NCBI GenBank assembly: GCA_903929135.1
Contig: CAIYTH010000013.1
Span: 1-64,000 of the forward strand
Length of the DNA: 64,000 nt
From: an uncultured Chlorobiales bacterium
GTDB lineage: Bacteria > Bacteroidota > Chlorobiia > Chlorobiales > Chlorobiaceae
Reading direction: 5' to 3'
Below, piece by piece: positions 1-64,000 of the stretch. The notes beneath the pieces were generated by a model that did not search any database, was not told the DNA's origin, and saw nothing but the letters and a program-made list of their open reading frames with translations. The position numbers and the translations under genes are program-made. Each line of letters begins with the position of its first letter. The first letter of the stretch is position 1.

Positions 1-1
1 A

Positions 2-49
2 TTTGTGATCTGCAAGGTGAATCCAAGCCATAAGCAGCGCCAGGGGTGA
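2..49 (+). CDS. rpmJ: 50S ribosomal protein L36, C-terminal end (partial)
   Basis: The first in-frame codons of the window read VICKVNPSHKQRQG and then a TGA stop. This matches the conserved C-terminus of ribosomal protein L36, with the Cys and the HKQRQG ending characteristic of the family. The start lies outside the window, so only about 15 residues are visible and the ORF track misses it. It sits 34 bp upstream of rpsM, the usual bacterial order rpmJ-rpsM-rpsK-rpsD-rpoA-rplQ. L36 is a small protein of the large subunit bound to 23S rRNA. Confidence 0.88.
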   Translation, partial: FVICKVNPSHKQRQG

Positions 50-83
50 TCTTCGGAACAAACAACAGACTTGAGAAAAACAT

Positions 84-461
84 ATGAGGTTAGCTGGTGT
101 AAATTTGCCATTGAACAAGCATGCTGTCATCGCTCTGACGTATGTTTATGGTATCGGGAAAAAATCTGCTGAAAACATTCTTCAGAGAGCGGGTGTTGCC
201 CCGAACAAGAAAGTCTCCGAGCTGAGCGATGAAGAGGCGCATGCTATCAGGGAGATCGTCGGCAGCGATTATACGGTGGAAGGTCAGGCACGAGGCGAGC
301 AGCAGCTGGCCATCAAGCGCCTGATGGATATCGGTTGCTACAGGGGCCTCCGCCACAGGAGATCGCTCCCGGTCCGCGGCCAGCGCACCTCGACCAATGC
401 ACGCACCAGGAAAGGAAAGCGCAAGACGGTCGCCGGCAAGAAGAAGGCTACCAAGAAGTAG
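84..461 (+). CDS. rpsM: 30S ribosomal protein S13
   Basis: Ribosomal protein S13, in the head of the 30S subunit, contacts 16S rRNA, S19 and the P-site tRNA. The 125-residue length is normal. The N-terminus ([28 protein letters not shown]) is the helix-two-turn-helix part of the family. The centre carries the conserved [19 protein letters not shown] segment, followed by a Lys/Arg-rich tail that reaches the tRNA in known structures. It is the second gene of the alpha operon segment here, after rpmJ. rpsK follows after 47 bp, which suggests cotranscription. Confidence 0.98.
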
Positions 462-508
462 TGACACGAGTAATTCAGCAATAAGAGAGATTAAATAGCG
501 ACAGACTC

Positions 509-892
509 ATGGCAACAGCGAGCAGGAAAAAAAAGAAAGTAAAGGTTACGCCTGAAGGCACCGTTCACATCAAGGCGTCGTTCAACAACGTCATGGTGAC
601 GATCACCGATACGCTCGGCAATACGGTTTCATGGTCCAGTGCCGGCAAGAACGGCTTCAAAGGTTCCAAGAAGAATACCCCTTATGCCTCACAGGTGACC
701 TCCGAGGCAGCAGCCAAGGAAGCATACGACCTCGGCATGCGCCACGTCGACGTGCTCATCAAGGGGCCTGGCGCCGGACGCGATGCCGCCATCAGGGCGC
801 TCCAGGGCGTCGGTCTCGAAGTGAAGACGATCCGGGACATCACCCCGCTTCCGCACAACGGTTGCAGGCCTCCCAAGCGCAGAAGGGTCTGA
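509..892 (+). CDS. rpsK: 30S ribosomal protein S11
   Basis: Ribosomal protein S11 sits on the platform of the 30S subunit, near the mRNA path and S7. The 127-residue protein has a basic N-terminus (SRKKKKVKV) and the typical core [18 protein letters not shown]. The C-terminal [17 protein letters not shown] is the hallmark of bacterial S11. The Asn-Gly in PHNGCRP is the family site of possible isoaspartate formation. It lies between rpsM and rpsD with short gaps in the conserved operon order. A second ORF at 631-918 in another frame is a shadow. Confidence 0.98.
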
Positions 893-930
893 CGGTTATC
901 ATCAAGAATTATCAATGAAGCAATATTGCT

Positions 931-1542
931 ATGGCACGATTCAGAGGCTCAATTACCAAGGTTTCTCGCAGGTTAGGGATAGCTCTTTCTCAGAAGGCTG
1001 AAAAATATCTCGAAAGACGCCCGTATGCTCCCGGCGAGCACGGTCAGTCCCGCAAGGGAAAGGTATCGGAATACGCACTTCAGCTCCGTGAGAAGCAGAA
1101 GATGAAATTCCTGTACGGTATTCTCGAAAAGCAGTTCAGGACATATTACAGGAAGGCAGTTTCGCAGCGTGGCGTCACCGGCGACAACCTCGTCAAGCTT
1201 CTGGAACGTCGTTTCGACAACGTGGTCTACCGCAGCGGATTCTCTCCTTCCCGCGCAGGTGCCCGTCAGCTCGTCACGCACGGTCACATGCTGATCAACG
1301 GCAAGAAGGTGAACATCCCTTCCTACCTCGTTACTCCCGGTGACCTGATCGAGTTCAGGCCGAAGAGCCGCACCCTCGATGCTGTCGCCGATTCGCTGAA
1401 CAGGGCGTCGGATGCAAGGATTCCAGCATGGATCCAGGTTGACAAAGCGAACCGTAAAGCAGTGTTCCTCGCAGTTCCGGAACGCGAAGCAGTTCAGGAG
1501 CCGTACAACGAACAGCTTGTCGTCGAGTTGTACTCCAAGTGA
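931..1542 (+). CDS. rpsD: 30S ribosomal protein S4
   Basis: Ribosomal protein S4 is a primary 16S rRNA binder that starts assembly of the 30S body. In several bacteria it also acts as a translational repressor of the alpha operon. The protein is 203 residues long, the usual size. The N-terminal region has no CxxC zinc knuckle, so this is the Cys-free form of S4. The S4 RNA-binding domain is visible at about residues 93-155 ([20 protein letters not shown], then [17 protein letters not shown]). rpsK is upstream and rpoA follows after 29 bp. Whether S4 regulates this operon cannot be judged from the sequence. Confidence 0.98.
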
Positions 1543-1571
1543 TTTTTTTGAATCCTTAAGGTATCAAGACT

Positions 1572-2558
1572 ATGATATATCAGATGCAGATGCCTGCAAA
1601 GATTGAAGTCGATGAAGCAACCCACACCGGTAGTTTCGGGCGTTTCATTGCCCAGCCGCTGGAGCGGGGATATGGAGTTACGCTTGGCAATGCCATGAGA
1701 AGGGTTCTTCTGGCCTCTCTCCCCGGTACGGCCATCACCGGTGTCAAGATCGATGGCGTATTTCACGAATTTTCGACGATCGACGGAGTCCGCGAGGATG
1801 TGCCCGAGATCGTGCTGAACCTGAAGAAGGTTCGTTTCAAGTCGAACTGCAAGCGCAGCTGCAAGACGACGCTCTCCCTGTCAGGCCCGAAAGAGTTCAT
1901 GGCAGGAGACATTGTCGCCCAGGAAGGCGAGTTCGAGGTCCTCAACAAGGATATGCATATCGCCACGATCAACACCGAGGCGACCGTCAACATCGATATC
2001 TACATCGGCAGGGGACGCGGCTACGTACCTGCTGAGGATAACCGCAGCGAAGGCATGCCGATCGGCTTCATCGCGGTCGACTCGATCTACACCCCCATCA
2101 AGAACGTGAAGTTCACGGTCGAGAACACCAGGGTGGGACAGCGCACCGACTACGAGAAGATGGTCCTTGACGTCGAAACCGACGGATCGATCACTCCCGA
2201 CGACTCGATCAGCCTTGCAGGCCGTATCATCAACGAGCACTTCACCTTCTTTGCCGAATTCTCCCCGACCGAGGAAGAGTTCTCTGAAGAGGAATACAAG
2301 CAGCTCGACGACGAGTTCGAAAGCATGCGCAAGCTGCTCCAGACCAAGATCGAAGACCTCGACCTCTCTGTCCGCTCGCACAACTGCCTGAGGCTCGCAG
2401 AGATCGATACCCTGGGCGACCTGGTCTCCCGCAGGGAAGACGAATTGCTGAACTACAAGAATTTCGGCAAGAAGTCGCTGACAGAACTGAAAGAACAGCT
2501 TGATAAGAACAACCTCAAGTTCGGGATGGATATCACCCGTTACCAGATGAAGGGTTGA
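1572..2558 (+). CDS. rpoA: DNA-directed RNA polymerase subunit alpha
   Basis: The alpha subunit dimerises to nucleate RNA polymerase assembly, and its C-terminal domain contacts promoter UP elements and activators. The 328-residue protein has the N-terminal domain ([40 protein letters not shown]) and a flexible acidic linker ([19 protein letters not shown]). The alpha-CTD has the helix-hairpin-helix signature [20 protein letters not shown] followed by [14 protein letters not shown]. The start at ATG 1572 gives [15 protein letters not shown]; an internal Met a few codons later is possible. It is followed by rplQ as in most bacteria. Confidence 0.98.
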
Positions 2559-2603
2559 TGCAGGCCAAATGTTTTATTGAATCAATGAGAGCGGAAACAA
2601 GAC

Positions 2604-3089
2604 ATGCGTAAAGTTAAGCCAGCACGGAAACTTGGGAGGACTGCCGCCCATAGAAAAGCAACTCTGTCGAACCTTTCGACCCAGCTGCTGCTCCACAAGC
2701 GTATCGAGACCACCGAGGCAAAGGCCAAGGAGACTCGCAAGGTTGTAGAGAAAATCATCACCAAGGCCAGGAAAGGCACCCTCCATGCACAGCGCGAGAT
2801 TTTCAGCGCACTGCGCGACAAGGAAGCCGTCCGTGCCCTGTTCGAAGAGATCGTTGGCCGTATCGGCGACCGCAACGGCGGCTACACCCGCATCATCAAG
2901 CTTGCTCCCCGTTACGGCGATGCAGCGAAGATGGCCGTGATCGAGCTGGTCGACTACACCGAGGCTCCGTCCGAGAAGAAGACGGGCACCAGGCAGGATC
3001 GTGCAAAGCGCGTCAAGGGTTCCAAGAAGGCCGAGACGGTGAAGGCACCGGAAGAGGCTGCGAAGGGTCCGGAAGAAGCCGCAGAGTAA
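2604..3089 (+). CDS. rplQ: 50S ribosomal protein L17 with acidic/Ala-rich C-terminal tail
   Basis: Ribosomal protein L17 lies at the peptide exit side of the 50S subunit. Residues 1-120 match the family ([38 protein letters not shown]). At 161 residues it is 30-45 residues longer than a typical L17. The extra tail is Lys-rich ([18 protein letters not shown]) and ends in a short duplicated acidic motif ([14 protein letters not shown]). It closes the ribosomal operon and is convergent with rsmG. Only a weak 5-bp GC hairpin is seen after the stop, at 3100-3113. Confidence 0.97.
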
Positions 3090-3099
3090 ACTACTGCTG

Positions 3100-3113
3100 C
3101 GCCGTTAGCGGCG
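3100..3113 (+). terminator. weak hairpin after rplQ
   Basis: CGCCG-TTAG-CGGCG forms a perfect 5-bp stem 11 bases after the rplQ stop, in the 62-bp gap before the convergent end of rsmG. No T-run follows, so it is at best a weak intrinsic terminator or an mRNA 3'-end hairpin. Confidence 0.3.
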
Positions 3114-3151
3114 TCAAGAAACTGATAGTCATCGTACGCAGGGTGTATGTT

Positions 3152-3814
3152 TCACCAGCGGGCGATGACTATCTGCTTTTCAGTGAAAAACTCGCTTATT
3201 TCGCCGATAGGCAACTGGTCCACCGACGCAGGGAAGCCCATGTGCTTCTCCCTCGACAGTACCGCATCGCCGATCTCCCGGTCAAGCGTCCCACCCTTCA
3301 GGCAGATCAGCACCCCCTCAGGCTTCAGCAGCCTCGAGGCATACCCGCAGAGCTCCTCGAGCGGAGCCACCTGCCTGCTGAGCACCGTATCGAACGAAAG
3401 CCCTTTCAGCTCCTCCGCTCGTGAATGGATCGCCATCACGTTCTTCAGCCCCAGCTCCTTCGCCATGGCCTTGCATGCGGCGATCTTCTTGCCGGTCGAG
3501 TCCACCAGCAGGAAGGATGTATCAGGAAAGAGGATCGCCAGGGGAATCCCGGGCAGTCCGCCCCCGGTTCCGAGATCCAGCACCTTTTCGCCGGGCCTGA
3601 AGTCGTGGACCCGGCAGACCAGCAGGGAGTGGAACACATGCTTCACGATGACCGGAGCATCCTCCTTCCGGCTGATCAGGTTCACCCTGGTATTCCACTC
3701 TTCGAGGAGGGCGGTGTATCGAACAAGTTTTTCGAGCATTTCGCCGTTGGCCGGAATGGCATGGTCACGGCAAAGTTCATGGATCAGGTGCAGGTCGTTC
3801 TGCATGTCGGTCAT
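3152..3814 (-). CDS. rsmG: 16S rRNA (guanine-N7) methyltransferase RsmG/GidB
   Basis: RsmG uses S-adenosylmethionine to methylate N7 of G527 in 16S rRNA. The protein is 220 residues if it starts at the ATG at 3814 ([13 protein letters not shown]). The ORF track extends it to 4009, but those 65 extra residues look non-coding and would overlap the divergent manC gene. The SAM site is clear: [20 protein letters not shown] at about residue 80, then [26 protein letters not shown] is the typical N-terminal family segment. It is convergent with rplQ and divergent from the sugar nucleotidyltransferase, so probably monocistronic. Confidence 0.94.
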
Positions 3815-3985
3815 AGGGATGCGGTCGATGAAAAAAATGGCCACAACATGAAAAAACGATATTTTGCGGCCATTGGCAAATGTTTGAGGGCACGCCGTCG
3901 CGTTGGATGAAACAGGGTAAAATTGTTGTACATTTCTGTGTGAAATGAATCCGGACAAGAACGACTGAGAACGAGCGCATATCGC

Positions 3986-5098
3986 ATGACCCGCATTCCC
4001 GACAGTCACGTCTACGCAGTCATTCTCGCGGGAGGCATCGGAAGCAGCCTCTGGCCGCTGTCCCGCAAGAAAATTCCCAAGCAGTTCCTGAACCTGTTCA
4101 ATGGAGGCACCATGCTCCAGAACACGGTCGAAAGGATTGCCGGGGCGGTACCCTCAGAGAATATCTACATCGTCACCGGCAGGCAGCATATCCGCCTGAT
4201 CCACGATTACCTGCCAGACTTCGATTCAGGCAACGTCATCGTCGAGCCGGCGGTGCGCGACACCGCCCTGTGCATCGCCCTTGCGACGACAGTGATCAGG
4301 AAACGCGATCCCGAGGCGGTGACGGTCGTGCTCCCTTCGGACCACCTCGTGTTCGACGACGAGGAGTTCCTGAGAGTCGTCAGGAAAGGGGTCATGCTGG
4401 CCAGGGAGCAGAAGGGGCTCGTGACCATCGGCATCCAGCCGGACCGTCCGGAGACGAGGTACGGCTATATCCAGACGGAGTCGTCGGTCATGCTCGGGGA
4501 TGAGGGCTCCGTGTATCCCGACATCCAGCAGTTCAGGGTCAAGACCTTCGCCGAAAAGCCCGACCACGGAACCGCGCTCCAGTTCCTGCAGAGCAGGGAC
4601 TTCTGGTGGAACAGCGGCATCTTCATCTGGCATGTGGACACCATCGACCACGAATTCAGCCGTTCGATGCCCGAGCTGCACAAGGACATGATGACCATCC
4701 ATTCGCACCTGGGGACCGATCGCGAGGAGTCGGTCATCGAGGATGTCTACAGCTGGATCCATCCCATATCAGTGGACTATGCCATCATGGAGAAGGCCGA
4801 GAAGGTCTATATGCTCGCCGGTAATTTCGGATGGACCGACCTCGGCTGCTGGGACGAGGTGATCAAGATGCTCAGGGACGCAGGACGTGATGCCTACGGG
4901 GAGGAGGTGGTCAGGCTCGATTCGGAAAACGTCTTCATCAGGAAACCGGTCGACAAGGCCGTGGTGACGATCGGCGTCAGGGACCTGATCGTGGTGGACA
5001 CCCCCGAAGCCCTGCTGATCTGCATCGCAGGCTCATCGCTCGACGTGCGCAAGGCCGTCGATGTGCTACGGAGGGAAGGGCTCGACCAGTACCTCTAA
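3986..5098 (+). CDS. manC: mannose-1-phosphate guanylyltransferase
   Basis: This enzyme makes GDP-mannose from mannose 1-phosphate and GTP, for surface polysaccharide. The 370 residues hold only the nucleotidyltransferase domain and its left-handed helix tail; the phosphomannose isomerase domain of two-domain ManC proteins is absent. Visible motifs are [20 protein letters not shown] at residue 12, the PSDHLV motif, FAEKPD and WWNSGIFIW. The signature normally reads GGxGTRLWPLSR; here the arginine is replaced by Ser. Whether activity or substrate preference is altered cannot be said. It stands alone, divergent from rsmG, and is followed by a repeat-rich spacer. Confidence 0.88.
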
Positions 5099-5103
5099 AG
5101 AGC

Positions 5104-5148
5104 ATGGACTCCATGGACGCAGTGGACGTCATGGACGGGATGGACCCT
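5104..5148. repeat. 9-nt minisatellite, five units
   Basis: Five consecutive 9-base units start 5 bases after the manC stop: ATGGACTCC, ATGGACGCA, GTGGACGTC, ATGGACGGG, ATGGACCCT. Each keeps the (A/G)TGGAC core and varies in the last three bases. In frame the array would read MDSMDAVDVMDGMDP, but no ribosome binding site or longer ORF supports translation. Confidence 0.85.
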
Positions 5149-5153
5149 TGACC

Positions 5154-5220
5154 CCCGGGTTTTAGCCTGACGGACAGTCACTTCTTACATTCTCTCCAAT
5201 TGCCCCGGACTTCAGTCTCC
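5154..5220. repeat. ~70-bp dispersed repeat, copy 1
   Basis: First copy of a dispersed unit: CCCGGGTTTTAGCCTGACGG, then a spacer with TTACATT and ending CAATTGCCCCGGACTTCAGT. The same order of blocks recurs at 5228-5297 and 49476-49550. This copy has lost the closing GGGG half of the terminal hairpin. Confidence 0.75.
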
Positions 5221-5227
5221 CATACTC

Positions 5228-5297
5228 AGGAAGGGTTTGGCCTGACGGACATTCAACCTCTTACATTATCCTCAATTGCCCCGGACTTCAGTCCGGG
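5228..5297. repeat. ~70-bp dispersed repeat, copy 2
   Basis: Second copy: AAGGGTTTGGCCTGACGGAC, then ATTCAACCTCTTACATT, ending in the short hairpin CCCCGGACTTCAGTCCGGGG. It lies just before the cysS terminator. The third copy at 49476-49550 shares the ATTCAACCTCTTACATT block exactly and ends in an equivalent hairpin with changed bases (CCCCGGGCTTCAGCCCGGGG). Confidence 0.8.
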
Positions 5298-5311
5298 GAG
5301 AGAGAGCCCCC

Positions 5312-5362
5312 AAAAAAAGATGAGCCAGCCGGTTCCCTTCCCAGGGAGCCTGCTGGCTCATC
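5312..5362 (-). terminator. intrinsic terminator of cysS
   Basis: GATGAGCCAGC (5319-5329) pairs perfectly with GCTGGCTCATC (5352-5362). On the minus strand this 11-bp stem is followed by a run of seven T (the A-run at 5312-5318). It lies 40 bases after the cysS stop and is a strong Rho-independent terminator for it. Confidence 0.92.
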
Positions 5363-5402
5363 AAAATCTTCACATCCAATTCTTCCCCCTGCTTGAATTC
5401 CC

Positions 5403-6857
5403 TCAATCCCGCTTCTTCGACCAGGCGGTGCCATCCTTGGTGTCCTTGAGCTCGATGCCCTTGGCGATCAGCAGGTCGCGGATGGTGTCGCTCATTGCGA
5501 AATCCTTGCGGGCACGGGCCTGGCTTCTCAGTTCGAGCAGCACGGACATCACCTCTTCGAGGGTTTCGCCACCCTCGCCCGCCTCATTCGCCAGAAGCTC
5601 CTCCCGGCTCTTCAAGATGCCGAGCACCTCCCCTGCGTAGGTTTCGAGATAACCGAGCGCCTCATTCCTGCTTTCGGCCGACAGCCCTTCAGGTCTGTCG
5701 AGCGCGCTGTTCAGCGCCTTGGCGAACTCGAAGATCACCCCAATGGCGACCGGCGTATTGAAGTCGTCGTTCAGCGCATCGGCGGTTTTTGCCGCGAATG
5801 GAGCCACGTCGAGACGGCCGGTTCCGGCAGGAGCTTCGAGCAGCCGCCTGCAGGCCTCCTGGAGCTTCGAAAGGCCGGTCCGGGACGCCTGGATCGCTGT
5901 ATCCGAAAAGTCGAGCTGAGAGCGGTAATGGGACTGCAGGATGAAGAACCTGATGACCAGGGGGTCATAGGCAGTGAAGAGATCCTTGAGGTTCACGAAG
6001 TTCTTCAGCGACTTGCCCATCTTGACGCCGTCGACGGTCACCATGTTGTTGTGCATCCAGAACCGGACGTACGGTTTGCCGGTGGCAGCTTCGGCCTGCG
6101 CGATCTCGCAGTCGTGGTGAGGGAACTTGTTCTCCATGCCGCCGCCGTGGATGTCGATGGTTTCGCCGAGGTACTTCATGGACATGGCCGAGCACTCGAC
6201 ATGCCATCCCGGATAGCCTTCGCCCCAGGGTGACATCCATTTCATGAGGTGGCCCGGATCGGCCTTTTTCCACAGGGCAAAATCGGAAGGGCTCCTCTTG
6301 TCCGATCGCTGCTCGACGCGACCGCCTGCCTGGAGGGCCGACTGGTCGGTCCTGCCGGAGAGCTTTCCGTAACCTTCGAAAGAGTCGACGGAGAAGTAGA
6401 TGTTGCCGTTCGATTCGTAGGCGTGCCCCTTCTCGATCAGCCTGGCGATGAGCGCGATCTGTTCCGGGATGTGGCCGGTGGCGGTCGGGGCGATGTTCGG
6501 GCGCAGCACCCCGAGGCGGTCCATATCCTCGAAGTAGCTCCGGGTATAGGCCTGGGAGATCTCCATCGGATCGGTCTTCTCGAGCCGAGCCTGCTTCTGG
6601 ATCTTGTCCTCCCCCTCATCGGCGTCGTCGGTCAGGTGCCCGACGTCGGTGATGTTCTGCACATACTTGACTCTGTATCCGAGCTTTCGTATCCACCGCA
6701 CCACCACGTCGAACGAGACGTAGCTCTTGGCGTGACCGAGGTGTGCGTGGCCGTAAACCGTCGGTCCGCAGACATAGATGCTGACCATGCCCGGTACGAG
6801 CGGTTCGAAAGGTTCTTTGGTACGGCTGAGGGAGTTATAAATATGCAGAGAGGACAT
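5403..6857 (-). CDS. cysS: cysteine--tRNA ligase
   Basis: Class I aminoacyl-tRNA synthetase that charges tRNA-Cys. The HIGH-type motif is in [17 protein letters not shown] near residue 35, and the KMSKS-type motif is KMGKSLKNF. Zinc-ligand candidates are [16 protein letters not shown] and HHDCEIAQ, as in the family. The track starts at a TTG (6869); I prefer the ATG at 6857, giving [10 protein letters not shown] and 484 residues, because family proteins begin close to LHIYNSL. A strong terminator follows. No neighbour shares its transcript. Confidence 0.95.
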
Positions 6858-7154
6858 CCAGGTACGCAATGAAATGGTTTTGAGCCCCGGAAATGTGCCG
6901 GGTATGTACTAAAAGTTAAACATTTGGGTTTTTATGGCAAGGTTTTTTCGGGAACCCTGAAAAAGGAGCGTGAGCGAGTAGTGAACTGTATGGACTGGGT
7001 GCATCACATGGGCTTGATGTTACGTGCGGGATATCTGCGTTGCCGGTAACCTCCCCGAGCATTGCTCGGTATTGTGGTAACTAATGCTATATTGGCGTTC
7101 AAGTTATTGAATATCAATATCTTCCAATACCATAAACATAACCCGGATTAAACT
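6858..7154. other. intergenic region with a short palindrome
   Basis: This 297-bp divergent spacer between cysS and the ferredoxin gene must hold both promoters, but I cannot place -35/-10 boxes with confidence. A perfect 15-base palindrome, CCGAGCATTGCTCGG, lies at 7055-7069, 86 bp before the ferredoxin start. It is flanked on both sides by GGTAAC/GTAAC words. It could be an operator; nothing else is recognisable. Confidence 0.4.
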
Positions 7155-7343
7155 ATGGCACATAAAATCAACGATTCATGCATCATGTGCGGTGCCTGCG
7201 AACCCGAATGTCCGGTACACGCCATTTCTGCAGGCGACGATACCTATGTTATCGATGCAGCTGTCTGCGTCGACTGTGTCGGCCACAATGACGCACCTGC
7301 CTGTGTAGTGATCTGCCCCAGCGAAAGCATCGTCAAGGCCTGA
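7155..7343 (+). CDS. 2[4Fe-4S] ferredoxin, Chlorobium type
   Basis: Small 62-residue soluble electron carrier. In green sulfur bacteria such ferredoxins take electrons from the type I reaction centre and feed NAD(P) reduction and the reductive TCA cycle. The first cluster motif is CIMCGACEPECP (CxxCxxCxxxCP). The second is spread, CVDCVGHNDAPACVVICP (CxxCx8CxxxCP), the insertion typical of Chlorobium-type 8Fe ferredoxins. The length fits the family exactly. It is monocistronic, divergent from cysS. Several paralogs usually exist, so I give no gene symbol. Confidence 0.93.
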   Translation: MAHKINDSCIMCGACEPECPVHAISAGDDTYVIDAAVCVDCVGHNDAPACVVICPSESIVKA

Positions 7344-7489
7344 CCTGTCCCGGATTTTTCACTCTGGAGCGAGGTGTGCCATGCATTTTTCGCTCCGGAT
7401 GTGAGCCCCTTGATGGCACCCTCTTTTCCACCTGAATCTCCACCTCTTTTTCTTCAGTTGTCTGAGTTGCTGACTGTTTCCCAGTTCCC

Positions 7490-7894
7490 TCATTGATTGA
7501 TTGCTTTCTCGATACTATCGACTATCTCAGACACCGGGACGGTGAAGACACCGGCATCACCTGCGGTGAAGCGTATCTTCCATTCGGAGTAGCCCACCAG
7601 ATACTCGGGATTGGGGGAAGCGTGATCGAGAACTTTGATGCAACTCTGCTCAAGAGTTTTCCGAGAGACAGGAGCGTGTTGAAGCTTGGTGGTAAAGCCG
7701 GACGGTGCTCCCGGGTTGTTGACCCTGACGTCAGAGATACTGATGTGATAGATCAGGCCGAGATTCGGGTCGTATTCGATCTTGTTGATCAGCAATCTGG
7801 AAGATGCTTCACCGATCCGTGTCTGATATGACCAGACCTGCCCTTCGGCGAAGCCCCTGGCCCTCGAAATTCCGAGGCGGATTGCAAGCGACAT
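7490..7894 (-). CDS. hypothetical protein
   Basis: Reading frame of 134 residues with protein-like composition and no recognised catalytic motif. Near the N-terminus it reads GFAEGQVWSYQTR, and further on RLLINKIEYDPNLGLIYHIS, which suggests a small beta-rich domain. No signal peptide or membrane helix is apparent. The start used is the ATG at 7894, but the first 13 residues may not belong to the conserved part. It lies alone on the minus strand between the ferredoxin gene and the VOC gene, at the left end of the accessory stretch. Function unknown. Confidence 0.6.
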   Translation of the reverse strand: MSLAIRLGISRARGFAEGQVWSYQTRIGEASSRLLINKIEYDPNLGLIYHISISDVRVNNPGAPSGFTTKLQHAPVSRKTLEQSCIKVLDHASPNPEYLVGYSEWKIRFTAGDAGVFTVPVSEIVDSIEKAINQ

Positions 7895-8283
7895 TGCTGC
7901 AAATTTGGAATGAAGTAACCTTTACTGTGTCCAGTTTAAAAGTAACCTCTTTTTTGACCGTAAAATACCCTCTATACCGTATTGGCGTCAGCGGGCAGGC
8001 CTGATACTCCTTGTGATTCTGCAGGGATGGCCAGCGATAGGCGAGGCATGAAAATGACAGAATATGATATATGACGTGTACTGAATTTGTAAATTATCGA
8101 AAGATGCGGGGCTGATCGTTGTCGGGGGCTATTGTCGTTATGGGACAAAGCTCCCAAGCTTCGCTTCCAGGGATATCGACATCGGCGGGTGGCCGGATCC
8201 TTGACTTCTGTTGCCGAAAAACAAGATGAAACTTCATGATTTCAGTGACATCCCCAAGGGTTAACCTATAACTAGGAGTCATC
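7895..8283. other. 389-bp spacer, more A/T-rich than its surroundings
   Basis: No reading frame with protein-like composition is visible on either strand; the track ORFs 7804-8004, 7972-8157 and 8094-8330 look like chance frames. The base composition is clearly more A/T-rich than in the core genes. The only clear signal is an AGGAG ribosome binding site just before the next gene. Confidence 0.4.
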
Positions 8284-8676
8284 ATGCTTACCAATTCGCT
8301 GTCCCCCTGCATCACAACGGTCAAGGTCAAAGAGTCCCGTGATTTCTACGTCCGACTCTTTGGGGCAAAGATTACCTTCGACTGCGGTTGGTATGTCAAT
8401 CTCGAATTCGGGAAGGGCTTCTCTCTTCAGTTTATGGAACCGCAGCCTGATCAGCCGAGCTGCAATCCAGTTGGCCTGACGTACAACTTCTGCGTCGCCG
8501 ATGTGGATGCTGAGTTCCACTCACTCATGGCATCCGGTTTGGTTGCTGTCATGTCTCTTGAAGACCATCCCTGGGGAGATCGCGGGTTTGCCGTTCAAGA
8601 TCCCAACGGTATCGTTCTTTACTTGTACTCCGAGCGCGAACCAAGCCCAGAGTTCAAACAATATTTCAAGTCCTGA
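8284..8676 (+). CDS. VOC-fold (glyoxalase/bleomycin-resistance-like) protein
   Basis: A 130-residue single-module member of the vicinal oxygen chelate superfamily, which includes glyoxalase I, fosfomycin and bleomycin resistance proteins. The order of features fits: SLSPCITTVKVKESRDFYVRLFG at the N-terminus, a middle GLTYNFCVADVDAEF, and the closing GDRGFAVQDPNGIVLYLYS that normally carries the last metal-ligand acidic residue. The start ATG has an AGGAG Shine-Dalgarno 6 bases upstream. The substrate cannot be read from the sequence. It stands alone in the accessory stretch. Confidence 0.85.
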   Translation: MLTNSLSPCITTVKVKESRDFYVRLFGAKITFDCGWYVNLEFGKGFSLQFMEPQPDQPSCNPVGLTYNFCVADVDAEFHSLMASGLVAVMSLEDHPWGDRGFAVQDPNGIVLYLYSEREPSPEFKQYFKS

Positions 8677-8882
8677 ACCCATGTCCGATTTTGAGAGTAA
8701 TTGATGGCGAAAAGCCTGCTCTGAAATCAGGACTTAGCTTGAGATGACGTTTGTTTGCGAATTGGACTTGTCGAGCGCTTGAGGGAAGCTCATGTTTGCG
8801 TGCACTCATATGGTTTTGTGAATTTCATCATGATTGCCACCAGGGACTTCTGAAGCGAGCGGAATTTGCTGTTTCTTGAATT

Positions 8883-8905
8883 GTGTATACAAATTGTGTA
8901 GAAAA
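8883..8905 (+). promoter_or_regulatory. possible BrnA operator upstream of brnT
   Basis: Just before the brnT start lie two direct copies of ATTGTGTA 14 bases apart, the first running into the palindrome TGTATACA (8884-8891). BrnA antitoxins of known systems repress their own promoters, so an operator is expected here. The assignment is inference from position only. Confidence 0.3.
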
Positions 8906-8911
8906 ATTGGT

Positions 8912-9181
8912 ATGTTTGAGTGGGACGATAACAAGCGACGTTGCAACCTTGAGAAGCACAAACTTGATTTTGTGGCTGCCCGGTTGCTTTTCGATGGGAG
9001 GCCAACGGTTACGGCAACGTCTGATAATCCCGAAGAGGCTCGTCAGGTAACGACCGGTGTCTTACATGACGGGAAATTTTATACAGTGGTATGGACATGG
9101 CGGGACCAGGCCCGCCGGATTATATCATTCAGGAGGGCAAGAGATGTCGAAGAAGGAACATATCGTCAGATACACGGATAA
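8912..9181 (+). CDS. brnT: BrnT family toxin (type II toxin-antitoxin)
   Basis: BrnT toxins are RelE-fold ribonucleases that block translation. The ORF from the track is trimmed to ATG 8912, which gives the family N-terminus MFEWDDNKRRCNLEKHKLDF and 89 residues, the usual size. Conserved family parts visible are the NxxKHxxxF pattern, VVWTWRDQARRIISFRRA with its basic residues, and a C-terminal ARDVEEGTYRQ. The antitoxin frame begins 38 bases before the toxin stop, typical for toxin-first BrnTA operons. The region is A/T-richer than the core genome, suggesting acquisition. Confidence 0.93.
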   Translation: MFEWDDNKRRCNLEKHKLDFVAARLLFDGRPTVTATSDNPEEARQVTTGVLHDGKFYTVVWTWRDQARRIISFRRARDVEEGTYRQIHG

Positions 9182-9488
9182 AGAGCTTCTCGCAATGCAA
9201 AAGCGAGGGGATGATAAAAGCGACTGGAAGGGTGCTGCGGCCATGACGAACAAGGAGATCGACGCGGCAATTGCTGACGACGACGACGAGGCAGGGATGC
9301 ACGTTGACTGGTCTAACGTTTCGGTGGAGCTGCCTCGACCCAAGGCGGTGCTCAACATGCGAATCGATTATGAGGTCCTGGAGTTCTTCCGCAGCCAAGG
9401 CAAAGGCTATCAGAAAAAAATAAATGCGGTTCTGCGCTCTTACGTTGAGCAAAAGCAACAACAAAAGGGTATGAAGATTAGCCAATGA
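9144..9488 (+). CDS. brnA: BrnA family antitoxin
   Basis: BrnA neutralises BrnT and usually represses the operon through a C-terminal ribbon-helix-helix-like DNA-binding domain. The start ATG 9144 is chosen over the track start because an AGGAGG site lies 7 bases upstream; the protein is then 114 residues. The N-terminal half is acidic (AAIADDDDEAGMHVDWSNV), suited to cover a basic toxin. The C-terminal half has the BrnA pattern PKAVLNMRIDYEVLEFFRSQ followed by KGYQKKINAVLRSYVEQ. It overlaps brnT by 38 bases and the next membrane gene by 4. Confidence 0.93.
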   Translation: MSKKEHIVRYTDKELLAMQKRGDDKSDWKGAAAMTNKEIDAAIADDDDEAGMHVDWSNVSVELPRPKAVLNMRIDYEVLEFFRSQGKGYQKKINAVLRSYVEQKQQQKGMKISQ

Positions 9489-9787
9489 ACCTTGTTATTG
9501 CGCTGGCAAATATACCGCCGTTGTTAGGCCTGCTGGTCTGGCCGTTCGCTGTTCTGGTCTCGCCAATGATTTTCGATGCCCCCGGCTCCGACACCAATCC
9601 TCTGGCCTGGGCATTTTATTACACCTTATGGGCTTATCCCTTGCCGACACTGATCGGCGGGATCCTGACGTTCAGGTACTGCAAACAAAACCGGCACTCG
9701 CGATGCCTGTTTTCGACGCTTATTACCTATTCATGCGTACTGGCATTTCTGCTGGAAACTTTAGCAGCGAAGTTTCTGGAAGGCTAA
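9485..9787 (+). CDS. small membrane protein coupled to brnTA
   Basis: A 100-residue protein of about three hydrophobic segments: NLVIALANIPPLLGLLVWPF at the start, AFYYTLWAYPLPTLIGGILT in the middle and LITYSCVLAFLLETLAA at the end, separated by a short basic loop RYCKQNRHSRC. The ATG overlaps the brnA stop in an ATGA arrangement, so it is probably translated from the same mRNA. I do not recognise the family. A passenger of the mobile toxin-antitoxin module or an unrelated inner-membrane protein are both possible. Confidence 0.6.
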   Translation: MNLVIALANIPPLLGLLVWPFAVLVSPMIFDAPGSDTNPLAWAFYYTLWAYPLPTLIGGILTFRYCKQNRHSRCLFSTLITYSCVLAFLLETLAAKFLEG

Positions 9788-9960
9788 AGGGCGTGCAAGA
9801 GAAGAGCTGTTCAGCGATGAGAGAATCCTTGGCACGGGGGATTTTGAGAAAGATGTGGGAGGCGATTCACATTTTACATTAGCTAACGCACTTCTTTCTC
9901 AATCATTATAGGCTCCAGAGGATATCTCCCAATCCTACGAATACCAAGTCTCAATTGCAG

Positions 9961-10446
9961 ATGAAACAGATATCTGAAGAAGAGCTTCTCAGGATCGTGC
10001 TTCCGGAAGAACGATATGCTGTTGACCTGAAGCTCTATGAATATGGGCAGGGCGTGTCCGCCCGGTGCTTGACGCTTGCCCTGTCCGGCATTGCTGCCGT
10101 CGGAGTATTCCTGCAATTGCTGGATAAAACGGTAGCTCTGGCAGCAGTAACCGACTGGGTGTTTAAAGCGTTGCTGGGAGCCTCCACCATTGCGTTCGCT
10201 GCGTCAGCAGGCTTTGCCCTGCTCCAGCATTTTTTTGCCTCCAGTGGAATGTTTCATCACATAAAGTCAATGAAGATCGCATCCACGGACGACCCGACGC
10301 TTGCGCAGGATCTCAGCGAAAATCTTGCTGTTCGTCAAAAAAAATTCACACTCTCGCATTTGTATCTGAAAGCTACAGCGTCCATGCTGGTGCTCGGTGC
10401 CTTCCTGCTCGGCCTCGCATTCATCCGTCTCATGATCAATTTATAA
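9961..10446 (+). CDS. hypothetical multi-pass membrane protein
   Basis: Protein of 161 residues from the ATG at 9961 (the track starts two codons earlier at TTG). The N-terminal 40 residues are charged and probably cytoplasmic. Three hydrophobic stretches follow: CLTLALSGIAAVGVFLQLL, LLGASTIAFAASAGFALLQ and ASMLVLGAFLLGLAFIRLMI, with a polar loop of about 60 residues between the second and third. No motif reveals a function. It follows the brnTA module after 173 bp without evident terminator. No homologous family is recognised by eye. Confidence 0.6.
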   Translation: MKQISEEELLRIVLPEERYAVDLKLYEYGQGVSARCLTLALSGIAAVGVFLQLLDKTVALAAVTDWVFKALLGASTIAFAASAGFALLQHFFASSGMFHHIKSMKIASTDDPTLAQDLSENLAVRQKKFTLSHLYLKATASMLVLGAFLLGLAFIRLMINL

Positions 10447-10552
10447 ATTGATGCGCCAGATCGCGCCTGATCCTGATCACACCGGCCTTTCCTCAGCAAG
10501 CATCGACAGGCAATACCTGAAAGGAAGCTGTTCGGCAGGGTGGAGGTAAAAA

Positions 10553-10715
10553 ATCGGGTTCTTCGGGCAAGGTGGCTGAACTTTGCTTTTCAATCCGTCG
10601 CAAGAACCGCGGCGCGATTTTTTATACGGGCTCCCGAATGAACATCACCAGCGAAGCATTTTTCCGAAGTGCTTCTGCGATCAACGGCCTTCCGGAAAAG
10701 AACCGGCCATTATGA
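10553..10715 (+). pseudogene. truncated copy of the engB 5' end and its upstream region
   Basis: ATG 10638 opens a 25-codon frame [20 protein letters not shown] that stops at 10715. It is nearly identical in DNA and protein to the first 24 codons of the intact engB at 12852 ([20 protein letters not shown]). Weaker similarity continues about 85 bp upstream (GGGTTCTTCGGGCAAGGT against GGGTTTTTCGGGGCAGGT at 12771). The GTPase motifs are absent, so this is a relic of a partial duplication in the same orientation, not a gene. It marks the left side of the segment 10.7-12.85 kb. Confidence 0.85.
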
Positions 10716-10762
10716 AAGAACGGCGAGCGCGGGCGCGTAATACTTAATGAGAGGAGGATCCA

Positions 10763-11137
10763 ATGTCGGTTCCGCCGAATTCAAACAAAAGGACAACGAT
10801 GAAGAAGAATCTGACTACGGGTGTTTTGGTCGCACTGGCCATGAGTGGCGTTTTTGGCGATGTTTCGTTGGCGGCTGACAATGCGCCGGCTCCCCGCCCT
10901 GCGCCGGCCGTCGAAAGGAAAGCTGATATTCGCGAAGAGCGCGCGGTGAAAAAGGCGGAAGTCCGTGAGGAACGGGTCGAGAAACGGGCTTTCCATCGTG
11001 AGGCGCGTGTCGACAGGCGTGCGGCACATCGCCGGGCTCGAATCGTGCGACGCGCCAAAATACGTAAGGCGCGGGCAATCCGCCGGGCTGAAATGCGGCA
11101 CGAACGGCACGAAATGAGGAGTGCTCCGGGCCGTTAA
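10763..11137 (+). CDS. exported Arg/Ala-rich protein with six 11-residue repeats
   Basis: Protein of 124 residues of unknown function. Start ATG 10763 has AGGAGG 5 bases upstream. A signal peptide covers about residues 1-37 (basic start, then TTGVLVALAMSGVFGDVSLA). After a Pro/Ala linker, residues 52-117 are six consecutive hendecads: RKADIREERAV, KKAEVREERVE, KRAFHREARVD, RRAAHRRARIV, RRAKIRKARAI and RRAEMRHERHE. Each begins with two basic residues and Ala, with Arg at positions 6 and 9. This predicts one long, strongly basic helix or coiled coil outside the cytoplasm. A good terminator follows. Partner (LPS, DNA, acidic protein) unknown. Confidence 0.72.
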   Translation: MSVPPNSNKRTTMKKNLTTGVLVALAMSGVFGDVSLAADNAPAPRPAPAVERKADIREERAVKKAEVREERVEKRAFHREARVDRRAAHRRARIVRRAKIRKARAIRRAEMRHERHEMRSAPGR

Positions 11138-11174
11138 ACCTCGGGTCAGATACAACCAACAACAGGCATTGATG

Positions 11175-11215
11175 AGGCTGTCTCAGAAGCATTTCCGAGG
11201 CAGCCTTTTCTGTTT
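11175..11215 (+). terminator. terminator after the Arg-rich exported protein
   Basis: AGGCTGTCTC (11175-11184) pairs with GAGGCAGCCT (11197-11206) with one G-T pair, followed by a T-rich tract (TTTTCTGTTTGTTCTT). It lies 38 bases after the stop. Confidence 0.85.
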
Positions 11216-11243
11216 GTTCTTCGTTGATGCAGGGTTTTTCTCT

Positions 11244-11296
11244 GTCATTCTGAGTCCGACGAAGTCGGGCGAAGAATCCAGAATTCATGGATCCTT
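11244..11296. repeat. CATTCTGAG-family repeat, partial
   Basis: TGTCATTCTGAGTCCGACGA, then GTCGGGCGAAGAATCCAG, resembles the left arms of the hairpin repeats at 14799-14881 and 18285-18376. The right arm here runs into the 151-bp tandem repeat that follows. Confidence 0.65.
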
Positions 11297-11605
11297 TGCT
11301 TCGCGGGGATCGTAGCTTCTGATGCAATCGGAATGACATGCCATACGAAGACCCTGAATATTAAAACCGGGGATGGATCCTTCACTTCGTTCAGGATGAC
11401 ATGCCGGACGGAACCCCTGAAAATGGGTTGGATGCTTCACATCGCTATGCTTCGTGGGGAGCGTAGCTTCCGATGCAATCGGAATGACATGCCGGACGAA
11501 GACCCTGAATATTACAACCGGGGATGGATCCTTCACTTCGTTCAGGATGACATACCGGACGGAACCCCTGAAAATGGGTTGGATGCTTCACATCACCATG
11601 CTTCG
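11297..11605. repeat. 151-bp tandem repeat, two copies plus a stub
   Basis: Two direct copies with a period of exactly 151 bp (11297-11447 and 11448-11598), then 7-8 bases of a third. Anchors one period apart: GATGCAATCGGAATGACATG at 11321 and 11472; GGATGGATCCTTCACTTCGT at 11371 and 11522. The copies differ at only a few positions, so the duplication is recent. The unit contains words of the CATTCTGAG repeat family (GGATCCTTCACTTCGTTCAG). ORFs 11333-11635 and 11454-11741 are translations of this repeat, not genes. Confidence 0.88.
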
Positions 11606-11719
11606 TCCAGAGGAATTTTCTGGAAGGATACCTGATTCATTGCAATTGGAAGCATGGCAACCGGGAGATTTATTCAGGAGCGTCCCCAGGGTTTCAGTTC
11701 ACCACAATGGAGAAATGAC

Positions 11720-12205
11720 ATGGACAAGCAGGCAAAGATGACGATCTGCCTTTGGTACGACGGCGGCGCTGAGGAGGCAGCGCGATTTTATGCGAAGACT
11801 TTTCCGGATTCATCTGTCGGCGCGGTGCATCATGCGCCGGGAGACTATCCTGCCGGGAAAAAAGGGGATGTGCTGACGGTCGAGTTTACGGTGATGGGAA
11901 TTCCCTGCCTCGGGCTCAACGGCGGCCCTGCGTTCAGGCACAATGAATCGTTTTCGTTCCAGGTCGCAACCGCCGACCAAGCCGAAACCGATCGTTACTG
12001 GAACGCCATTGTCGGCAATGGCGGCGAAGAGAGTGCGTGCGGGTGGTGCAGGGACAAATGGGGCCTGTCGTGGCAGATTACGCCGGTCGCCCTCACCGAA
12101 GCGGTGACCGACCCCGATCGCGTCGCTGCCAGGCGCGCGTTCGATGCGATGATGGAGATGAAAAAGATCGACATCGCTGCAATCGAGGCGGCGCGCCGCG
12201 GTTGA
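11720..12205 (+). CDS. PhnB-like VOC superfamily protein
   Basis: Protein of 161 residues related to PhnB and the so-called 3-demethylubiquinone-9 3-methyltransferase domain, a VOC-fold family of unclear biochemical role. It opens with MTICLWYDGGAEEAARFYAK and carries GVVHH-like, VLTVEFTVMGIPCLGLNGG, FSFQVATADQAETDRYW and CGWCRDKWGLSWQITP segments, the order seen in that family. ATG 11720 is chosen because similarity begins there; the extra 22 residues in the track come from repeat DNA. It precedes a small ORF by 62 bp. The methyltransferase label sometimes attached to such proteins is probably wrong. Confidence 0.88.
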   Translation: MDKQAKMTICLWYDGGAEEAARFYAKTFPDSSVGAVHHAPGDYPAGKKGDVLTVEFTVMGIPCLGLNGGPAFRHNESFSFQVATADQAETDRYWNAIVGNGGEESACGWCRDKWGLSWQITPVALTEAVTDPDRVAARRAFDAMMEMKKIDIAAIEAARRG

Positions 12206-12267
12206 GGTTGCGCGAGGATGATTTGCCCGTGAAAGGGTTTATTCAGCAAACGCAAACAGGGAGGCAA

Positions 12268-12516
12268 ATGGGAAGGACGTATGAGGTGGGCGACGATTAT
12301 TTCAGGGAAAAAATAATGGCCGCTGTTTTTCTGGGATTCCGTATCGCCAACAATCCGTCATCGGTGACGGTTCATCCCGAACTCATGATGAAGATCAGGG
12401 AGAATTTCAGGAACAAAGCTGTCGGTCCGAAACGTGTGGGCGACTCGGAGGTGTTCTGTGGACTGACGGTGATCGAAGATGCGACGAAAGAGAAGGATCA
12501 TCTCTCTGTCAGTTAA
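12268..12516 (+). CDS. small hypothetical protein
   Basis: An 82-residue protein starting at ATG 12268 with a GGGAGG ribosome binding site 6 bases upstream; the longer track frame overlaps the previous gene and is not credible. The sequence is mixed alpha/beta with polar ends: YEVGDDYFREKIMAAVFLGF, then SSVTVHPELMMKIRENFRN and a final acidic region. No motif, signal peptide or membrane segment is seen. It follows the PhnB-like gene and is directly followed by the foldback element at 12527. Function unknown. Confidence 0.6.
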   Translation: MGRTYEVGDDYFREKIMAAVFLGFRIANNPSSVTVHPELMMKIRENFRNKAVGPKRVGDSEVFCGLTVIEDATKEKDHLSVS

Positions 12517-12526
12517 GCCATCTAAA

Positions 12527-12668
12527 GGGCACCTCTGAAAACCTATTGCGCGTCCTGATTGCTGCGTTGGGTGGTGCTCGAAATCCTCATGTACTCTGTG
12601 TACACTCCGGTTCCTGCGCTCCATCCGTCTTGCACTAAGGCCGCTCATGACACTTTTCAGATGCGCCC
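12527..12668. repeat. foldback (MITE-like) element, copy A
   Basis: A 142-bp element with imperfect terminal inverted repeats GGGCACCTCTGAAAA and TTTTCAGATGCGCCC (13 of 15 pair), flanked by the direct hexamer CTAAAG on both sides (12522-12527 and 12668-12673), which looks like a target-site duplication. The 106-bp core (12546-12651), beginning TTGCGCG and containing ATGTACTCTGTGTACA, is about 87% identical to copy B at 46906-47011. No transposase is encoded. Confidence 0.85.
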
Positions 12669-12851
12669 TAAAGCAACGTCGACTAAGGGCATTTGCACGG
12701 TAAGTGGAATAATCCGGATCGCTCCCCGCCAGGCAATGGCAGGATGGGGCGGCCCCAGGCCCAAACAATTGGGTTTTTCGGGGCAGGTTGTTTAGCTTGG
12801 CAGGTCAACCGGCGGCGAGACCGTCTTGCGCCTTTACCAGGATCCCTGTTC

Positions 12852-14746
<1,895 letters not shown>

Positions 14747-14747
14747 T

Positions 14748-14760
14748 GGCACCTCTGAAA
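14748..14760. repeat. isolated end of the foldback element family
   Basis: GGCACCTCTGAAA, directly after the purA stop, is identical to the left end of the foldback element at 12528. The core that should follow is absent, and the CATTCTGAG hairpin repeat starts 38 bp further on. Probably a truncated remnant. Confidence 0.55.
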
Positions 14761-14798
14761 GTGGTCGGGAGTGTGTGGCGCTCTAAACGATAATTCAT

Positions 14799-14881
14799 GT
14801 CATTCTGAGCCCGACTTGTCGGGGGAAGAATCCATAATTGTCCTTCGGGAAGATGGATTCTTCGCTTCGCTCAGAATGACA
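14799..14881. repeat. CATTCTGAG-family inverted repeat
   Basis: TGTCATTCTGAGC (14799-14811) and GAAGAATCCA pair with TGGATTCTTC and GCTCAGAATGACA (14869-14881), giving a long imperfect hairpin of 83 bp. A related copy is at 18285-18376 and partial ones at 11244-11605. It sits between purA and the next gene and could affect transcript ends. Confidence 0.85.
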
Positions 14882-14959
14882 GAACGGCTGTTTTCGTTTT
14901 CTGGTGATAGTTGGTTTCAGGGATGTGAGCTAAGCAGCTCCTCAACATTGACTTGTGCG

Positions 14960-15271
14960 ATGGCTTTGATGGACATCACGGTGGTGCCGCTCGGCACCGG
15001 GCAGGGAAGCCTCAGCCCCTGGATCGCCGGACTCGAGGCGCTCCTTGGGAAGAGCGGGCTCCCGTTTCGACTCCACGATATGGGCACGACCGTCGAGGGC
15101 TCGGCGGACGAGCTTTTCTCCGTCGCCCGCCAGCTCCACGAATACAGTTTCCAGCAGGGTGCCCCGAGGGTCTACACCGTCGTGAAGGTCGACGACCGGC
15201 GCGACAGGAGCGTCTCGATCGGCGACAAGGTGGCCTCGGTCGAAGCCCGCAGAGCCGCACAGGATATATGA
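14960..15271 (+). CDS. MTH1187/YkoF-type thiamine-binding family protein
   Basis: A 103-residue protein of the former DUF77 family, small ferredoxin-like folds of which some members bind thiamine or a related pyrimidine. The typical signature is present: [19 protein letters not shown] near the start, [20 protein letters not shown], and [13 protein letters not shown] in the second half. I use ATG 14960; a second Met three codons later is equally possible and no ribosome binding site decides. It stands 70 bp upstream of bchN, but no role in pigment synthesis is known for the family. Confidence 0.85.
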
Positions 15272-15341
15272 AAAATATTTTTATCTTCGAGTTCTCAATA
15301 TTCGGGGTTGCCAGCAGCAACACATACAAGGAAATAACGCC

Positions 15342-16604
15342 ATGATGCCGGTTTCAAGCGATTGCCAGAATCTCAAGGAGGACAACGTAACCCAGAGCTT
15401 CTGCGGACTGGCCTGCGTCGGATGGCTCTACCAGAAGATCAAGGACAGCTTCTTCCTCGTCCTCGGCACCCACACCTGCGCCCATTTCCTCCAGAACGCC
15501 CTCGGCATGATGATCTTCGCCAAACCCAGGTTCGGCGTCGCCCTGATCGAGGAGATGGATCTTGCAAGGGAGGAGCCGAAGCTCGAACAGATCATCGCGG
15601 AGATCAGGCGCGACCACAATCCGTCGGTCATTTTCCTGCTTTCATCATGCACCCCCGAGGTGATGAAGGTCGACTTCAAGGGCCTCGCCCATTCGCTCAG
15701 CAGCGAAGAGACCCCGGTGCTTTTCGTGCCGGCCAGCGGTCTCGTGTTCAACTTCACCCAGGCAGAGGATTCGGTGCTCCAGGCGCTGGTGCCGTATTGC
15801 CCGGAAGCTCCTGCCGGAGACAAGAAAGTGGTGTTCGTCGGTTCGGTGAACGACATGACTGCCGACGATATGCGGGCCGAAGCAGAACAGCTCGGTATCC
15901 CCGTGGGCGGATTCCTGCCTGAAAGCCGCTTCGACCGGCTTCCGGCCGTCGGCCCCGACACGGTGCTCGCCCCGATCCAGCCCTACCTTTCACGAGTCTG
16001 CTCCCGCCTGAGCCGCGAACGCGGTGCGCAGGTGCTCACCTCGCTTTTCCCGTTCGGCCCCGACGGCACCCGTGCCTTCTGGGAGGACCTGGCCGCCATG
16101 TTCGGCAAGACGGTCGACCTTGCCGACCGTGAAAAGGCTGCGTGGCAGAAGATCGGCGAGCAGACCGCGCTGCTCAGGGGCAAGAAGATCTTCCTGACGG
16201 CCGACACCATGATGGAGCTGCCGCTCGCCCGCTTCCTCAAGCATGCAGGCGCCGACGTCGTCGAATGCAGCAGCGCCTATATCAACAAGAAGTTCCACGC
16301 ACGGGAGCTCGAGGCGCTCGACGGGGTCAGGGTCGTCGAACAGCCCAACTTCCACCGCCAGCTCGAAGAGGTCAAACGGACCAGGCCCGACATGATCGTC
16401 ACCTCGCTCATGACGGCAAACCCATTCGTCGGAAACGGCTTCGTCGTCAAATGGAGCATGGAGTTCACCCTCATGTCGATCCACAGCTGGTCGGGTGTTT
16501 TCACCCTCGCGAACCTGTTTGTCGCTCCGCTCCTGCGCCGCAAGAGCCTGCCGGAGTTCGACGATTCGGTCTGGCTTGAAGGGGTGATGCCCAGCTCGAA
16601 ATAA
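15342..16604 (+). CDS. bchN: light-independent protochlorophyllide reductase subunit N
   Basis: BchN and BchB form the catalytic NB-protein of dark-operative protochlorophyllide oxidoreductase, which reduces ring D of protochlorophyllide to give chlorophyllide. BchN is homologous to NifD. It supplies three cysteines of the shared [4Fe-4S] cluster; here these fit C21 (SFCGLAC), C46 (GTHTCAHF) and C103 (LSSCTPEV). The length of 420 residues is normal. bchB follows after 28 bp, so the two subunits are probably cotranslated from one mRNA. An adjacent second ATG at 15345 is an alternative start. Confidence 0.97.
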
Positions 16605-16632
16605 ATTCAATGACGAAAACAAACGAACAATC

Positions 16633-18237
16633 ATGCGTTTAGCTTTCTGGCTGTATGAAGGGACCGCACTCCACGGGGTAAGCCGTGTGACCAACAGCAT
16701 GAAGGGGGTCCACACCGTCTACCACGCCCCCCAGGGAGACGACTACATTACGGCCACCTACACGATGCTCGAAAGGACGCCCGATTTTCCGAAGCTCTCC
16801 ATCAGCGTGGTTCGCGGCCAGGACCTTGCCCGCGGCACTTCGCGCCTTCCCGGTACCGTCAAGCAGGTCGACGAGCACTACAACCCTGAACTGATCGTGG
16901 TCGCACCGAGCTGCAGCACGGCGCTTCTCCAGGAGGACCTCGCCCAGATGGCGCGCTCTTCAGGAGTCGCGGACGAGAAGATCATGGTCTACGCGGTCAA
17001 TCCCTTCAGGGTCTCGGAGAACGAGGCTGCAGAAGGGCTCTTCACCGAGCTGGTGAAACGCTACGCAGCCGACTGCCCCAAGACCGAAAAGCCGTCAGTC
17101 AACCTGCTCGGGTTCACCTCGCTGGGTTTCCACCTCCGCGCGAACCTGACGAGCCTCCGCCGCATGCTGGCCACCCTCGGCGTCGAGGTCAACGTCACGG
17201 CTCCCTGGGGCGCCGGCGTTTCGGACCTGAAGAGGCTTCCCGCCGCCTGGATCAACATCGCCCCGTACCGCGAAATCGGCTGCAATGCCGCCGCTTACCT
17301 GAAGGAGACCTTCGGGATGCCCTCCGTGACCGAAGCCCCGATCGGCGTGCTGGCCACCACGCGCTGGCTGAAGGCCATCATCGAAGAGATCAACCGGATT
17401 GCCGCAGAGCGCGGCGTTCCGCCGATTGCGATGCCCGAGATGCGCAAATTCTCGCTCGACGGCCAGAGCGCACCGAGCGGCGTTCCGTGGTTCGCGAGGA
17501 CCGCCGACATGGAGAGCTTCAGCAACAAGCGAGCTTTCGTTTTCGGCGACGCCACCCAGGTCGTCGGCGTGGTGAAGTTCCTCAAGGCTGAACTCGGCAT
17601 GAAGATCATCGGTGCAGGCACCTATCTGGCCAGCCAGGCCGACTGGGTCCGTTCGCAGCTCCAGGGCTACCTGCCGGGCGAACTCATGGTGACCGACAAG
17701 TTCCAGGAGGTCGCGCAGTTCATCGAGGACGAGATGCCGGAACTGGTCTGCGGCACCCAGATGGAGCGTCACAGCTGCCGGAAGCTCGACGCGCCCTGCA
17801 TGGTCATTTCGCCTCCGACCCATATCGAGAACCACCTGCTCGGCTACTACCCCTTCTTCGGGTTCGACGGTGCCGATGTCATTGCCGACAGGGTCTATAC
17901 CTCGGCAAAGCTCGGCCTCGAGAAGCACCTCATCGATTTCTTCGGCGATGCCGGACTCGAATACGAGGAGCCGGAAACGGCGACCGTTTCGTCCAACGGC
18001 ACGGCAGGGGCCCATGGCGAAGAAGCCGTGAGCTCGCCCGCTGCTGCGGGAGCCGCCGCCCCTTCAGCCTCCGGCGAGATGGGCTGGACCGACGAAGCGG
18101 AGAAGATGCTGAACAAGGTGCCGTTCTTCGTGCGCAAGAAGGTGCGCAAGAACACCGAGAACTTTGCCCGCGAGATCGGCGAGCCGCTCATTTCGGCCGA
18201 CGTGTTTCGCAAGGCAAAGGAACATTTGGGCGGGTAA
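16633..18237 (+). CDS. bchB: light-independent protochlorophyllide reductase subunit B
   Basis: Second subunit of the NB-protein, homologous to NifK. It holds the substrate pocket and supplies an aspartate as fourth ligand of the NB cluster; Asp36 is in place (APQGDDYI). The 534 residues comprise the nitrogenase-like body to about residue 430, an Ala/Ser/Pro-rich linker ([15 protein letters not shown]) and the C-terminal PCP_red domain ([20 protein letters not shown]). [20 protein letters not shown] and [20 protein letters not shown] are typical. bchN precedes it; bchL is separated by 234 bp of repeats. Confidence 0.97.
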
Positions 18238-18281
18238 GGCACCATGAAAAAGCTGTTCCGCGACCCGATTGCTGCGTTGCC
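18238..18281. repeat. left half of a foldback element, truncated (copy C)
   Basis: GGCACCATGAAAAAGCTGTT, then CCGCGACCCGATTGCTGCGT, matches the left arm and start of the core of the elements at 12528 and 46906. It overlaps the end of the bchB stop region. The match breaks off after GCTGCGTTG, where a CATTCTGAG repeat begins. Confidence 0.75.
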
Positions 18282-18284
18282 TGA

Positions 18285-18376
18285 TGTCATCCTGAACGAA
18301 GCAACGCGAAGTGAAGGATCCAGGGTAAGCCATAGATGTCGGTGATGATGGATTCTTCGCTTCGCTCAGAATGACA
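18285..18376. repeat. CATTCTGAG-family inverted repeat
   Basis: TGTCATCCTGAACGAAGC and GAAGGATCCA on the left pair imperfectly with TGGATTCTTCGCTTCGCTCA and GAATGACA on the right, a foldable 92-bp unit between bchB and bchL. It is related to the copy at 14799-14881. Its position could uncouple bchL expression from bchNB. Confidence 0.8.
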
Positions 18377-18471
18377 GCTTTCGGCGTTAACTTTCTCTGC
18401 ATTCGTTCAGGATTTTCCCGGGAATGTCATGAGGTTCATTATTAACCAAACCATTTGACCTTTATTCAACC

Positions 18472-19302
18472 ATGAGTTTAGTATTGGCCGTATACGGTAA
18501 GGGTGGCATCGGCAAGAGCACGACCAGCGCGAACATTTCGGCGGCACTCGCCATAAAAGGGGCCAAGGTGCTCCAGATCGGCTGCGATCCGAAGCACGAC
18601 AGCACCTTCCCGATCACCGGAAAGCTTCAGAAGACCGTCATCGAAGCTCTTGAAGAGGTTGATTTCCATCACGAGGAGCGTACCCCGGAAGATATCATCG
18701 AACCCGGTTTTGCCGGCATCGACGGTCTCGAGGCGGGCGGTCCCCCTGCAGGCAGCGGTTGCGGCGGCTATGTCGTCGGCGAATCGGTCTCCCTGCTCCA
18801 GGAGATGGGCCTGTACGACAAGTATGACGTGATCCTGTTCGACGTTCTCGGCGACGTGGTCTGCGGCGGCTTCAGCGCCCCGCTGAACTATGCCGACTAC
18901 GCGATCATCATCGCCACCAACGACTTCGACAGCATTTTCGCTGCCAACCGCCTCTGCATGGCCATCCAGCAGAAGAGCGTGCGCTACAAGGTGCAGCTCG
19001 CCGGCATCGTGGCAAACCGGGTCGACTACACCACAGGCGGCGGCACCAACATGCTTGACCAGTTCGCCGAACAGGTCGGCACGCGCCTGCTGGCCAAGGT
19101 GCCTTACCACGAACTCATCAGAAAGAGCCGTTTCGCCGGCAAGACCATGTTCGCCATGGACGACAGCGAAGCGGGCAAGGCAGAGTGCCTCGTGCCGTAC
19201 AACGAGATCGCCGATGCGATCCTGTCGAAGCAGCCGCAGGCCTCCGTGCCGAAACCGATCGGCGACCGCGAAATCTTCGAAATCGTCGGCGGCTGGCAAT
19301 AA
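18472..19302 (+). CDS. bchL: light-independent protochlorophyllide reductase iron-sulfur ATPase, subunit L
   Basis: BchL is the NifH-like homodimeric ATPase that delivers electrons to BchNB. The P-loop [15 protein letters not shown] starts at about residue 8. The two cysteines that each monomer gives to the bridging [4Fe-4S] cluster fit [10 protein letters not shown] and [10 protein letters not shown]. The length of 276 residues is normal and the sequence is intact. A terminator follows the stop. bchL is separated from bchB by 234 bp holding two repeat remnants, so it probably has its own promoter. Confidence 0.97.
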
Positions 19303-19359
19303 ATGAGCCTCCGGGCCTTTTGAACAATCGCGCTGTTCATTATATTTCAAGAGTCTGAG

Positions 19360-19390
19360 AAGGCGGACCCCCCGTTCCGCCTTTCTTCGT
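19360..19390 (+). terminator. terminator after bchL
   Basis: AAGGCGGA (19360-19367) pairs perfectly with TCCGCCTT (19376-19383), loop CCCCCCGT, followed by a T-rich stretch TTCTTCGTTTCC. It lies 57 bases after the bchL stop. Confidence 0.8.
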
Positions 19391-19508
19391 TTCCGGCAAT
19401 CCGGGAATATCTTGACACCCTTGCTTTTCCGGTTTTCCTTCGCAGGGTCCTGGCAGACCTCTGCGCTTCAGGCGTTTGTATTGCTTTCCCCCAGGCAACG
19501 ACAAAACC

Positions 19509-19682
19509 ATGAGCAATCCACCTCCATCCTACATTCCTCCACACGGCAACTCTTGCGATTTGCGCTCTTTTCGGAAGGCCGAAATTGTTGATGGCCTGAC
19601 AATACATCTCCCTGAACGATATCAGGAAGAGCGTTCCGGCAAAGCGGTAAACGATGAACAGGAAGCCGTTTCGATGCCATGA
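19509..19682 (+). pseudogene. fragment of a four-helix-bundle (S23-like) protein
   Basis: The frame from ATG 19509 reads MSNPPPSYIPPHGNSCDLRS and then FRKAEIVDGLTIHLPERY. This resembles the start of four-helix-bundle suffix domain proteins, which from memory begin PPSYIPPHGNYRDLLSYQKAEIVYD. The remaining ~90 residues of the bundle are missing and the end (SGKAVNDEQEAVSMP) looks out of frame. I therefore treat it as a decayed remnant. Its stop overlaps the start of the next gene (ATGA), so translational coupling remains possible. Confidence 0.5.
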
Positions 19683-20212
19683 GTGATCTTCATCAATTGC
19701 TTGCCGGCGGAGACCGGCGCTCGATCGGCAGGGTCACAGAGGCCGTAACCTTGGTGCTGGGCAGCCCAAGCCGGTTTGACCAGCTTATCGACGGTATGGT
19801 TTCACCCGATCCGGTCGTTCGCATGCGATGTGCCGACGCGGCCGAAAAGGTGACTGCCGTTCGTCCCGACCTGCTGCTGCCGCATCGGCATCTGCTGATC
19901 GACCGGCTGTCGGCATCGGAGCAGCAGGAGGTGCGCTGGCATGTCGCCCCTATGCTGCTGCGCCTGCCGTTAACCGATGACGAAGAGGATAAGGTCATGG
20001 GCCTGCTCATCGAATACTCCCGCGACAGGAGCCGTATCGTCAGAACCACGGCCATGCAGGCAATGGCGGACCTTGCCTTCCGGAGCGCCCGGTTTGTTCC
20101 TGAGGTGCTCACCCGGATTGAGGCGCTGACGGCGACAGGTACTCCCGCCATGCGAGCCAGGGGGCGGAGGCTGCTGCACAAACTTGCCTGTATCAACGGT
20201 GCAGAGCGTTGA
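19679..20212 (+). CDS. HEAT-repeat-like helical protein
   Basis: Protein of 177 residues made almost entirely of amphipathic helices in pairs of about 35-40 residues, as in HEAT or Armadillo-type solenoids. Repeat-like blocks are LIDGMVSPDPVVRMRCADAA, RLSASEQQEVRWHVAPMLLR and EYSRDRSRIVRTTAMQAMAD, each with the Asp/Arg-V-R pattern. Such scaffolds mediate protein-protein contacts; no enzymatic motif is present. It is followed within 6 bp by the GrpB-family gene, suggesting an operon. Partner unknown. Confidence 0.72.
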   Translation: MSDLHQLLAGGDRRSIGRVTEAVTLVLGSPSRFDQLIDGMVSPDPVVRMRCADAAEKVTAVRPDLLLPHRHLLIDRLSASEQQEVRWHVAPMLLRLPLTDDEEDKVMGLLIEYSRDRSRIVRTTAMQAMADLAFRSARFVPEVLTRIEALTATGTPAMRARGRRLLHKLACINGAER

Positions 20213-20217
20213 TTGCC

Positions 20218-20787
20218 ATGGAGACACGCGAGGAAAAACTGGCACGGGTGCTGACGGAACCGATCGAGGTAGTGGACTATGACCCGTCATGGCCTTCACG
20301 GTTCGAAGAGGAGTGCCGGCACCTGAGGGACTGCCTGCCTCCGGAGCTTGTCGGGCGCATCGATCATTTCGGCAGCACAGCGGTGCCCGGCCTTGCGGCC
20401 AAACCGGTCATCGACATGCTGGTCGAAGTCCGGAGCCTCGACGAGGCCCGTGAACGTATCGTGCCGATCCTCGAAGCCCAGGGGTACGACTACTTCTGGC
20501 GTCCGACCCGCGGCGACGACACTCCGCCATGGTACGCCTGGTTCATCAGGCGCGACGGAGCCGGCAAGAGAACACACCATATCCACATGGTCGAACCCGG
20601 CTCCGAACACTGGGACCGCTTGCTGTTCCGTGACCTCCTCATCGACGTGCTGGAACTCGCCCGGGAGTATGCCGAACTCAAGCGTGCGCTTTGCCTTGCC
20701 ACAAAGGACCGCGTAGCTTACACCAGGGCGAAAGAGGGGTTCATCGAGCGGGTGACCGGAGAGGCGCTTCGGAGCCGCGGAAAATAG
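20218..20787 (+). CDS. GrpB family (UPF0157) nucleotidyltransferase-like protein
   Basis: A 189-residue member of the GrpB/UPF0157 family, which shares the nucleotidyltransferase fold; some members are fused to dephospho-CoA kinase. Visible signatures are EVVDYDPSWPSRFEEE at the N-terminus, the nucleotidyltransferase-type DHFGSTAVPGLAAKPVIDML with the G-S and Asp, and THHIHMVEPGSEHWDRLLFR. The ATG 20218 is preferred to a TTG three codons upstream. The reaction is not established for this family. It appears to form an operon with the HEAT-like gene. Confidence 0.9.
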   Translation: METREEKLARVLTEPIEVVDYDPSWPSRFEEECRHLRDCLPPELVGRIDHFGSTAVPGLAAKPVIDMLVEVRSLDEARERIVPILEAQGYDYFWRPTRGDDTPPWYAWFIRRDGAGKRTHHIHMVEPGSEHWDRLLFRDLLIDVLELAREYAELKRALCLATKDRVAYTRAKEGFIERVTGEALRSRGK

Positions 20788-20910
20788 CGCATTTCAGGTG
20801 CTTCGCATGCCTCCCGGTGGATGGAATGATTCACAATTGTTTATCTTTTCCTCATCGATCGGCATGTTCCGGTCGAAAAAAATTACCTGAATTCTTTTAA
20901 CGGAGGTTGT

Positions 20911-21348
20911 ATGAACAAATATTTACTGGTGCTGGCAGGCGTTGCGGTTTTCGGCGCGACGGCACATGCGGAACAGAACGCGGCTCCCGCACAGGCCACC
21001 CGCCAGCAGGGCATGGCGATGTGCGGCGGGAGCATGGGGTCGGGGTGCCAGATGCCGGCGATGGTCGAGGTGATGAAACTCGAACGCAAGCTCGCGGCAG
21101 GCGTCCCAGCAGGACAGAAAAAAGCGCTGCTTGCCGAGATCGACAAGAAGATCGCAGCTCTCGAAACAGCTGCAGCCGCAATGCCCTGCGCTTCCACGCC
21201 CGGAATGAAGTCTGGCGCCATGCCCTGCATGCCGGCGCAGCCTCAGGCAGCTCCCCAGTCTTCGGCCTCAGCACCGGGCAGCTCGACCATGACCATGAAC
21301 ATGCCCTGTTGTCCTGAGCCGAACGCCGTACCGGCAACGAAGAAGTAA
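20911..21348 (+). CDS. exported Met/Cys-rich protein, possible metal binder
   Basis: Protein of 145 residues with a clear signal peptide (KYLLVLAGVAVFGATAHA, cleavage after residue 20) and a GGAGG site before the ATG. The mature part of 125 residues contains 13 Met and 6 Cys, arranged as MAMCGG, GSGCQMPAM and three MPC motifs (MPCAS, MPCMP, MPCCP). A short charged helix (LLAEIDKKIAALE) lies in the middle; the rest is Ala/Pro/Ser-rich. The composition recalls periplasmic Cu(I)-binding proteins, but no known family is recognised. A strong hairpin terminator follows. Confidence 0.72.
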   Translation: MNKYLLVLAGVAVFGATAHAEQNAAPAQATRQQGMAMCGGSMGSGCQMPAMVEVMKLERKLAAGVPAGQKKALLAEIDKKIAALETAAAAMPCASTPGMKSGAMPCMPAQPQAAPQSSASAPGSSTMTMNMPCCPEPNAVPATKK

Positions 21349-21386
21349 CCGGAAGGAAGCGTGGACTCCGGTGTGGGATCCGTGTC

Positions 21387-21436
21387 AACGATAAACGCAG
21401 GAAGCGGGCAAAAGCCCGCTTCCTGCGTTTATCGTT
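21387..21436. terminator. perfect 23-bp hairpin, bidirectional terminator
   Basis: AACGATAAACGCAGGAAGCG-GGC (21387-21409) is exactly complementary to the sequence at 21414-21436, with an AAAA loop. It lies between the convergent Met/Cys-rich protein gene and bchJ. The T-runs are short (CGTTTATCG), so it may also act as a 3'-end stabiliser on both transcripts. Confidence 0.85.
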
Positions 21437-21455
21437 GTGGCCGTGGTTGCGCGGA

Positions 21456-22028
21456 TCAGATGCTGCACGCGTATCGGCAGACAATGGCGCCGCTTTCCTT
21501 GCGGATGTTCTCCCTGATCGAGGTGTTCGGGTTGACCAGCTCACGGAGCAGTGCGATGAAGGTGCCGAGGTAGAAGTTGCCGACCACCGGTTCCGACGGG
21601 AAGGTGACCTTGACGTTGATGTTGGGCGAGGGTTTCGACGAGTAATCGAACTCTCCGCTGCCGGCGAAGGTCCAGGCGTTTTTTGAAATGGCGAACAGCA
21701 ACACCCTGAAGGCCAGGCCTGGCGGAAGGAGTTTGACGATCTTCTGGAACGGCCCGGGGATGCGGACCCTCAGCAGGTACTTCGCCGTGCGTTCTCCGGA
21801 CTCCTTCAGGATCCCGGCCGTCGCGGTTTCGCCGATCTCCTTCTGGAGCGCCGTGACGAGTGCATGGAACTTCGACTCATCGGTCATTTCGGAGGGCAGG
21901 TTGCCGATCCAGTGCCCCTGGCCGGCGTTCGTGAGGATCTCATCGGCGCGGGATTTCCCGTAGGCTGATTCGAGAGCGCCGACGGTCTGTATGATCGAGT
22001 TAGGGCCGATTTTTGATGGAGTACTCAT
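21456..22028 (-). CDS. bchJ: BchJ family protein (4-vinyl reductase domain)
   Basis: BchJ carries a V4R (4-vinyl reductase) domain. It was first assigned as 8-vinyl reductase, but later work assigned that reaction in Chlorobi mainly to BciA/BciB, so its role may be substrate handling. The 190 residues from ATG 22028 start with IGPNSIIQTVGALESAYGKS and end in the V4R pattern with a C-terminal Cys pair in the AIVCRYAC segment. The track extension upstream is not coding. It follows the lipoprotein gene on the same strand after 23 bp, likely one operon, away from other bch genes. Confidence 0.85.
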   Translation of the reverse strand: MSTPSKIGPNSIIQTVGALESAYGKSRADEILTNAGQGHWIGNLPSEMTDESKFHALVTALQKEIGETATAGILKESGERTAKYLLRVRIPGPFQKIVKLLPPGLAFRVLLFAISKNAWTFAGSGEFDYSSKPSPNINVKVTFPSEPVVGNFYLGTFIALLRELVNPNTSIRENIRKESGAIVCRYACSI

Positions 22029-22051
22029 GGATTGGCGTGAAGTTCTGTGGT

Positions 22052-23848
22052 TTAGTGTCGTTTGCGTTTCGAAGGTTTGACTTTGGTTTTCGCGGGAGCA
22101 GCCGGCACGCTCTCCTGCCGGGACTGTTTTGCGGAAAGGCGTGGCAGTATGGTTTCTGTCGTCCAGCCGGGCTTGACGACGACAGAGATCGCGGCAAAGG
22201 GTTCGCTTGGCCTGAACGGCGTCACCGATCCCGGCTGCCATTCGGTCATGGGGGTTACGGTACGGGATGCGGCGGGTATGAATGCGCTCACGGTGTAGTT
22301 GCCGGGCGGAAGAGTGCGGAATGCATAGCTGAAGGCTCCGCCCGCAGAAGGCCGGACGACGGCCCTTGAGATGCTGCTCGTGCCCTCGCGGCGGACCTCG
22401 ACGACAACTTCGGAAGCATCTGATGTTCCGCCTCCGGTGATCTCGCCATACTGGTCCGGTGCGGCGGTGCTGAACCTGGAAACCGCCAGCGAGTCTTTGC
22501 CCCTGGCTCCGGTGAAGGTTGCGACGAGGGTGGGACGGACCTTGACGAGATACTCCGTTCCGGGTTCGAATCCGCCTGTCGCCTTGAGCGTCCAGGTCCT
22601 GCTGTCGTATCTCGCCAGGGTCGATGGCACCTCCTGCTCTCCGGTTTGCCTGATCGCCTTGAGGGTTACGGCCTTTCGGACCGACAGCTCCTCTACCGGC
22701 AGGTTGAACTGGAGTTCGATGCAGCTCCCGGCATCAGGCCGCACGATTTCAAGCAATGCATTCAAGGTTTTGTCCGCCGGGACGATCGCCACGGTCAGGT
22801 TAGGATAGGTCACGGCGCGAGAGCTGCCGAGGAAGTTGATCCCTGTTTTTTTCGTGCGCGGATCTTCCGGGGGGGCAGAGGAGACCGTATAGGTCGATTT
22901 CTGGTCCATGGCGCCCGTCAGGAGCCTGAAGGTGCTCTCTTCCGCGGAACGGTTCAGGCTGAAGCAGCCGAGTACCGCAAGCTTCGCTCCCGTTGCCTTG
23001 TCGCTGATATCGAACGCTGAAGGCGTCAGCGAGCGGGTTTGCATGCTCCTGTTGAAGCTGACCTCGATTTCGCGTAGGCTGACCGCCTTTGCCGAGCGTA
23101 TGGCAACGGCGGCGGTATCCGCCTCTGACAGACGGAACGCGATGCCGGTGGCGCCGGTTGCGACGGAAAGGGTGGGGGTGACTCCGAACTCATCCTTTCC
23201 GGGATCGAAGCGGAAATTCGAATTCTTGTCCCTCAGTGCGACGAGTCGATACTTTCCTGCGGTGAGGCTCTCGAAGCGGAAGCTGCCGGACGCATCGGTC
23301 TGTGTCAGGTAGTCAGGAACCGATGCGAGCGTGTCGGGCGCCACAGCGTCAGCAGGGGGGAGCGCGTAGGCAAGGACCGAGATGTTCGAGGCCGGGGCCA
23401 TGAGCCGGGTCCATACCTTGCCCTCGAGCGTTTCCCTGTCGATCACGGGCCCGGTTGAAAAGGGGAGCGTCCAGCTGCTGGCAAGCTCAGTGCCGTAGTA
23501 GCTTCTCAGGGATTTCCTGAGCGTCAGCGTGTAGGTGCGTCCCGGTTTCAGGGGCGAGAAGAGTCGGATTTCCGCCTCCCGGCCATGCATCGAGATCTGG
23601 TAGTTCCTGATGACGGGAGAGAAGAAGATTGCCTTGAGCAGTGCGCCGGAGGTGACGAAGCGGTTGAATTCGATGCGGATGACCCTGGGCGAGACGTTGG
23701 TGGTGCCTGGTTCAGGGCTCGACGCAACGACTTCAAGCGGGGTTGTGTCGGGAGGTCCGCCTGTCGGAGGGCGGTCGACGGCGCAGGCGCCGGCAAAGAG
23801 TGAGATAAAGAGGACCGCCAGGGTTTTCAGGCCGGGAAATCGTTTCAC
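22052..23848 (-). CDS. lipoprotein with bacterial Ig-like domains
   Basis: A 598-residue predicted lipoprotein with N-terminal signal LAVLFISLFAGAC, the lipobox Cys at residue 22. An Ig-like SbsA-type domain follows at about residues 35-130 (TTPLEVVASSPEPGTTNVSP, then FNRFVTSGALLKAIFFSPVI). Next come a carboxypeptidase-regulatory-like block (GSFRFESLTAGKYRLVALRD, KNSNFRFDPGKDEFG) and further Ig-like and beta-sandwich segments. The C-terminus is basic (KTKVKPSKRKRH). Such proteins are common in Bacteroidetes/Chlorobi envelopes; the function is unknown. It is upstream of and probably cotranscribed with bchJ. Confidence 0.85.
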   Translation of the reverse strand: MKRFPGLKTLAVLFISLFAGACAVDRPPTGGPPDTTPLEVVASSPEPGTTNVSPRVIRIEFNRFVTSGALLKAIFFSPVIRNYQISMHGREAEIRLFSPLKPGRTYTLTLRKSLRSYYGTELASSWTLPFSTGPVIDRETLEGKVWTRLMAPASNISVLAYALPPADAVAPDTLASVPDYLTQTDASGSFRFESLTAGKYRLVALRDKNSNFRFDPGKDEFGVTPTLSVATGATGIAFRLSEADTAAVAIRSAKAVSLREIEVSFNRSMQTRSLTPSAFDISDKATGAKLAVLGCFSLNRSAEESTFRLLTGAMDQKSTYTVSSAPPEDPRTKKTGINFLGSSRAVTYPNLTVAIVPADKTLNALLEIVRPDAGSCIELQFNLPVEELSVRKAVTLKAIRQTGEQEVPSTLARYDSRTWTLKATGGFEPGTEYLVKVRPTLVATFTGARGKDSLAVSRFSTAAPDQYGEITGGGTSDASEVVVEVRREGTSSISRAVVRPSAGGAFSYAFRTLPPGNYTVSAFIPAASRTVTPMTEWQPGSVTPFRPSEPFAAISVVVKPGWTTETILPRLSAKQSRQESVPAAPAKTKVKPSKRKRH

Positions 23849-23985
23849 GAATTGTCTCCCTTCGGTGAGTTGAAGGATAGGTGGGGTCCTAAATTGTTTC
23901 TCAGCGTGAAAATTCTTAAATTAAAAACTGAAGATATTCTATGAAAGCCTTTTCTTGAAAAAAACATAGTTCTATTGTGCGATAG

Positions 23986-25452
23986 ATGGCCAGAAGAAAT
24001 TTCAAGGTTCTTTATGTCTCTGGCGAAGTTTCTCCTTTTATAAGGGTCAGTTCGCTGGCCGATTATATGGCCTCCTTTCCCCAGGCTCTCGAAGAGGAGG
24101 GTTTCGAGGCGCGGATCATGATGCCCAAGTACGGGATAATCAATGACAGGAAGTTTCGTCTTCACGATGTGCTTCGCCTGTCAGACATCGAGGTCCGCCT
24201 TAAAGAGAAAAGCGACATGCTGCACGTGAAGGTCACGGCGCTTCCGTCCAGCAAGATCCAGACATACTTTCTCTACAACGAGAAATATTTCAAAAGAAAC
24301 GGGCTCTTTTCCGACATCCAGCTCGGCGGGGACCATAAGGGAAGCTCCGAGAAACTGATTTTCTTCAGTGTCGGAGTCCTGGAGACCCTCGTCCGCCTCG
24401 GCTGGCAGCCCGATATCATCCACTGCCATGACTGGCATGCTGGACTTATCCCGCTCCTCGTCAAGACCCAGTACGCCCAGCACGAATTTTTCAGGAAGGT
24501 GAAAGTCGTGCAGACCATTCACAATATCTACCGTCAGGGGATATTCCAGGCAAAGAATTTCCAGAAATCCTTTTCGGATGAGGTGTTCGACGGCCTCGTG
24601 AAGCAGGGCGACGACGTCAACCTTCTCGCCACCGGCGTGAAGTACGCCGACCTGGTGACCACCACCTCGAAGCTCTACGCCGGCGAAGTCGCCCATGACA
24701 GCGCCGCTTCGTGCGGGCTCGACAAGCTGCTGCTGGAGCGCGGCGACCGTTTTCACGGTATCCGCAACGGCATCGATACCCGTCAGTGGAATCCGGCTGC
24801 CGACAAGCTCATCAAGAAGCGTTTCGGCATCGAACAGCCTGAAATCAAGCTCGATAACAAGAAGGTGCTCCTTGAGGATGTCGGGCTGCCTTTCGAGGAG
24901 GAGAAGCCGCTGGTGGGCGTTGTCATGAACTTTGACGCGTTCCAGGGGGCCGAGCTGCTGAAAGAGAGCCTCGGGAAGCTGCTTGAACTCGATCTGCAGC
25001 TGCTGGTTTTCGGATCCGGAGACAAGGAGACCGAGCAGGCGTTCACCGATGCGGCCGCCGAAAATCCGGAGAAGATGGCCGTCAGGACCGAGTTCTCGGA
25101 CGCCTTTTTCCATCAGATGATGGCGGGGCTCGACATGATCATCATGCCCTCCAGGATCGAGGCATGCGGCATGATCCAGATGTTCGCCATGAATTACGGT
25201 ACCGTGCCGGTTGCCTATGCGGGCGGAGGCATCGTGGAGACCATCGAGGAGGTTGCGGACGAAAAGGGTACCGGGTTCATCTTCAGCGACTATACGCCGG
25301 AAGGGCTGGTCGGCAAACTGGGTGAGGCGATAGCCCTGTACGCAGACCAGGAGCGATGGGGCAGACTCGTACTCGAAGACATGGGCCGCGATTTTTCATG
25401 GAAGGCGTCGGCCGAAGAGTACGGCGAGCTTTACCGCGATCTTCTGGGATAG
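23986..25452 (+). CDS. glgA: glycogen synthase (GT5), divergent N-terminal loop
   Basis: GT5-family glycosyltransferase of 488 residues that would extend alpha-1,4-glucan from ADP-glucose. The two-domain GT-B pattern is clear: YVSGEVSPFIRVSSLADYMA at the start, HCHDWHAGLIPLLVKTQY, IRNGIDTRQWNP, and the C-terminal MPSRIEACGMIQMFAMNYGT, then VPVAYAGGGIVET. The usual KxGGLxDV sugar-nucleotide loop near residue 15 reads RVSSLADY, lacking the Lys and both Gly. The acidic residue in RIEACG is kept. I believe this divergence is shared in green sulfur bacteria. gmhB starts 5 bp later. Confidence 0.85.
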   Translation: MARRNFKVLYVSGEVSPFIRVSSLADYMASFPQALEEEGFEARIMMPKYGIINDRKFRLHDVLRLSDIEVRLKEKSDMLHVKVTALPSSKIQTYFLYNEKYFKRNGLFSDIQLGGDHKGSSEKLIFFSVGVLETLVRLGWQPDIIHCHDWHAGLIPLLVKTQYAQHEFFRKVKVVQTIHNIYRQGIFQAKNFQKSFSDEVFDGLVKQGDDVNLLATGVKYADLVTTTSKLYAGEVAHDSAASCGLDKLLLERGDRFHGIRNGIDTRQWNPAADKLIKKRFGIEQPEIKLDNKKVLLEDVGLPFEEEKPLVGVVMNFDAFQGAELLKESLGKLLELDLQLLVFGSGDKETEQAFTDAAAENPEKMAVRTEFSDAFFHQMMAGLDMIIMPSRIEACGMIQMFAMNYGTVPVAYAGGGIVETIEEVADEKGTGFIFSDYTPEGLVGKLGEAIALYADQERWGRLVLEDMGRDFSWKASAEEYGELYRDLLG

Positions 25453-25457
25453 GCGCG

Positions 25458-26054
25458 ATGCAGGACAAGGTGAAAGTGCTTTTTCTCGACAGGGACGGGA
25501 CGATCAACAAGGACCTCGGTACCTACGTTTCGACACGCGAGGATTTCGTGCTGATCGAAAGGGCCGACGAAGCCATCGCGATGGCGCGTGAGGCCGGCTT
25601 CAGGATCGTGATCATCACCAACCAGGCCGGTATTGCCCGCGGGATCGTGACTCCCGAACAGGTCGAGGACGTGAACCGTTACCTCAACGAGCTGCTGGCC
25701 CTGAGGCAGACCTCGTTCGACCGCTGCTATTACTGCCCGTCGCACCCCGATTATCCCCATCCCGAGTACGACCGTTTCATCGATTGCCGTAAGCCTTCGC
25801 CGAGAATGGTCGAGAAAGCCATCGACGATTTCAGGCTTGAAGGGCTCGATGTGGACGTTGCGGGTTCGTTCTTCATCGGCGACAAGGTGGTCGACGTCGA
25901 ATGCGGCCTTCGCGCAGGGCTGAGGCCGATCCTGGTCCGGACCGGGCACAACGAGGAGGCCCTGTGCCTCGAACGCGGGGTCGTGCCGGAATATGTCGCC
26001 GACGACCTTTTCCATGCCGTGGCCGGCTACATTCTTCCTGCGGCATCCCGCTGA
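25458..26054 (+). CDS. gmhB: D-glycero-D-manno-heptose-1,7-bisphosphate 7-phosphatase-like HAD protein
   Basis: HAD-superfamily phosphatase of 198 residues, starting at ATG 25458. The nucleophile motif FLDRDGTINKDLG is at residue 9, motif II is IITNQAGIARG, and the acidic motif is GDKVVDVECG. The GmhB-specific zinc loop is visible as CYYCPSHPDYPHPEY and IDCRKPSP (three Cys plus His). GmhB removes the 7-phosphate in ADP-heptose synthesis for LPS core. Histidinol-phosphatase relatives share this fold, so the heptose role is likely but not certain. It lies between glgA and hemW with gaps under 10 bp. Confidence 0.87.
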   Translation: MQDKVKVLFLDRDGTINKDLGTYVSTREDFVLIERADEAIAMAREAGFRIVIITNQAGIARGIVTPEQVEDVNRYLNELLALRQTSFDRCYYCPSHPDYPHPEYDRFIDCRKPSPRMVEKAIDDFRLEGLDVDVAGSFFIGDKVVDVECGLRAGLRPILVRTGHNEEALCLERGVVPEYVADDLFHAVAGYILPAASR

Positions 26055-26063
26055 GGGCATCCC

Positions 26064-27191
26064 ATGCTCTCGCTTTACCTCCATATCCCCTTCTGCCGAG
26101 CTCGTTGCCCCTATTGTGATTTTTTCCTTGTGACACGCCAGGAGCATGTCGACCGATTTTTCGAGGCGCTCGCCGAAGAGACGCGATCGAAGGCGGATCT
26201 GCTCCGGGGCCGGAAGGTCAGCGCGATCCATTTCGGCGGCGGCACCCCGTCCATCGTCCCGGTTTCCCGTATTTCCGGATGGCTCTCCCAGGTCGCCGGC
26301 ATCGCCAGCCTGGAACCCGGCGCCGAGATCACCCTCGAAGCCAACCCGGAAGACCTCAATCCCGTGACGCTCGGGGAGCTTCGGGATGCGGGGGTCAATC
26401 GGCTGAGTATCGGGGTTCAGTCCTTTACCGACAGGAAACTCCGCGCCCTCGGCCGTGCCCACTCCTCTGCCGATGCGCTCCGGACCGTCGCTGCGGCCAT
26501 GGAGCGCTTCGATTCGGTGGCCATCGACCTGATGTGCGGGGCGGAGGGCGAGGGGATCGGCGAATGGGAGGGAGACCTCTGCGCCGCACTGGAGCTTCGC
26601 CCGCGGCACGTGTCGGTCTACATGCTGAACCTCGAGGAGAAGACGCGGCTCTGGCGCGACGTCCGCCGGGGAGTCGTCGAACTTCCGGACGAGTCCCTGC
26701 AGGCTGCGATGTACCGCAAGGCGCGGCTCATGCTCACCGGCGCGGGGTACCGTCATTACGAGGTCTCCAACTACGCCCTTGAGGGGTTCCATTCGCGTTA
26801 CAACCTTTCGAGCTGGAGGCGGGAGCCGTATCTCGGGTTCGGACCGTCAGCGCACAGCTTCATAGTCGAAGGCGGAGAAGAGTCCAGGTTCTCGAACGTC
26901 AGCAGCCTGACGAGGTACCTCGCCGACCCTGCCGGCGCGCAGGATTTCCGGGAGGAGCTCTCCCCCGGACAGCGCTTCGACGAGGAGGTGTTCCTCTCAC
27001 TGAGGATCAGGCGTGGGTTGTCGCTCGGGTTTCTGCGCAGCGGGCACGAGGCCGACCTTCAGCGACTCGACGCGGCGCTCGAAGAATTTCTCGGGAAGGG
27101 CTGGATCCGCATCGAGGAGGGACATGTCACCCTCACCGAAGAGGGGTTCCTGTTTGCCGACCTGGTCGCCACCGCACTGATCCACGGATAA
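26064..27191 (+). CDS. hemW: radical SAM protein HemW (heme chaperone, HemN-like)
   Basis: Radical SAM enzyme of 375 residues. The cluster motif CRARCPYCDF (CxxxCxxC) starts at residue 11 after LYLHIPF, the HemN/HemW signature. Other family parts are HFGGGTPSIVP, the glutamate-rich EITLEANPEDL, and GVNRLSIGVQSF. HemW lacks the residues needed for coproporphyrinogen oxidation and instead binds heme for insertion into respiratory proteins. The N-terminal extension typical of true HemN is missing here, so HemW is the better call. It is third in the glgA-gmhB-hemW run. Confidence 0.88.
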   Translation: MLSLYLHIPFCRARCPYCDFFLVTRQEHVDRFFEALAEETRSKADLLRGRKVSAIHFGGGTPSIVPVSRISGWLSQVAGIASLEPGAEITLEANPEDLNPVTLGELRDAGVNRLSIGVQSFTDRKLRALGRAHSSADALRTVAAAMERFDSVAIDLMCGAEGEGIGEWEGDLCAALELRPRHVSVYMLNLEEKTRLWRDVRRGVVELPDESLQAAMYRKARLMLTGAGYRHYEVSNYALEGFHSRYNLSSWRREPYLGFGPSAHSFIVEGGEESRFSNVSSLTRYLADPAGAQDFREELSPGQRFDEEVFLSLRIRRGLSLGFLRSGHEADLQRLDAALEEFLGKGWIRIEEGHVTLTEEGFLFADLVATALIHG

Positions 27192-27387
27192 TCGTGATGC
27201 ATCGTGGCGTTTTTCAGGGGCACCGGGTGCGTTTGAAAGGGGCGGACCGGGCATGCGTTCCCTCCTTCAGCCGGGAATTTCTTCAGGCCCCTGTAAAGAG
27301 GGTTGAAATGCTTATATTTCCGGCTGTTTCTGACGGGCGGGAATTACGACGTCCTGACCCGAAAGGCCCAAGTTCAATGGATATAGC

Positions 27388-30027
27388 ATGAATCACCGTA
27401 AGCTCAACAGGATCGTCGCCGCCCTCATGTTTCTGGCCGCGGAGGCCGTCTATCTGTCGACGATGGCTCCGACCCTGTCGTTCTGGGACTGCGGCGAGGT
27501 GATAGCGACCGCCCGCACGCTGGGCATTCCGCATCCTCCCGGGGCACCGTTTTTCCTTCTGATCGGGCACATTTTTTCCATGCTGCCCTTTTTTCATGAC
27601 ATCGGCGCACGCGTCAACTTCGTCAGCACGCTCGAGTGCTCGGCGACGGTCATGCTCACCTATCTGATCACGGTCCGGTTCATTATCCTCAACAGGGGTA
27701 CCGAACCGGATGGATGGAGCCTTTCGGAAAAAATCTCCGCTTACGGAGGCGCGGCTGTGGGCGCCCTCGCGCTCGCCTGGTCCGAAAGCTTCTGGTTCAA
27801 CGCGGTCGAGACCGGTCTCTGGGCGGCATCTTCCTTTTTTACGGCAACCGTCATCTGGATGATCCTCTGCTGGTATGAGGAGGACCCGGAGCCAGGCAAC
27901 GAGCGCTGGCTTCTGGCCGTGATGTACATGATCGGCCTCTCGATCGGCGTGCACCTGCTCTGCCTGCTGGCCCTGTTCTCGGTGGTGCTGGTCTACTACT
28001 TCAAGAAATACGATGTGACGATCCGCTCTACCGGCATGATGCTGCTCGGCAGCCTCGGGCTGTTTTTCCTCATCTACCGGGTGATCATCAAGGAGATTCC
28101 GGTACTCCTGGTCACCACCTCCTGGTGGGGCCTGCTCGCGCTCGTGGCCCTGCTGGCGTTCGGCATCCTGCAGACCCACCGGAACCGCATGGTCCTCCTG
28201 AACACCGGGCTTCTTGCCGTGCTGCTGCTCATCCTCGGTTACACCACCTATCTGCTGATCTTCGTGCGTGCACATGCCGCTCCGCCGATCAACGAAAACA
28301 ATCCTTCGACCATCGGTTCGTTTTTTTCGTATGTCAACCGTGAGCAGTACGGCGAATGGCCGCTCTGGCCGAGGAGATGGTCGCAGGAACCGGTCCACCA
28401 GTATTTCTACAATCGCTATTCGAGCGAACTCGAATATTTCTTCAGCTATCAGCTCGGCCACATGTACCTGCGCTATTTCGGGTGGCAGTTCATCGGGCGC
28501 GGCGTGGACATGGAGGGCGCCATGGTCGACTGGCGCGTGCTCTGGGGCCTGCCGTTCCTTGCCGGCATGGCGGGGATGATCTCCCATTTCAGGCGCAACT
28601 GGAAAATGGCCTCCGTCGTCGCCGCCCTGTTCGCCATGACCGGGATCGTGCTGGTGATCTACCTGAACCAGACTGAGCCGCAGCCGCGTGAACGCGATTA
28701 CAGTTATGTCGGCAGCTTTTTCGCCTTTGCCATATGGATCGGTATCGGCATGGAGGGCCTGTTCGCGAAGGTGGCCGGAGTGATGAAATCCGGCGATGCG
28801 AAACGTCAGGCGCTGGTCACCGCACTGGCCGTGGCCGCCGGGTTCCTGCTGGTCGACGGACGCATGCTGCAGGCCAATTACCGGACGCATGACCGCTCGG
28901 GCAATTACGTGCCGTGGGACTGGGCCTGGAACATGCTGCAGAGCTGCGAAAAGGACGCGATTCTTTTCACCAACGGCGATAACGATACCTTTCCGCTCTG
29001 GTATCTCCAGGAGGTCGAGCACATCAGGACCGACGTCCGGGTGGTCAACCTCAGCCTGGCAAATACCGGCTGGTATCTGCTGCAACTGAAGCACGAAAGC
29101 CCGAGGGGGGCGAAGCCGATCGATTTCAGCCTCAGCGACGAGGAGCTCGCAGGCATCAACTATGAGCCGATCGACTCGATGAGCGTCGCCGTGCCGGCAG
29201 GGCTCGAGCGGCGAAGGCTTCTGGATGACGCGAGGCTTGCCGGTACGACGCTGCCGTCGGCCCCTTCCGATTCCCTCCGATGGCTGCTCGTGCCGGGCAT
29301 CAACTACAAGGGGCAGGGGTACCTCAGGCCCCAGGATATCGCCGTTTTCGAGATTGTCGCCGGCAATTACGGCCGTCGCCCGGTCTACTTTGCGCTCACC
29401 GTCGACCCGGAGGGCATGATCGGCCTCGAAAAGCATCTCCGGCTGGACGGCATGGTCTACAAGGTGGTACCCATGCAGAACGATTCGCCCATGAGCTTCG
29501 TCGATGCAGGCAAGCTCTACGGCAACCTCTTCCGCACCTACCGTTACCGAAACCTCGGCAACAGGAAGGTCTACATCGAACAGACCGGAAGGGACCTTGC
29601 CGGTAACTATCCTCCGCTGTTCGTCCGCCTGGCTCTCGAGCTCGCTTCCGCGCCGGACAGGCCGTTCATGATGGACGGACCTTCGGGCCTTCCGGTCGCG
29701 AGGCAGAGGGGAGCCCTTGCCGTCGAGGTGCTCGACCAGGCCGCCCGGCTGTTTCCGCTGGACCGCTATCCGGTCACTCCGGCCCTTGCCTTTTCGGTCG
29801 TTTCGATCTACTCTCGGCAAGGTGCAAAGCAGAAAGCTTATCCGTATATTCAGTATCTGGAAATCCTGGCGAGCCAGAGCGACGAGCGTCGCGATCCGGC
29901 CCTCTTCTACACCCTCGCCAGAGCCTATCGTGCCGCAGGACGTGAGCGGGAGGCCGGAGCGGTCCTCGATCGCCTCAAACGGGTCATTCCTGAAATGGAG
30001 CGGCAGCTGGATTCCTTAAAGCAATAG
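27388..30027 (+). CDS. DUF2723 (TMEM260-like) multi-pass membrane protein
   Basis: Large 879-residue protein. The first ~480 residues contain about a dozen membrane helices and the DUF2723 signature TLSFWDCGEVIATARTLGIP, then HPPGAPFFLLIGH. The acidic residue near the start of an extracellular loop is typical of GT-C glycosyltransferases; the human relative TMEM260 is an O-mannosyltransferase. The C-terminal ~400 residues are soluble, with FTNGDNDTFPLWYLQEVEH and a helical end that may be TPR-like. A role in protein or lipid glycosylation is inferred. It heads a run DUF2723-lpxA-ROK-comF-rsmE with very short gaps. Confidence 0.88.
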   Translation: MNHRKLNRIVAALMFLAAEAVYLSTMAPTLSFWDCGEVIATARTLGIPHPPGAPFFLLIGHIFSMLPFFHDIGARVNFVSTLECSATVMLTYLITVRFIILNRGTEPDGWSLSEKISAYGGAAVGALALAWSESFWFNAVETGLWAASSFFTATVIWMILCWYEEDPEPGNERWLLAVMYMIGLSIGVHLLCLLALFSVVLVYYFKKYDVTIRSTGMMLLGSLGLFFLIYRVIIKEIPVLLVTTSWWGLLALVALLAFGILQTHRNRMVLLNTGLLAVLLLILGYTTYLLIFVRAHAAPPINENNPSTIGSFFSYVNREQYGEWPLWPRRWSQEPVHQYFYNRYSSELEYFFSYQLGHMYLRYFGWQFIGRGVDMEGAMVDWRVLWGLPFLAGMAGMISHFRRNWKMASVVAALFAMTGIVLVIYLNQTEPQPRERDYSYVGSFFAFAIWIGIGMEGLFAKVAGVMKSGDAKRQALVTALAVAAGFLLVDGRMLQANYRTHDRSGNYVPWDWAWNMLQSCEKDAILFTNGDNDTFPLWYLQEVEHIRTDVRVVNLSLANTGWYLLQLKHESPRGAKPIDFSLSDEELAGINYEPIDSMSVAVPAGLERRRLLDDARLAGTTLPSAPSDSLRWLLVPGINYKGQGYLRPQDIAVFEIVAGNYGRRPVYFALTVDPEGMIGLEKHLRLDGMVYKVVPMQNDSPMSFVDAGKLYGNLFRTYRYRNLGNRKVYIEQTGRDLAGNYPPLFVRLALELASAPDRPFMMDGPSGLPVARQRGALAVEVLDQAARLFPLDRYPVTPALAFSVVSIYSRQGAKQKAYPYIQYLEILASQSDERRDPALFYTLARAYRAAGREREAGAVLDRLKRVIPEMERQLDSLKQ

Positions 30028-30037
30028 AACGCAGTAT

Positions 30038-30835
30038 ATGAGCAGCAGCATTCATGCGACCGCCGTGATCGGTTCCGGTGCCCGGCTGGGCGAAGGTGTG
30101 GTGATCGGCCCTTACACGGTGATCGAAGAGGATGTCGTCATCGGCGACGGCACGGTCATCGCCCCCCATGTCCACATCGCCGATGGCGCGCGCATCGGCA
30201 GCGAGTGCCGGATAGCGACCGGGGCGGTGCTTTCGACGGCGCCTCAGGATCTGAAGTTTACCGGGGAGAAGACCTATCTCGAGATCGGCGACCGGACGGT
30301 CATCCGGGAGTGTGTTACCCTGAACAGGGGGACCAGGGCCAGCGGCAGGACGGTCGTCGGCTCCGACAACCTCATCATGGCGTACGTCCATGCCGGTCAT
30401 GACTGCGTGATAGGCAACCACGTCGTGATCGCCAATTCCGTTCAGTTCGGCGGACACTGCGAGGTCGGCGATTATGTCGTTGTGGGCGGCCTCGCCGGGG
30501 TGCACCAGTTCGTCAGGATCGGCAGGTACTCCATGGTCGGAGGGGTCTCCCGCGCCTCCCTCGACGTTCCGCCTTTCGTCATGGCCGGAGGCCACTCCTC
30601 ATTCAGGTACGAAGGTCTCAATGTGATCGGCCTCAGGCGCCGGGGCTTTACCCCGGAACAACTCAGCGTCATCCGGGACGTGTACCGGGTGATCTTCCAG
30701 TCAGGGCTGCTGCTCAACAACGCCCTCGATACCGTAAGGCGCGACTTTCCCCGGACCCCCGAGGTAGAGGAAATTCTCGGATTTTTCGACACGAAGCAAT
30801 CGGGCAGGAAGTTCATCAGGCCTTTCAAATCTTAA
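30038..30835 (+). CDS. lpxA: UDP-N-acetylglucosamine acyltransferase
   Basis: LpxA transfers a 3-hydroxyacyl chain from ACP to UDP-GlcNAc, the first step of lipid A synthesis. The 265 residues begin with regular hexapeptide repeats (IGSGARLGEGVVIGPYTVIE and on) forming the left-handed beta helix. The catalytic His is in HAGHDCVIGNHVVIAN, and GGLAGVHQFVRIGRYSMVGG is the family signature; the C-terminal helical cap follows (GFTPEQLSVIRDVYRVIF). It is 10 bp after the DUF2723 gene. Lipid A genes in other organisms cluster as lpxD-fabZ-lpxA; here lpxA is apart from them. Confidence 0.95.
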   Translation: MSSSIHATAVIGSGARLGEGVVIGPYTVIEEDVVIGDGTVIAPHVHIADGARIGSECRIATGAVLSTAPQDLKFTGEKTYLEIGDRTVIRECVTLNRGTRASGRTVVGSDNLIMAYVHAGHDCVIGNHVVIANSVQFGGHCEVGDYVVVGGLAGVHQFVRIGRYSMVGGVSRASLDVPPFVMAGGHSSFRYEGLNVIGLRRRGFTPEQLSVIRDVYRVIFQSGLLLNNALDTVRRDFPRTPEVEEILGFFDTKQSGRKFIRPFKS

Positions 30836-30846
30836 CTATCAGGCCT

Positions 30847-31857
30847 ATGCCTTCCTGGGCCATCGGCATCGATCTCGGCGGAACAAATATCAAGGCGGCG
30901 GTCGTCGACGAGGCGAAGGGCATCCTGTTCGAGGATTCCCAGCCTACCGACATCGCGTCCGGTCCGGAAGGGGTGGTCAGGCAACTGGCGCTCCTCGCTT
31001 CGGACCATTATCAGCGGGCTTCGGAACTGCTCGATACCGGAACCTTCGCGGGCATCGGCGTCGGTGCTCCCGGTGCGGTCGACTCGGTGCGCGGCATCCT
31101 CAGCTATCCTCCCAACCTTCCCGGCTGGGGTCGGGTCCCCTTGCGCGACGCTCTCCAGGAACGGCTCGAGCATGCCCACGGGCTTTCGGCGCCCATCCTG
31201 ATCGAGAACGACGCAAACGCGGCAGCTTACGGGGAGGCCGTGTACGGGGGAGGCAATGCCTTCAGGGATTTCATGATGGTGACCCTCGGAACCGGCGTCG
31301 GCGGCGGGATCATCCTCGACCGGAAGCTCTATCGGGGCCCGAACGGCACCGCCGGCGAGATCGGGTTCATGATCATCGATTTCGAGGGCGAGAGCGTCCA
31401 TGCCGGTGTGCGCGGCACACTGGAAAGCCTGATCGGCAAGAAGATGATCGTCGAGCTTGCCTGCGGCATGCTCAGTGACCCCAAAGAGTCGCCCCGGCTC
31501 ATGGAACTTTGCCGCCAGAACCCTTCGAAGATCTCTCCGCGTCACCTGGAGCAGGCGGCCATGGAGGGCGATCCGGTAGCCCTCAGGGCGTGGCAGCGGG
31601 TCGGCACGATCCTCGGCGTCGGCCTGGCAAACATCGTGGCGCTGATGGATATCCGCAAGTTCGTGATCGGCGGTGGAATCGCGGCCGCAGGTGAGCTGAT
31701 CTTCGAGCCGGCGCTGATGCAGCTTCATCGCTCGACCCTTCCCTCGATGCACGAGGGGCTGGAGATCGTGCCTGCCAGGCTCGGCAACACGGCGGGGGTG
31801 TGCGGAACTGCCGCGCTCTGTTTCGCTTCCGGCCATCCCCTGCGGAGCGATGATTAA
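30847..31857 (+). CDS. ROK family sugar kinase
   Basis: Protein of 336 residues of the ROK family, most likely a glucokinase. The ATP phosphate-binding loop is GIDLGGTNIKAAVVDEAKG at residue 7; the sugar and catalytic region is LIENDANAAAYGEAVYGGGN with the Asn-Asp pair; GTGVGGGIILDRKLYRGPNG follows. The zinc motif normally CxCGxxGC is absent: the corresponding stretch reads VHAGVRGTLESLIG. Several glucokinase-type ROK proteins of this lineage could share this. comF overlaps its end by 8 bp. Confidence 0.9.
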   Translation: MPSWAIGIDLGGTNIKAAVVDEAKGILFEDSQPTDIASGPEGVVRQLALLASDHYQRASELLDTGTFAGIGVGAPGAVDSVRGILSYPPNLPGWGRVPLRDALQERLEHAHGLSAPILIENDANAAAYGEAVYGGGNAFRDFMMVTLGTGVGGGIILDRKLYRGPNGTAGEIGFMIIDFEGESVHAGVRGTLESLIGKKMIVELACGMLSDPKESPRLMELCRQNPSKISPRHLEQAAMEGDPVALRAWQRVGTILGVGLANIVALMDIRKFVIGGGIAAAGELIFEPALMQLHRSTLPSMHEGLEIVPARLGNTAGVCGTAALCFASGHPLRSDD

Positions 31858-32542
31858 GGGGTTCAGGCATATCCTGTTCCCGGAGGTCTGCATCTCCTGC
31901 CGCGAACTGCTCGATACCGAAGAGAATTTTATCTGCACCGCATGTTTTGCGGAGTTCAATCCTTTTCCAGGATCAGGGGCGGGTGGCGAGGCCCTCAAAC
32001 GGCTGGTCCGGGAACATTTCAGCGAGGATCAGGTGCCTTCCGATGCGTGGTGCCTCTACCCCTACCGAAACAGCGGCCAGCTTCATGATGCGCTGCTCGC
32101 CCTGAAATACGGGGGCATCTTTCCGATCGGCGCTCTTTTCGGCCGCAAACTTGGCGAGCTGATCGCGTCCGGCGGCCAGCATGCACCATTCGACGGCATC
32201 GTGCCGGTACCGCTCCACCCGCTCAAGTGTATCGAACGGACCTACAACCAGGCGGCGAAGATTGCCAAGGGCATCTCCGGGGTGCTGCGCGTGCCGGTGC
32301 TCGACAAGCTCCTCGTCCGGGAGCACTACACCGATTCACAGACAGGCCTGACCTCTTCGGCGCGCCGGAAGAATGTGCACGACGCGTTCCGACCGGGCCG
32401 GTTGAAGTGCCCGAACCGCCTGCTGCTCGTCGACGACGTGGTGACCACCGGATCCACGCTGATCGCTGCCGCCAGGGTGCTCAGGGAGTCCGGAGCCTCA
32501 TCGGTGGCCTTTGCGACCGTCGCCCTCACTGAAAAAGAGTAG
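31850..32542 (+). CDS. ComF family phosphoribosyltransferase-like protein
   Basis: Protein of 230 residues related to ComFC, which assists DNA uptake in competent bacteria. The N-terminal zinc ribbon has two CxxC pairs (C14/C17 in EVCISC and C29/C32 in FICTACF). The C-terminal half is a phosphoribosyltransferase fold with the PRPP loop LLLVDDVVTTGSTLIAAARV and a preceding LTSSARRKNVHDAF. Family members are widespread in bacteria not known to be competent, so the role here is open. It overlaps the ROK kinase gene by 8 bp, and rsmE follows after 5 bp. Confidence 0.92.
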   Translation: MIKGFRHILFPEVCISCRELLDTEENFICTACFAEFNPFPGSGAGGEALKRLVREHFSEDQVPSDAWCLYPYRNSGQLHDALLALKYGGIFPIGALFGRKLGELIASGGQHAPFDGIVPVPLHPLKCIERTYNQAAKIAKGISGVLRVPVLDKLLVREHYTDSQTGLTSSARRKNVHDAFRPGRLKCPNRLLLVDDVVTTGSTLIAAARVLRESGASSVAFATVALTEKE

Positions 32543-32547
32543 TTGTC

Positions 32548-33294
32548 ATGGACCTCTTCTATGTCTCTCCCGGCCAGCTCGATCCCGAACTGGGCCATGC
32601 CGTGATCGACGGTGACGAGTTTCACCATCTGGCCAGGGTACTCAGGAGCAGGGAAGGCGACCGGATCGAGATCACGGACGGGGCAGGGCTGTCAGCCCAG
32701 ATGACCATCGATTCCATCGGCAAGCGGTCGCTTGAAGGGACGCTCCGGAACTGCGTCCGCAAGGCTCGCCCGGATACGAGGGTTTCAGTCGCCATTTCCA
32801 TGCTCAAGTCGCCCCAACGCTTCGATCTGTTTCTCGAGAAGGCGACCGAGCTCGGGGTCGACAGGATCATTCCCATGACGACCCGGCGCACGGTTTCCAC
32901 TCCCTCGGCGGGGAAGTCCGGGCGAAAGGCCGAACGTTGGCGGGGCATCGTGCATTCGGCCGCCCGGCAGTGCCGGAGGTATTATCTTCCTGAAGTGTGC
33001 GAGCCTGTGGGCTTCGCCGAAGTGCTTCGCCTTCCCGGATATGACATGCGCCTCATGCCCTATGAGTCGGAGCAGCGTTTTCCGGAGTTCGAGCCCGCCG
33101 GGAAGAGCATCCTCTTCCTTATCGGCGGCGAGGGGGGGTTCACCGATGGCGAGGTCTCTGATGCCGTCGCCGCCGGATTTTCGCCGGTGACCTTCGGCAG
33201 GACGATCCTCAGGGCAGAGACGGCAGGTATCTTCGCCATAGCCATGGTCCGGGCGCACCTTCTCGGGGAAGCCGACGCCGACGTGCGGCTGTGA
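32548..33294 (+). CDS. rsmE: 16S rRNA (uracil1498-N3)-methyltransferase
   Basis: RsmE methylates N3 of U1498 in 16S rRNA with SAM as donor, using the SPOUT fold with its deep trefoil knot. The 248-residue protein has an N-terminal PUA-like part (FHHLARVLRSREGDRIEITD), LEKATELGVDRIIPMTTRRT, the knot signature FLIGGEGGFTDGEV and the C-terminal FGRTILRAETAGIFAI. All are standard for the family. It ends the operon-like run starting with the DUF2723 gene. Confidence 0.95.
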   Translation: MDLFYVSPGQLDPELGHAVIDGDEFHHLARVLRSREGDRIEITDGAGLSAQMTIDSIGKRSLEGTLRNCVRKARPDTRVSVAISMLKSPQRFDLFLEKATELGVDRIIPMTTRRTVSTPSAGKSGRKAERWRGIVHSAARQCRRYYLPEVCEPVGFAEVLRLPGYDMRLMPYESEQRFPEFEPAGKSILFLIGGEGGFTDGEVSDAVAAGFSPVTFGRTILRAETAGIFAIAMVRAHLLGEADADVRL

Positions 33295-33359
33295 AGTTTT
33301 TTCGTGCCGCTGCCCGGTGAAGTTTTGCGGCGCTCCCCCCTCGGCGTACATTGAATAAA

Positions 33360-33387
33360 CAGTGACACGTAACGAGTGATACGTGAC
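33360..33387. repeat. 14-nt direct repeat, two units
   Basis: CAGTGACACGTAAC and GAGTGATACGTGAC are adjacent and match at 11 of 14 positions, 60 bp before the AI-2E permease start. They contain ACGTGAC-type words that could be an operator, or be chance minisatellite sequence. Confidence 0.45.
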
Positions 33388-33446
33388 GGGTCGAGAGTGT
33401 TGTGCGGCAGGTAAACGCATGGCCGGTGAAGAGCTCTTCCGAACGA

Positions 33447-34562
33447 ATGTCCCAATCGATGAACCAGACGAACACCCTGAAAATCAACCGGATCGTGGTA
33501 CTCATTGCGGCCATCCTGATCTCCGCGCTGTTCCTGTCCATGATCCGCCAGTTTATCATGACCATTCTTCTGGCGGGAATCTTCGCCGGCCTCGAGATGC
33601 CGCTTTTCAACCGGTTCAGGAAGTTTTTCGGCGGACGCCGGAACCTGAGTGCGGGGATGACGCTGGCGGTTTTCCTGCTGATCGTGATGCTGCCGATGGC
33701 CGGGCTGCTTGCCGTGGTGGCCACGCAGGCCCTTTCGCTGAGCAGCACGGCCATCCCGCTGATCCGTGAACAGCTCAAGGGTCCCCCCGTCCTGCACGGC
33801 CTGTTATCGCAACTGCCGTTCTACCATGACATCGGCTCATACAGCGACCTCATCCTCCAGAAGGCGAGCGAGTATCTCGGGCGGCTCGGTTCGGCCCTCT
33901 TCGACAGCGTTTCGGCCATCACCTATACGGCCGTCTACGACCTCTTCCTGTTTTTCGTCTTCTGCTACACCATGTTCTTCTTCCTGAAGGACGGGGATCT
34001 CCTGATGGAAAGGATCCTGGCATCCGTACCGCTGAACGAGACCGACCAGCGGAGGCTCCTGGACCGCTTCCTGTCGGTGACGAGGGCCACGATCAAGGGG
34101 ACGCTGGTCATCGCCCTCCTGCAGGGCTCGCTCGCAGGCATAGCCTTCCAGGTCGTCGGCATCGACAGCGCGGTGTTCTGGGGTACCGTGATGGCCGTGC
34201 TGTCGATCATGCCGCTCATCGGCTCGCCGATCATCTGGGTTCCTGCCGTGATCGGACTGGTCATATCGGGCGATTACCTCCAGGCTTCCGGGCTTGCGCT
34301 GTTCTGCAGCCTCGTCGTCGGCCAGATCGACAATATCCTCAGGCCCATTCTGGTAGGACGCGACACGCAGATGCACGAGCTGTTCATCTTTTTCGGCACG
34401 CTCGGAGGTATCGGGATGTTCGGGGTGTTCGGGTTCATCATCGGACCGGTCATCGCGGCCCTGTTCGTCACGGTCTGGGAGATCTACGGAGAGACGTTCA
34501 ACGCGGCGCTGGTGGACATCAGGCAAGGGAGGGCAGGTTCGGGTCTGCGGGACGGGGAGTGA
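33447..34562 (+). CDS. AI-2E family transporter (PerM-like permease)
   Basis: Membrane protein of 371 residues from ATG 33447; the GTG at 33402 in the track is less likely, and ATG 33459 is also possible. It has about seven or eight hydrophobic segments: a first pair (IVVLIAAILISALFLSMIRQ, then FIMTILLAGIFAGLEMPLF), a central amphipathic region and the conserved C-terminal group with VLSIMPLIGSPIIWVPAVIG and FGTLGGIGMFGVFGFIIGPV. Some members export autoinducer-2, others act as Na+(Li+)/H+ antiporters. The actual substrate cannot be inferred. It is monocistronic. Confidence 0.88.
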   Translation: MSQSMNQTNTLKINRIVVLIAAILISALFLSMIRQFIMTILLAGIFAGLEMPLFNRFRKFFGGRRNLSAGMTLAVFLLIVMLPMAGLLAVVATQALSLSSTAIPLIREQLKGPPVLHGLLSQLPFYHDIGSYSDLILQKASEYLGRLGSALFDSVSAITYTAVYDLFLFFVFCYTMFFFLKDGDLLMERILASVPLNETDQRRLLDRFLSVTRATIKGTLVIALLQGSLAGIAFQVVGIDSAVFWGTVMAVLSIMPLIGSPIIWVPAVIGLVISGDYLQASGLALFCSLVVGQIDNILRPILVGRDTQMHELFIFFGTLGGIGMFGVFGFIIGPVIAALFVTVWEIYGETFNAALVDIRQGRAGSGLRDGE

Positions 34563-34644
34563 GTCCGGCTGGAAGCGTTTGTGGCGCCTGCATCTGCCGG
34601 ACCGTCAGGGACGGCCCGGCTTCACAGGAAAAGTCGGGGAGGGA

Positions 34645-35067
34645 TCAGTCGACCCTGACGACCTCTTCTGCTGCGAAGAAGAACGCACCTTCGATGGCGG
34701 CGTTTTCTGCAGAGTCGGAGCCGTGGACGATGTTTTCACCCTTGCTGTCGGCGAAAAGCCTGCGGACGGTGCCTTCGTCGGCCTGTGCCGGGTCGGTCGC
34801 ACCGATGAGTGTCCTGAAGTCGGCGACGGCGTTCTCCTTTTCGAGGATCATGGGTACGCAGGGGCCGGATGACATGAAGTCAACCAGTTCGCCGTAGAAA
34901 GGGCGTTCCTTGTGAACGGCATAGAATGCACCGGCGGTTTCTTTGGTCAGCCTGGTCTTTTTCATGGCGACGATGCGGAAGCCGGCGCGTTCGATTTTGT
35001 CGGTGACGGCGCCGATGAGCTGCTTGCGGACGCAGTCGGGCTTGAGGATGGTAAGCGTTCTTTCCAT
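34645..35067 (-). CDS. ndk: nucleoside diphosphate kinase
   Basis: Ndk transfers the gamma phosphate of ATP to nucleoside diphosphates through a phosphohistidine. The true gene starts at ATG 35067 ([13 protein letters not shown]) and has 140 residues; the track start at 35532 would run through the 3' end of the neighbouring gene. The active-site His is in [14 protein letters not shown], and KPFYGELV-like [19 protein letters not shown] and [15 protein letters not shown] are typical. The CNNM-type gene lies 188 bp upstream on the same strand, so cotranscription is possible. Confidence 0.97.
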
Positions 35068-35255
35068 TGAGAGAGTCATTTGCGTTGTCGGAAACGGATT
35101 GCGTGCGAAGATACGCAATGTCCTCCGATTATGGAAGGCACCCGGGCAAATCTCTTGTGTGGCCCGGCTCTTTTCCGGCGGGTGCCCGAAATCCTTCTCT
35201 CTTCGGGAGGGTTGATATCTCCCTGAAGCGTCCGGTTTCCTCTCCCGGGCGGATG

Positions 35256-36608
35256 TCAGTGCGTCTGGCTTCTGATGGCAATCTTCGAAGCGTCCTCGTC
35301 GTTGAGTTCCACCAGGAGGCGCGCCACCCTCTGGCCGTCCATCTTGATGACCCTGAACTGGATATCCTGCCATTCGAGCGTGTCGGACACGGAGGGCACT
35401 TCGCCGAGCATGTTCATCATGAATCCACCCATCGTGTCGAACCGGGGCTCCTCCTCCTCGAGGAAGGTGTCGAGGTTGAGGTTGAAGGCGGCCACGAATT
35501 CGTCGACAGGAAGCATGCCGTCGACGATCCATGTCCGCTGGCTTCTCCTCACGATCTTTCTGCCCACGTCGAGGTCGTCGGCCGGCAGATCGCCGACGAT
35601 GCTCTCAAGTACGTCGGTCAGGGTGATCGCACCCTGGACAGAACCATGTTCGTCGATCACGAGCGCCATGTGCGCCCGGTTTTTCCTGAACACTTCGAGC
35701 ACCTGGAATGCCGGAATCGATTCGGGCACGAAGAGCGGGACCTTCATCGAAGCCCTGACGGCCTCTTTCACGCTGCCCGGCTTCGAGAGCTGCAGGTTGA
35801 CCAGGTCGAGCGCCCGCACCACGCCACACAGGTCGTCGAGGCTGCCCTCGGCCACCGGGAAGCGCGACCTGCCGCTTGCCTTGATGCGCGCAATCAGCTT
35901 TTCGTCGCTTTCCTCGAGGTCGAGCCACTCGATTTCGTTGCGGGGAGTCATGATGGAGCTGGCACGCTTGTCGCTCATGCGGAAGATGCGCGAGATCATC
36001 TCGTACTCGACCGACTCGAAAATCCCTTTTTTCGCACCCTGCTTGATCATCATGATGATGTCTTCGTCGTTGACCGTCGGTGTTACAGCGGTGTCGACCC
36101 CGAGCGCCTTGAGGAGCATGTCGGTCGAACCGTTGACCAGGCTGACGAACGGCGCGACGAGCCGGCAGAGCAGGTCGATGATCGATGCGATCTTCAGGGC
36201 GATCGATTCAGGGTGCTGCAGGGCGATTTTTTTAGGGACGAGCTCACCGGCCACCAGGGAGAAGTAGGTTACGGGTATGACCACGATGACGAGCGCGAGC
36301 CGGTCGCTGTAAGGCTGAAGGTCGGGAATGGCATCGAGCAGGCGGACAAGCGGGCCTGAAAAGGAGACGGCACTGAAAACGCCGGTGAAGGTGCCGATCA
36401 GGGTGATGCTGACCTGTATGGTCGAAAGGAACCTGCCGGGGTTGTCGAGCAGGCGGAGCACCAGGTCCGCTTCAGGATAGCCGGCTTCCTTGAGCTCATG
36501 GAGCCTGGTCGGTCTTGATGAAATGATGGCGAACTCGGCCAGGGAGAGGAAGCCGATGGCAAGGATGAGGAAAAAGATGACCAGCGCCTCGATACTGTGA
36601 GGATTCAT
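35256..36608 (-). CDS. CNNM/CorC-type membrane protein with CBS domains
   Basis: Protein of 450 residues with the DUF21 membrane domain at about residues 1-190 ([20 protein letters not shown], then further helices including [20 protein letters not shown]), a CBS-domain pair at about 205-335 ([57 protein letters not shown]) and a C-terminal CorC_HlyC domain ([37 protein letters not shown]). Relatives take part in Mg2+ or Co2+ efflux; the hemolysin label is historical. Mg2+ transport would suit a phototroph, but this is inference. Confidence 0.92.
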
Positions 36609-36819
36609 GTGTGGGTTCTGACAGCCCTGTTAAGTTCGGTGACGGCGCCCGGTGCGGCGTCATTTCACGTAAAGATATTCAAAAAAAAGAATAATCGTCG
36701 CCGGGGCCAGAACGTTCAACCGATGTCCAGGGTTCATTCAAAATAAAAGCTTGCCTTGCCGGGGGCGGATTTTATGGGTACAATCATGGTATGGACCATT
36801 CAACACACCCGGGTCACAG

Positions 36820-38895
36820 ATGAGACAAAACCCCTTTTCCTCCTTTCTCTGCCTTGTTTTCGCCGGTGCGTCGCTGCTTCTTTCATCCTGCACGTCGAAA
36901 CCGGGAGGTTCGGACGCAGGGGCCATCTATGAAGAAGCTTCGCGTTTCTACCGCCACAACAAATATCCCGAAGCGCTTGACGCATGGAACAGGGCGCTGG
37001 CCGTCGATACGCTGAAAGGCTTTTCACGGCAGGCCGTCGACGCCCTGCGGCAGAAGAGCCGGGTCGAGTACCTTACCGGCGAATACGAGGCGGCGTTCCG
37101 GACCTTCGAAACCCTCGATAACCATGCCGGAAAGATGCTTCCCGATTCCGTGCGGACCTCGTTGCTGCTTGACCGGGCAAGGATGCATGCCGAGATCGGT
37201 GATTTCGGAACTGCGGCTGCGTTTCTGGGGAGGGTTCCGGGACAGGATGCCTGGCTTCGACTCGAGCAGGCTGCACTGCTTGCAAAGGGCGGCGATCTTC
37301 CCGGGGCTTCACAGGCTTTCCTCGGACTTTCGAAATCCGACGATCCCGCGGTGCGCATCAGTGCTCTTTCCGGGCTCCTCGACTGCGCTGTCTCGAGGAG
37401 CGACATGGGGCTCGATCCACCGGAGGCGTATGCCGGAAAGATCGCCGCCGTGTCCGGGAAGGTCATGTCGATGCAGGCGGCTCCGGAGTTACGGATACGT
37501 GCCCTGCGCACGGCGTCCAGAAGCCTTCAGCAACTCGACCGGCAGCGGCCCAACGCCAGCTTCCTGCTGTTCAGGGCGCTCGCCCTCGCCCAGCAGGAAC
37601 GCCTGACGCGCCTGGACCAGATACTCCAGTTCGAGTCGAACGCCGTGATCGTCCGGAAGCCGGATGTCTACAGGAGCGTGATCGAATTTTTCACACAGAG
37701 GAACATGCCGTACTCCAGGATGGCCGCACTCTACAGTCTCGGCATGAGCCCCGAGCTTAAAGAGAAAGAGCGGATCGAAGCCCTGAAGAGCGGCCTGCAG
37801 ATTTGCCAGAATTACGGCGTTCCCGCGACGGCCACCAATTACCTGAATCTTGAAAGGGATGCCATCGGCACGCTGGAGGATCTTCTGATCGGCAGCGGGC
37901 GCTATTTTGAGCTTTTCGAAGTGAGCGAGCAGGTCAAGCTGCTCGAACTGCAACGCGACATGCAGGCGGGTATCACGGAGTTCAGGCTGCCGGCAGGCCA
38001 TGAAGCCCTGCAGAACGAGATCATCGAATTGACCCGAGATATCTCCGGATTGCTGCAGCGGAAGGTTAATATGGCTGATGAAGGTTACGGCTTCGAGCTT
38101 TCCGCCCTGGCCGACAAATCGATCAGCAGGAAGCGGGGCCGCCTCATCGAGCTGGCGGCGGAAGCGGCGGCCATCGACAAGGGCGCGGCGTCGAGGCTCA
38201 GCCTTACTCCCGCCACCATGCTTACGGTCCAGAAAAGCCTGCGTCCCGACGAGGCCCTGGTCAGGCTCTTCATCAGGGACTCGCTTGCGACGGGCATGCT
38301 CATCAGCGACAGGGAGATGCAGATCATCTCCTCTCCGGTTTCCAGGCTTCAGGTACGTTCACGGCTCACGACGCTCCGGCAGACGCTTTCTGCCGGCGGT
38401 CCCGATCTGCCGGCACGTCTCCGGACCGACGAACAGCGGCTCTGGCTGACCGATGCCCTTCTGCTTTCCATCAGCGAACGTCTCAAGGGGTACGGCCACC
38501 TGGTCTTCGTCGCCGACGCTCCGGTGCCGTTCCATCTGCTCGGCCGTGAGGGGATGCTCGGCGCGGAAAGGCGCATCTCCCTGCTCGGTTCTGCCAAGGA
38601 GGCCGTCGTCTACTCTGGTCAGTACCCGTCGGCAGGGCAGGCGCCCGGCATGGCGTTTTTCGATGCTTCACGACCGGATCAGGCCAGGATATACAAGATG
38701 TACCATCCCGGGGACCGGATTTTCCTGTTCTGGAAACCCTTGTCGAAAAACGAGATCGGTGAACTCAAGGAGCTGCTTTCGGCACATCTCAAGATTGATG
38801 CTTCAGGTTCCGGCAGCCTCAGGGCTCTTGCTTCGGGATCCGGTGCACCGCCGGATGGCAGGTGGATCTACCTGACCTCCTACGGTATCGATTGA
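36820..38895 (+). CDS. TPR-type lipoprotein with a degenerate CHAT-like C-terminus
   Basis: Predicted lipoprotein of 691 residues from ATG 36820; the signal LVFAGASLLLSSC has its lipobox Cys at residue 24. Residues 30-400 are helical and TPR-like (YEEASRFYRHNKYPEALDAW, then SRVEYLTGEYEAAFRTFETL). The C-terminal ~220 residues resemble the N-terminal part of CHAT (caspase-like) domains: LTVQKSLRPDEALVRLFIRD, then HLVFVADAPVPFHLLG. I do not see the His (H-A/T-H-G) and Cys (CxTG-like) catalytic motifs. It is thus probably a non-peptidase scaffold anchored in the envelope. Monocistronic. Confidence 0.75.
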   Translation: MRQNPFSSFLCLVFAGASLLLSSCTSKPGGSDAGAIYEEASRFYRHNKYPEALDAWNRALAVDTLKGFSRQAVDALRQKSRVEYLTGEYEAAFRTFETLDNHAGKMLPDSVRTSLLLDRARMHAEIGDFGTAAAFLGRVPGQDAWLRLEQAALLAKGGDLPGASQAFLGLSKSDDPAVRISALSGLLDCAVSRSDMGLDPPEAYAGKIAAVSGKVMSMQAAPELRIRALRTASRSLQQLDRQRPNASFLLFRALALAQQERLTRLDQILQFESNAVIVRKPDVYRSVIEFFTQRNMPYSRMAALYSLGMSPELKEKERIEALKSGLQICQNYGVPATATNYLNLERDAIGTLEDLLIGSGRYFELFEVSEQVKLLELQRDMQAGITEFRLPAGHEALQNEIIELTRDISGLLQRKVNMADEGYGFELSALADKSISRKRGRLIELAAEAAAIDKGAASRLSLTPATMLTVQKSLRPDEALVRLFIRDSLATGMLISDREMQIISSPVSRLQVRSRLTTLRQTLSAGGPDLPARLRTDEQRLWLTDALLLSISERLKGYGHLVFVADAPVPFHLLGREGMLGAERRISLLGSAKEAVVYSGQYPSAGQAPGMAFFDASRPDQARIYKMYHPGDRIFLFWKPLSKNEIGELKELLSAHLKIDASGSGSLRALASGSGAPPDGRWIYLTSYGID

Positions 38896-39032
38896 CGCCG
38901 CCGGCTTCGCCAGTCCGTAAATATGGCATTCCGTTCAGTTTTTTTCTTGTCCCGGTTGCTCCGAACCCTTGTAATTCGTTAAATTTCCAAGTTGTTCATT
39001 GGTGTATTGCCACGTTAACCTGATCTTGCTTT

Positions 39033-39437
39033 ATGGCGAATGAGGTTGGTTCCGGTGGTTCGCTTGAACTGCTTACCCTTGAGCTGAAAAACGAGCGGGT
39101 CAAAAGACAACTGTCGATCGAAGAGATCGGCCGGCTGGTCAACATCAGTGCCGCGCATATCGAAAAGCTCGAAGAGGGGGATTTTTCCTTTCTTCCGCCT
39201 CTGTACGTTTTCTGTTACCTGAAAAAATATGCCGTCGAGCTTGGCGTCGGCGATGAGGAGCTGCTTGCCCGATGCCGCAGTGAGCTTCAGGCGCCTGATG
39301 TACCGTTTCTCATTCACTCTTCCGCTACAGAGTGCGACGACGAGCTCGTCCCTCCTAAGAGCCGCCGAACGCTGGCCATTACCTCTGTGATATTCCTGCT
39401 CCTTCTTGCTGCGGCGATCCTTGCCAGGGCCTTCTGA
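39033..39437 (+). CDS. RodZ-like helix-turn-helix membrane protein, short form
   Basis: Protein of 134 residues. The N-terminal half is a Cro/C1-type helix-turn-helix as in RodZ (LTLELKNERVKRQLSIEEIG, NISAAHIEKLEEGDFSFLPP, YVFCYLKKYAVELGV). After a short polar linker with KSRRT comes one membrane helix (LAITSVIFLLLLAAAILAR) right at the C-terminus. RodZ couples MreB to the cell-wall elongation machinery and normally has a periplasmic domain of 100-200 residues after the helix, which is absent here. It stands between the TPR lipoprotein and nifS and appears monocistronic. Confidence 0.85.
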   Translation: MANEVGSGGSLELLTLELKNERVKRQLSIEEIGRLVNISAAHIEKLEEGDFSFLPPLYVFCYLKKYAVELGVGDEELLARCRSELQAPDVPFLIHSSATECDDELVPPKSRRTLAITSVIFLLLLAAAILARAF

Positions 39438-39608
39438 ACCCTTTTTTCCTCTCCCCCCATTCTTCCGTTTGCATTTTGATCAAATAAGACTATTTTTGTC
39501 CTTCATAAGGGTGCCTCAGGAACCTTATGTTTGTGGATGGTTGTTCAGATGGAATAACCTTATATTCTCCTGCTTGCGGCAAGAATCACCGAAATTCATA
39601 AACCAGCT

Positions 39609-40811
39609 ATGGAAGCGAGAAAGATATACTTCGATAACAATGCCACCACTCCGTTGCATCCCGAGGTCAGGAAAGAGATGACTGCAGCGATGGATATGTT
39701 CGGAAACCCTTCCAGCATGCATGCTTTCGGCCGTGAGGCCCGTGCCAACGTCGAGGATGCGCGCAGAAGGGTGGCTCAGTTCATGGGGGCCGATGAAAAC
39801 GAAATCGTCTTTACGGGAAGCGGTTCGGAAGCCAACAACACCGTGCTTTCCCTGTTCGTCTGCAGCACCGCACAGTGCATTCCGGGCATGCGCCAGACGA
39901 TCATCACGAGCAGGATCGAACACCCCTGCGTCCTGGAAACCTCCCAGTGCCTGACGCACCGGGGCGTTGACGTCAAGTACCTCGATGTGGACCACTACGG
40001 CAAGGTAGACCTTCAGCAGCTGGACGATATTCTCTCGAGCCGCAGCGTCGGGCTCGTGTCGGTCATGATGGCCAACAACGAGATAGGTACGCTCCAGGAC
40101 ATCAGGGCCATCTCCGATATCGCCCACAGGTACGGCGCACTCATGCATACGGATGCTGTCCAGGCTTTCGGCAAGGTACCGGTCGATGTCGACGACCTGG
40201 GGGTGGATTTCCTGACCATATCCGGACACAAGATCTACGGCCCCAAAGGCATCGGCGCCCTCTATGTCCGCAAGGGCATTCCGTACTGTCCGTTCATCAG
40301 GGGGGGCCATCAGGAGAAAGGCCGCAGGGCGGGCACCGAGAACACCCTTGGCATCATGGGGCTCGGCATGGCCGTGGATATGCGGAAGATCGAGATGGAA
40401 GCCGAGGAGGTTCGCCTGCAGGGCCTCAAGGAGGTGCTCAGGAAGGGTATCGAGGAGAGGATCGACGATGCCCTGTTCAACGGCCATCCTGTCGATTCGC
40501 TGGCCAATACGCTCAACGTGTCGTTCCCCGGCGCGGAGGGCGAGGCGATCCTGCTGTACCTCGACCTGGCGGGCATCGCCGTGTCGACCGGTTCGGCTTG
40601 CGCCTCGGGTTCGCTAGATCCCTCCCATGTGCTGCTTGCCACCGGCGTGGATGCCGAGCGGGCGCACGGTTCGATCAGGCTCAGCCTGGGACGGGGCAAT
40701 ACCATGGAAGAGGTGGAGTACCTGCTCGACGTGCTTCCGGGGGTCATCAAACGTGTCAGAAACATGTCAACAGCTTATGTAAAAGGAGGAGTTCATGCTG
40801 CAGCCAGGTGA
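39609..40811 (+). CDS. nifS: cysteine desulfurase, NifS type
   Basis: PLP enzyme that takes sulfur from cysteine as a persulfide for Fe-S cluster assembly. The 400 residues start YFDNNATTPLHPEVRKEM. The PLP Lys is K208 in SGHKIYGPKG, and the persulfide Cys is C331 in VSTGSACASGSLDPSH. RAGTENTLGIMGLG is typical. nifU overlaps its 3' end by 17 bp, so the two are translationally linked. As no other nif genes are near, the pair probably serves general or photosynthetic Fe-S assembly, not only nitrogenase. Confidence 0.94.
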   Translation: MEARKIYFDNNATTPLHPEVRKEMTAAMDMFGNPSSMHAFGREARANVEDARRRVAQFMGADENEIVFTGSGSEANNTVLSLFVCSTAQCIPGMRQTIITSRIEHPCVLETSQCLTHRGVDVKYLDVDHYGKVDLQQLDDILSSRSVGLVSVMMANNEIGTLQDIRAISDIAHRYGALMHTDAVQAFGKVPVDVDDLGVDFLTISGHKIYGPKGIGALYVRKGIPYCPFIRGGHQEKGRRAGTENTLGIMGLGMAVDMRKIEMEAEEVRLQGLKEVLRKGIEERIDDALFNGHPVDSLANTLNVSFPGAEGEAILLYLDLAGIAVSTGSACASGSLDPSHVLLATGVDAERAHGSIRLSLGRGNTMEEVEYLLDVLPGVIKRVRNMSTAYVKGGVHAAAR

Positions 40812-41406
40812 ATGGGCATATACCGAAAAACTCAAGGAGCATTTCGAGAGCCCGAAAAATATCATGCAGGGAGACAACCCCGACAGCTTCGACGGCGTCG
40901 GGATGGAAGGCAACCTGCAGTGCGGCGACCAGATGCTGGTAGCCATCATGGTGGACAAGGAGAAGGAGGTCATCACCGACTGCAAGTGGAAGACCTACGG
41001 TTGCGCCAGCGCCATCGCAAGCACCTCCATCCTTTCGGAAATGGTCAGGGGGATGACGCTCGACCAGGCCTTCCACGTCTCTCCGAAGGATGTTGCGAAG
41101 GCGCTCGGCGGCTTGCCGGACCACAAGATCCACTGCTCGGTGCTTGGCGACAAGGCGTTGCGTGCCGCGATCAACAACTATTACGTGCGCAACGGCATGG
41201 ATGACCGTGTCAAGAAGGAGCAGGTGAAGATCGTCTGCCAGTGCATGAACGTCACGGACCATGACATAGAGGATGCCGTTCTCGAGGGCGCCAGGAGCTA
41301 TTACGAGCTTCAGGAGCGTACCAAGCTCGGCACGGTCTGTGGTCAGTGCAAGGACGAGGCCGAATCGCTGCTCGAAAAGTACAAGCATATCCATTTCGGC
41401 GTCTGA
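40795..41406 (+). CDS. nifU: NifU-type Fe-S scaffold lacking the C-terminal Nfu domain
   Basis: Scaffold on which NifS-derived sulfur and iron are assembled. The N-terminal IscU-like domain has its three cysteines at C43 (LQCGDQ), C70 (YGCASA) and C114 (HCSVLGD). The central [2Fe-2S] BFD-like domain has C148/C150 (CQCMNV) and C182/C185 (VCGQC). At 203 residues it ends there; the classical NifU of about 300 residues carries a further Nfu domain with CxxC, missing here. The ATG is preceded by an AGGAGG-type site inside the nifS 3' end. Confidence 0.93.
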   Translation: MLQPGEWAYTEKLKEHFESPKNIMQGDNPDSFDGVGMEGNLQCGDQMLVAIMVDKEKEVITDCKWKTYGCASAIASTSILSEMVRGMTLDQAFHVSPKDVAKALGGLPDHKIHCSVLGDKALRAAINNYYVRNGMDDRVKKEQVKIVCQCMNVTDHDIEDAVLEGARSYYELQERTKLGTVCGQCKDEAESLLEKYKHIHFGV

Positions 41407-41503
41407 AAGGGTTGAACCCGATGGAACAGATCGTTCGACCAGGAGGGGGGCCTTGGCCCCCCCTCGTTGTTCGGGCCGACGCATCAGAACCGGCGGCCCG
41501 GTC

Positions 41504-41980
41504 ATGAACGTGGAAGCGAAGCGGCTCCTGGCCTTTTACCCGGTACTCTACGTATCGGCCTTCTCCCTCAATTTCTGCTGGGAATCATGGCACGGCCTGC
41601 TGTACGTAGCCCATCAGGGGTTGCCGGCTTCGGTCTATGTGCCGATGATGGTGCAGATGGCGCTGCTCGACGCCATTTCAGTCATCGGCATGCACCTGTT
41701 CACAGCCTTTTTCGCCCGGAAGTTCGTCTGGAGGCCGGCGGGCAGGCACCTGGTCGTGTTCTGCCTTGCGGGAGCCCTGCCGGCCTGGGCTGTCGAATTC
41801 GCCTCGGTCAACCTGCTGCATCTCTGGTCGTATACCGGTGCCATGCCGATGCTGTTCAGGGTCGGCATGAGCCCGCTCCTGCAGCTTCCCCTGACCGGCC
41901 TGGCCGGTATTGTCGTCGCCCGCGCGGTCGCGGGGTACGACCGGATTCGGGACGAACCGTTCTCGAGAACTTATTTCTGA
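41504..41980 (+). CDS. hypothetical multi-pass membrane protein
   Basis: Protein of 158 residues from ATG 41504 with four hydrophobic segments: LLAFYPVLYVSAFSLNFCWE, MMVQMALLDAISVIGMHLFT, LVVFCLAGALPAWAVEFASV and LLQLPLTGLAGIVVARAVAG. A Trp/His-rich loop (WESWHGLLY) follows the first helix. No known motif is recognised. It lies 97 bp after nifU and 6 bp before miaB, on the same strand, and is probably cotranscribed with miaB. Function unknown; the longer frame in the track reads back through the nifU 3' end and is not used. Confidence 0.72.
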   Translation: MNVEAKRLLAFYPVLYVSAFSLNFCWESWHGLLYVAHQGLPASVYVPMMVQMALLDAISVIGMHLFTAFFARKFVWRPAGRHLVVFCLAGALPAWAVEFASVNLLHLWSYTGAMPMLFRVGMSPLLQLPLTGLAGIVVARAVAGYDRIRDEPFSRTYF

Positions 41981-41986
41981 ACGAAA

Positions 41987-43315
41987 GTGAACCCTTCTTC
42001 GACATCGTTTTTCATCCACACCTTCGGCTGCCAGATGAACCAGGCCGATACGGAGATCGTCACCTCGCTTCTCCAGTCCGAGGGCTTCGTCCCGACGGGG
42101 GACGAAGCGTCGGCCGGAATCATCCTGCTGAACTCCTGCGCTGTCCGCGAGAACGCCGTGGACCGCATCGGCAACTTCCTGCAGCAGCTCAAGGGGCGCA
42201 AAAGGAGGAACAGGGCGCTGGTCATCGGTGTGCTGGGCTGTGTTCCCCAGTTCGAGAAGGAGCGCTTCTTCGACGCCCATCCCTTCATCGATTTCGTCGC
42301 AGGTCCGGATACCTACCGTTCGTTGCCGTCCATGATTGCCCAGGTGCGAGAGGGGGCCAGAGTGGTGAGGCTCGAGTACGACCACCGTGAAACCTATTCG
42401 GGCATCGATCCCGTACGGTCAGGACGCATCGGCACGTTCCTGCCGGTCATGCGCGGCTGCAACAACAGCTGCGCCTTCTGCGTGGTGCCGGTGACGAGGG
42501 GGCGTGAGCGCAGCGTGCCGTTCCGGAGGGTCGTCGACGAGGTTTCGAAACTTGCTGCATCAGGCTACCGGGAAGTCACCCTTCTCGGACAGAATGTGAA
42601 TTCGTACCATGACGCCGAAGATGGCCGTGACTTCGCCGCGTTGCTCGATGCCGTCAGCCGAGAGGCTCCCGGCATGCGCATCCGCTTCACCACCTCCCAC
42701 CCCAAGGATATCTCCCGGGAGCTGGTGGAGGTCATCGCCGGAAGGCCTAACATCTGCAACCACATCCATCTGCCCGTGCAGTCCGGCTCTTCCCGGATCC
42801 TCGAACTGATGCGGCGTGGACATACGCGGGAAGAGTACCTTCGCAGGATCGAGATGATCCGGAGCATCATTCCCGGCGTGGCACTCACCACGGACCTGAT
42901 CGCCGGCTTCTGCTCCGAGACCGACGAGGAGCACCGCCAGACACTTTCGCTCATGGAGGAGGTGCGTTTCGACTCCTCGTTCATGTTCTACTACTCGGTC
43001 CGCCCGGGCACCTGGGCCGACAGGAACCTCCAGGACGACGTGCCCGAGCCGGTCAAGAAGGCCCGCCTGCAGGAGATCATCGACCTGCAGAACGTCATCT
43101 CGCTGGAGCGTTACCGGCAGGATATCGGCAGGAGCGTCGAGGTGCTTGCCGAATCTGAAAGCCGGCGGGCGGTTTCTCAGCTGATGGGCCGGACCGGCAC
43201 GAACCGGGCCGTGGTGTTCGACAGGGGGGAGTTTGCTCCGGGAGACCTGTTGCAGGTACATGTTACCGATGCCACCTCTGCAACCCTCGTCGGTGTCACT
43301 GCCGGGGCGGCATGA
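41987..43315 (+). CDS. miaB: tRNA-2-methylthio-N6-dimethylallyladenosine synthase
   Basis: MiaB is a radical SAM methylthiotransferase that adds the 2-methylthio group to i6A37 of tRNAs. The 442-residue protein starts at GTG 41987. The N-terminal UPF0004 domain holds the auxiliary [4Fe-4S] cluster on C15 (HTFGCQMN), C51 (LNSCAVRE) and C85 (VLGCVPQ). The radical SAM cluster is C158/C162/C165 ([10 protein letters not shown]). A C-terminal TRAM domain follows ([11 protein letters not shown] to [11 protein letters not shown]). [13 protein letters not shown] is diagnostic of MiaB rather than RimO. Confidence 0.96.
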
Positions 43316-43411
43316 ACTGCTTTCATATGTTTGTTCAGATTCGTAAATTGCTGTCACGTAAAGCTAATCCTCAATAACCGGCCATCGCTGCCGATCCTGA
43401 AATCCATAGTT

Positions 43412-44410
43412 ATGCCAGCAGTTCAGCAGACAGGATTTGTCAATAAAATCAAAGCTCATCTTGAACTCCTGGACCCGGTGACCTGGATCAGCGTTTTTCC
43501 ATGCCTTGCAGGCGGCGTCATGGCCTCCGGAGCCATGCAGCCGACGATCCATGACTATCTGCTGCTCTTCGCTCTCTTTTTGCTTTACGGACCGTTTGCC
43601 ACCGGATTCAGCCAGTCGGTCAACGATTACTACGATCTCGAACTCGACCGTGTCAACGAACCGACCCGCCCGATTCCTTCCGGTCGCCTGACAGAAAAGG
43701 AGGCTATCTGGAACTGGTCGATCATCCTGCTGTCGGCTATCATTCTGGGGACAACGCTCGGTCTTCATATCGGAGGGCAGCGTGGTATCGTGCTTGTCAC
43801 ATCGATGCTGTCGGGCCTTGTCGTAGCCTTCATCTACTCCGCGCCGCCGCTCAAGCTCAAGAAGAACATCCTTTTTTCCGCACCTGCCGTCGGTTTTGCC
43901 TACGCATTCATCACCTATCTGTCGGGAAACGTCCTGTTCAGCGAGATCCGCCCGGAAGTGCTCTGGCTTGCCGGGCTCAACTTTTTTATGGCCATCGCCC
44001 TGATCATCATGAACGATTTCAAGTCGAAAGAGGGCGACGCCAAAGGTGGAATGAAATCCCTGACCGTGATGATCGGTTCGAAAAACACCTTCCTGGTAGC
44101 GTTCATCATCATTGACCTCGTGTTTTCGGTCTTTGCCTGGCTTGCCTGGTCCTGGGGTTTCAATATTCTCTTCTACTTCATCCTCGGTGCGCTGATCGTT
44201 AATATGGTTATCCAGGTTCCCATGTACCGCGACCCGAAATCGGGAATCACGTTCATGCAGCATGCCGTTGATGACGGGTTCGGCAATGCTATCGGCAAGA
44301 GCGAGGTTCAGGAACATAACGCGTTCCTGAGGTTCCAGGTCGTCAACAATATTCTGTTTTTGTCCAACCAGTTGTTTGCGGCTGCACTGATCGGAAGCAG
44401 GTATATGTGA
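43412..44410 (+). CDS. bchK: (bacterio)chlorophyll synthase, BchG/BchK family
   Basis: UbiA-family membrane prenyltransferase that esterifies the C-17 propionate of (bacterio)chlorophyllide with an isoprenoid alcohol. The 332 residues from ATG 43412 have about eight membrane helices and the substrate motif VNDYYDLELDRVNEPTRPIP. The second Asp-rich region is IIMNDFKSKEGDAKGGMKSL. Green sulfur bacteria have BchG, BchK (BChl c, farnesyl) and others; I favour BchK from the neighbourhood (nifU-miaB upstream, cruC nearby), but BchG is not excluded. A phytol-kinase-like gene follows. Confidence 0.85.
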   Translation: MPAVQQTGFVNKIKAHLELLDPVTWISVFPCLAGGVMASGAMQPTIHDYLLLFALFLLYGPFATGFSQSVNDYYDLELDRVNEPTRPIPSGRLTEKEAIWNWSIILLSAIILGTTLGLHIGGQRGIVLVTSMLSGLVVAFIYSAPPLKLKKNILFSAPAVGFAYAFITYLSGNVLFSEIRPEVLWLAGLNFFMAIALIIMNDFKSKEGDAKGGMKSLTVMIGSKNTFLVAFIIIDLVFSVFAWLAWSWGFNILFYFILGALIVNMVIQVPMYRDPKSGITFMQHAVDDGFGNAIGKSEVQEHNAFLRFQVVNNILFLSNQLFAAALIGSRYM

Positions 44411-44504
44411 TCTCCGGCAGGTTGTCGGAGGTTTCTTGATGACTGCCAGACTCCTGTCTGGATTGACCAGTTTCTATTCCACACCCATATTAACCGGAGG
44501 AATC

Positions 44505-45218
44505 ATGATGCCGACCGACTCGACCTTTTTCTCCCTGCCTCTCGTCTGGCATAACGCACTTGTCACCCTGCTGACCTTCATCTATGTTTTCAGCGTACCT
44601 CCGCTGATGGACTGGCTGGTGACGAACCACGGCCTGCCACGCGACATCAGCCGCAAGATCACCCATATCTGCGCCGGTTCCGCCATCATCTTCCTGCCGC
44701 TTTTCCGGGAAGGAGACTGGTCCCACTACCTGAACATCACGGTGTTCGCCGTCTGGACCCTGCTCCTGATCCAGAAAGGCCTCTTTGCGACGGCAGACGA
44801 TCAGGCGGTCAAGACCATGACCAGGACAGGGGACAAGCGCGAACTGCTCAAGGGAACCCTCTATTTCGTGGTCGTGGCCATGATCTGCGGTACGGTCTTC
44901 TACAAGCAGGCGTCCGGTGTGCTCGCGATGGCCATGCTCGGCTGGGGCGACGGTCTCGCACCGATCGTCGGTACGCGCTACGGCAAGATGAGGTACAAGC
45001 TGGTTTGTGACAAGAGCGTCGAGGGGAGCCTCGCCTTCCTCTTCGGCAGCTTCTTTGCAGGCCTGTTTTTCGTGCGCCTGATCGTGCCTGAAGCCTACGA
45101 TCCCGCCAAAATCGCCATCATTGCCGTTGCGGCGACGGTGATTGAGGGGCTCAGCCCGAAAGAGGTGGACAACATTCTCATTCCGGTCGGAGTCATCGGG
45201 CTCACGATGATTTTATGA
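44505..45218 (+). CDS. phytol/isoprenol kinase-like membrane protein
   Basis: Membrane protein of 237 residues in the CDP-alcohol/dolichol-phytol kinase (VTE5-like) group, which phosphorylates isoprenoid alcohols with CTP. A GGAGG site 4 bases before ATG 44505 decides the start over the track ATG at 44436. Typical parts: LPRDISRKITHICAGSAIIF, AMLGWGDGLAPIVGTRYGKM (the GDGxAxxxG signature) and SVEGSLAFLFGSF. About six membrane helices. Next to the pigment synthase it probably activates or recycles the alcohol used for esterification; this is inference. Confidence 0.86.
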   Translation: MMPTDSTFFSLPLVWHNALVTLLTFIYVFSVPPLMDWLVTNHGLPRDISRKITHICAGSAIIFLPLFREGDWSHYLNITVFAVWTLLLIQKGLFATADDQAVKTMTRTGDKRELLKGTLYFVVVAMICGTVFYKQASGVLAMAMLGWGDGLAPIVGTRYGKMRYKLVCDKSVEGSLAFLFGSFFAGLFFVRLIVPEAYDPAKIAIIAVAATVIEGLSPKEVDNILIPVGVIGLTMIL

Positions 45219-45243
45219 GCGACGAACCAGAAGACGGGACGCG

Positions 45244-45975
45244 ATGCCGGGACTCTATTTCGTAAGCGATATTCATCTTGGTCTGCAGGATCCGCTGGAT
45301 GAGCGTCTGAAGCTGGATCGCCTTGAAGCCCTTTTCTCGATGATCCGCAGGGAGCGCGGGACGCTCTACCTGGTCGGTGATATTCTCGATTACTGGATGG
45401 AATACCGCCAGGTGATTCCCAAGGGGTACACCCGGTTCCTCTGCATGCTTTCCGGGCTTGCAAGGAGCGGGGTGGAGGTTTCGTATCTGGCAGGCAACCA
45501 CGATTTCCACCTCGGGCGCTATTTCGACGACGAGCTTGGGGTGAAGACCCTCTATGGCATGCAGGAGGTGCGCCATGACGGGAAACTGTTCCTTGTCGCG
45601 CACGGTGACGGACTCGGCGAAGGCGACCTCGGCTACAAGTTTTTTGCACGCTTTGTCAGGAACCGTTTCAACCTGGGGCTGCTGACCGGATTCCATCCGG
45701 ACCTGGCGACCGCCCTCATGAAAAAGCTCTCACTTCTCAGCCGCCGCCACAAACCGGTGGACATGAAATCCGAACCCAGACGCCTGATCGATTTTGCCAC
45801 CGTGCTGGCTCGGGAAAGGGTTTTTGACTATTTTGTCTGCGGCCACAACCATGCGGAACGGATGGAAGCCGTCAACGGATCGGGCAGCACCTACGTCAAT
45901 CTCGGCACGTGGATCGAAGGGGAGTACCCCTATGGCGTCTACGACGAGGGGCGTTTTCAGATCAGGAAAGTTTAA
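45244..45975 (+). CDS. metallophosphoesterase, LpxH-like
   Basis: Calcineurin-like phosphoesterase of 243 residues. All metal-ligand motifs are present: FVSDIHLGL near residue 6, VGDILDYW, AGNHDFHLG, HGDGLG and CGHNHAERM. The pattern YFVSDIHLG with GDILDYWMEY is that of UDP-2,3-diacylglucosamine diphosphatase (LpxH), which makes lipid X for lipid A; UDP-2,3-diacylglucosamine hydrolases of this lineage usually look like this. It lies between the kinase-like gene and hisG, both within 25 bp, so it belongs to the same transcript. The LpxH role is likely, but other substrates are possible. Confidence 0.85.
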   Translation: MPGLYFVSDIHLGLQDPLDERLKLDRLEALFSMIRRERGTLYLVGDILDYWMEYRQVIPKGYTRFLCMLSGLARSGVEVSYLAGNHDFHLGRYFDDELGVKTLYGMQEVRHDGKLFLVAHGDGLGEGDLGYKFFARFVRNRFNLGLLTGFHPDLATALMKKLSLLSRRHKPVDMKSEPRRLIDFATVLARERVFDYFVCGHNHAERMEAVNGSGSTYVNLGTWIEGEYPYGVYDEGRFQIRKV

Positions 45976-45999
45976 GTCAAACATCACATTTCACCAAAC

Positions 46000-46884
46000 A
46001 TGAGCAATATCAACAAGGTTTTGAAGCTGGGACTGCCAAAGGGCAGCCTGCAGGACTCCACCCTCGAACTTTTTGCCAACGCCGGATTCAAGTTTTCCGT
46101 ACAGAGCCGCTCCTATTTTCCTTCGATCGACGACGACGAACTGGAAGCTATTCTTATCCGCGCCCAGGAGATGGCCCGTTATGTCGCCCAGGGGGCTTTC
46201 GACGCAGGCCTGACCGGCAGGGACTGGATCATCGAGACCGACGCCGACGTTGTCGAGGTGGCGGATCTTGTGTACTCCAAGGCCTCCATGAGGCCGGTCC
46301 GCTGGGTGCTCGCCGTGCCTGAAAATTCGCCGATCAAATCGGTCAAGGACCTCGAAGGCAAGCACATCGCCACAGAAGTGGTGAACATCACCAAAAAATA
46401 CCTCGCTAAAAACGGCGTGAACGCTTCGGTGGAATTCAGCTGGGGCGCAACCGAAGTCAAGCCTCCGGAGCTTGCCGATGCGATCGTCGAGGTGACCGAG
46501 ACCGGTTCGTCGCTTCGCGCCAACAAGCTCAGGATCGTCGAAACCGTGCTCGAGTCGAACACCAAGCTCATCGCCAACCGTGCATCATGGGAAGACCCAT
46601 GGAAGCGTGAGAAGATCGAGAGCATGGCCCTCCTTCTCCAGGGCGCCATCAATGCCCAGGGTAAAGTCGGCCTGAAGATGAACGCGCCCAAATCCTCGCT
46701 CGACAAGATCATGTCGGTCATCCCGGCGCTTCGCCTGCCGACCGTTTCCGACCTGGCGGACAACGCATGGGTAGCGCTTGAAGTGATCGTGGCCGAAAAA
46801 ACCGTGCGCAAGCTGATTCCCGAACTGAAGCGGGCAGGTGCCGAGGGGATTTTCGAGTATAATATCAATAAGCTGATCGACTGA
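46000..46884 (+). CDS. hisG: ATP phosphoribosyltransferase, long form
   Basis: HisG joins ATP and PRPP in the first step of histidine synthesis. The 294-residue length marks the long form with its own C-terminal regulatory domain, so no HisZ partner is needed. Family parts seen are [35 protein letters not shown], the PRPP-binding [18 protein letters not shown] and the C-terminal ACT-like domain ([20 protein letters not shown]). It closes the bchK-kinase-LpxH-hisG run. A foldback element and a terminator follow. Confidence 0.96.
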
Positions 46885-46887
46885 GTT

Positions 46888-47027
46888 GGTAGCGCGCTCC
46901 ATCTGTTGCGCGATTTGATTGCTGCGTTGGGTGGTGCTCGAAATCCTCATGTACTGTGTGTACATTCCGGTTTCTCCGCTCCTTCCGCCTTACACTCAAA
47001 CCGCTCACGACGATGGAGCGCGCTACC
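46888..47027. repeat. foldback (MITE-like) element, copy B
   Basis: A 140-bp element starting 4 bases after the hisG stop. Perfect 16-bp terminal inverted repeats GGTAGCGCGCTCCATC (46888-46903) and GATGGAGCGCGCTACC (47012-47027). The 106-bp core (46906-47011) is ~87% identical to that of copy A at 12546-12651 and contains ATGTACTGTGTGTACAT, but the arms are unrelated in sequence to copy A. No flanking target duplication is evident. Confidence 0.87.
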
Positions 47028-47040
47028 ATGGCCGTATCAG

Positions 47041-47078
47041 GTTGAGCGTTCATTTTTTTCTGTCTTGCTGCGCTCAAC
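47041..47078. repeat. 8-bp inverted repeat after the foldback element
   Basis: GTTGAGCG (47041-47048) and CGCTCAAC (47071-47078) are perfectly complementary around a T-rich 22-base loop. Possibly a second 3'-end hairpin of the hisG transcript, just before the stronger terminator at 47095. Confidence 0.45.
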
Positions 47079-47094
47079 TGTAGAAATCAATTCA

Positions 47095-47119
47095 GGTCGC
47101 ATTGTGCGGCCTTTTTTTT
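47095..47119 (+). terminator. terminator of the hisG transcript
   Basis: GGTCGCA-TTG-TGCGGCC (47095-47111) forms a 7-bp stem with one G-T pair, followed at once by eight T (47112-47119). A classical intrinsic terminator, but it lies only 3 bases before the cruC start, so cruC transcription must begin upstream and read through it or be controlled by it. Confidence 0.8.
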
Positions 47120-47122
47120 GCC

Positions 47123-48280
47123 ATGGTGCTTTATCAGATCTTTATTCTCGGTTGCCTGCTGGTGTTTCTTGGCATCATCCTGAAAAACATCGCCGATTTT
47201 CAGGACCTGCCTACGGCCGGCGAGTCCCCGGCGACCGGGCCGATGGTTTCGGTGCTCGTGCCTGCACGCGACGAGGAGCTGAACATCGCCGGGTGCGTCG
47301 CATCGCTGCTCGCGCAGGATTACCGGAACTTCGAAGTCGTCGTGCTCGACGATAACTCGACGGATGGTACCTGGTCGGAGCTTCAGCGGCTTTTGACCGG
47401 TCCTGGCGGAGAGCGTCTCCGCATGGTGAAGGGTACGCCGCTTCCGGAGGGCTGGCACGGCAAGGCATGGGCCTGCCAGCAGCTGGCCGACCAATCGACC
47501 GGCGATCTGCTGCTCTTCACCGATGCCGATACGCGGCATCGGCCGGAGTCCCTTCGCCGCGCCGTGGCGGCTATGGGGTCATGTGGTGCGGACATGCTCT
47601 CCCTGACGCCTGCACAGGAGCTTGGATCGTTCTGGGAGGGGCTGATCGTGCCGCTCGTCTACCATATCCTGTTCAGTTACCTGCCGATCTGCCTGGTCGG
47701 CTCAAGCAGATCCCCGGCCTTCTGCTACGCCATCGGCCAGTTCATCCTGTTCCGCCGCGAAGCGTACCTGAATATCGGCGGTCACCGTTCGGTCTGCAGC
47801 AATATCGTGGAGGATGTGTGGCTCTGCAAGGTGGTCAAGCGTGCAGGCGGGAGGGTGGCGGCCTTCAATGGCATCGATGCGGTCAGTTGCCGGATGTACC
47901 GTGGTTTCGGAGATGTCTGGAGCGGTTTCTCGAAAAACCTTTTTGCCGGACTCGGAAACAGCGCCGTTACCCTGTTCTCCCTGATGCTCTTCGTCGTGCT
48001 GCTCTATCTGGCGCCCTGGGGCTTCCTCGCGGCTTCGCTGCTGCGCGGGGAGCTGTCGCCAGCCGGGTTCTGGCTGCCGGCTGCCCAGGTCGCCGTCGCC
48101 ATCGTCAGCCGCATGCTGATTTCGGCCAGGTTCAGGCAGCCGGTCTGGCCCGGACTGCTCCATCCCTTTTCCCAGGCGCTCCTGCTCCTGATCGCCCTGA
48201 ACTCTTTCCGGCAGACCACCTTTGGTGGCGGGCCGGTCTGGAAGGGACGGAATTACCGTTTTCACGGGGATCGCACATGA
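47123..48280 (+). CDS. cruC: chlorobactene glucosyltransferase CruC-like (GT2)
   Basis: Family 2 glycosyltransferase of 385 residues. The catalytic domain shows VLVPARDEELNIAGCVA, VVLDDNSTDGTW, the DxD-type FTDADTRH and EDVWLCKVVKRAGG. A first hydrophobic segment (LYQIFILGCLLVFLGIIL) and two or three C-terminal ones make it membrane-bound. CruC puts glucose on hydroxychlorobactene in green sulfur bacteria; the sequence and its closeness to bchK support this call, though other membrane GT2 enzymes look alike. ATG 47123 directly follows an intrinsic terminator with eight T. Confidence 0.8.
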   Translation: MVLYQIFILGCLLVFLGIILKNIADFQDLPTAGESPATGPMVSVLVPARDEELNIAGCVASLLAQDYRNFEVVVLDDNSTDGTWSELQRLLTGPGGERLRMVKGTPLPEGWHGKAWACQQLADQSTGDLLLFTDADTRHRPESLRRAVAAMGSCGADMLSLTPAQELGSFWEGLIVPLVYHILFSYLPICLVGSSRSPAFCYAIGQFILFRREAYLNIGGHRSVCSNIVEDVWLCKVVKRAGGRVAAFNGIDAVSCRMYRGFGDVWSGFSKNLFAGLGNSAVTLFSLMLFVVLLYLAPWGFLAASLLRGELSPAGFWLPAAQVAVAIVSRMLISARFRQPVWPGLLHPFSQALLLLIALNSFRQTTFGGGPVWKGRNYRFHGDRT

Positions 48281-48419
48281 GCTTGCGCAACCCGTTTCCG
48301 GCAGTACCCGGCAGGGAGTGCGGCCTGTGGGTTCCGGATAAAATTTCTTAAATTCAAAGTCAGTATTTCCGGCGCACCGCTCCTTGTGCGCTGCCATCAA
48401 TTCAAACGATTTTACACCC

Positions 48420-49370
48420 ATGGGTTTCTTGTCAAAGATTTTCGGGAAAAAGGAAGTAGAGCTGAAACGTCCTACGGTCAAGGAGGATGTCAACCTCATC
48501 AAGACCATGGAGGGACATCTCGACCGTGTGCTCGGGGTGAAATTCAGTCCTGACGGCAAAAAGCTGGTAAGCGGAGGTTTCGACGAACTGGTCATGCTCT
48601 GGGATGTCGAGAGCGGAAAGGCGATCCATACCATGAAAGGGCACGATACCTGGGTGGAGTGCATCGACTACAGCCGCGACGGCCTGAAGCTCGCCAGCGG
48701 CAGCACCGACAGCACGGCCCGGATATGGGACGCAGCGACCGGCGCCTGCCTGCATCTCTGCAAGGGGCATGACACGGCCGTGCGCATGGTGGCCTTCAGC
48801 CCGGACAGCAAGACGCTGGCGACCTGTTCGAGGGACACCACCATCCGTTTGTGGGACGTCGAGACCGGCGGGGAGACCTCAAGGATTCTCGGCCACAAGT
48901 CATACATCGAATGCCTCGCCTGGAGCCATGACGGCAAAAAGCTGGTCAGCTGCGGCGAAGAGCCGGTGGTGAAGATATGGGACGCGGAGAGCGGAACGAA
49001 CATCGCCAATTTCCAGACGGGAGACACCCTTTCACACTCCGTCAGCTTCAGTCCCGACGACACCCTTATCGTGCTGTGCGGCCGGGATTCGAAGGTCAAG
49101 ATTCTGGATGCAGCCACCGGCCAAATACTCAAGGTGCTCGAAGGCCACCTGGACGCTGTGCGTGGGGTCTGCTTCAGCCCCGACGGCTCGGTCGTGGCCA
49201 GCGCCGCCAACGACGAATCGGTAAGGCTCTGGGACGTCAAGGCCGGTACGCTGCTGCACACCTACCGCGGTCATACGCTGGAAGTCCAGTCGGTGGACAT
49301 CTCTCCCGACGGCAGGGTTATCGCCAGCGGCAGCGACGACCGCAAGATCAAGCTGTGGGGAATCAGGTAA
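48420..49370 (+). CDS. WD40 repeat protein
   Basis: Soluble 316-residue protein. After about 30 residues (MGFLSKIFGKKEVELKRPTV) come seven WD40 repeats of about 41 residues, each with a GH near the start and WD near the end: for example MEGHLDRVLGVKFSPDGKKL, VMLWDVESGKAIHTMKGHD, RIWDAATGACLHLCKGHD and RLWDVKAGTLLHTYRGHT. Seven blades make a complete beta propeller, a protein-binding scaffold without catalytic function. It follows cruC after 139 bp; a strong terminator closes it. The partner is unknown. Confidence 0.93.
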   Translation: MGFLSKIFGKKEVELKRPTVKEDVNLIKTMEGHLDRVLGVKFSPDGKKLVSGGFDELVMLWDVESGKAIHTMKGHDTWVECIDYSRDGLKLASGSTDSTARIWDAATGACLHLCKGHDTAVRMVAFSPDSKTLATCSRDTTIRLWDVETGGETSRILGHKSYIECLAWSHDGKKLVSCGEEPVVKIWDAESGTNIANFQTGDTLSHSVSFSPDDTLIVLCGRDSKVKILDAATGQILKVLEGHLDAVRGVCFSPDGSVVASAANDESVRLWDVKAGTLLHTYRGHTLEVQSVDISPDGRVIASGSDDRKIKLWGIR

Positions 49371-49400
49371 GCAAGTAGACCATTTGGAAACAGTTACTTC

Positions 49401-49430
49401 CTGCCGGGCCCCTGCCCGGCAGTTTTTTTT
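49401..49430 (+). terminator. terminator after the WD40 gene
   Basis: CTGCCGGGC-CCCT-GCCCGGCAG with a perfect 9-bp stem followed by eight T. It starts 31 bases after the WD40 stop. Confidence 0.93.
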
Positions 49431-49475
49431 GGGTCTGATCAGACGGACTGAATGGACAAAGAATCAGTCCCACAT

Positions 49476-49550
49476 CCAGGAGGGTTTTAACCCTCCGGAC
49501 ATTCAACCTCTTACATTCATTGCCCCGGGCTTCAGCCCGGGGGGAAGGGC
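49476..49550. repeat. ~70-bp dispersed repeat, copy 3
   Basis: AGGAGGGTTTTAACCCTCCG, GACATTCAACCTCTTACATT and CATTGCCCCGGGCTTCAGCC form the same unit as 5154-5297. Here both the first block (GGAGGGTTTTAACCCTCC) and the last (CCCCGGGCTTCAGCCCGGGG) are intact hairpins. Confidence 0.82.
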
Positions 49551-49566
49551 AGGTCCCTCACCTGCT

Positions 49567-49815
49567 TCAGCCGTTGGCGCCTATTGCGGTCGTGGGGCAG
49601 GCATCGATCTGCTCCCTGCAGAGCGCGACCTGGTCCGTTGCCTGTGGCTGAAGCGAGACGTACGCGTAGCCTTCACCGTCTTCGGAAAAGAACTCCGGGG
49701 CGGCATTGTAGCAGATAGTGCAGGCTGTGCAGCCCTCTCCTTCCGGATCTTCCGGGCTGGTGACGTAAAATGGACCCGGGGCGTTCGACGGGTGTTTCAT
49801 GTTGCTGTTGGCCAT
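49567..49815 (-). CDS. small [4Fe-4S] ferredoxin-like protein
   Basis: Protein of 82 residues from ATG 49815, which has AGGAGG 6 bases upstream on the minus strand; the long frame in the track upstream of it is not coding. Cluster ligands are the CTACTIC segment (CxxCxxC) and a distant C before PTTAI (DACPTTAI), giving a single [4Fe-4S] cluster as in one-cluster ferredoxins. Between them lie APEFFSEDGEGYAYVSLQP and an extra Cys (VALCREQ). The electron partner is unknown. It stands alone, 301 bp away from the divergent arfB. Confidence 0.87.
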   Translation of the reverse strand: MANSNMKHPSNAPGPFYVTSPEDPEGEGCTACTICYNAAPEFFSEDGEGYAYVSLQPQATDQVALCREQIDACPTTAIGANG

Positions 49816-50116
49816 GCGGTTCCTCCTGATGTGTTGGCGATCTCTCTTCCTGAGTGTCCGGTTCTCCTTGCCTGACATAAAAAGGGGGTAAAGAGTTCCT
49901 TGAGGATGCCTGCGCCGCCCTGCGGCTGAAGCTGTTTGACTCCGGGCGGCAGGTACGTATCTTCCATACAGAGGCCCGAACGGGTTCTGAATCCTGGCAA
50001 CGACATCGCATGAGGAGCATGATGCTTCATATCGGAAACGTGGTTGTCCCTGTCGGGTTCGAGCCGTTTTTACGGGAGGCCGTGACCATGGGAACAACGA
50101 TCAGAAGGAGATTGTC
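49816..50116. other. divergent spacer between ferredoxin gene and arfB
   Basis: The 301 bp must hold both promoters. A 36-codon frame (50010-50120, MRSMMLHIGNVVVPVGFEPF) ends over the arfB start, but has no family support. GGGTTCGAGCC at 50056 resembles a tRNA T-loop, but no tRNA fold surrounds it. Nothing else is recognisable. Confidence 0.4.
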
Positions 50117-50539
50117 GTGATCATCATCAGCGATACGATTGCCATTTCCGACGACGAAGTCGAGATCAGGACCATGCGTTCCCAGGGTGCCGGAGGACAG
50201 AACGTCAACAAGGTCGAAACGGCCGTCCATCTCCGATTCGACGTGGTGTCGTCATCGCTGCCCCCGGAAGTCAGGGAACGACTGCTGAATCTGGGCGACC
50301 GGCGGATTTCGAAAGAGGGGGTGCTCGTCATCCGGGCACAGCGGTTCAGGTCGCAGGAGAAGAACCGCGAGGATGCCCTTCTTCGGCTCAATGATTTGGT
50401 GCAGAAAGTACTCATACCAAGAAAAGCGCGCCGTCCGACGGGTCCGACGGGAAGTTCGAAGCGCAGGCGGCTCGAAGGCAAGGCGCGCCGGAGCGAGGTC
50501 AAGTCAGGGAGGGGAAGGGTGCGGAGCGATGGAGAGTGA
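50117..50539 (+). CDS. arfB: alternative ribosome-rescue factor ArfB (peptidyl-tRNA hydrolase)
   Basis: ArfB (YaeJ) frees ribosomes stalled on mRNAs without stop codon by hydrolysing peptidyl-tRNA. The GGQ motif is in RSQGAGGQNVNKVET at residue 22. The 140-residue protein ends in a basic tail (RKARRPTGPTGSSKRRRLEG) that in known ArfB enters the empty mRNA channel. The start is GTG 50117 with AAGGAG 6 bases upstream. Lengths of release factors RF1/RF2 (350+) exclude those. It is monocistronic; the convergent M23 gene ends 24 bp downstream. Confidence 0.95.
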   Translation: MIIISDTIAISDDEVEIRTMRSQGAGGQNVNKVETAVHLRFDVVSSSLPPEVRERLLNLGDRRISKEGVLVIRAQRFRSQEKNREDALLRLNDLVQKVLIPRKARRPTGPTGSSKRRRLEGKARRSEVKSGRGRVRSDGE

Positions 50540-50562
50540 GGCCGTTCGCCCTCCAGGCAAGG

Positions 50563-51987
50563 TCAAAGGAGTACTGAAGGACGTTGCGAGATGCTGGCGA
50601 TCCTGAAAAGGCTGTTGTCGAGCTGGAACTGGTACAGGTCGATTTTTGCGAGCAGGCCGCCCAGTTCCGCAGGGGTGAGCCGTCGCTTCGGCGCAATGGC
50701 CTGAAGGGCGGCAAGCGGGTTCTGGAGCATGCCGTTCATGATGACGCGGAAATCGAGGTGCGGACCTGTCGATGAGCCGGTCGATCCGACGTAGCCGATG
50801 ACATCTCCCTGCTGGACCTTCCGGCCGAACGCGCAGAGCGCCGAGAATCGCCGGAGGTGCAGGTACTGGGTATGCATGCCGCCGCCGTGATCGATCGTGA
50901 CCATGTTGCCGGCTCCGCCGTTCCTGCCGAGGAACACCACGCTGCCGTCGGCGATTGCCACGACCGGGGTGCCGGCCTGGGCGGCAAGGTCAACGCCGCC
51001 GTGGAACTGGATGCGCCGGCTGATCGGATGGCGGCGGTACCCGAATCCGCTCGATACGTGGTCATAGCCGCAGGGCTGAAGATACATGGGTGCGTCGAGG
51101 AGGGCAATGCCGCGTTCGTCATAATAGCTGATGCCGCCCATGGAGTCCTTGAACCTGTAGGCGTTGTAGCGACGGTTTCCGGCGCTTATCTCGACGGCAA
51201 GGATCTTTCCCGCCCCGGCGGATTCACCGCCGACCAGCCGCTCTTCGTAGAGGATGCGGTATGCCGCGCCCCGGAGGGGGCTGGCCGACAGATCGACCTT
51301 CGAGGAGAGCAGTTTTCCCACCTCCTCGGCAAGCGTCGCGCCGCCCCTGCGGATGAGCTCGCTGTTCAGTGACGACGGAACGGTTCCGGCAAGGGTAGCA
51401 ACCTGTGCTTCGTAGGGGAGGTTCTCCTTCCAGACGCTCAGTTCGCCGGTCTGCTGCTCTTTTTCGAGGTGCAGCATGGTTGTCCGGTCCATGCGCCAGG
51501 AGAGGCTGTTGAAGCTGCCGTCGGGATTCGTCTCGATGTCGCAGGTTGTCCCGGGTGCGAACCCGTTCGCCTTGAACGAGCCGTTCAGTTGCCGTTCAAG
51601 CTCATGGGCCTCTCTCGCGGAAAGGCCTGATCCTGCCAGGATGCCTGACAGAGATTCGCCGTAGGCGACCGTTCGCCGCCGGAGCATGCTGCCGGTGCCC
51701 TTGTCCCCTTTTTCGATCCTGACAGGATCGGTGTCGCTTTCGAGGCCGAACTCGTCCTCAGCGTGGATGCCGAAAGCGTCCGGAATGGTGCGCAATGATG
51801 AGGTGAGCAGCTGTGCTGCCGTATACTTGCCTGATGAGCCGGAAGCGGGAAGGAAGAAACTGATGAGGGAGAACAGGAGGACGATAAGTACTGACGTAGC
51901 TGGCAGGAGTTGCGCAGGACTTCGGAAGAGGGCAGATCGTCGAAGCCTCTGCAGGCGATTGAAAAAACGGGTATTGCTGAATGCCAT
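50563..51987 (-). CDS. M23 family metallopeptidase (peptidoglycan hydrolase-like)
   Basis: Predicted envelope peptidase of 474 residues from ATG 51987. One N-terminal membrane helix (LLPATSVLIVLLFSLISFFL), a middle region with a LysM/OapA-like segment (VAYGESLSGILAGSGLSARE), and a C-terminal LytM domain. The first zinc motif is QFHGGVDLAAQAGTPV (HxxxD) and the catalytic His is in QYLHLRRFS. The usual HxH reads GPHLDFRV, so the second His is Asp. It may cut peptidoglycan cross-links or activate an amidase. It is divergent from the DUF4438 gene. Confidence 0.9.
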   Translation of the reverse strand: MAFSNTRFFNRLQRLRRSALFRSPAQLLPATSVLIVLLFSLISFFLPASGSSGKYTAAQLLTSSLRTIPDAFGIHAEDEFGLESDTDPVRIEKGDKGTGSMLRRRTVAYGESLSGILAGSGLSAREAHELERQLNGSFKANGFAPGTTCDIETNPDGSFNSLSWRMDRTTMLHLEKEQQTGELSVWKENLPYEAQVATLAGTVPSSLNSELIRRGGATLAEEVGKLLSSKVDLSASPLRGAAYRILYEERLVGGESAGAGKILAVEISAGNRRYNAYRFKDSMGGISYYDERGIALLDAPMYLQPCGYDHVSSGFGYRRHPISRRIQFHGGVDLAAQAGTPVVAIADGSVVFLGRNGGAGNMVTIDHGGGMHTQYLHLRRFSALCAFGRKVQQGDVIGYVGSTGSSTGPHLDFRVIMNGMLQNPLAALQAIAPKRRLTPAELGGLLAKIDLYQFQLDNSLFRIASISQRPSVLL

Positions 51988-52185
51988 GGAGCAGGCTTTG
52001 ATTCCGGGAAAACGAAAACGGTTCAGGTCATTTCGCTCTAGATTGCATGGCAATGTAATCAAATAACTTTTAAAATAAAAGCGTCTCTCGGTCCGGCCGA
52101 TCTCCGGCTTTGTCATAAGCGCCTATTGTGCTATATACTTGAGGGCATCCAGCCTCCTTCCGAAGAACAACCAAAACGAAGTCAA

Positions 52186-53076
52186 ATGCTTGCTACCAAC
52201 GAAGAGCACCTTGTCGAATTCCTACTGCAGTGCCAGCCTGGACAGCCCCGAACCCGCGGCACCTGGGAGGTCGACCACCAGGGGACGCCGTTCATCCTGC
52301 CGTCCATCGGCGGCATCACCACCAATATCCAGGTCGGTGATCAGGCATTCGGATGGGAAGGCGACCATATCGAGCCCGGCGTCAGCTGTACGGCTGATAC
52401 GCACAAGCCCTACGAGCACCCCAACGTCACCCTGCAGGTGCTGAGCTGTGTCGGCAACTCGGCCACCGTCGTCTCCGGCGAGGCCAAGGGGGCTACCGGC
52501 ACCGTGATCGGCCACCATGGGGGATCGGAGCACATAATCGTCGATTTTCCAGGGGATGCCAAGGAAAAGATGACCTACAGCGACACCATCATGATCCGTT
52601 CGAAGGGTCAGGGGCTGAAGCTGACCGATTATCCCGACATCACGCTGTTCAACCTCGATCCCTCCCTCCTGAAGAAGCTCGCCCTTCGCAGGGCTTCCGA
52701 CGGCGTCCTCGAAGTTCCGGTAACGACCATGGTTCCGGCGTACTGCATGGGTTCCGGTATCGGTTCCGCGCATGTCGCCAAAGGGGATTACGACATTGTG
52801 ACCAGCGACGAGCATGCAGTCAGGGAGTTCGGCATCGACCGTATCCGCTTCGGCGATTTCGTGGCCCTCATGGACCAGGACAACCGCTTCGGGCGCGCCT
52901 ACCGCCGAGGGGCTGTATCCATCGGCGTGGTCGTGCACAGCGACTGCCGGGAAGCCGGCCATGGCCCCGGCGTGACCACCATCATGACCTGTGCGTCGCC
53001 GCTCATCCGCCCCGTGATCGATCCGAAAGCCAATATCGCCGACCTCTGCGGCATAGGAACCACGCTGAAGGACTGA
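52186..53076 (+). CDS. DUF4438 family protein
   Basis: Protein of 296 residues from ATG 52186 matching in style and order the DUF4438 family: [20 protein letters not shown] near the start, [28 protein letters not shown], a central [15 protein letters not shown] and a C-terminal [21 protein letters not shown]. The repeated Gly/His segments suggest a beta-rich fold with a possible metal or nucleotide site. The family has no established function. It is divergent from the M23 gene and followed by a terminator. The extra 20 residues in the track are not used, as the family pattern starts later. Confidence 0.83.
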
Positions 53077-53103
53077 GCCTCAGATTGATTCTGGCATTGA
53101 GTG

Positions 53104-53138
53104 TCCGCACCTGCCCCTCGGGTGCGGAATTATTTTTT
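53104..53138 (+). terminator. terminator after the DUF4438 gene
   Basis: TCCGCACC (53104-53111) pairs perfectly with GGTGCGGA (53121-53128), followed by ATTATTTTTTCC. It separates the DUF4438 transcript from hsp20. Confidence 0.88.
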
Positions 53139-53149
53139 CCCCGAGTTTG

Positions 53150-53178
53150 TTTGCATATGGTGTTGTATTGCATGCAAA
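53150..53178 (+). promoter_or_regulatory. inverted repeat upstream of hsp20
   Basis: TTTGCAT (53150-53156) and ATGCAAA (53172-53178) form a 7-bp inverted repeat with a 15-base spacer, 28 bp before the hsp20 start and directly after the preceding terminator. Its position suggests an operator or a structured 5' leader (heat-shock control), but it does not match the CIRCE element. Confidence 0.4.
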
Positions 53179-53205
53179 ATCAGTCAACCTCAAGGGAAAA
53201 AAGCC

Positions 53206-53634
53206 ATGACACTGAAGCTCTACGGAAGGGATCCCCTGAAGATGTTCGAAGACGTCTTCAATGAAAGGCTGACACCTTTCTTCAGTACGATGGGCTCGAT
53301 GATAACTCCGACCTTCAAGGTCGACATCAGCGAGGACGAGCAGGCGTTCTTTCTTTCTGCCGACATACCCGGAGTGAGGAAGGAGGACGTGAAGGTGACG
53401 ATGGATGAGGATGTGCTCTGCATCAGCGCCGAGAGGAGCCAGGAAGAGGACGAGAAGAACAAGAACTACCACAGGGTGGAGCGCTCCTGGGGCAGCCTCT
53501 CCAGAAGCTTTACCATCGGGTTCAACGTCGACAGTGAGAACATCAAGGCCTCATACGACAACGGCGTCCTCAAGATCGTCGTCCCGAAAAAGGAGCCTGA
53601 GCCGAAGAAGAGCAAGGAGATAGCTGTCAACTGA
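53206..53634 (+). CDS. small heat shock protein, Hsp20/alpha-crystallin family
   Basis: ATP-independent holdase of 142 residues from ATG 53206. The alpha-crystallin domain occupies about residues 40-130: PTFKVDISEDEQAFFLSADI, PGVRKEDVKVTMDEDVLCIS, and the hallmark YDNGVLKIVVPKKE near the end. The N-terminal arm contains FEDVFNERLTPFF, which binds substrate in known members. A C-terminal IAV may act as the I-x-I/V oligomer contact. It is flanked by a terminator on each side, so monocistronic and probably stress-regulated. Confidence 0.95.
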   Translation: MTLKLYGRDPLKMFEDVFNERLTPFFSTMGSMITPTFKVDISEDEQAFFLSADIPGVRKEDVKVTMDEDVLCISAERSQEEDEKNKNYHRVERSWGSLSRSFTIGFNVDSENIKASYDNGVLKIVVPKKEPEPKKSKEIAVN

Positions 53635-53658
53635 ACTGCAACTCTCCGGGACAAAAAG

Positions 53659-53687
53659 AAAAACCCTCCGTGCTCCGGAGGGTTTTT
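53659..53687. terminator. bidirectional terminator between hsp20 and bchE
   Basis: AAAAACCCTCC (53659-53669) is perfectly complementary to GGAGGGTTTTT (53677-53687). On either strand the 11-bp stem ends in a run of T, so it serves both hsp20 (+) and bchE (-), whose coding ends lie 24 and 28 bases away. Confidence 0.93.
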
Positions 53688-53715
53688 GCTTTCGATGCTG
53701 GCCTCGCTGCTGCGA

Positions 53716-55356
53716 TCAGCAGTTGCGCACGGTCGTCGAGGTGCGGTCCTTGATGGTGGTCTCGTCGAACTCGTCCCAGTTGTGCTCGTCGTGCTCGCGC
53801 TGGTAGCCGGCTTCCTTGAGGCCGAAGCTCATATCGGCGACCATTTCAGGCCTCAGCTCTTTCAGGTTCTTCACCTCCGCCTCGGTCAGGATCCTCGATT
53901 TGTCGAATCCGAGATCGATCTCGATCTTGCGGTTCTTGGTCTTGACGCGGTCGATATCGTAGAACCTCTTGGTGAGGGTGGTCTGCGCAAAGGCCTTCAG
54001 GCAACCGAGCATGTACTTGCGTACATACGGGTCCTTGATCCACGGGTAGCTGAAGAAGGTCTTGCGGGCATAGAAGCGCGCGTAGGACTTGAGCACCCCT
54101 TTCAGCACATCCTCCCGCTCCATGTTGTCCGGCTTGATGATCGGCGAGACAAAGTTGTAGCGTGAGTAGTCGCGGACCTCGACGCGGTCGCCGAGCTCCT
54201 TGAAGAGGTCGGAGAAGGGCCACGGCGTGTAGATCGTCCAGTTGGCCATGTCGGGATCCCAGTCCTTGCAGAGCTGGTAGGTCTCCTCGATGCTCTCCGG
54301 AGTCTCGTGCTCGAGACCCATCACGAACTGCGCTTCGGCCACGATGCCGTTCTTCTGGAGCAGCTTGATGGCGTACTTGTTCTCCTCGATGGTGGTCTCT
54401 TTGCGGAACCGGTTCAGGTTCATCTGGCTCGCGGCTTCGGTGCCGAGCGAGACGTGCACCAGGCCTGCCTTGCGGAAGAACGGGAGGAGATCCTCGTCAC
54501 GCATGATATCGGTCACGCGGGTATTGATGCCCCAGGTGACGTTGAGCTTGCGGTCGATGAGCTCCTGGCAGAGGGAGACGAACTTCTGCTTGTTGATGGT
54601 CGGCTCTTCGTCGGCAAGGATGAAGAATCCGACGTTGTATTTCTTGACCAGGATTTCGATCTCGTCGACGAAATTTTTCGGGCTGCGTGCGCGGTACCGG
54701 CGCCAGAACTGCCATTGCGAGCAGAAGGTGCAGGTGAACGGGCATCCGCGGGCGAAGTTCGGTACGGCGAGGCGGCAGTTAAGAGGGGTGTAGATATACT
54801 TGTCCCAGTCGTAGAGGCTCCAGTCAGGGGAGAGGGTATCGAGATCCTCGATGACCGGGTGAGCCGGAGTGGCGAAGACCTCTCCTTTCTCATCGACATA
54901 GGCGATGCCGGTGATCTCTGCGCGGTCCTGCAGGTCGGTGCCTGCGGCGATCGACTTGACGAGGTTGACCGTCACCTCTTCACCCTCGCCACGGACGACG
55001 TAATCGGTTTCAGGGGCTTCGGAGAGCACCTGCGGGTACATGAAGGTGGAGTGGATGCCGCCCATGATGGTCTTGATCTTCGGATTGACCCTTTTGGCGG
55101 CTTTCATGATATCCTGTGCCTTGAAAATCGACGGGGTGATGTTGGTGGCCATCACGATATCCGGCTGGTTCTTGCGGATGATCTCCTCAATCGTTTCATC
55201 AGGAAGGTTGTCTGCCATTGCGTCTACAAACTTCACCTGAGTAAAGCCAGCCTGCTTCAGGGCGCCTCCGATGTAGGCAACCCAGCTGGGTGTCCAGTTG
55301 CCTGCAATTTCAGCGCCGCCTGAATGATAATTCGGCTGAATCATCAGAATCTTCAT
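53716..55356 (-). CDS. bchE: anaerobic Mg-protoporphyrin IX monomethyl ester cyclase
   Basis: BchE is the oxygen-independent, cobalamin-linked radical SAM enzyme that forms the isocyclic ring E, giving protochlorophyllide. The 546 residues start with a B12-binding-like Rossmann domain (KILMIQPNYHSGGAEIAGNW). The radical SAM motif is ARGCPFTCTFCSQWQFWRRY (CxxxCxxC) at about residue 200, followed by FFILADEEPTINKQKF. Length and motifs fit BchE. On the minus strand the order is bchH, bchM, bchE, which is the biochemical order of steps after Mg insertion. A 148-bp gap separates it from bchM. Confidence 0.95.
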   Translation of the reverse strand: MKILMIQPNYHSGGAEIAGNWTPSWVAYIGGALKQAGFTQVKFVDAMADNLPDETIEEIIRKNQPDIVMATNITPSIFKAQDIMKAAKRVNPKIKTIMGGIHSTFMYPQVLSEAPETDYVVRGEGEEVTVNLVKSIAAGTDLQDRAEITGIAYVDEKGEVFATPAHPVIEDLDTLSPDWSLYDWDKYIYTPLNCRLAVPNFARGCPFTCTFCSQWQFWRRYRARSPKNFVDEIEILVKKYNVGFFILADEEPTINKQKFVSLCQELIDRKLNVTWGINTRVTDIMRDEDLLPFFRKAGLVHVSLGTEAASQMNLNRFRKETTIEENKYAIKLLQKNGIVAEAQFVMGLEHETPESIEETYQLCKDWDPDMANWTIYTPWPFSDLFKELGDRVEVRDYSRYNFVSPIIKPDNMEREDVLKGVLKSYARFYARKTFFSYPWIKDPYVRKYMLGCLKAFAQTTLTKRFYDIDRVKTKNRKIEIDLGFDKSRILTEAEVKNLKELRPEMVADMSFGLKEAGYQREHDEHNWDEFDETTIKDRTSTTVRNC

Positions 55357-55504
55357 CTGTTTCCGCCCTCCGGATAGGTTTTTTTATGTACAAAATCGGT
55401 CTTGTCGGCATGCATACACTTCAACAGTCTGCAAGTCCGAAAAAATTCATAGAACTTACAATTTACAACTAATTCAATGAAATTCCTGAGCCTGTTTGGC
55501 CTGA

Positions 55505-56203
55505 TCAGCGCCTCTCGACATGCATCAGCATGGTGTGGTAGAAGCCGAAGCTGATCTTCTGCCGGCCCACCACCTTCAGCCCGAGTTCGCCGAGCACCCG
55601 CTGCATCTCCTCGTCCCTGATCATCTGGATGGTCGTGCGACGCTCCTTTTTGGGGAAGTAGCCGCCGAGCCAGTGCTGGAAGGCGAGGATGTTGTTGTAG
55701 GGCGCGTAGGTGAAGATCATCGGCCCTTTCGTGAGGCTGCTCAGGTTTCGGAACGCCTGGGCGAAACCTTCGGCGGGGTAGTGGATCAGTACGTCAAAGC
55801 AGACCACGGCATCGTAACTGCCCGACACCGACTCGATGGAGTTGACCTCGAATTCGATGTTTCCGGCCACACCGGCTTTTTCGGCATCTTCCTTCGTTTT
55901 GTTCACCATCTGCGCGGCGATGTCGGCCGATTTGACCCGGTAGCCGCTCTTCGCGAGCCTGATGCTGAAGAGGCCGGTGCCGCAGCCGGCGTCGAGCACC
56001 GTCGCGCCCTTCTTCAGGCCGGTCTTCTGCAGCCATTCGAACGCCTTGTCCATCATGACAGCATGTCCCTGCCGCACGGTCGAGCGGACGGTCGAGAGCT
56101 TTTCGTTTCCGTAGATCGACGCCCAGCGCTGGAAGCCCTGGCCATTGAAGTACGACTGGAGCATCTTCTTGTGTTCTTCGGCGTTGAATGATGAGCTGTT
56201 CAT
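55505..56203 (-). CDS. bchM: Mg-protoporphyrin IX O-methyltransferase
   Basis: BchM methylates the C-13 propionate of Mg-protoporphyrin IX with SAM, preparing it for ring closure by BchE. I start it at ATG 56203 ([16 protein letters not shown], 232 residues); the TTG in the track adds 14 residues. The SAM site [20 protein letters not shown] lies near residue 75, with [10 protein letters not shown] as the post-motif. [16 protein letters not shown] at the N-terminus is characteristic of BchM/ChlM. It is 62 bp after bchH and probably cotranscribed. Confidence 0.95.
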
Positions 56204-56265
56204 GGTTGATGTTGCGTCGTTGGTGATGATGTTGCGAGAATTCAAGGGTCCCTTGCTGCTTTTTT

Positions 56266-59200
56266 TCAGGCCTGACTGCTGTGCGCGCCTTCGATTCTTG
56301 TTTCAAGTTCTTCGTACAGGTCCTGCAGCTCCTCGATCGTCCCTTCGTCGGCCTCCCAGAACCCTCGTGAATTGGCTTCGAGCAGGCGCCTGGTCATGGC
56401 CATGGTGGCGTTGGGATTCAGCGCCGCCATCCGCTCGAGCATCTCACGATCCTGCAGGAAGGTCTGTGAGAACTGCTGGTAGGTCCAGCCCCTGACCGCC
56501 GAGGCCGTGGCGCTCCACCCGTAGGTGTTCGTCAGGTGCGCCTCGATCTCCCTGACCCCCTCGTAGCCATGTTCGAGCATCGCCTCGTACCACTTCGGGT
56601 TCAGCAGCTTCGTGCGAGCCTCGAGCGCAACCATGCTTTCGAGTGAACGGATCTTCTGGCCTGTGCCGAATCCGCCCATGTCGCCGACCATCACTTTCGG
56701 TTTCGAGCCGCTGAGTACCTCGACCGACTTTGAGACGCCGCCAAGATACTCATAATAATGGTCAATATCCGAAACGCCGATTTCGAAACTGTCGATATTC
56801 TGAAACGTCAGGGTGACATTTTTCAGCGCGGAGCGCAGCACTTCAGGGCTCTCCAGCCACTCCCCGGACGGGTTGTACGAAAAGCTTTTCCGGTTGACGA
56901 AAGCATCGGCCAGCTGGGTCTCCTCCTCCCAGGTGCTGCTTTCCACGAGATGGTTGACGTTCGAACCGTAACTGCCGGGAGCGTTCGAGTAGATCCGCCC
57001 TGCCGCCTCATCGACCGTCACCTGCATCTCGGCGGCCTGCTTCAGGACGTTTTTCCTGACGAAGTTCATGGACTCGGGTTCGTCTGCATGTGCGGCCATG
57101 CGTACCGCCTTGTCGAGCAGCCTTACCTGGTGGGAGAGCAGGTCCCTGAAAATGCCGCTGACCGTCACCACGATGTCGATGCGGGGCCGGCCGAGTTCGC
57201 TGAGGGGGATCAGTTCGACGTCGCCGATCTTGCCGAGTTCGTCGACCTTGACTTTTGCTCCGAGCAGTGCAAGGGCCTGGGAGACTCCTTCGCCGTCGCT
57301 TTTCAGGTTGTCTGTTCCCCAGAGGATGAGGGCGATCGATTCCGGAAGTGAGCCGGTCTCCTTGAGGTGCTGCTCCAGAAGCGCATCTGCCGACTGCTTT
57401 CCCGCCTTCTGTGCGAAAGGGGTCGGAATGCTGAACGGGTCGAGGCTGTGGATGTTCCTTCCGGTCGGGACGATGTTCGGGTTCCTGACCAGATCGTTGC
57501 CCGGCGACGGCGGGATGTAGGCGCCGGAAAGGGCGCTGAGGACCGCCTCGATCTCACGGTTGTTCGCCATGCCGATCAGGATGGCGTTCAGGAAGTGCCA
57601 GAGCCTGCTCAGCTGGCCGGGCCTGATGCCTGCGGCTTTCTGGAGCATGGCGTCCGCGTCGTTCATGCGGATCGTGAGGTTTCCTTCGAGGAGCGCAGTC
57701 ATCGTCACCCCCTGCGGCAGCGTTGCCGGCAGTTCGCCGATGAAGAGCCTGACCGCTTCGCGGCAGATGGAGCTGACTTTTTGCCATGATTCGCGCAGTC
57801 GCATATCCTCTTCGTGGCGCTCGGCCATCAGCCTGCAGTCAAGGCCAAGTCCCAGGCTGACCAGCTCGGGAAGTGAGCGGTCGTCGAGCTCGGGCCGTGC
57901 GTGGCTCACCAGAAGGGTCAGGTTGTCGGCAAGGCTTTCGACAGCCGGAGCCTGGCCGAGCACATGCAGGCCGAGCGGGATCATCCGCTCTTCGATCAGG
58001 TACAGCTCGTTGTTCAGCCAGGTGACGTAAACCTCCCCGTCCATTTCGACGGAGGGAGGCTGCATGTCGATGCCGGAGGCCATCTCGCGGATCTGCGCCA
58101 GAACGTCGTCCGAAGGTCGGCTGCGCCATGCACCCACAAGGTCACGAAGTTGCCGCATACCTTTGTAGAGGCCGGCATGCTCGAGCGGGGGAGCCATGTA
58201 ACTGACGAGGGTGGCGAATCCCCTGCGTTTGGCGATCGCCCCTTCGCTCGGGTTGTTCACGCAGTAGCAATAGAAGTTCGGAAGGGAGCCGATGAGCAGT
58301 TTCGGCCAGCAATCGACGGAGAGTCCAACCTGCTTGCCCGGCATGAACTCGAGCGCGCCGTGGGTGCCGAAGTGCAATACCGCATCGGCCCGGTACTCTT
58401 TGTCAAGCCAGGAGTAGAAGGCTGCGAAGGCATGGTTCGGCGCGGCGTCTTTTGCCATGAGCAGTCGCATCGGATCCCGCTCATAGCCGAATGAGGGTTG
58501 CTGGCCGACGAAGATGTTGCCGAATGTCGCGCCGAGGATATGGAACCGGTTGCGGTCGTTCAAGATCTCGCCGGGAGCATCTCCCCAGAATGGCTCGATC
58601 CGTTCGTAGGCAGGGCATTGCTTCCGGTACAGATCGACCGGATAGTGGGCCGCCACGTTGCCGTCAGTGCCGAAGACGAGCCTGTTGCCTTCCAGCAGCC
58701 GGTCCCGCAGCTCGTCTGCAGAGGCAGGGAGGTCGACACGATAACCTTCATCCCGCAGTTTCTGCATGAGGCGGTAGAGGCTTTCGAACACTTCGAGGAA
58801 TGCGGCCGTGCCTGCGTTGCCGAGGTTCGGAGGGAAATTGAAGAGCACGACGGCGATTTTTTTCTCGGCTGCGGTTTTTCTGCGGAGCTGCAGCCAGCGG
58901 GCAACCCTGGCCGAGAGTGCGCCGATTTCCGCTTCAAGCGGCATGGTTCGTTCGCTGCCCTCTTCGAGCCCGGCGAAAACATGCGGTTCGATGGCTCCGT
59001 CGAGTTCAGGTACGGCGACGCTCAAGGCGGTCTGAAGAGGGGTGAGCCCGAGGTGGCTCTCTTTCCACTGGGTGATCGGCTGGAAGGCGAGCGGGATGAT
59101 GTTGAAGCACGGTACGCCGATTTTCTTCAGGATGTCTACCGCCTCGGCCGATCGGGTCTCGGCCGGTCCACCGACGAGAGAGAACCCCGTGGCGTTGATG

Positions 59201-60102
59201 AACAGGTCCACCGGAATCGATTCGGGGATTTCAGGATCGAAAAACCCTTCGAGCGCCGTGCGGAAATCGAGGCCGCCGCTGTAGGCGACGCAGCACCTGA
59301 TGCCATGCGTCTCAAGCTGCTGAACGAGGTTTTCGACATGCAGCATGTTTTCGGAGAGGAGCGTGGCGCGCATCACCAGGATGGCCACGGTACCTTTGGC
59401 GGTGTCCGGGCGGTTGGTCTGGTGCCACTCGCGATACTCCGAGGTCGTGGCGAACGGTTTGCCGGCATCGGGATGGAACAGTGCGGTGTCGGGGTAGAAG
59501 ATCGGGTCTTTCTGAGGCAGCACCCCCTTGTAACCCGGGATGTACCGGTCGACGAGCAGGCACAGGAACCGCTTCATGTTCTCCTGCGAGCCGTTCAGCC
59601 AGAACTGGTGCGCCGAGATGAAGGTATGGATGTCCCGTGCCTTGCCGGGGATGTGCTTCATGAGCTTGCCCACGTTGCGGACCATGGCGAGCTGCCGTTG
59701 GCTCTCCCCGCTGCTGTGTGTCGGCTTGAGCTTCGCAGCCCACTGCTTGAAGATACCCTGCGGCTTTTCGTCTTCCCTTGTTTTCTGCAGGGAGAAGCGG
59801 CCGACCCTGGTCTGGCTGATCAGCGCGGGATTGCTGGTGATCATGCAGACAGGGCAGGTAGCGGTTTCAAGGATCTGTTCGAGCGGTCGGACGATCTCTT
59901 CGCTGAACAGCATCGATCCGAAAATAAAATCTGCCGAAGGAACCTCTTTCTCCAGTTTCGACCAGACCTGCGGACCATGATTCAGCCCGAGGTTGAACAT
60001 GGAGACATCCAGTTGCAGATCGAACTCACGACTCAGCTCAGCGGCAGCTGATTTCAGCACGCTGTTGTTCGTGGGCTCCATCGTTATAAAGAGAAATCTC
60101 AT
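56266..60102 (-). CDS. bchH: magnesium chelatase subunit H (BchH)
   Basis: The large subunit of Mg chelatase binds protoporphyrin IX and, with BchI/BchD, inserts Mg2+. The start is ATG 60102 ([20 protein letters not shown]), giving 1278 residues, the normal length. The family core reads [20 protein letters not shown] and [20 protein letters not shown], which from memory matches purple-bacterial BchH better than the neighbouring paralog does. [20 protein letters not shown] and [20 protein letters not shown] are in the C-terminal part. Green sulfur bacteria have three H paralogs; I name this one bchH because it heads bchM-bchE. Confidence 0.93.
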
Positions 60103-60275
60103 AAGTTCGAATCCTGTTTCAGTACGGTTATCCGGATTGAGGTCTCGCCGCAAAAAGAGTCAGCCTGCCACAGGCAGACCAGGGCAGCAACACCATCATG
60201 AACCTGCCTTGGGCAGTGTTCGAGGGTGGCTGTACTGACGGTTGCCGTTCGCTGGACAGTCTGGCAGTACGAAGT
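60103..60275. other. leader region of bchH with two small hairpins
   Basis: Two short hairpins with the same stem, CTGCC-ACA-GGCAG and CTGCC-TTG-GGCAG, lie about 40 bp apart (near 60166 and 60203). I looked for a cobalamin-riboswitch B12 box and found none. The region lies between bchH and the possible small gene upstream. Confidence 0.4.
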
Positions 60276-60698
60276 CTAAATCAGGAGTACAGGATTCTGC
60301 TGGAAGAGGTTGTAAGGCTGAGGAGATGAGTCGGAGAGGCTGTATGATGGGGTGTGCCGGGAGTCGTGACGTGTCAGGCGTGCCTCATCTGGCAGGTGGT
60401 AGGCATGCATCACTTCCTGTGGATCAGGCAGGATCCGGACCTGATCCTGGTTCCCGAAGGAGAGATGCTGTTCTGACGTGGTGGAAATTACTTCACCAAG
60501 CTCCCTGAGTTCACGGTCATGACCGAAGCAACCCAGATTTTTCCTCACATCTGACGGGTGGTTGCGGCTCTTGTCCTTGGAACTGGCGGAGGAGGTTTTG
60601 GCGAGGAGGCCGAATCCAAGCACCGAGATTGCAAAAAACAGTGCAATCTCGAAAACGCGAAGTATGTTTCGCGCAAAGGATTTACTTCGGGCTCTCAT
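60276..60698 (-). CDS. possible small membrane-anchored protein
   Basis: Frame of 140 residues from ATG 60698 with a basic start (MRARSKSFARN) and one membrane helix (VFEIALFFAISVLGFGLLAK); the rest is polar with many Ser, His and Asp and no motif. It fills most of the gap between the two chelatase H genes, and an ATG with A/T-rich upstream sequence suits a promoter. Composition at the C-terminus (SYSLSDSSPQPYNLFQQNPV) is weakly protein-like. Real gene or chance frame cannot be settled here; it would be cotranscribed with bchH. Confidence 0.45.
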   Translation of the reverse strand: MRARSKSFARNILRVFEIALFFAISVLGFGLLAKTSSASSKDKSRNHPSDVRKNLGCFGHDRELRELGEVISTTSEQHLSFGNQDQVRILPDPQEVMHAYHLPDEARLTRHDSRHTPSYSLSDSSPQPYNLFQQNPVLLI

Positions 60699-60704
60699 TG
60701 ACAC

Positions 60705-60894
60705 AATGTGCTTGATGGATAGTTAAATATATAAAACCTGAGCATAAAAACGAAGCAGGGCGGCCCTTCATAAGGTTTTGGCTCCATGAATACAGATATA
60801 ACGTAGCAATAATGGCGTAATATCGCCTCGTGGCTCATAAATCGGGAAGAGTATTTTCTCCCTGCGTTACGACGTTGAGGTCCGGCAGGGATGG
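60705..60894. other. A/T-rich spacer, probable promoter region for bchH side
   Basis: Upstream of the small frame and downstream of the paralog terminator. The A/T-rich stretch TTAAATATATAAAACC near 60724-60739 could hold a -10 element on either strand, and TTGACA occurs at 60699. No confident promoter pair with the right spacing could be assigned. Confidence 0.35.
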
Positions 60895-60927
60895 AAAAAG
60901 AGAAGGCCCGCTGCTTGCGGGCCTTCT
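60895..60927 (-). terminator. terminator of the upstream chelatase H paralog
   Basis: AGAAGGCCCGC (60901-60911) and GCGGGCCTTCT (60917-60927) form a perfect 11-bp stem; on the minus strand it is followed by CTCTTTTTCC. It ends the second H-paralog transcript 16 bases after its stop, so bchH needs its own promoter. Confidence 0.92.
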
Positions 60928-60943
60928 GCTGTATTCGTCCGGT

Positions 60944-63900
60944 TCAGACCTCGATGCCTTCAAGGCGGTCTTCCAGATCGGAGTAGATCTCCTGAAGCTT
61001 CTCGATCATGTCGGGATCGGCAGCCCACATGCCTCTGCCGCTGGCCTCGAGCATACGTCCGACAATGTTCTTGAATGCTTTCGGATTCAGTTTCATGAGC
61101 TTGTCGCGCATGGCCGGGTCGAATGCGTAGGTTTCGGCTGCCTCTTTGTACACCCAGTCGTCGACACCCTTGGTGACGGCATCCCAGCCCAGCATATAGG
61201 TGAACCGGTTGCTGATTTCAGCAGCGCCGCTGTGCCCCTGCGCAAGCATGCCCTCGAACCATTTCGGGTTGAGCAGTTTGGTGCGGAACTCCACTTTCAG
61301 CGCCTTTTCAGCATCGTCGACCTTGATGTCGGCCGTGTAGGTCTCGACATAGTTCAGCTTCACGTTGTCGCCCTTCGGGTTCCGGCGGCGTGCGGAGAGC
61401 TGCAGGGCACCCGACGAGGAGAAGTAGCGGTCGATGTCCGATATGCCGTATTCGGCCGAGTCGACCTGCTGCACGACACGGTCGACGGTGCCGAGCAGGT
61501 CCTTCAGGACATCGGTCTGCTGATCACCGTACCGGTTGCCGCCATAGGCGAAGCCCGTACGCTTGACGAACATGTTGTCAAGGTCCTCCTCGGTTTCCCA
61601 TGCCGAATCCTCGACCAGCTCCTCGACCTGAGAGCCGTAGGTTCCGGGAGCCTGCGTGAAGAGTCGCGAGGTGGCGCTTTCGAAATCCCTGCCCTGGCGC
61701 ATGGCTTCGTCCACATGCTTCTTGATGTGGTTCATCTCGTCAGGTTCGATGGCCCTTGCGGCGTCCTTGACCAGCTTGTCGAGGTGGTCGACCAGCACGC
61801 CGAAGGTGTCGCGGAAGATGGAGCTGATCTGGATCAGCACGTCGATCCTCGGACGTCCGAGCTTTTCGAGCGGCACGAGGCGATAGTGGCTGATCTTGTT
61901 CTGGGCATCGTAAGCCGGTTCGGCACCCATGAGGTGGATGATGACCGCGACGGCCTCGCCCTTGCTCTTGATGGTGTCAAGACCCCAGAGTACCTGGGCG
62001 ATGGTCTGCGGATATTCGCCGTTGTTCTCCTCCTGGTGCCTGCGGATGATCGTGTCCGCGATCTGTATTCCTCTCTTGAATGCAAGTTCGGACGGAATCC
62101 TCCATGGGTCGATGGCGTGGATGTTGCGACCGGTCGGCAGGATTGCTGCACCGTCACGCACGAGGTCGCCGCCCGGGCCTGAGGGCAGGTACTCGCCGTT
62201 CAGGGCGCGGATGAAGCTCTTCATCTCGTGGCCGTTGTCCTGAAGCCCTTTCTTGAGTGCGAGTCCTTCCTGTATGGCGGTGTTGATGGCGGCTGCCATC
62301 TCCTCATTGACTTTCACACCGTCGGTCAGGACGCTGAACACGCTGCCGGGGTTTCCGTTGCCGAAGATGGTCTGCTCGATGAACGTTTTGGTGGCATCGT
62401 CGACCTTCTCCCTGAGCGCAAGGGCTTTCGGGTCGCCCTTGCGGGCTTTCGTCGCCAAAGCTCCGTAGTCGCCCCAGGTGCGGCTTTCGCCGAGGGCCTC
62501 GAGGATCACCGAAGGCAGCGAGCGGTCGTTGCCGCGCACCTTCAGGTACTCGGAAATCGTGGTGACCTGATTGGCCAGTTCGGGGGTTTCCCCGAAAACG
62601 TGCAGGGCGTTCGAGATGAGTTTTCCTTCCAGCTCGAGCATGTAGGTATACAGGCGGCTGATATAGTCGCTGAACGGTTCCTCCTGGATCCTCGGGCAAT
62701 CGTCGGTCAGGTTGAGCTGCTCCGCCTTCTCGATGATGGTCATTTCGGTCTCGACGTCCACGATCTTTTCCAGTCCACGCTCGCGGTAGTCGCTCAGCAT
62801 CTCCTTGAAGGCCGGGAGTTCCTTGTAGAGGCCGGCGCGGGCGAGCGGCGGGATGTTGTGGGAGATCATGGTCGCGTAACCGCGGCGTTTTGCGATGTTC
62901 GCTTCGCTCGGGTTGTTGACCGGATAGATGTAGAAGTGCGGGAGTTCGCCGAGCAGGGCATCGGACCAGCAGTCGCCGGTGACGCCGAGCTGGAGTCCCG
63001 GCATCCACTCCGCTGTGCCGTGCATGCCGACGTGAACCAGCGCGTGGGCACCGAACTCGCGGCTGATCCAGCGGTAGAATGCGATATACTGGTGGTGCGG
63101 CGTGTTCTCCTTGTCGAAGAGCAGGCGCATCGGGTCACCCTGTACGCCGAGCCTCGGCTGCACGCCGATGAAGACGTTGCCGAGCGTGATGCCGCCGATG
63201 AAGAGCTTGTCGACGCCGACCGGCGCGATGTCGCCCGGGAAGCCGCTCCAGCGACCTTCGATGCGTTCGCGCTCGTGATCGGAGGTGATGGAGTTGTAGG
63301 TCTGGCGGTCGATGGTGAAGCAGTCCGCCTCATGAGCCTGGATTTCATAGTCGGTGGCCCTTTCGAGCATCGCGAGCATGGCTTCCGGCGACTCCGGCAG
63401 CTCGCCCACGTTGTAGCCTTCGTTCTTCATGCGCTGCAGCATCCTGTAGATGCTCGTGGGCACGTCGAGCAGTGCGGCGCTGCACTTTTTGCCCATGCCG
63501 GGCGGATAGTCGTAGACCACGAAGGCGACCTTCTTGTCGCGGTTCGGGGTGTGGCGCAGGACGGAGAACTTTTTCGCCAGGCCAGACAGACGCTCGAGGC
63601 GGTCGGGAACCGTGTGCAGGCGGCCGTCCTTGATCGCGCCGAGCACGACCGGGCAGACCGCGCCGTCCATTTCCGGAAGGGCGAAGGTCATGGCCGACTG
63701 CAGCGGCACGACGCCCTGGGTCTTCCATGAGTTGATGTCCTGGATGAAGAGCGGCTGGGAGACGACGTATGGCGCATTGATCTTGCCGAGGATCTCTTCC
63801 CTTGCCGAGGCGGATGCTCCTGGTGTGGTCGCTCCGGCGGGGCCGCCGACGAACCCGAAGCCCATCATGTTGATGATCATGTCGAGCTTGGTGTGGGCGA

Positions 63901-64000
63901 ACCATTCACGGGCTGCGACATGGCCCTCGACGCCCATGACGAACACCGGCAGCGGGTTCAGCCCCTTGGCTTCCAGGGCGCGGATGGTATTGTCGATATA
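60944..64000 (-). CDS. bchS: magnesium chelatase H-subunit paralog (BchS-like), partial at window edge
   Basis: Second H-type subunit. The frame is open to the window edge; upstream of the track start it continues YIDNTIRALEAKGLNPLPVF, so about 1018 residues are seen and roughly 250 N-terminal ones lie outside. The core reads VHVGMHGTAEWMPGLQLGVT and NNPSEANIAKRRGYATMISH, closer to plant/cyanobacterial ChlH than the neighbour bchH is. GRPRIDVLIQISSIFRDTFG follows. In green sulfur bacteria the paralogs BchS and BchT support mainly BChl c synthesis; the choice of S over T or H rests on position and is uncertain. Confidence 0.88.
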   Translation of the reverse strand, partial: YIDNTIRALEAKGLNPLPVFVMGVEGHVAAREWFAHTKLDMIINMMGFGFVGGPAGATTPGASASAREEILGKINAPYVVSQPLFIQDINSWKTQGVVPLQSAMTFALPEMDGAVCPVVLGAIKDGRLHTVPDRLERLSGLAKKFSVLRHTPNRDKKVAFVVYDYPPGMGKKCSAALLDVPTSIYRMLQRMKNEGYNVGELPESPEAMLAMLERATDYEIQAHEADCFTIDRQTYNSITSDHERERIEGRWSGFPGDIAPVGVDKLFIGGITLGNVFIGVQPRLGVQGDPMRLLFDKENTPHHQYIAFYRWISREFGAHALVHVGMHGTAEWMPGLQLGVTGDCWSDALLGELPHFYIYPVNNPSEANIAKRRGYATMISHNIPPLARAGLYKELPAFKEMLSDYRERGLEKIVDVETEMTIIEKAEQLNLTDDCPRIQEEPFSDYISRLYTYMLELEGKLISNALHVFGETPELANQVTTISEYLKVRGNDRSLPSVILEALGESRTWGDYGALATKARKGDPKALALREKVDDATKTFIEQTIFGNGNPGSVFSVLTDGVKVNEEMAAAINTAIQEGLALKKGLQDNGHEMKSFIRALNGEYLPSGPGGDLVRDGAAILPTGRNIHAIDPWRIPSELAFKRGIQIADTIIRRHQEENNGEYPQTIAQVLWGLDTIKSKGEAVAVIIHLMGAEPAYDAQNKISHYRLVPLEKLGRPRIDVLIQISSIFRDTFGVLVDHLDKLVKDAARAIEPDEMNHIKKHVDEAMRQGRDFESATSRLFTQAPGTYGSQVEELVEDSAWETEEDLDNMFVKRTGFAYGGNRYGDQQTDVLKDLLGTVDRVVQQVDSAEYGISDIDRYFSSSGALQLSARRRNPKGDNVKLNYVETYTADIKVDDAEKALKVEFRTKLLNPKWFEGMLAQGHSGAAEISNRFTYMLGWDAVTKGVDDWVYKEAAETYAFDPAMRDKLMKLNPKAFKNIVGRMLEASGRGMWAADPDMIEKLQEIYSDLEDRLEGIEV

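Follow-up and report, generated by a model that had tools for sequence, protein, structure and literature searches.

Two foldback elements of an uncultured Chlorobiales bacterium share their core, but their terminal arms are unrelated, each arm being complementary to its own partner. Are the ends of such elements kept for their ability to pair rather than for their sequence, as an earlier note on this DNA had proposed? Both elements, subsequently designated copy A (positions 12527-12668) and copy B (46888-47027), lie in a stretch of 64,000 nucleotides, which is referred to as the window. The features at both loci are compiled in Table 1.

Table 1. Coordinates of copies A and B and of their neighbors in the window.
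Feature	Position	Strand	Remark
Left target-site duplication TAAA, copy A	12523..12526	+	sequence; a 4-bp duplication is the rule for canonical copies
5' arm of copy A, GGGCACCTCTGAAAAC, close to the canonical IS5-type terminal inverted repeat	12527..12542	+	ends as in the 1.3-kb IS5-family element of a relative (L371)
Core of copy A, with a lower stem that covaries and an invariant apical module	12543..12651	+	
Copy A 3' arm, complement of its own 5' arm	12652..12668	+	
Right target-site duplication TAAA, copy A	12669..12672	+	element-free site in G004, G005, G017, G019
engB (yihA) GTPase 3' of copy A	12852..13430	+	anchor for locating element-free sites
hisG (ATP phosphoribosyltransferase), 5' neighbor of copy B	46000..46884	+	natural stop TGA 46882-46884; ..KLID* end recurs in relatives
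5' arm of copy B, TGGTAGCGCGCTCCAT, divergent with respect to the canonical end	46887..46902	+	stem extends one base into the core
Copy B core	46903..47011	+	first base 18 nt past the hisG stop codon
3' arm of copy B, perfectly complementary to its own 5' arm	47012..47028	+	

Copies A and B and their family

The initial observation was confirmed on both counts. The cores of copies A and B are 86% identical across 109 bp, whereas the arms of copy A (GGGCACCTCTGAAAA / TTTTCAGATGCGCCC) bear no relation to those of copy B (TGGTAGCGCGCTCCATC / GATGGAGCGCGCTACCA), and each arm is complementary to its own partner. The predicted folds reach -49.9 kcal/mol for copy A (z -3.7) and -66.5 kcal/mol for copy B (z -7.7), the z-scores referring to dinucleotide shuffles. 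Only the CTAAAG hexamer said to flank copy A had to be amended: it does represent a direct repeat, but the true length of the latter is 4 bp (TAAA), since the outermost base of the element is included in the hexamer on either side. To judge from sequence, copies A and B belong to one family of hairpin elements of ~140 bases, which was spread in green sulfur bacteria by an IS5-type insertion sequence and has close relatives in Proteobacteria.

Further copies were collected with the core as query, as the earlier note had suggested. The resulting comparison set comprises 159 distinct copies from many genomes, all fetched by their core; arm sequences were absent from the queries of both the BLAST search and the exact search with the apical 36 bp. 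The Chlorobiaceae genome hosting the window (2.14 Mb) has 20 copies of the core. By BLAST, copies were detected in 24 of the 41 genomes searched, all of them in two genera of Chlorobiaceae, and no match outside the Chlorobiaceae was obtained among these 41. The exact search returned, among the matches listed, many Chlorobiaceae and, outside of these, Gallionella, other Nitrosomonadales, Pseudogulbenkiania, Methylophilus, Methylotenera and a Pseudolysobacter MAG. Rfam scans at gathering scores yielded no described family that matches the element. Likewise, searches of open-access papers, directed at MITEs of Chlorobium, palindromes of the host organisms and the letters of the core, brought up no description of the family.

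Canonical copies and IS5-type mobility

The 159 copies were split into 82 with arms near GGGCACCTCTAAAAAC, subsequently called canonical, and 77 non-canonical copies; the cut-off is arbitrary, intermediates occur and the copies form a continuum. The prevalence of one constant arm sequence among most copies, which the earlier note had counted against its own proposal, is seen by half across genomes, where 82/159 copies are canonical-like, and is not seen in the host genome.

The canonical ends are constant (GGGCACCTCTAAAAA) and correspond to those of a 1.3-kb IS5-family element, of which G020 has three copies, with a TTAA duplication and a transposase of the IS5 family (NCBIfam NF033581, E 6e-86). 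In the relative G014, ~100 ends were counted that are perfect or have one mismatch. Terminal inverted repeats common to the autonomous insertion sequence were found in the canonical copies and in L371, whereas copy B has a trace only. Inspection of the flanks for target-site duplications, which had been proposed as a check, revealed TAAA at copy A and an exact 4-bp duplication in 34 of the 82 canonical copies, as compared to 2.5% expected. No target duplication was found in the non-canonical copies, copy B included. Empty sites, proposed as another check, exist for copy A: in G004, G005, G017 and G019, the matching upstream gene end and the downstream engB gene are present, the element is absent and there is no matching hairpin at this site. 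A DNA search for the empty site of L029 matched only regions of ~70% identity, and at the copy B locus the 3' flanks of relatives are too diverged for an empty-site comparison.

Some further features of the window were noticed in the surroundings of copy A. The first 25 codons of engB are matched by a fragment at 10638-10712 (76% identity), which carries its own leader and is located ~2.1 kb upstream of the intact gene; engB-like fragments also occur near engB in G009, G013 and G015. The leader upstream of engB itself (12757-12798) is conserved in the relatives inspected (CCAAAC..TTGGGTTTTTCGGGCA.GGTTG.TTAGCTT) and has no Rfam match. At 14747-14882, TGGCACCTCTGAAAG, which is similar to the canonical arm, comes immediately after the purA stop; next in line is a CATTCTGAG..CTCAGAATGA repeat, and the core is absent.

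Position relative to stop codons

Among the 77 non-canonical copies, 40 are preceded by a long co-oriented ORF whose stop codon ends 13-18 nt 5' of the core. There is a second group of copies in which the stop lies 1-6 nt 5' of the core and thereby within the arm. When all copies are considered, stops are found on the 5' side of the core in 49 cases and on its 3' side in 4. All three stop codons are used (TGA 16, TAA 15, TAG 9), and the stops at rho, hisG, pfkA and lysA represent natural protein ends. The same spacing recurs in copies across phyla, including proteobacterial ones, the stop being 51-54 nt from the apical motif (nine cases among the matches listed). Many relatives are devoid of the element behind these same genes and manage without it, which speaks against the role proposed below.

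Hairpins of other kinds were also observed at such positions. Past the rho stop, long core-less hairpins take the place of the element in related species (L247 of G000, L244 and L253), and this spot seems to gain hairpins repeatedly. Immediately past the pfkA stop of G004 (L273) there is a 28-bp perfect hairpin with TGGGGTCAGGCCTTGCAAAATTTGCAT, a motif that presumably resembles REP/RAYT repeats.

Pairing of the terminal arms

Complementarity of each arm to its own partner, as described for copies A and B, was recovered beyond these two: over the 77 non-canonical copies, 12.5/18 positions are paired in the own combination and 7.7/18 when arms are swapped between copies. As own-arm pairing exceeds swapped-arm pairing over so many copies, the pattern is neither due to chance nor limited to two copies. 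A test for covariation of the arms, which the earlier note had called for, identified 559 arm pairs that are changed on both sides with respect to the canonical end, 437 of which are still Watson-Crick pairs. Orthologous loci provide individual cases. At one and the same arm pair of the lysA copies, three species have C-G, T-A and A-T. Behind rho, the element is found 14-15 nt past the stop in G004/G005, G012 and G017 with arms that are unrelated to each other, each being self-complementary. The bchY copies of G000 and G007 have the stop codon inside an arm, and here a synonymous GAT/GAC change is accompanied by the matching change in the partner arm. Arm length is constant (15-17 bp) irrespective of whether the stop is inside the arm or not. 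Unpaired arm positions amount to 2.7/15 next to stops and 3.7/15 elsewhere, a difference of modest significance (permutation p 0.04).

Within the outer 10 arm nucleotides of the non-canonical copies, 4.35 positions match the IS5 end, as compared to 2.59 when shuffled (0/2000). Because of this trace of the IS5 end, the non-canonical copies are most readily interpreted as old representatives of this very element. A different origin had been supposed since the 5' arm at bchY equals coding sequence, namely that insertion copied 16-17 bp of host flank as an inverted repeat. This idea was dropped: on its right side, the G000 element is followed by what looks, by eye, like the original tail of bchY, GTACTTC/GCACTTC being repeated, and the non-canonical arms carry the IS5-end trace. 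At bchY of G018 (L406), tandem partial copies of the element lie 3' of the gene with another repeat between them. A second mobile hairpin family (CCCCGG..TTGAAA..CCGGGGCAA ... AATGTCCG.AGGGTT.AA.CCCT.CTGA) occurs inside or beside elements at L252, L276, L336, L342 and L345, where it sometimes replaces one arm.

In sum, copy A is an ordinary MITE, whereas copy B belongs to the old stop-adjacent class, in which pairing is conserved rather than sequence. The main idea that pairing of the ends matters and not their sequence is supported for the class of copy B. Copy A does not exemplify it, being an IS5-type MITE of nearly canonical sequence that has a 4-bp duplication and empty sites.

Could the arms have remained complementary by mutation alone? 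Template switching at replication might correct long imperfect palindromes, so that both arms change together and the hairpins are inert. Copies away from stops likewise possess double-changed arm pairs that are still paired (232/303), whole arm blocks differ among orthologues, as seen at rho, and the arms are free of a wobble bias, all of which would be compatible with such a process. However, it explains neither the fixed distance and orientation to stops (49 against 4) nor the accumulation of strongly diverged arms at these sites (38 copies at stops vs 10 elsewhere), and single-step wobble intermediates do exist (lysA, L163/L186). We consider this explanation unlikely.

The core and the question of the active strand

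The core is composed of a lower stem, which covaries (e.g. CG 87 / AT 37), and an apical part of ~70 nt that is nearly invariant across copies, although this invariance is partly built in because the copies were fetched by the core. Covariation at paired positions, as expected for the structured RNA that the earlier note had listed as an alternative, is observed in the arms and in the lower core stem. A preference of G.U over A.C on the transcribed strand, also expected for a structured RNA, was not found: among the mismatches in the lower stem, A.C outnumbers G.U by ~3:1 (64:21, one fixed column omitted), and in the arms A.C and G.U are even (42 against 34), i.e. there is no strand bias. The wobble counts argue against the mRNA strand and are the reverse of what selection on this strand predicts, but as they ignore the sequence kinship of the copies, the strand bias is a lead and not a test.

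It may be asked whether the opposite strand is active as single-stranded DNA or antisense RNA, the hairpin serving as a protein-binding site and the position behind stops being merely the least harmful one. In addition to the excess of A.C in the lower stem, the consensus fold of the opposite strand is stronger (-38 vs -18 for the mRNA strand), and the near invariance of the apical module across phyla suggests a sequence-specific binder. However, the precise oriented spacing to stops belongs to the sense side, both promoter and partner protein are putative, and the arms do not share the bias of the lower stem. Activity of the opposite strand appears improbable to us.

Origin of the position behind stop codons

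The element might also target stop codons or pre-existing hairpins, in which case position and pairing would be properties of the target rather than results of selection. Indeed, the duplications are T/A-rich and contain TAA or TGA in 11/34 cases, Gallionellales copies have TNA duplications, and other hairpins are found at the same spot past rho in several species. However, fresh canonical copies exhibit no orientation preference, as a stop triplet occurs 11 times in their duplications and its reverse complement 13 times. Since stop triplets are about equally frequent in both orientations, retention is a likelier source of the orientation bias than insertion. Absence of a matching hairpin from the empty site of copy A and the constant arm length, whether the stop is inside the arm or not, also speak against targeting, which we regard as quite unlikely. 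A Rho-independent transcription terminator would fit the location at gene 3' ends and the stable fold, but is a very remote candidate, given that no T run follows the 3' arm (2.5/8 T in stop-adjacent copies, fewer than elsewhere) and that the conserved terminator of hisG (..GGCCTTTTTTTT) is located ~90 nt further downstream.

Other ends around the core

Three Gallionellales/Nitrosomonadales genomes carry the same apical module between AGAAGCTGTCTTAAAAA repeats, and these copies have 3-bp duplications of the TNA type (TTA, TAA, TGA, TCA), as read by eye. At least two terminal-repeat families thus occur with the core, which in part bears out an alternative named in the earlier note. The suggestion made there, that two MITE families captured the same core, is not needed for copies A and B, given that the A-type terminal repeat is still traceable in B-type arms, but it may hold between phyla, the terminal repeat of the Gallionellales being a different one. 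In some Gallionellales copies (L161, L167, L475, L478), one half of the core is interrupted by an extra hairpin (..CGACTTGGCTGGCGTTTTTGCCAGC..).

More speculatively, the core could be a portable regulatory module that has been acquired by two or more unrelated kinds of transposon ends (IS5-type with 4-bp duplications in Chlorobiaceae, TNA-type with 3-bp duplications in Gallionellales) and spread across phyla, with the same orientation and stop distance in each host. Its invariant top would then be read by a putative factor, while the stem would only need to pair. We put this forward tentatively, as a possibility of rather low probability.

Proposed role and comparison with known systems

The reading we favor, with a probability of roughly 0.55, is that an IS5 MITE has been kept as a stop-proximal hairpin that acts on the mRNA of the upstream gene, similar to REP or ERIC. 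It builds on the IS5-type mobility of the canonical copies, on the retention of copies at stops in one orientation and on the conserved pairing of arms and lower stem, all of which were observed; action in the upstream mRNA is what we infer by analogy with ERIC in Yersinia and with stop-proximal REPs. On this reading, the element is a non-autonomous IS5-family transposon (MITE), whose terminal repeats of 16-17 bp form one long hairpin together with the imperfectly palindromic core. In new copies such as copy A, the ends are of the constant IS5 type and a 4-bp target duplication is present. Copies that had landed in one orientation directly past a stop codon, such as copy B, were retained for long and lost end sequence and target duplication, but kept base-pairing through paired substitutions. 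Selection would act on a stem of ~16 bp, the base of which overlaps or abuts the stop codon and which is topped by the sequence-conserved apical module. At the 3' end of the upstream mRNA, this REP- or ERIC-like hairpin may meet the terminating ribosome and 3'-5' exonucleases and could thereby tune translation or decay of the upstream gene.

The family provides a natural series leading from a transposon end to a gene-associated hairpin, with fresh constant-end copies followed by stop-codon copies that keep only the pairing. The fixed stop spacing and orientation open the role of hairpins past bacterial stops to direct tests, not only for the REPs of E. coli but also in green sulfur bacteria and Betaproteobacteria.

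The ERIC/IRU and Correia/NEMIS MITEs comprise 100-200 bp, have terminal repeats and a target duplication, and give rise to long hairpin transcripts with effects on the stability of upstream mRNAs; in the case of ERIC in Yersinia, orientation is said to be crucial for decay of the upstream transcript (PMC2229807). The present family resembles them in size range, in its terminal repeats with target duplication and in the long hairpin, but it differs in sequence and hosts, and it is set apart by diverged yet complementary ends, a fixed stop distance and one core with at least two terminal repeats. REPs likewise are palindromes behind ORFs, and those of E. coli located at most 15 nt from stops have been reported to stall ribosomes and to lower translation (PMC12306157 and earlier work cited there). 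However, REPs are short palindromes of 20-40 nt that are spread by REP-associated tyrosine transposases (RAYT), whereas the present element measures 140 bp (142 bp in copy A) and has IS5-type ends and 4-bp duplications. With IS5-family insertion sequences, represented by the 1.3-kb element of G020, it shares the ends and the length of the duplication, but it is devoid of a transposase, and its core is not part of the 1.3-kb element.
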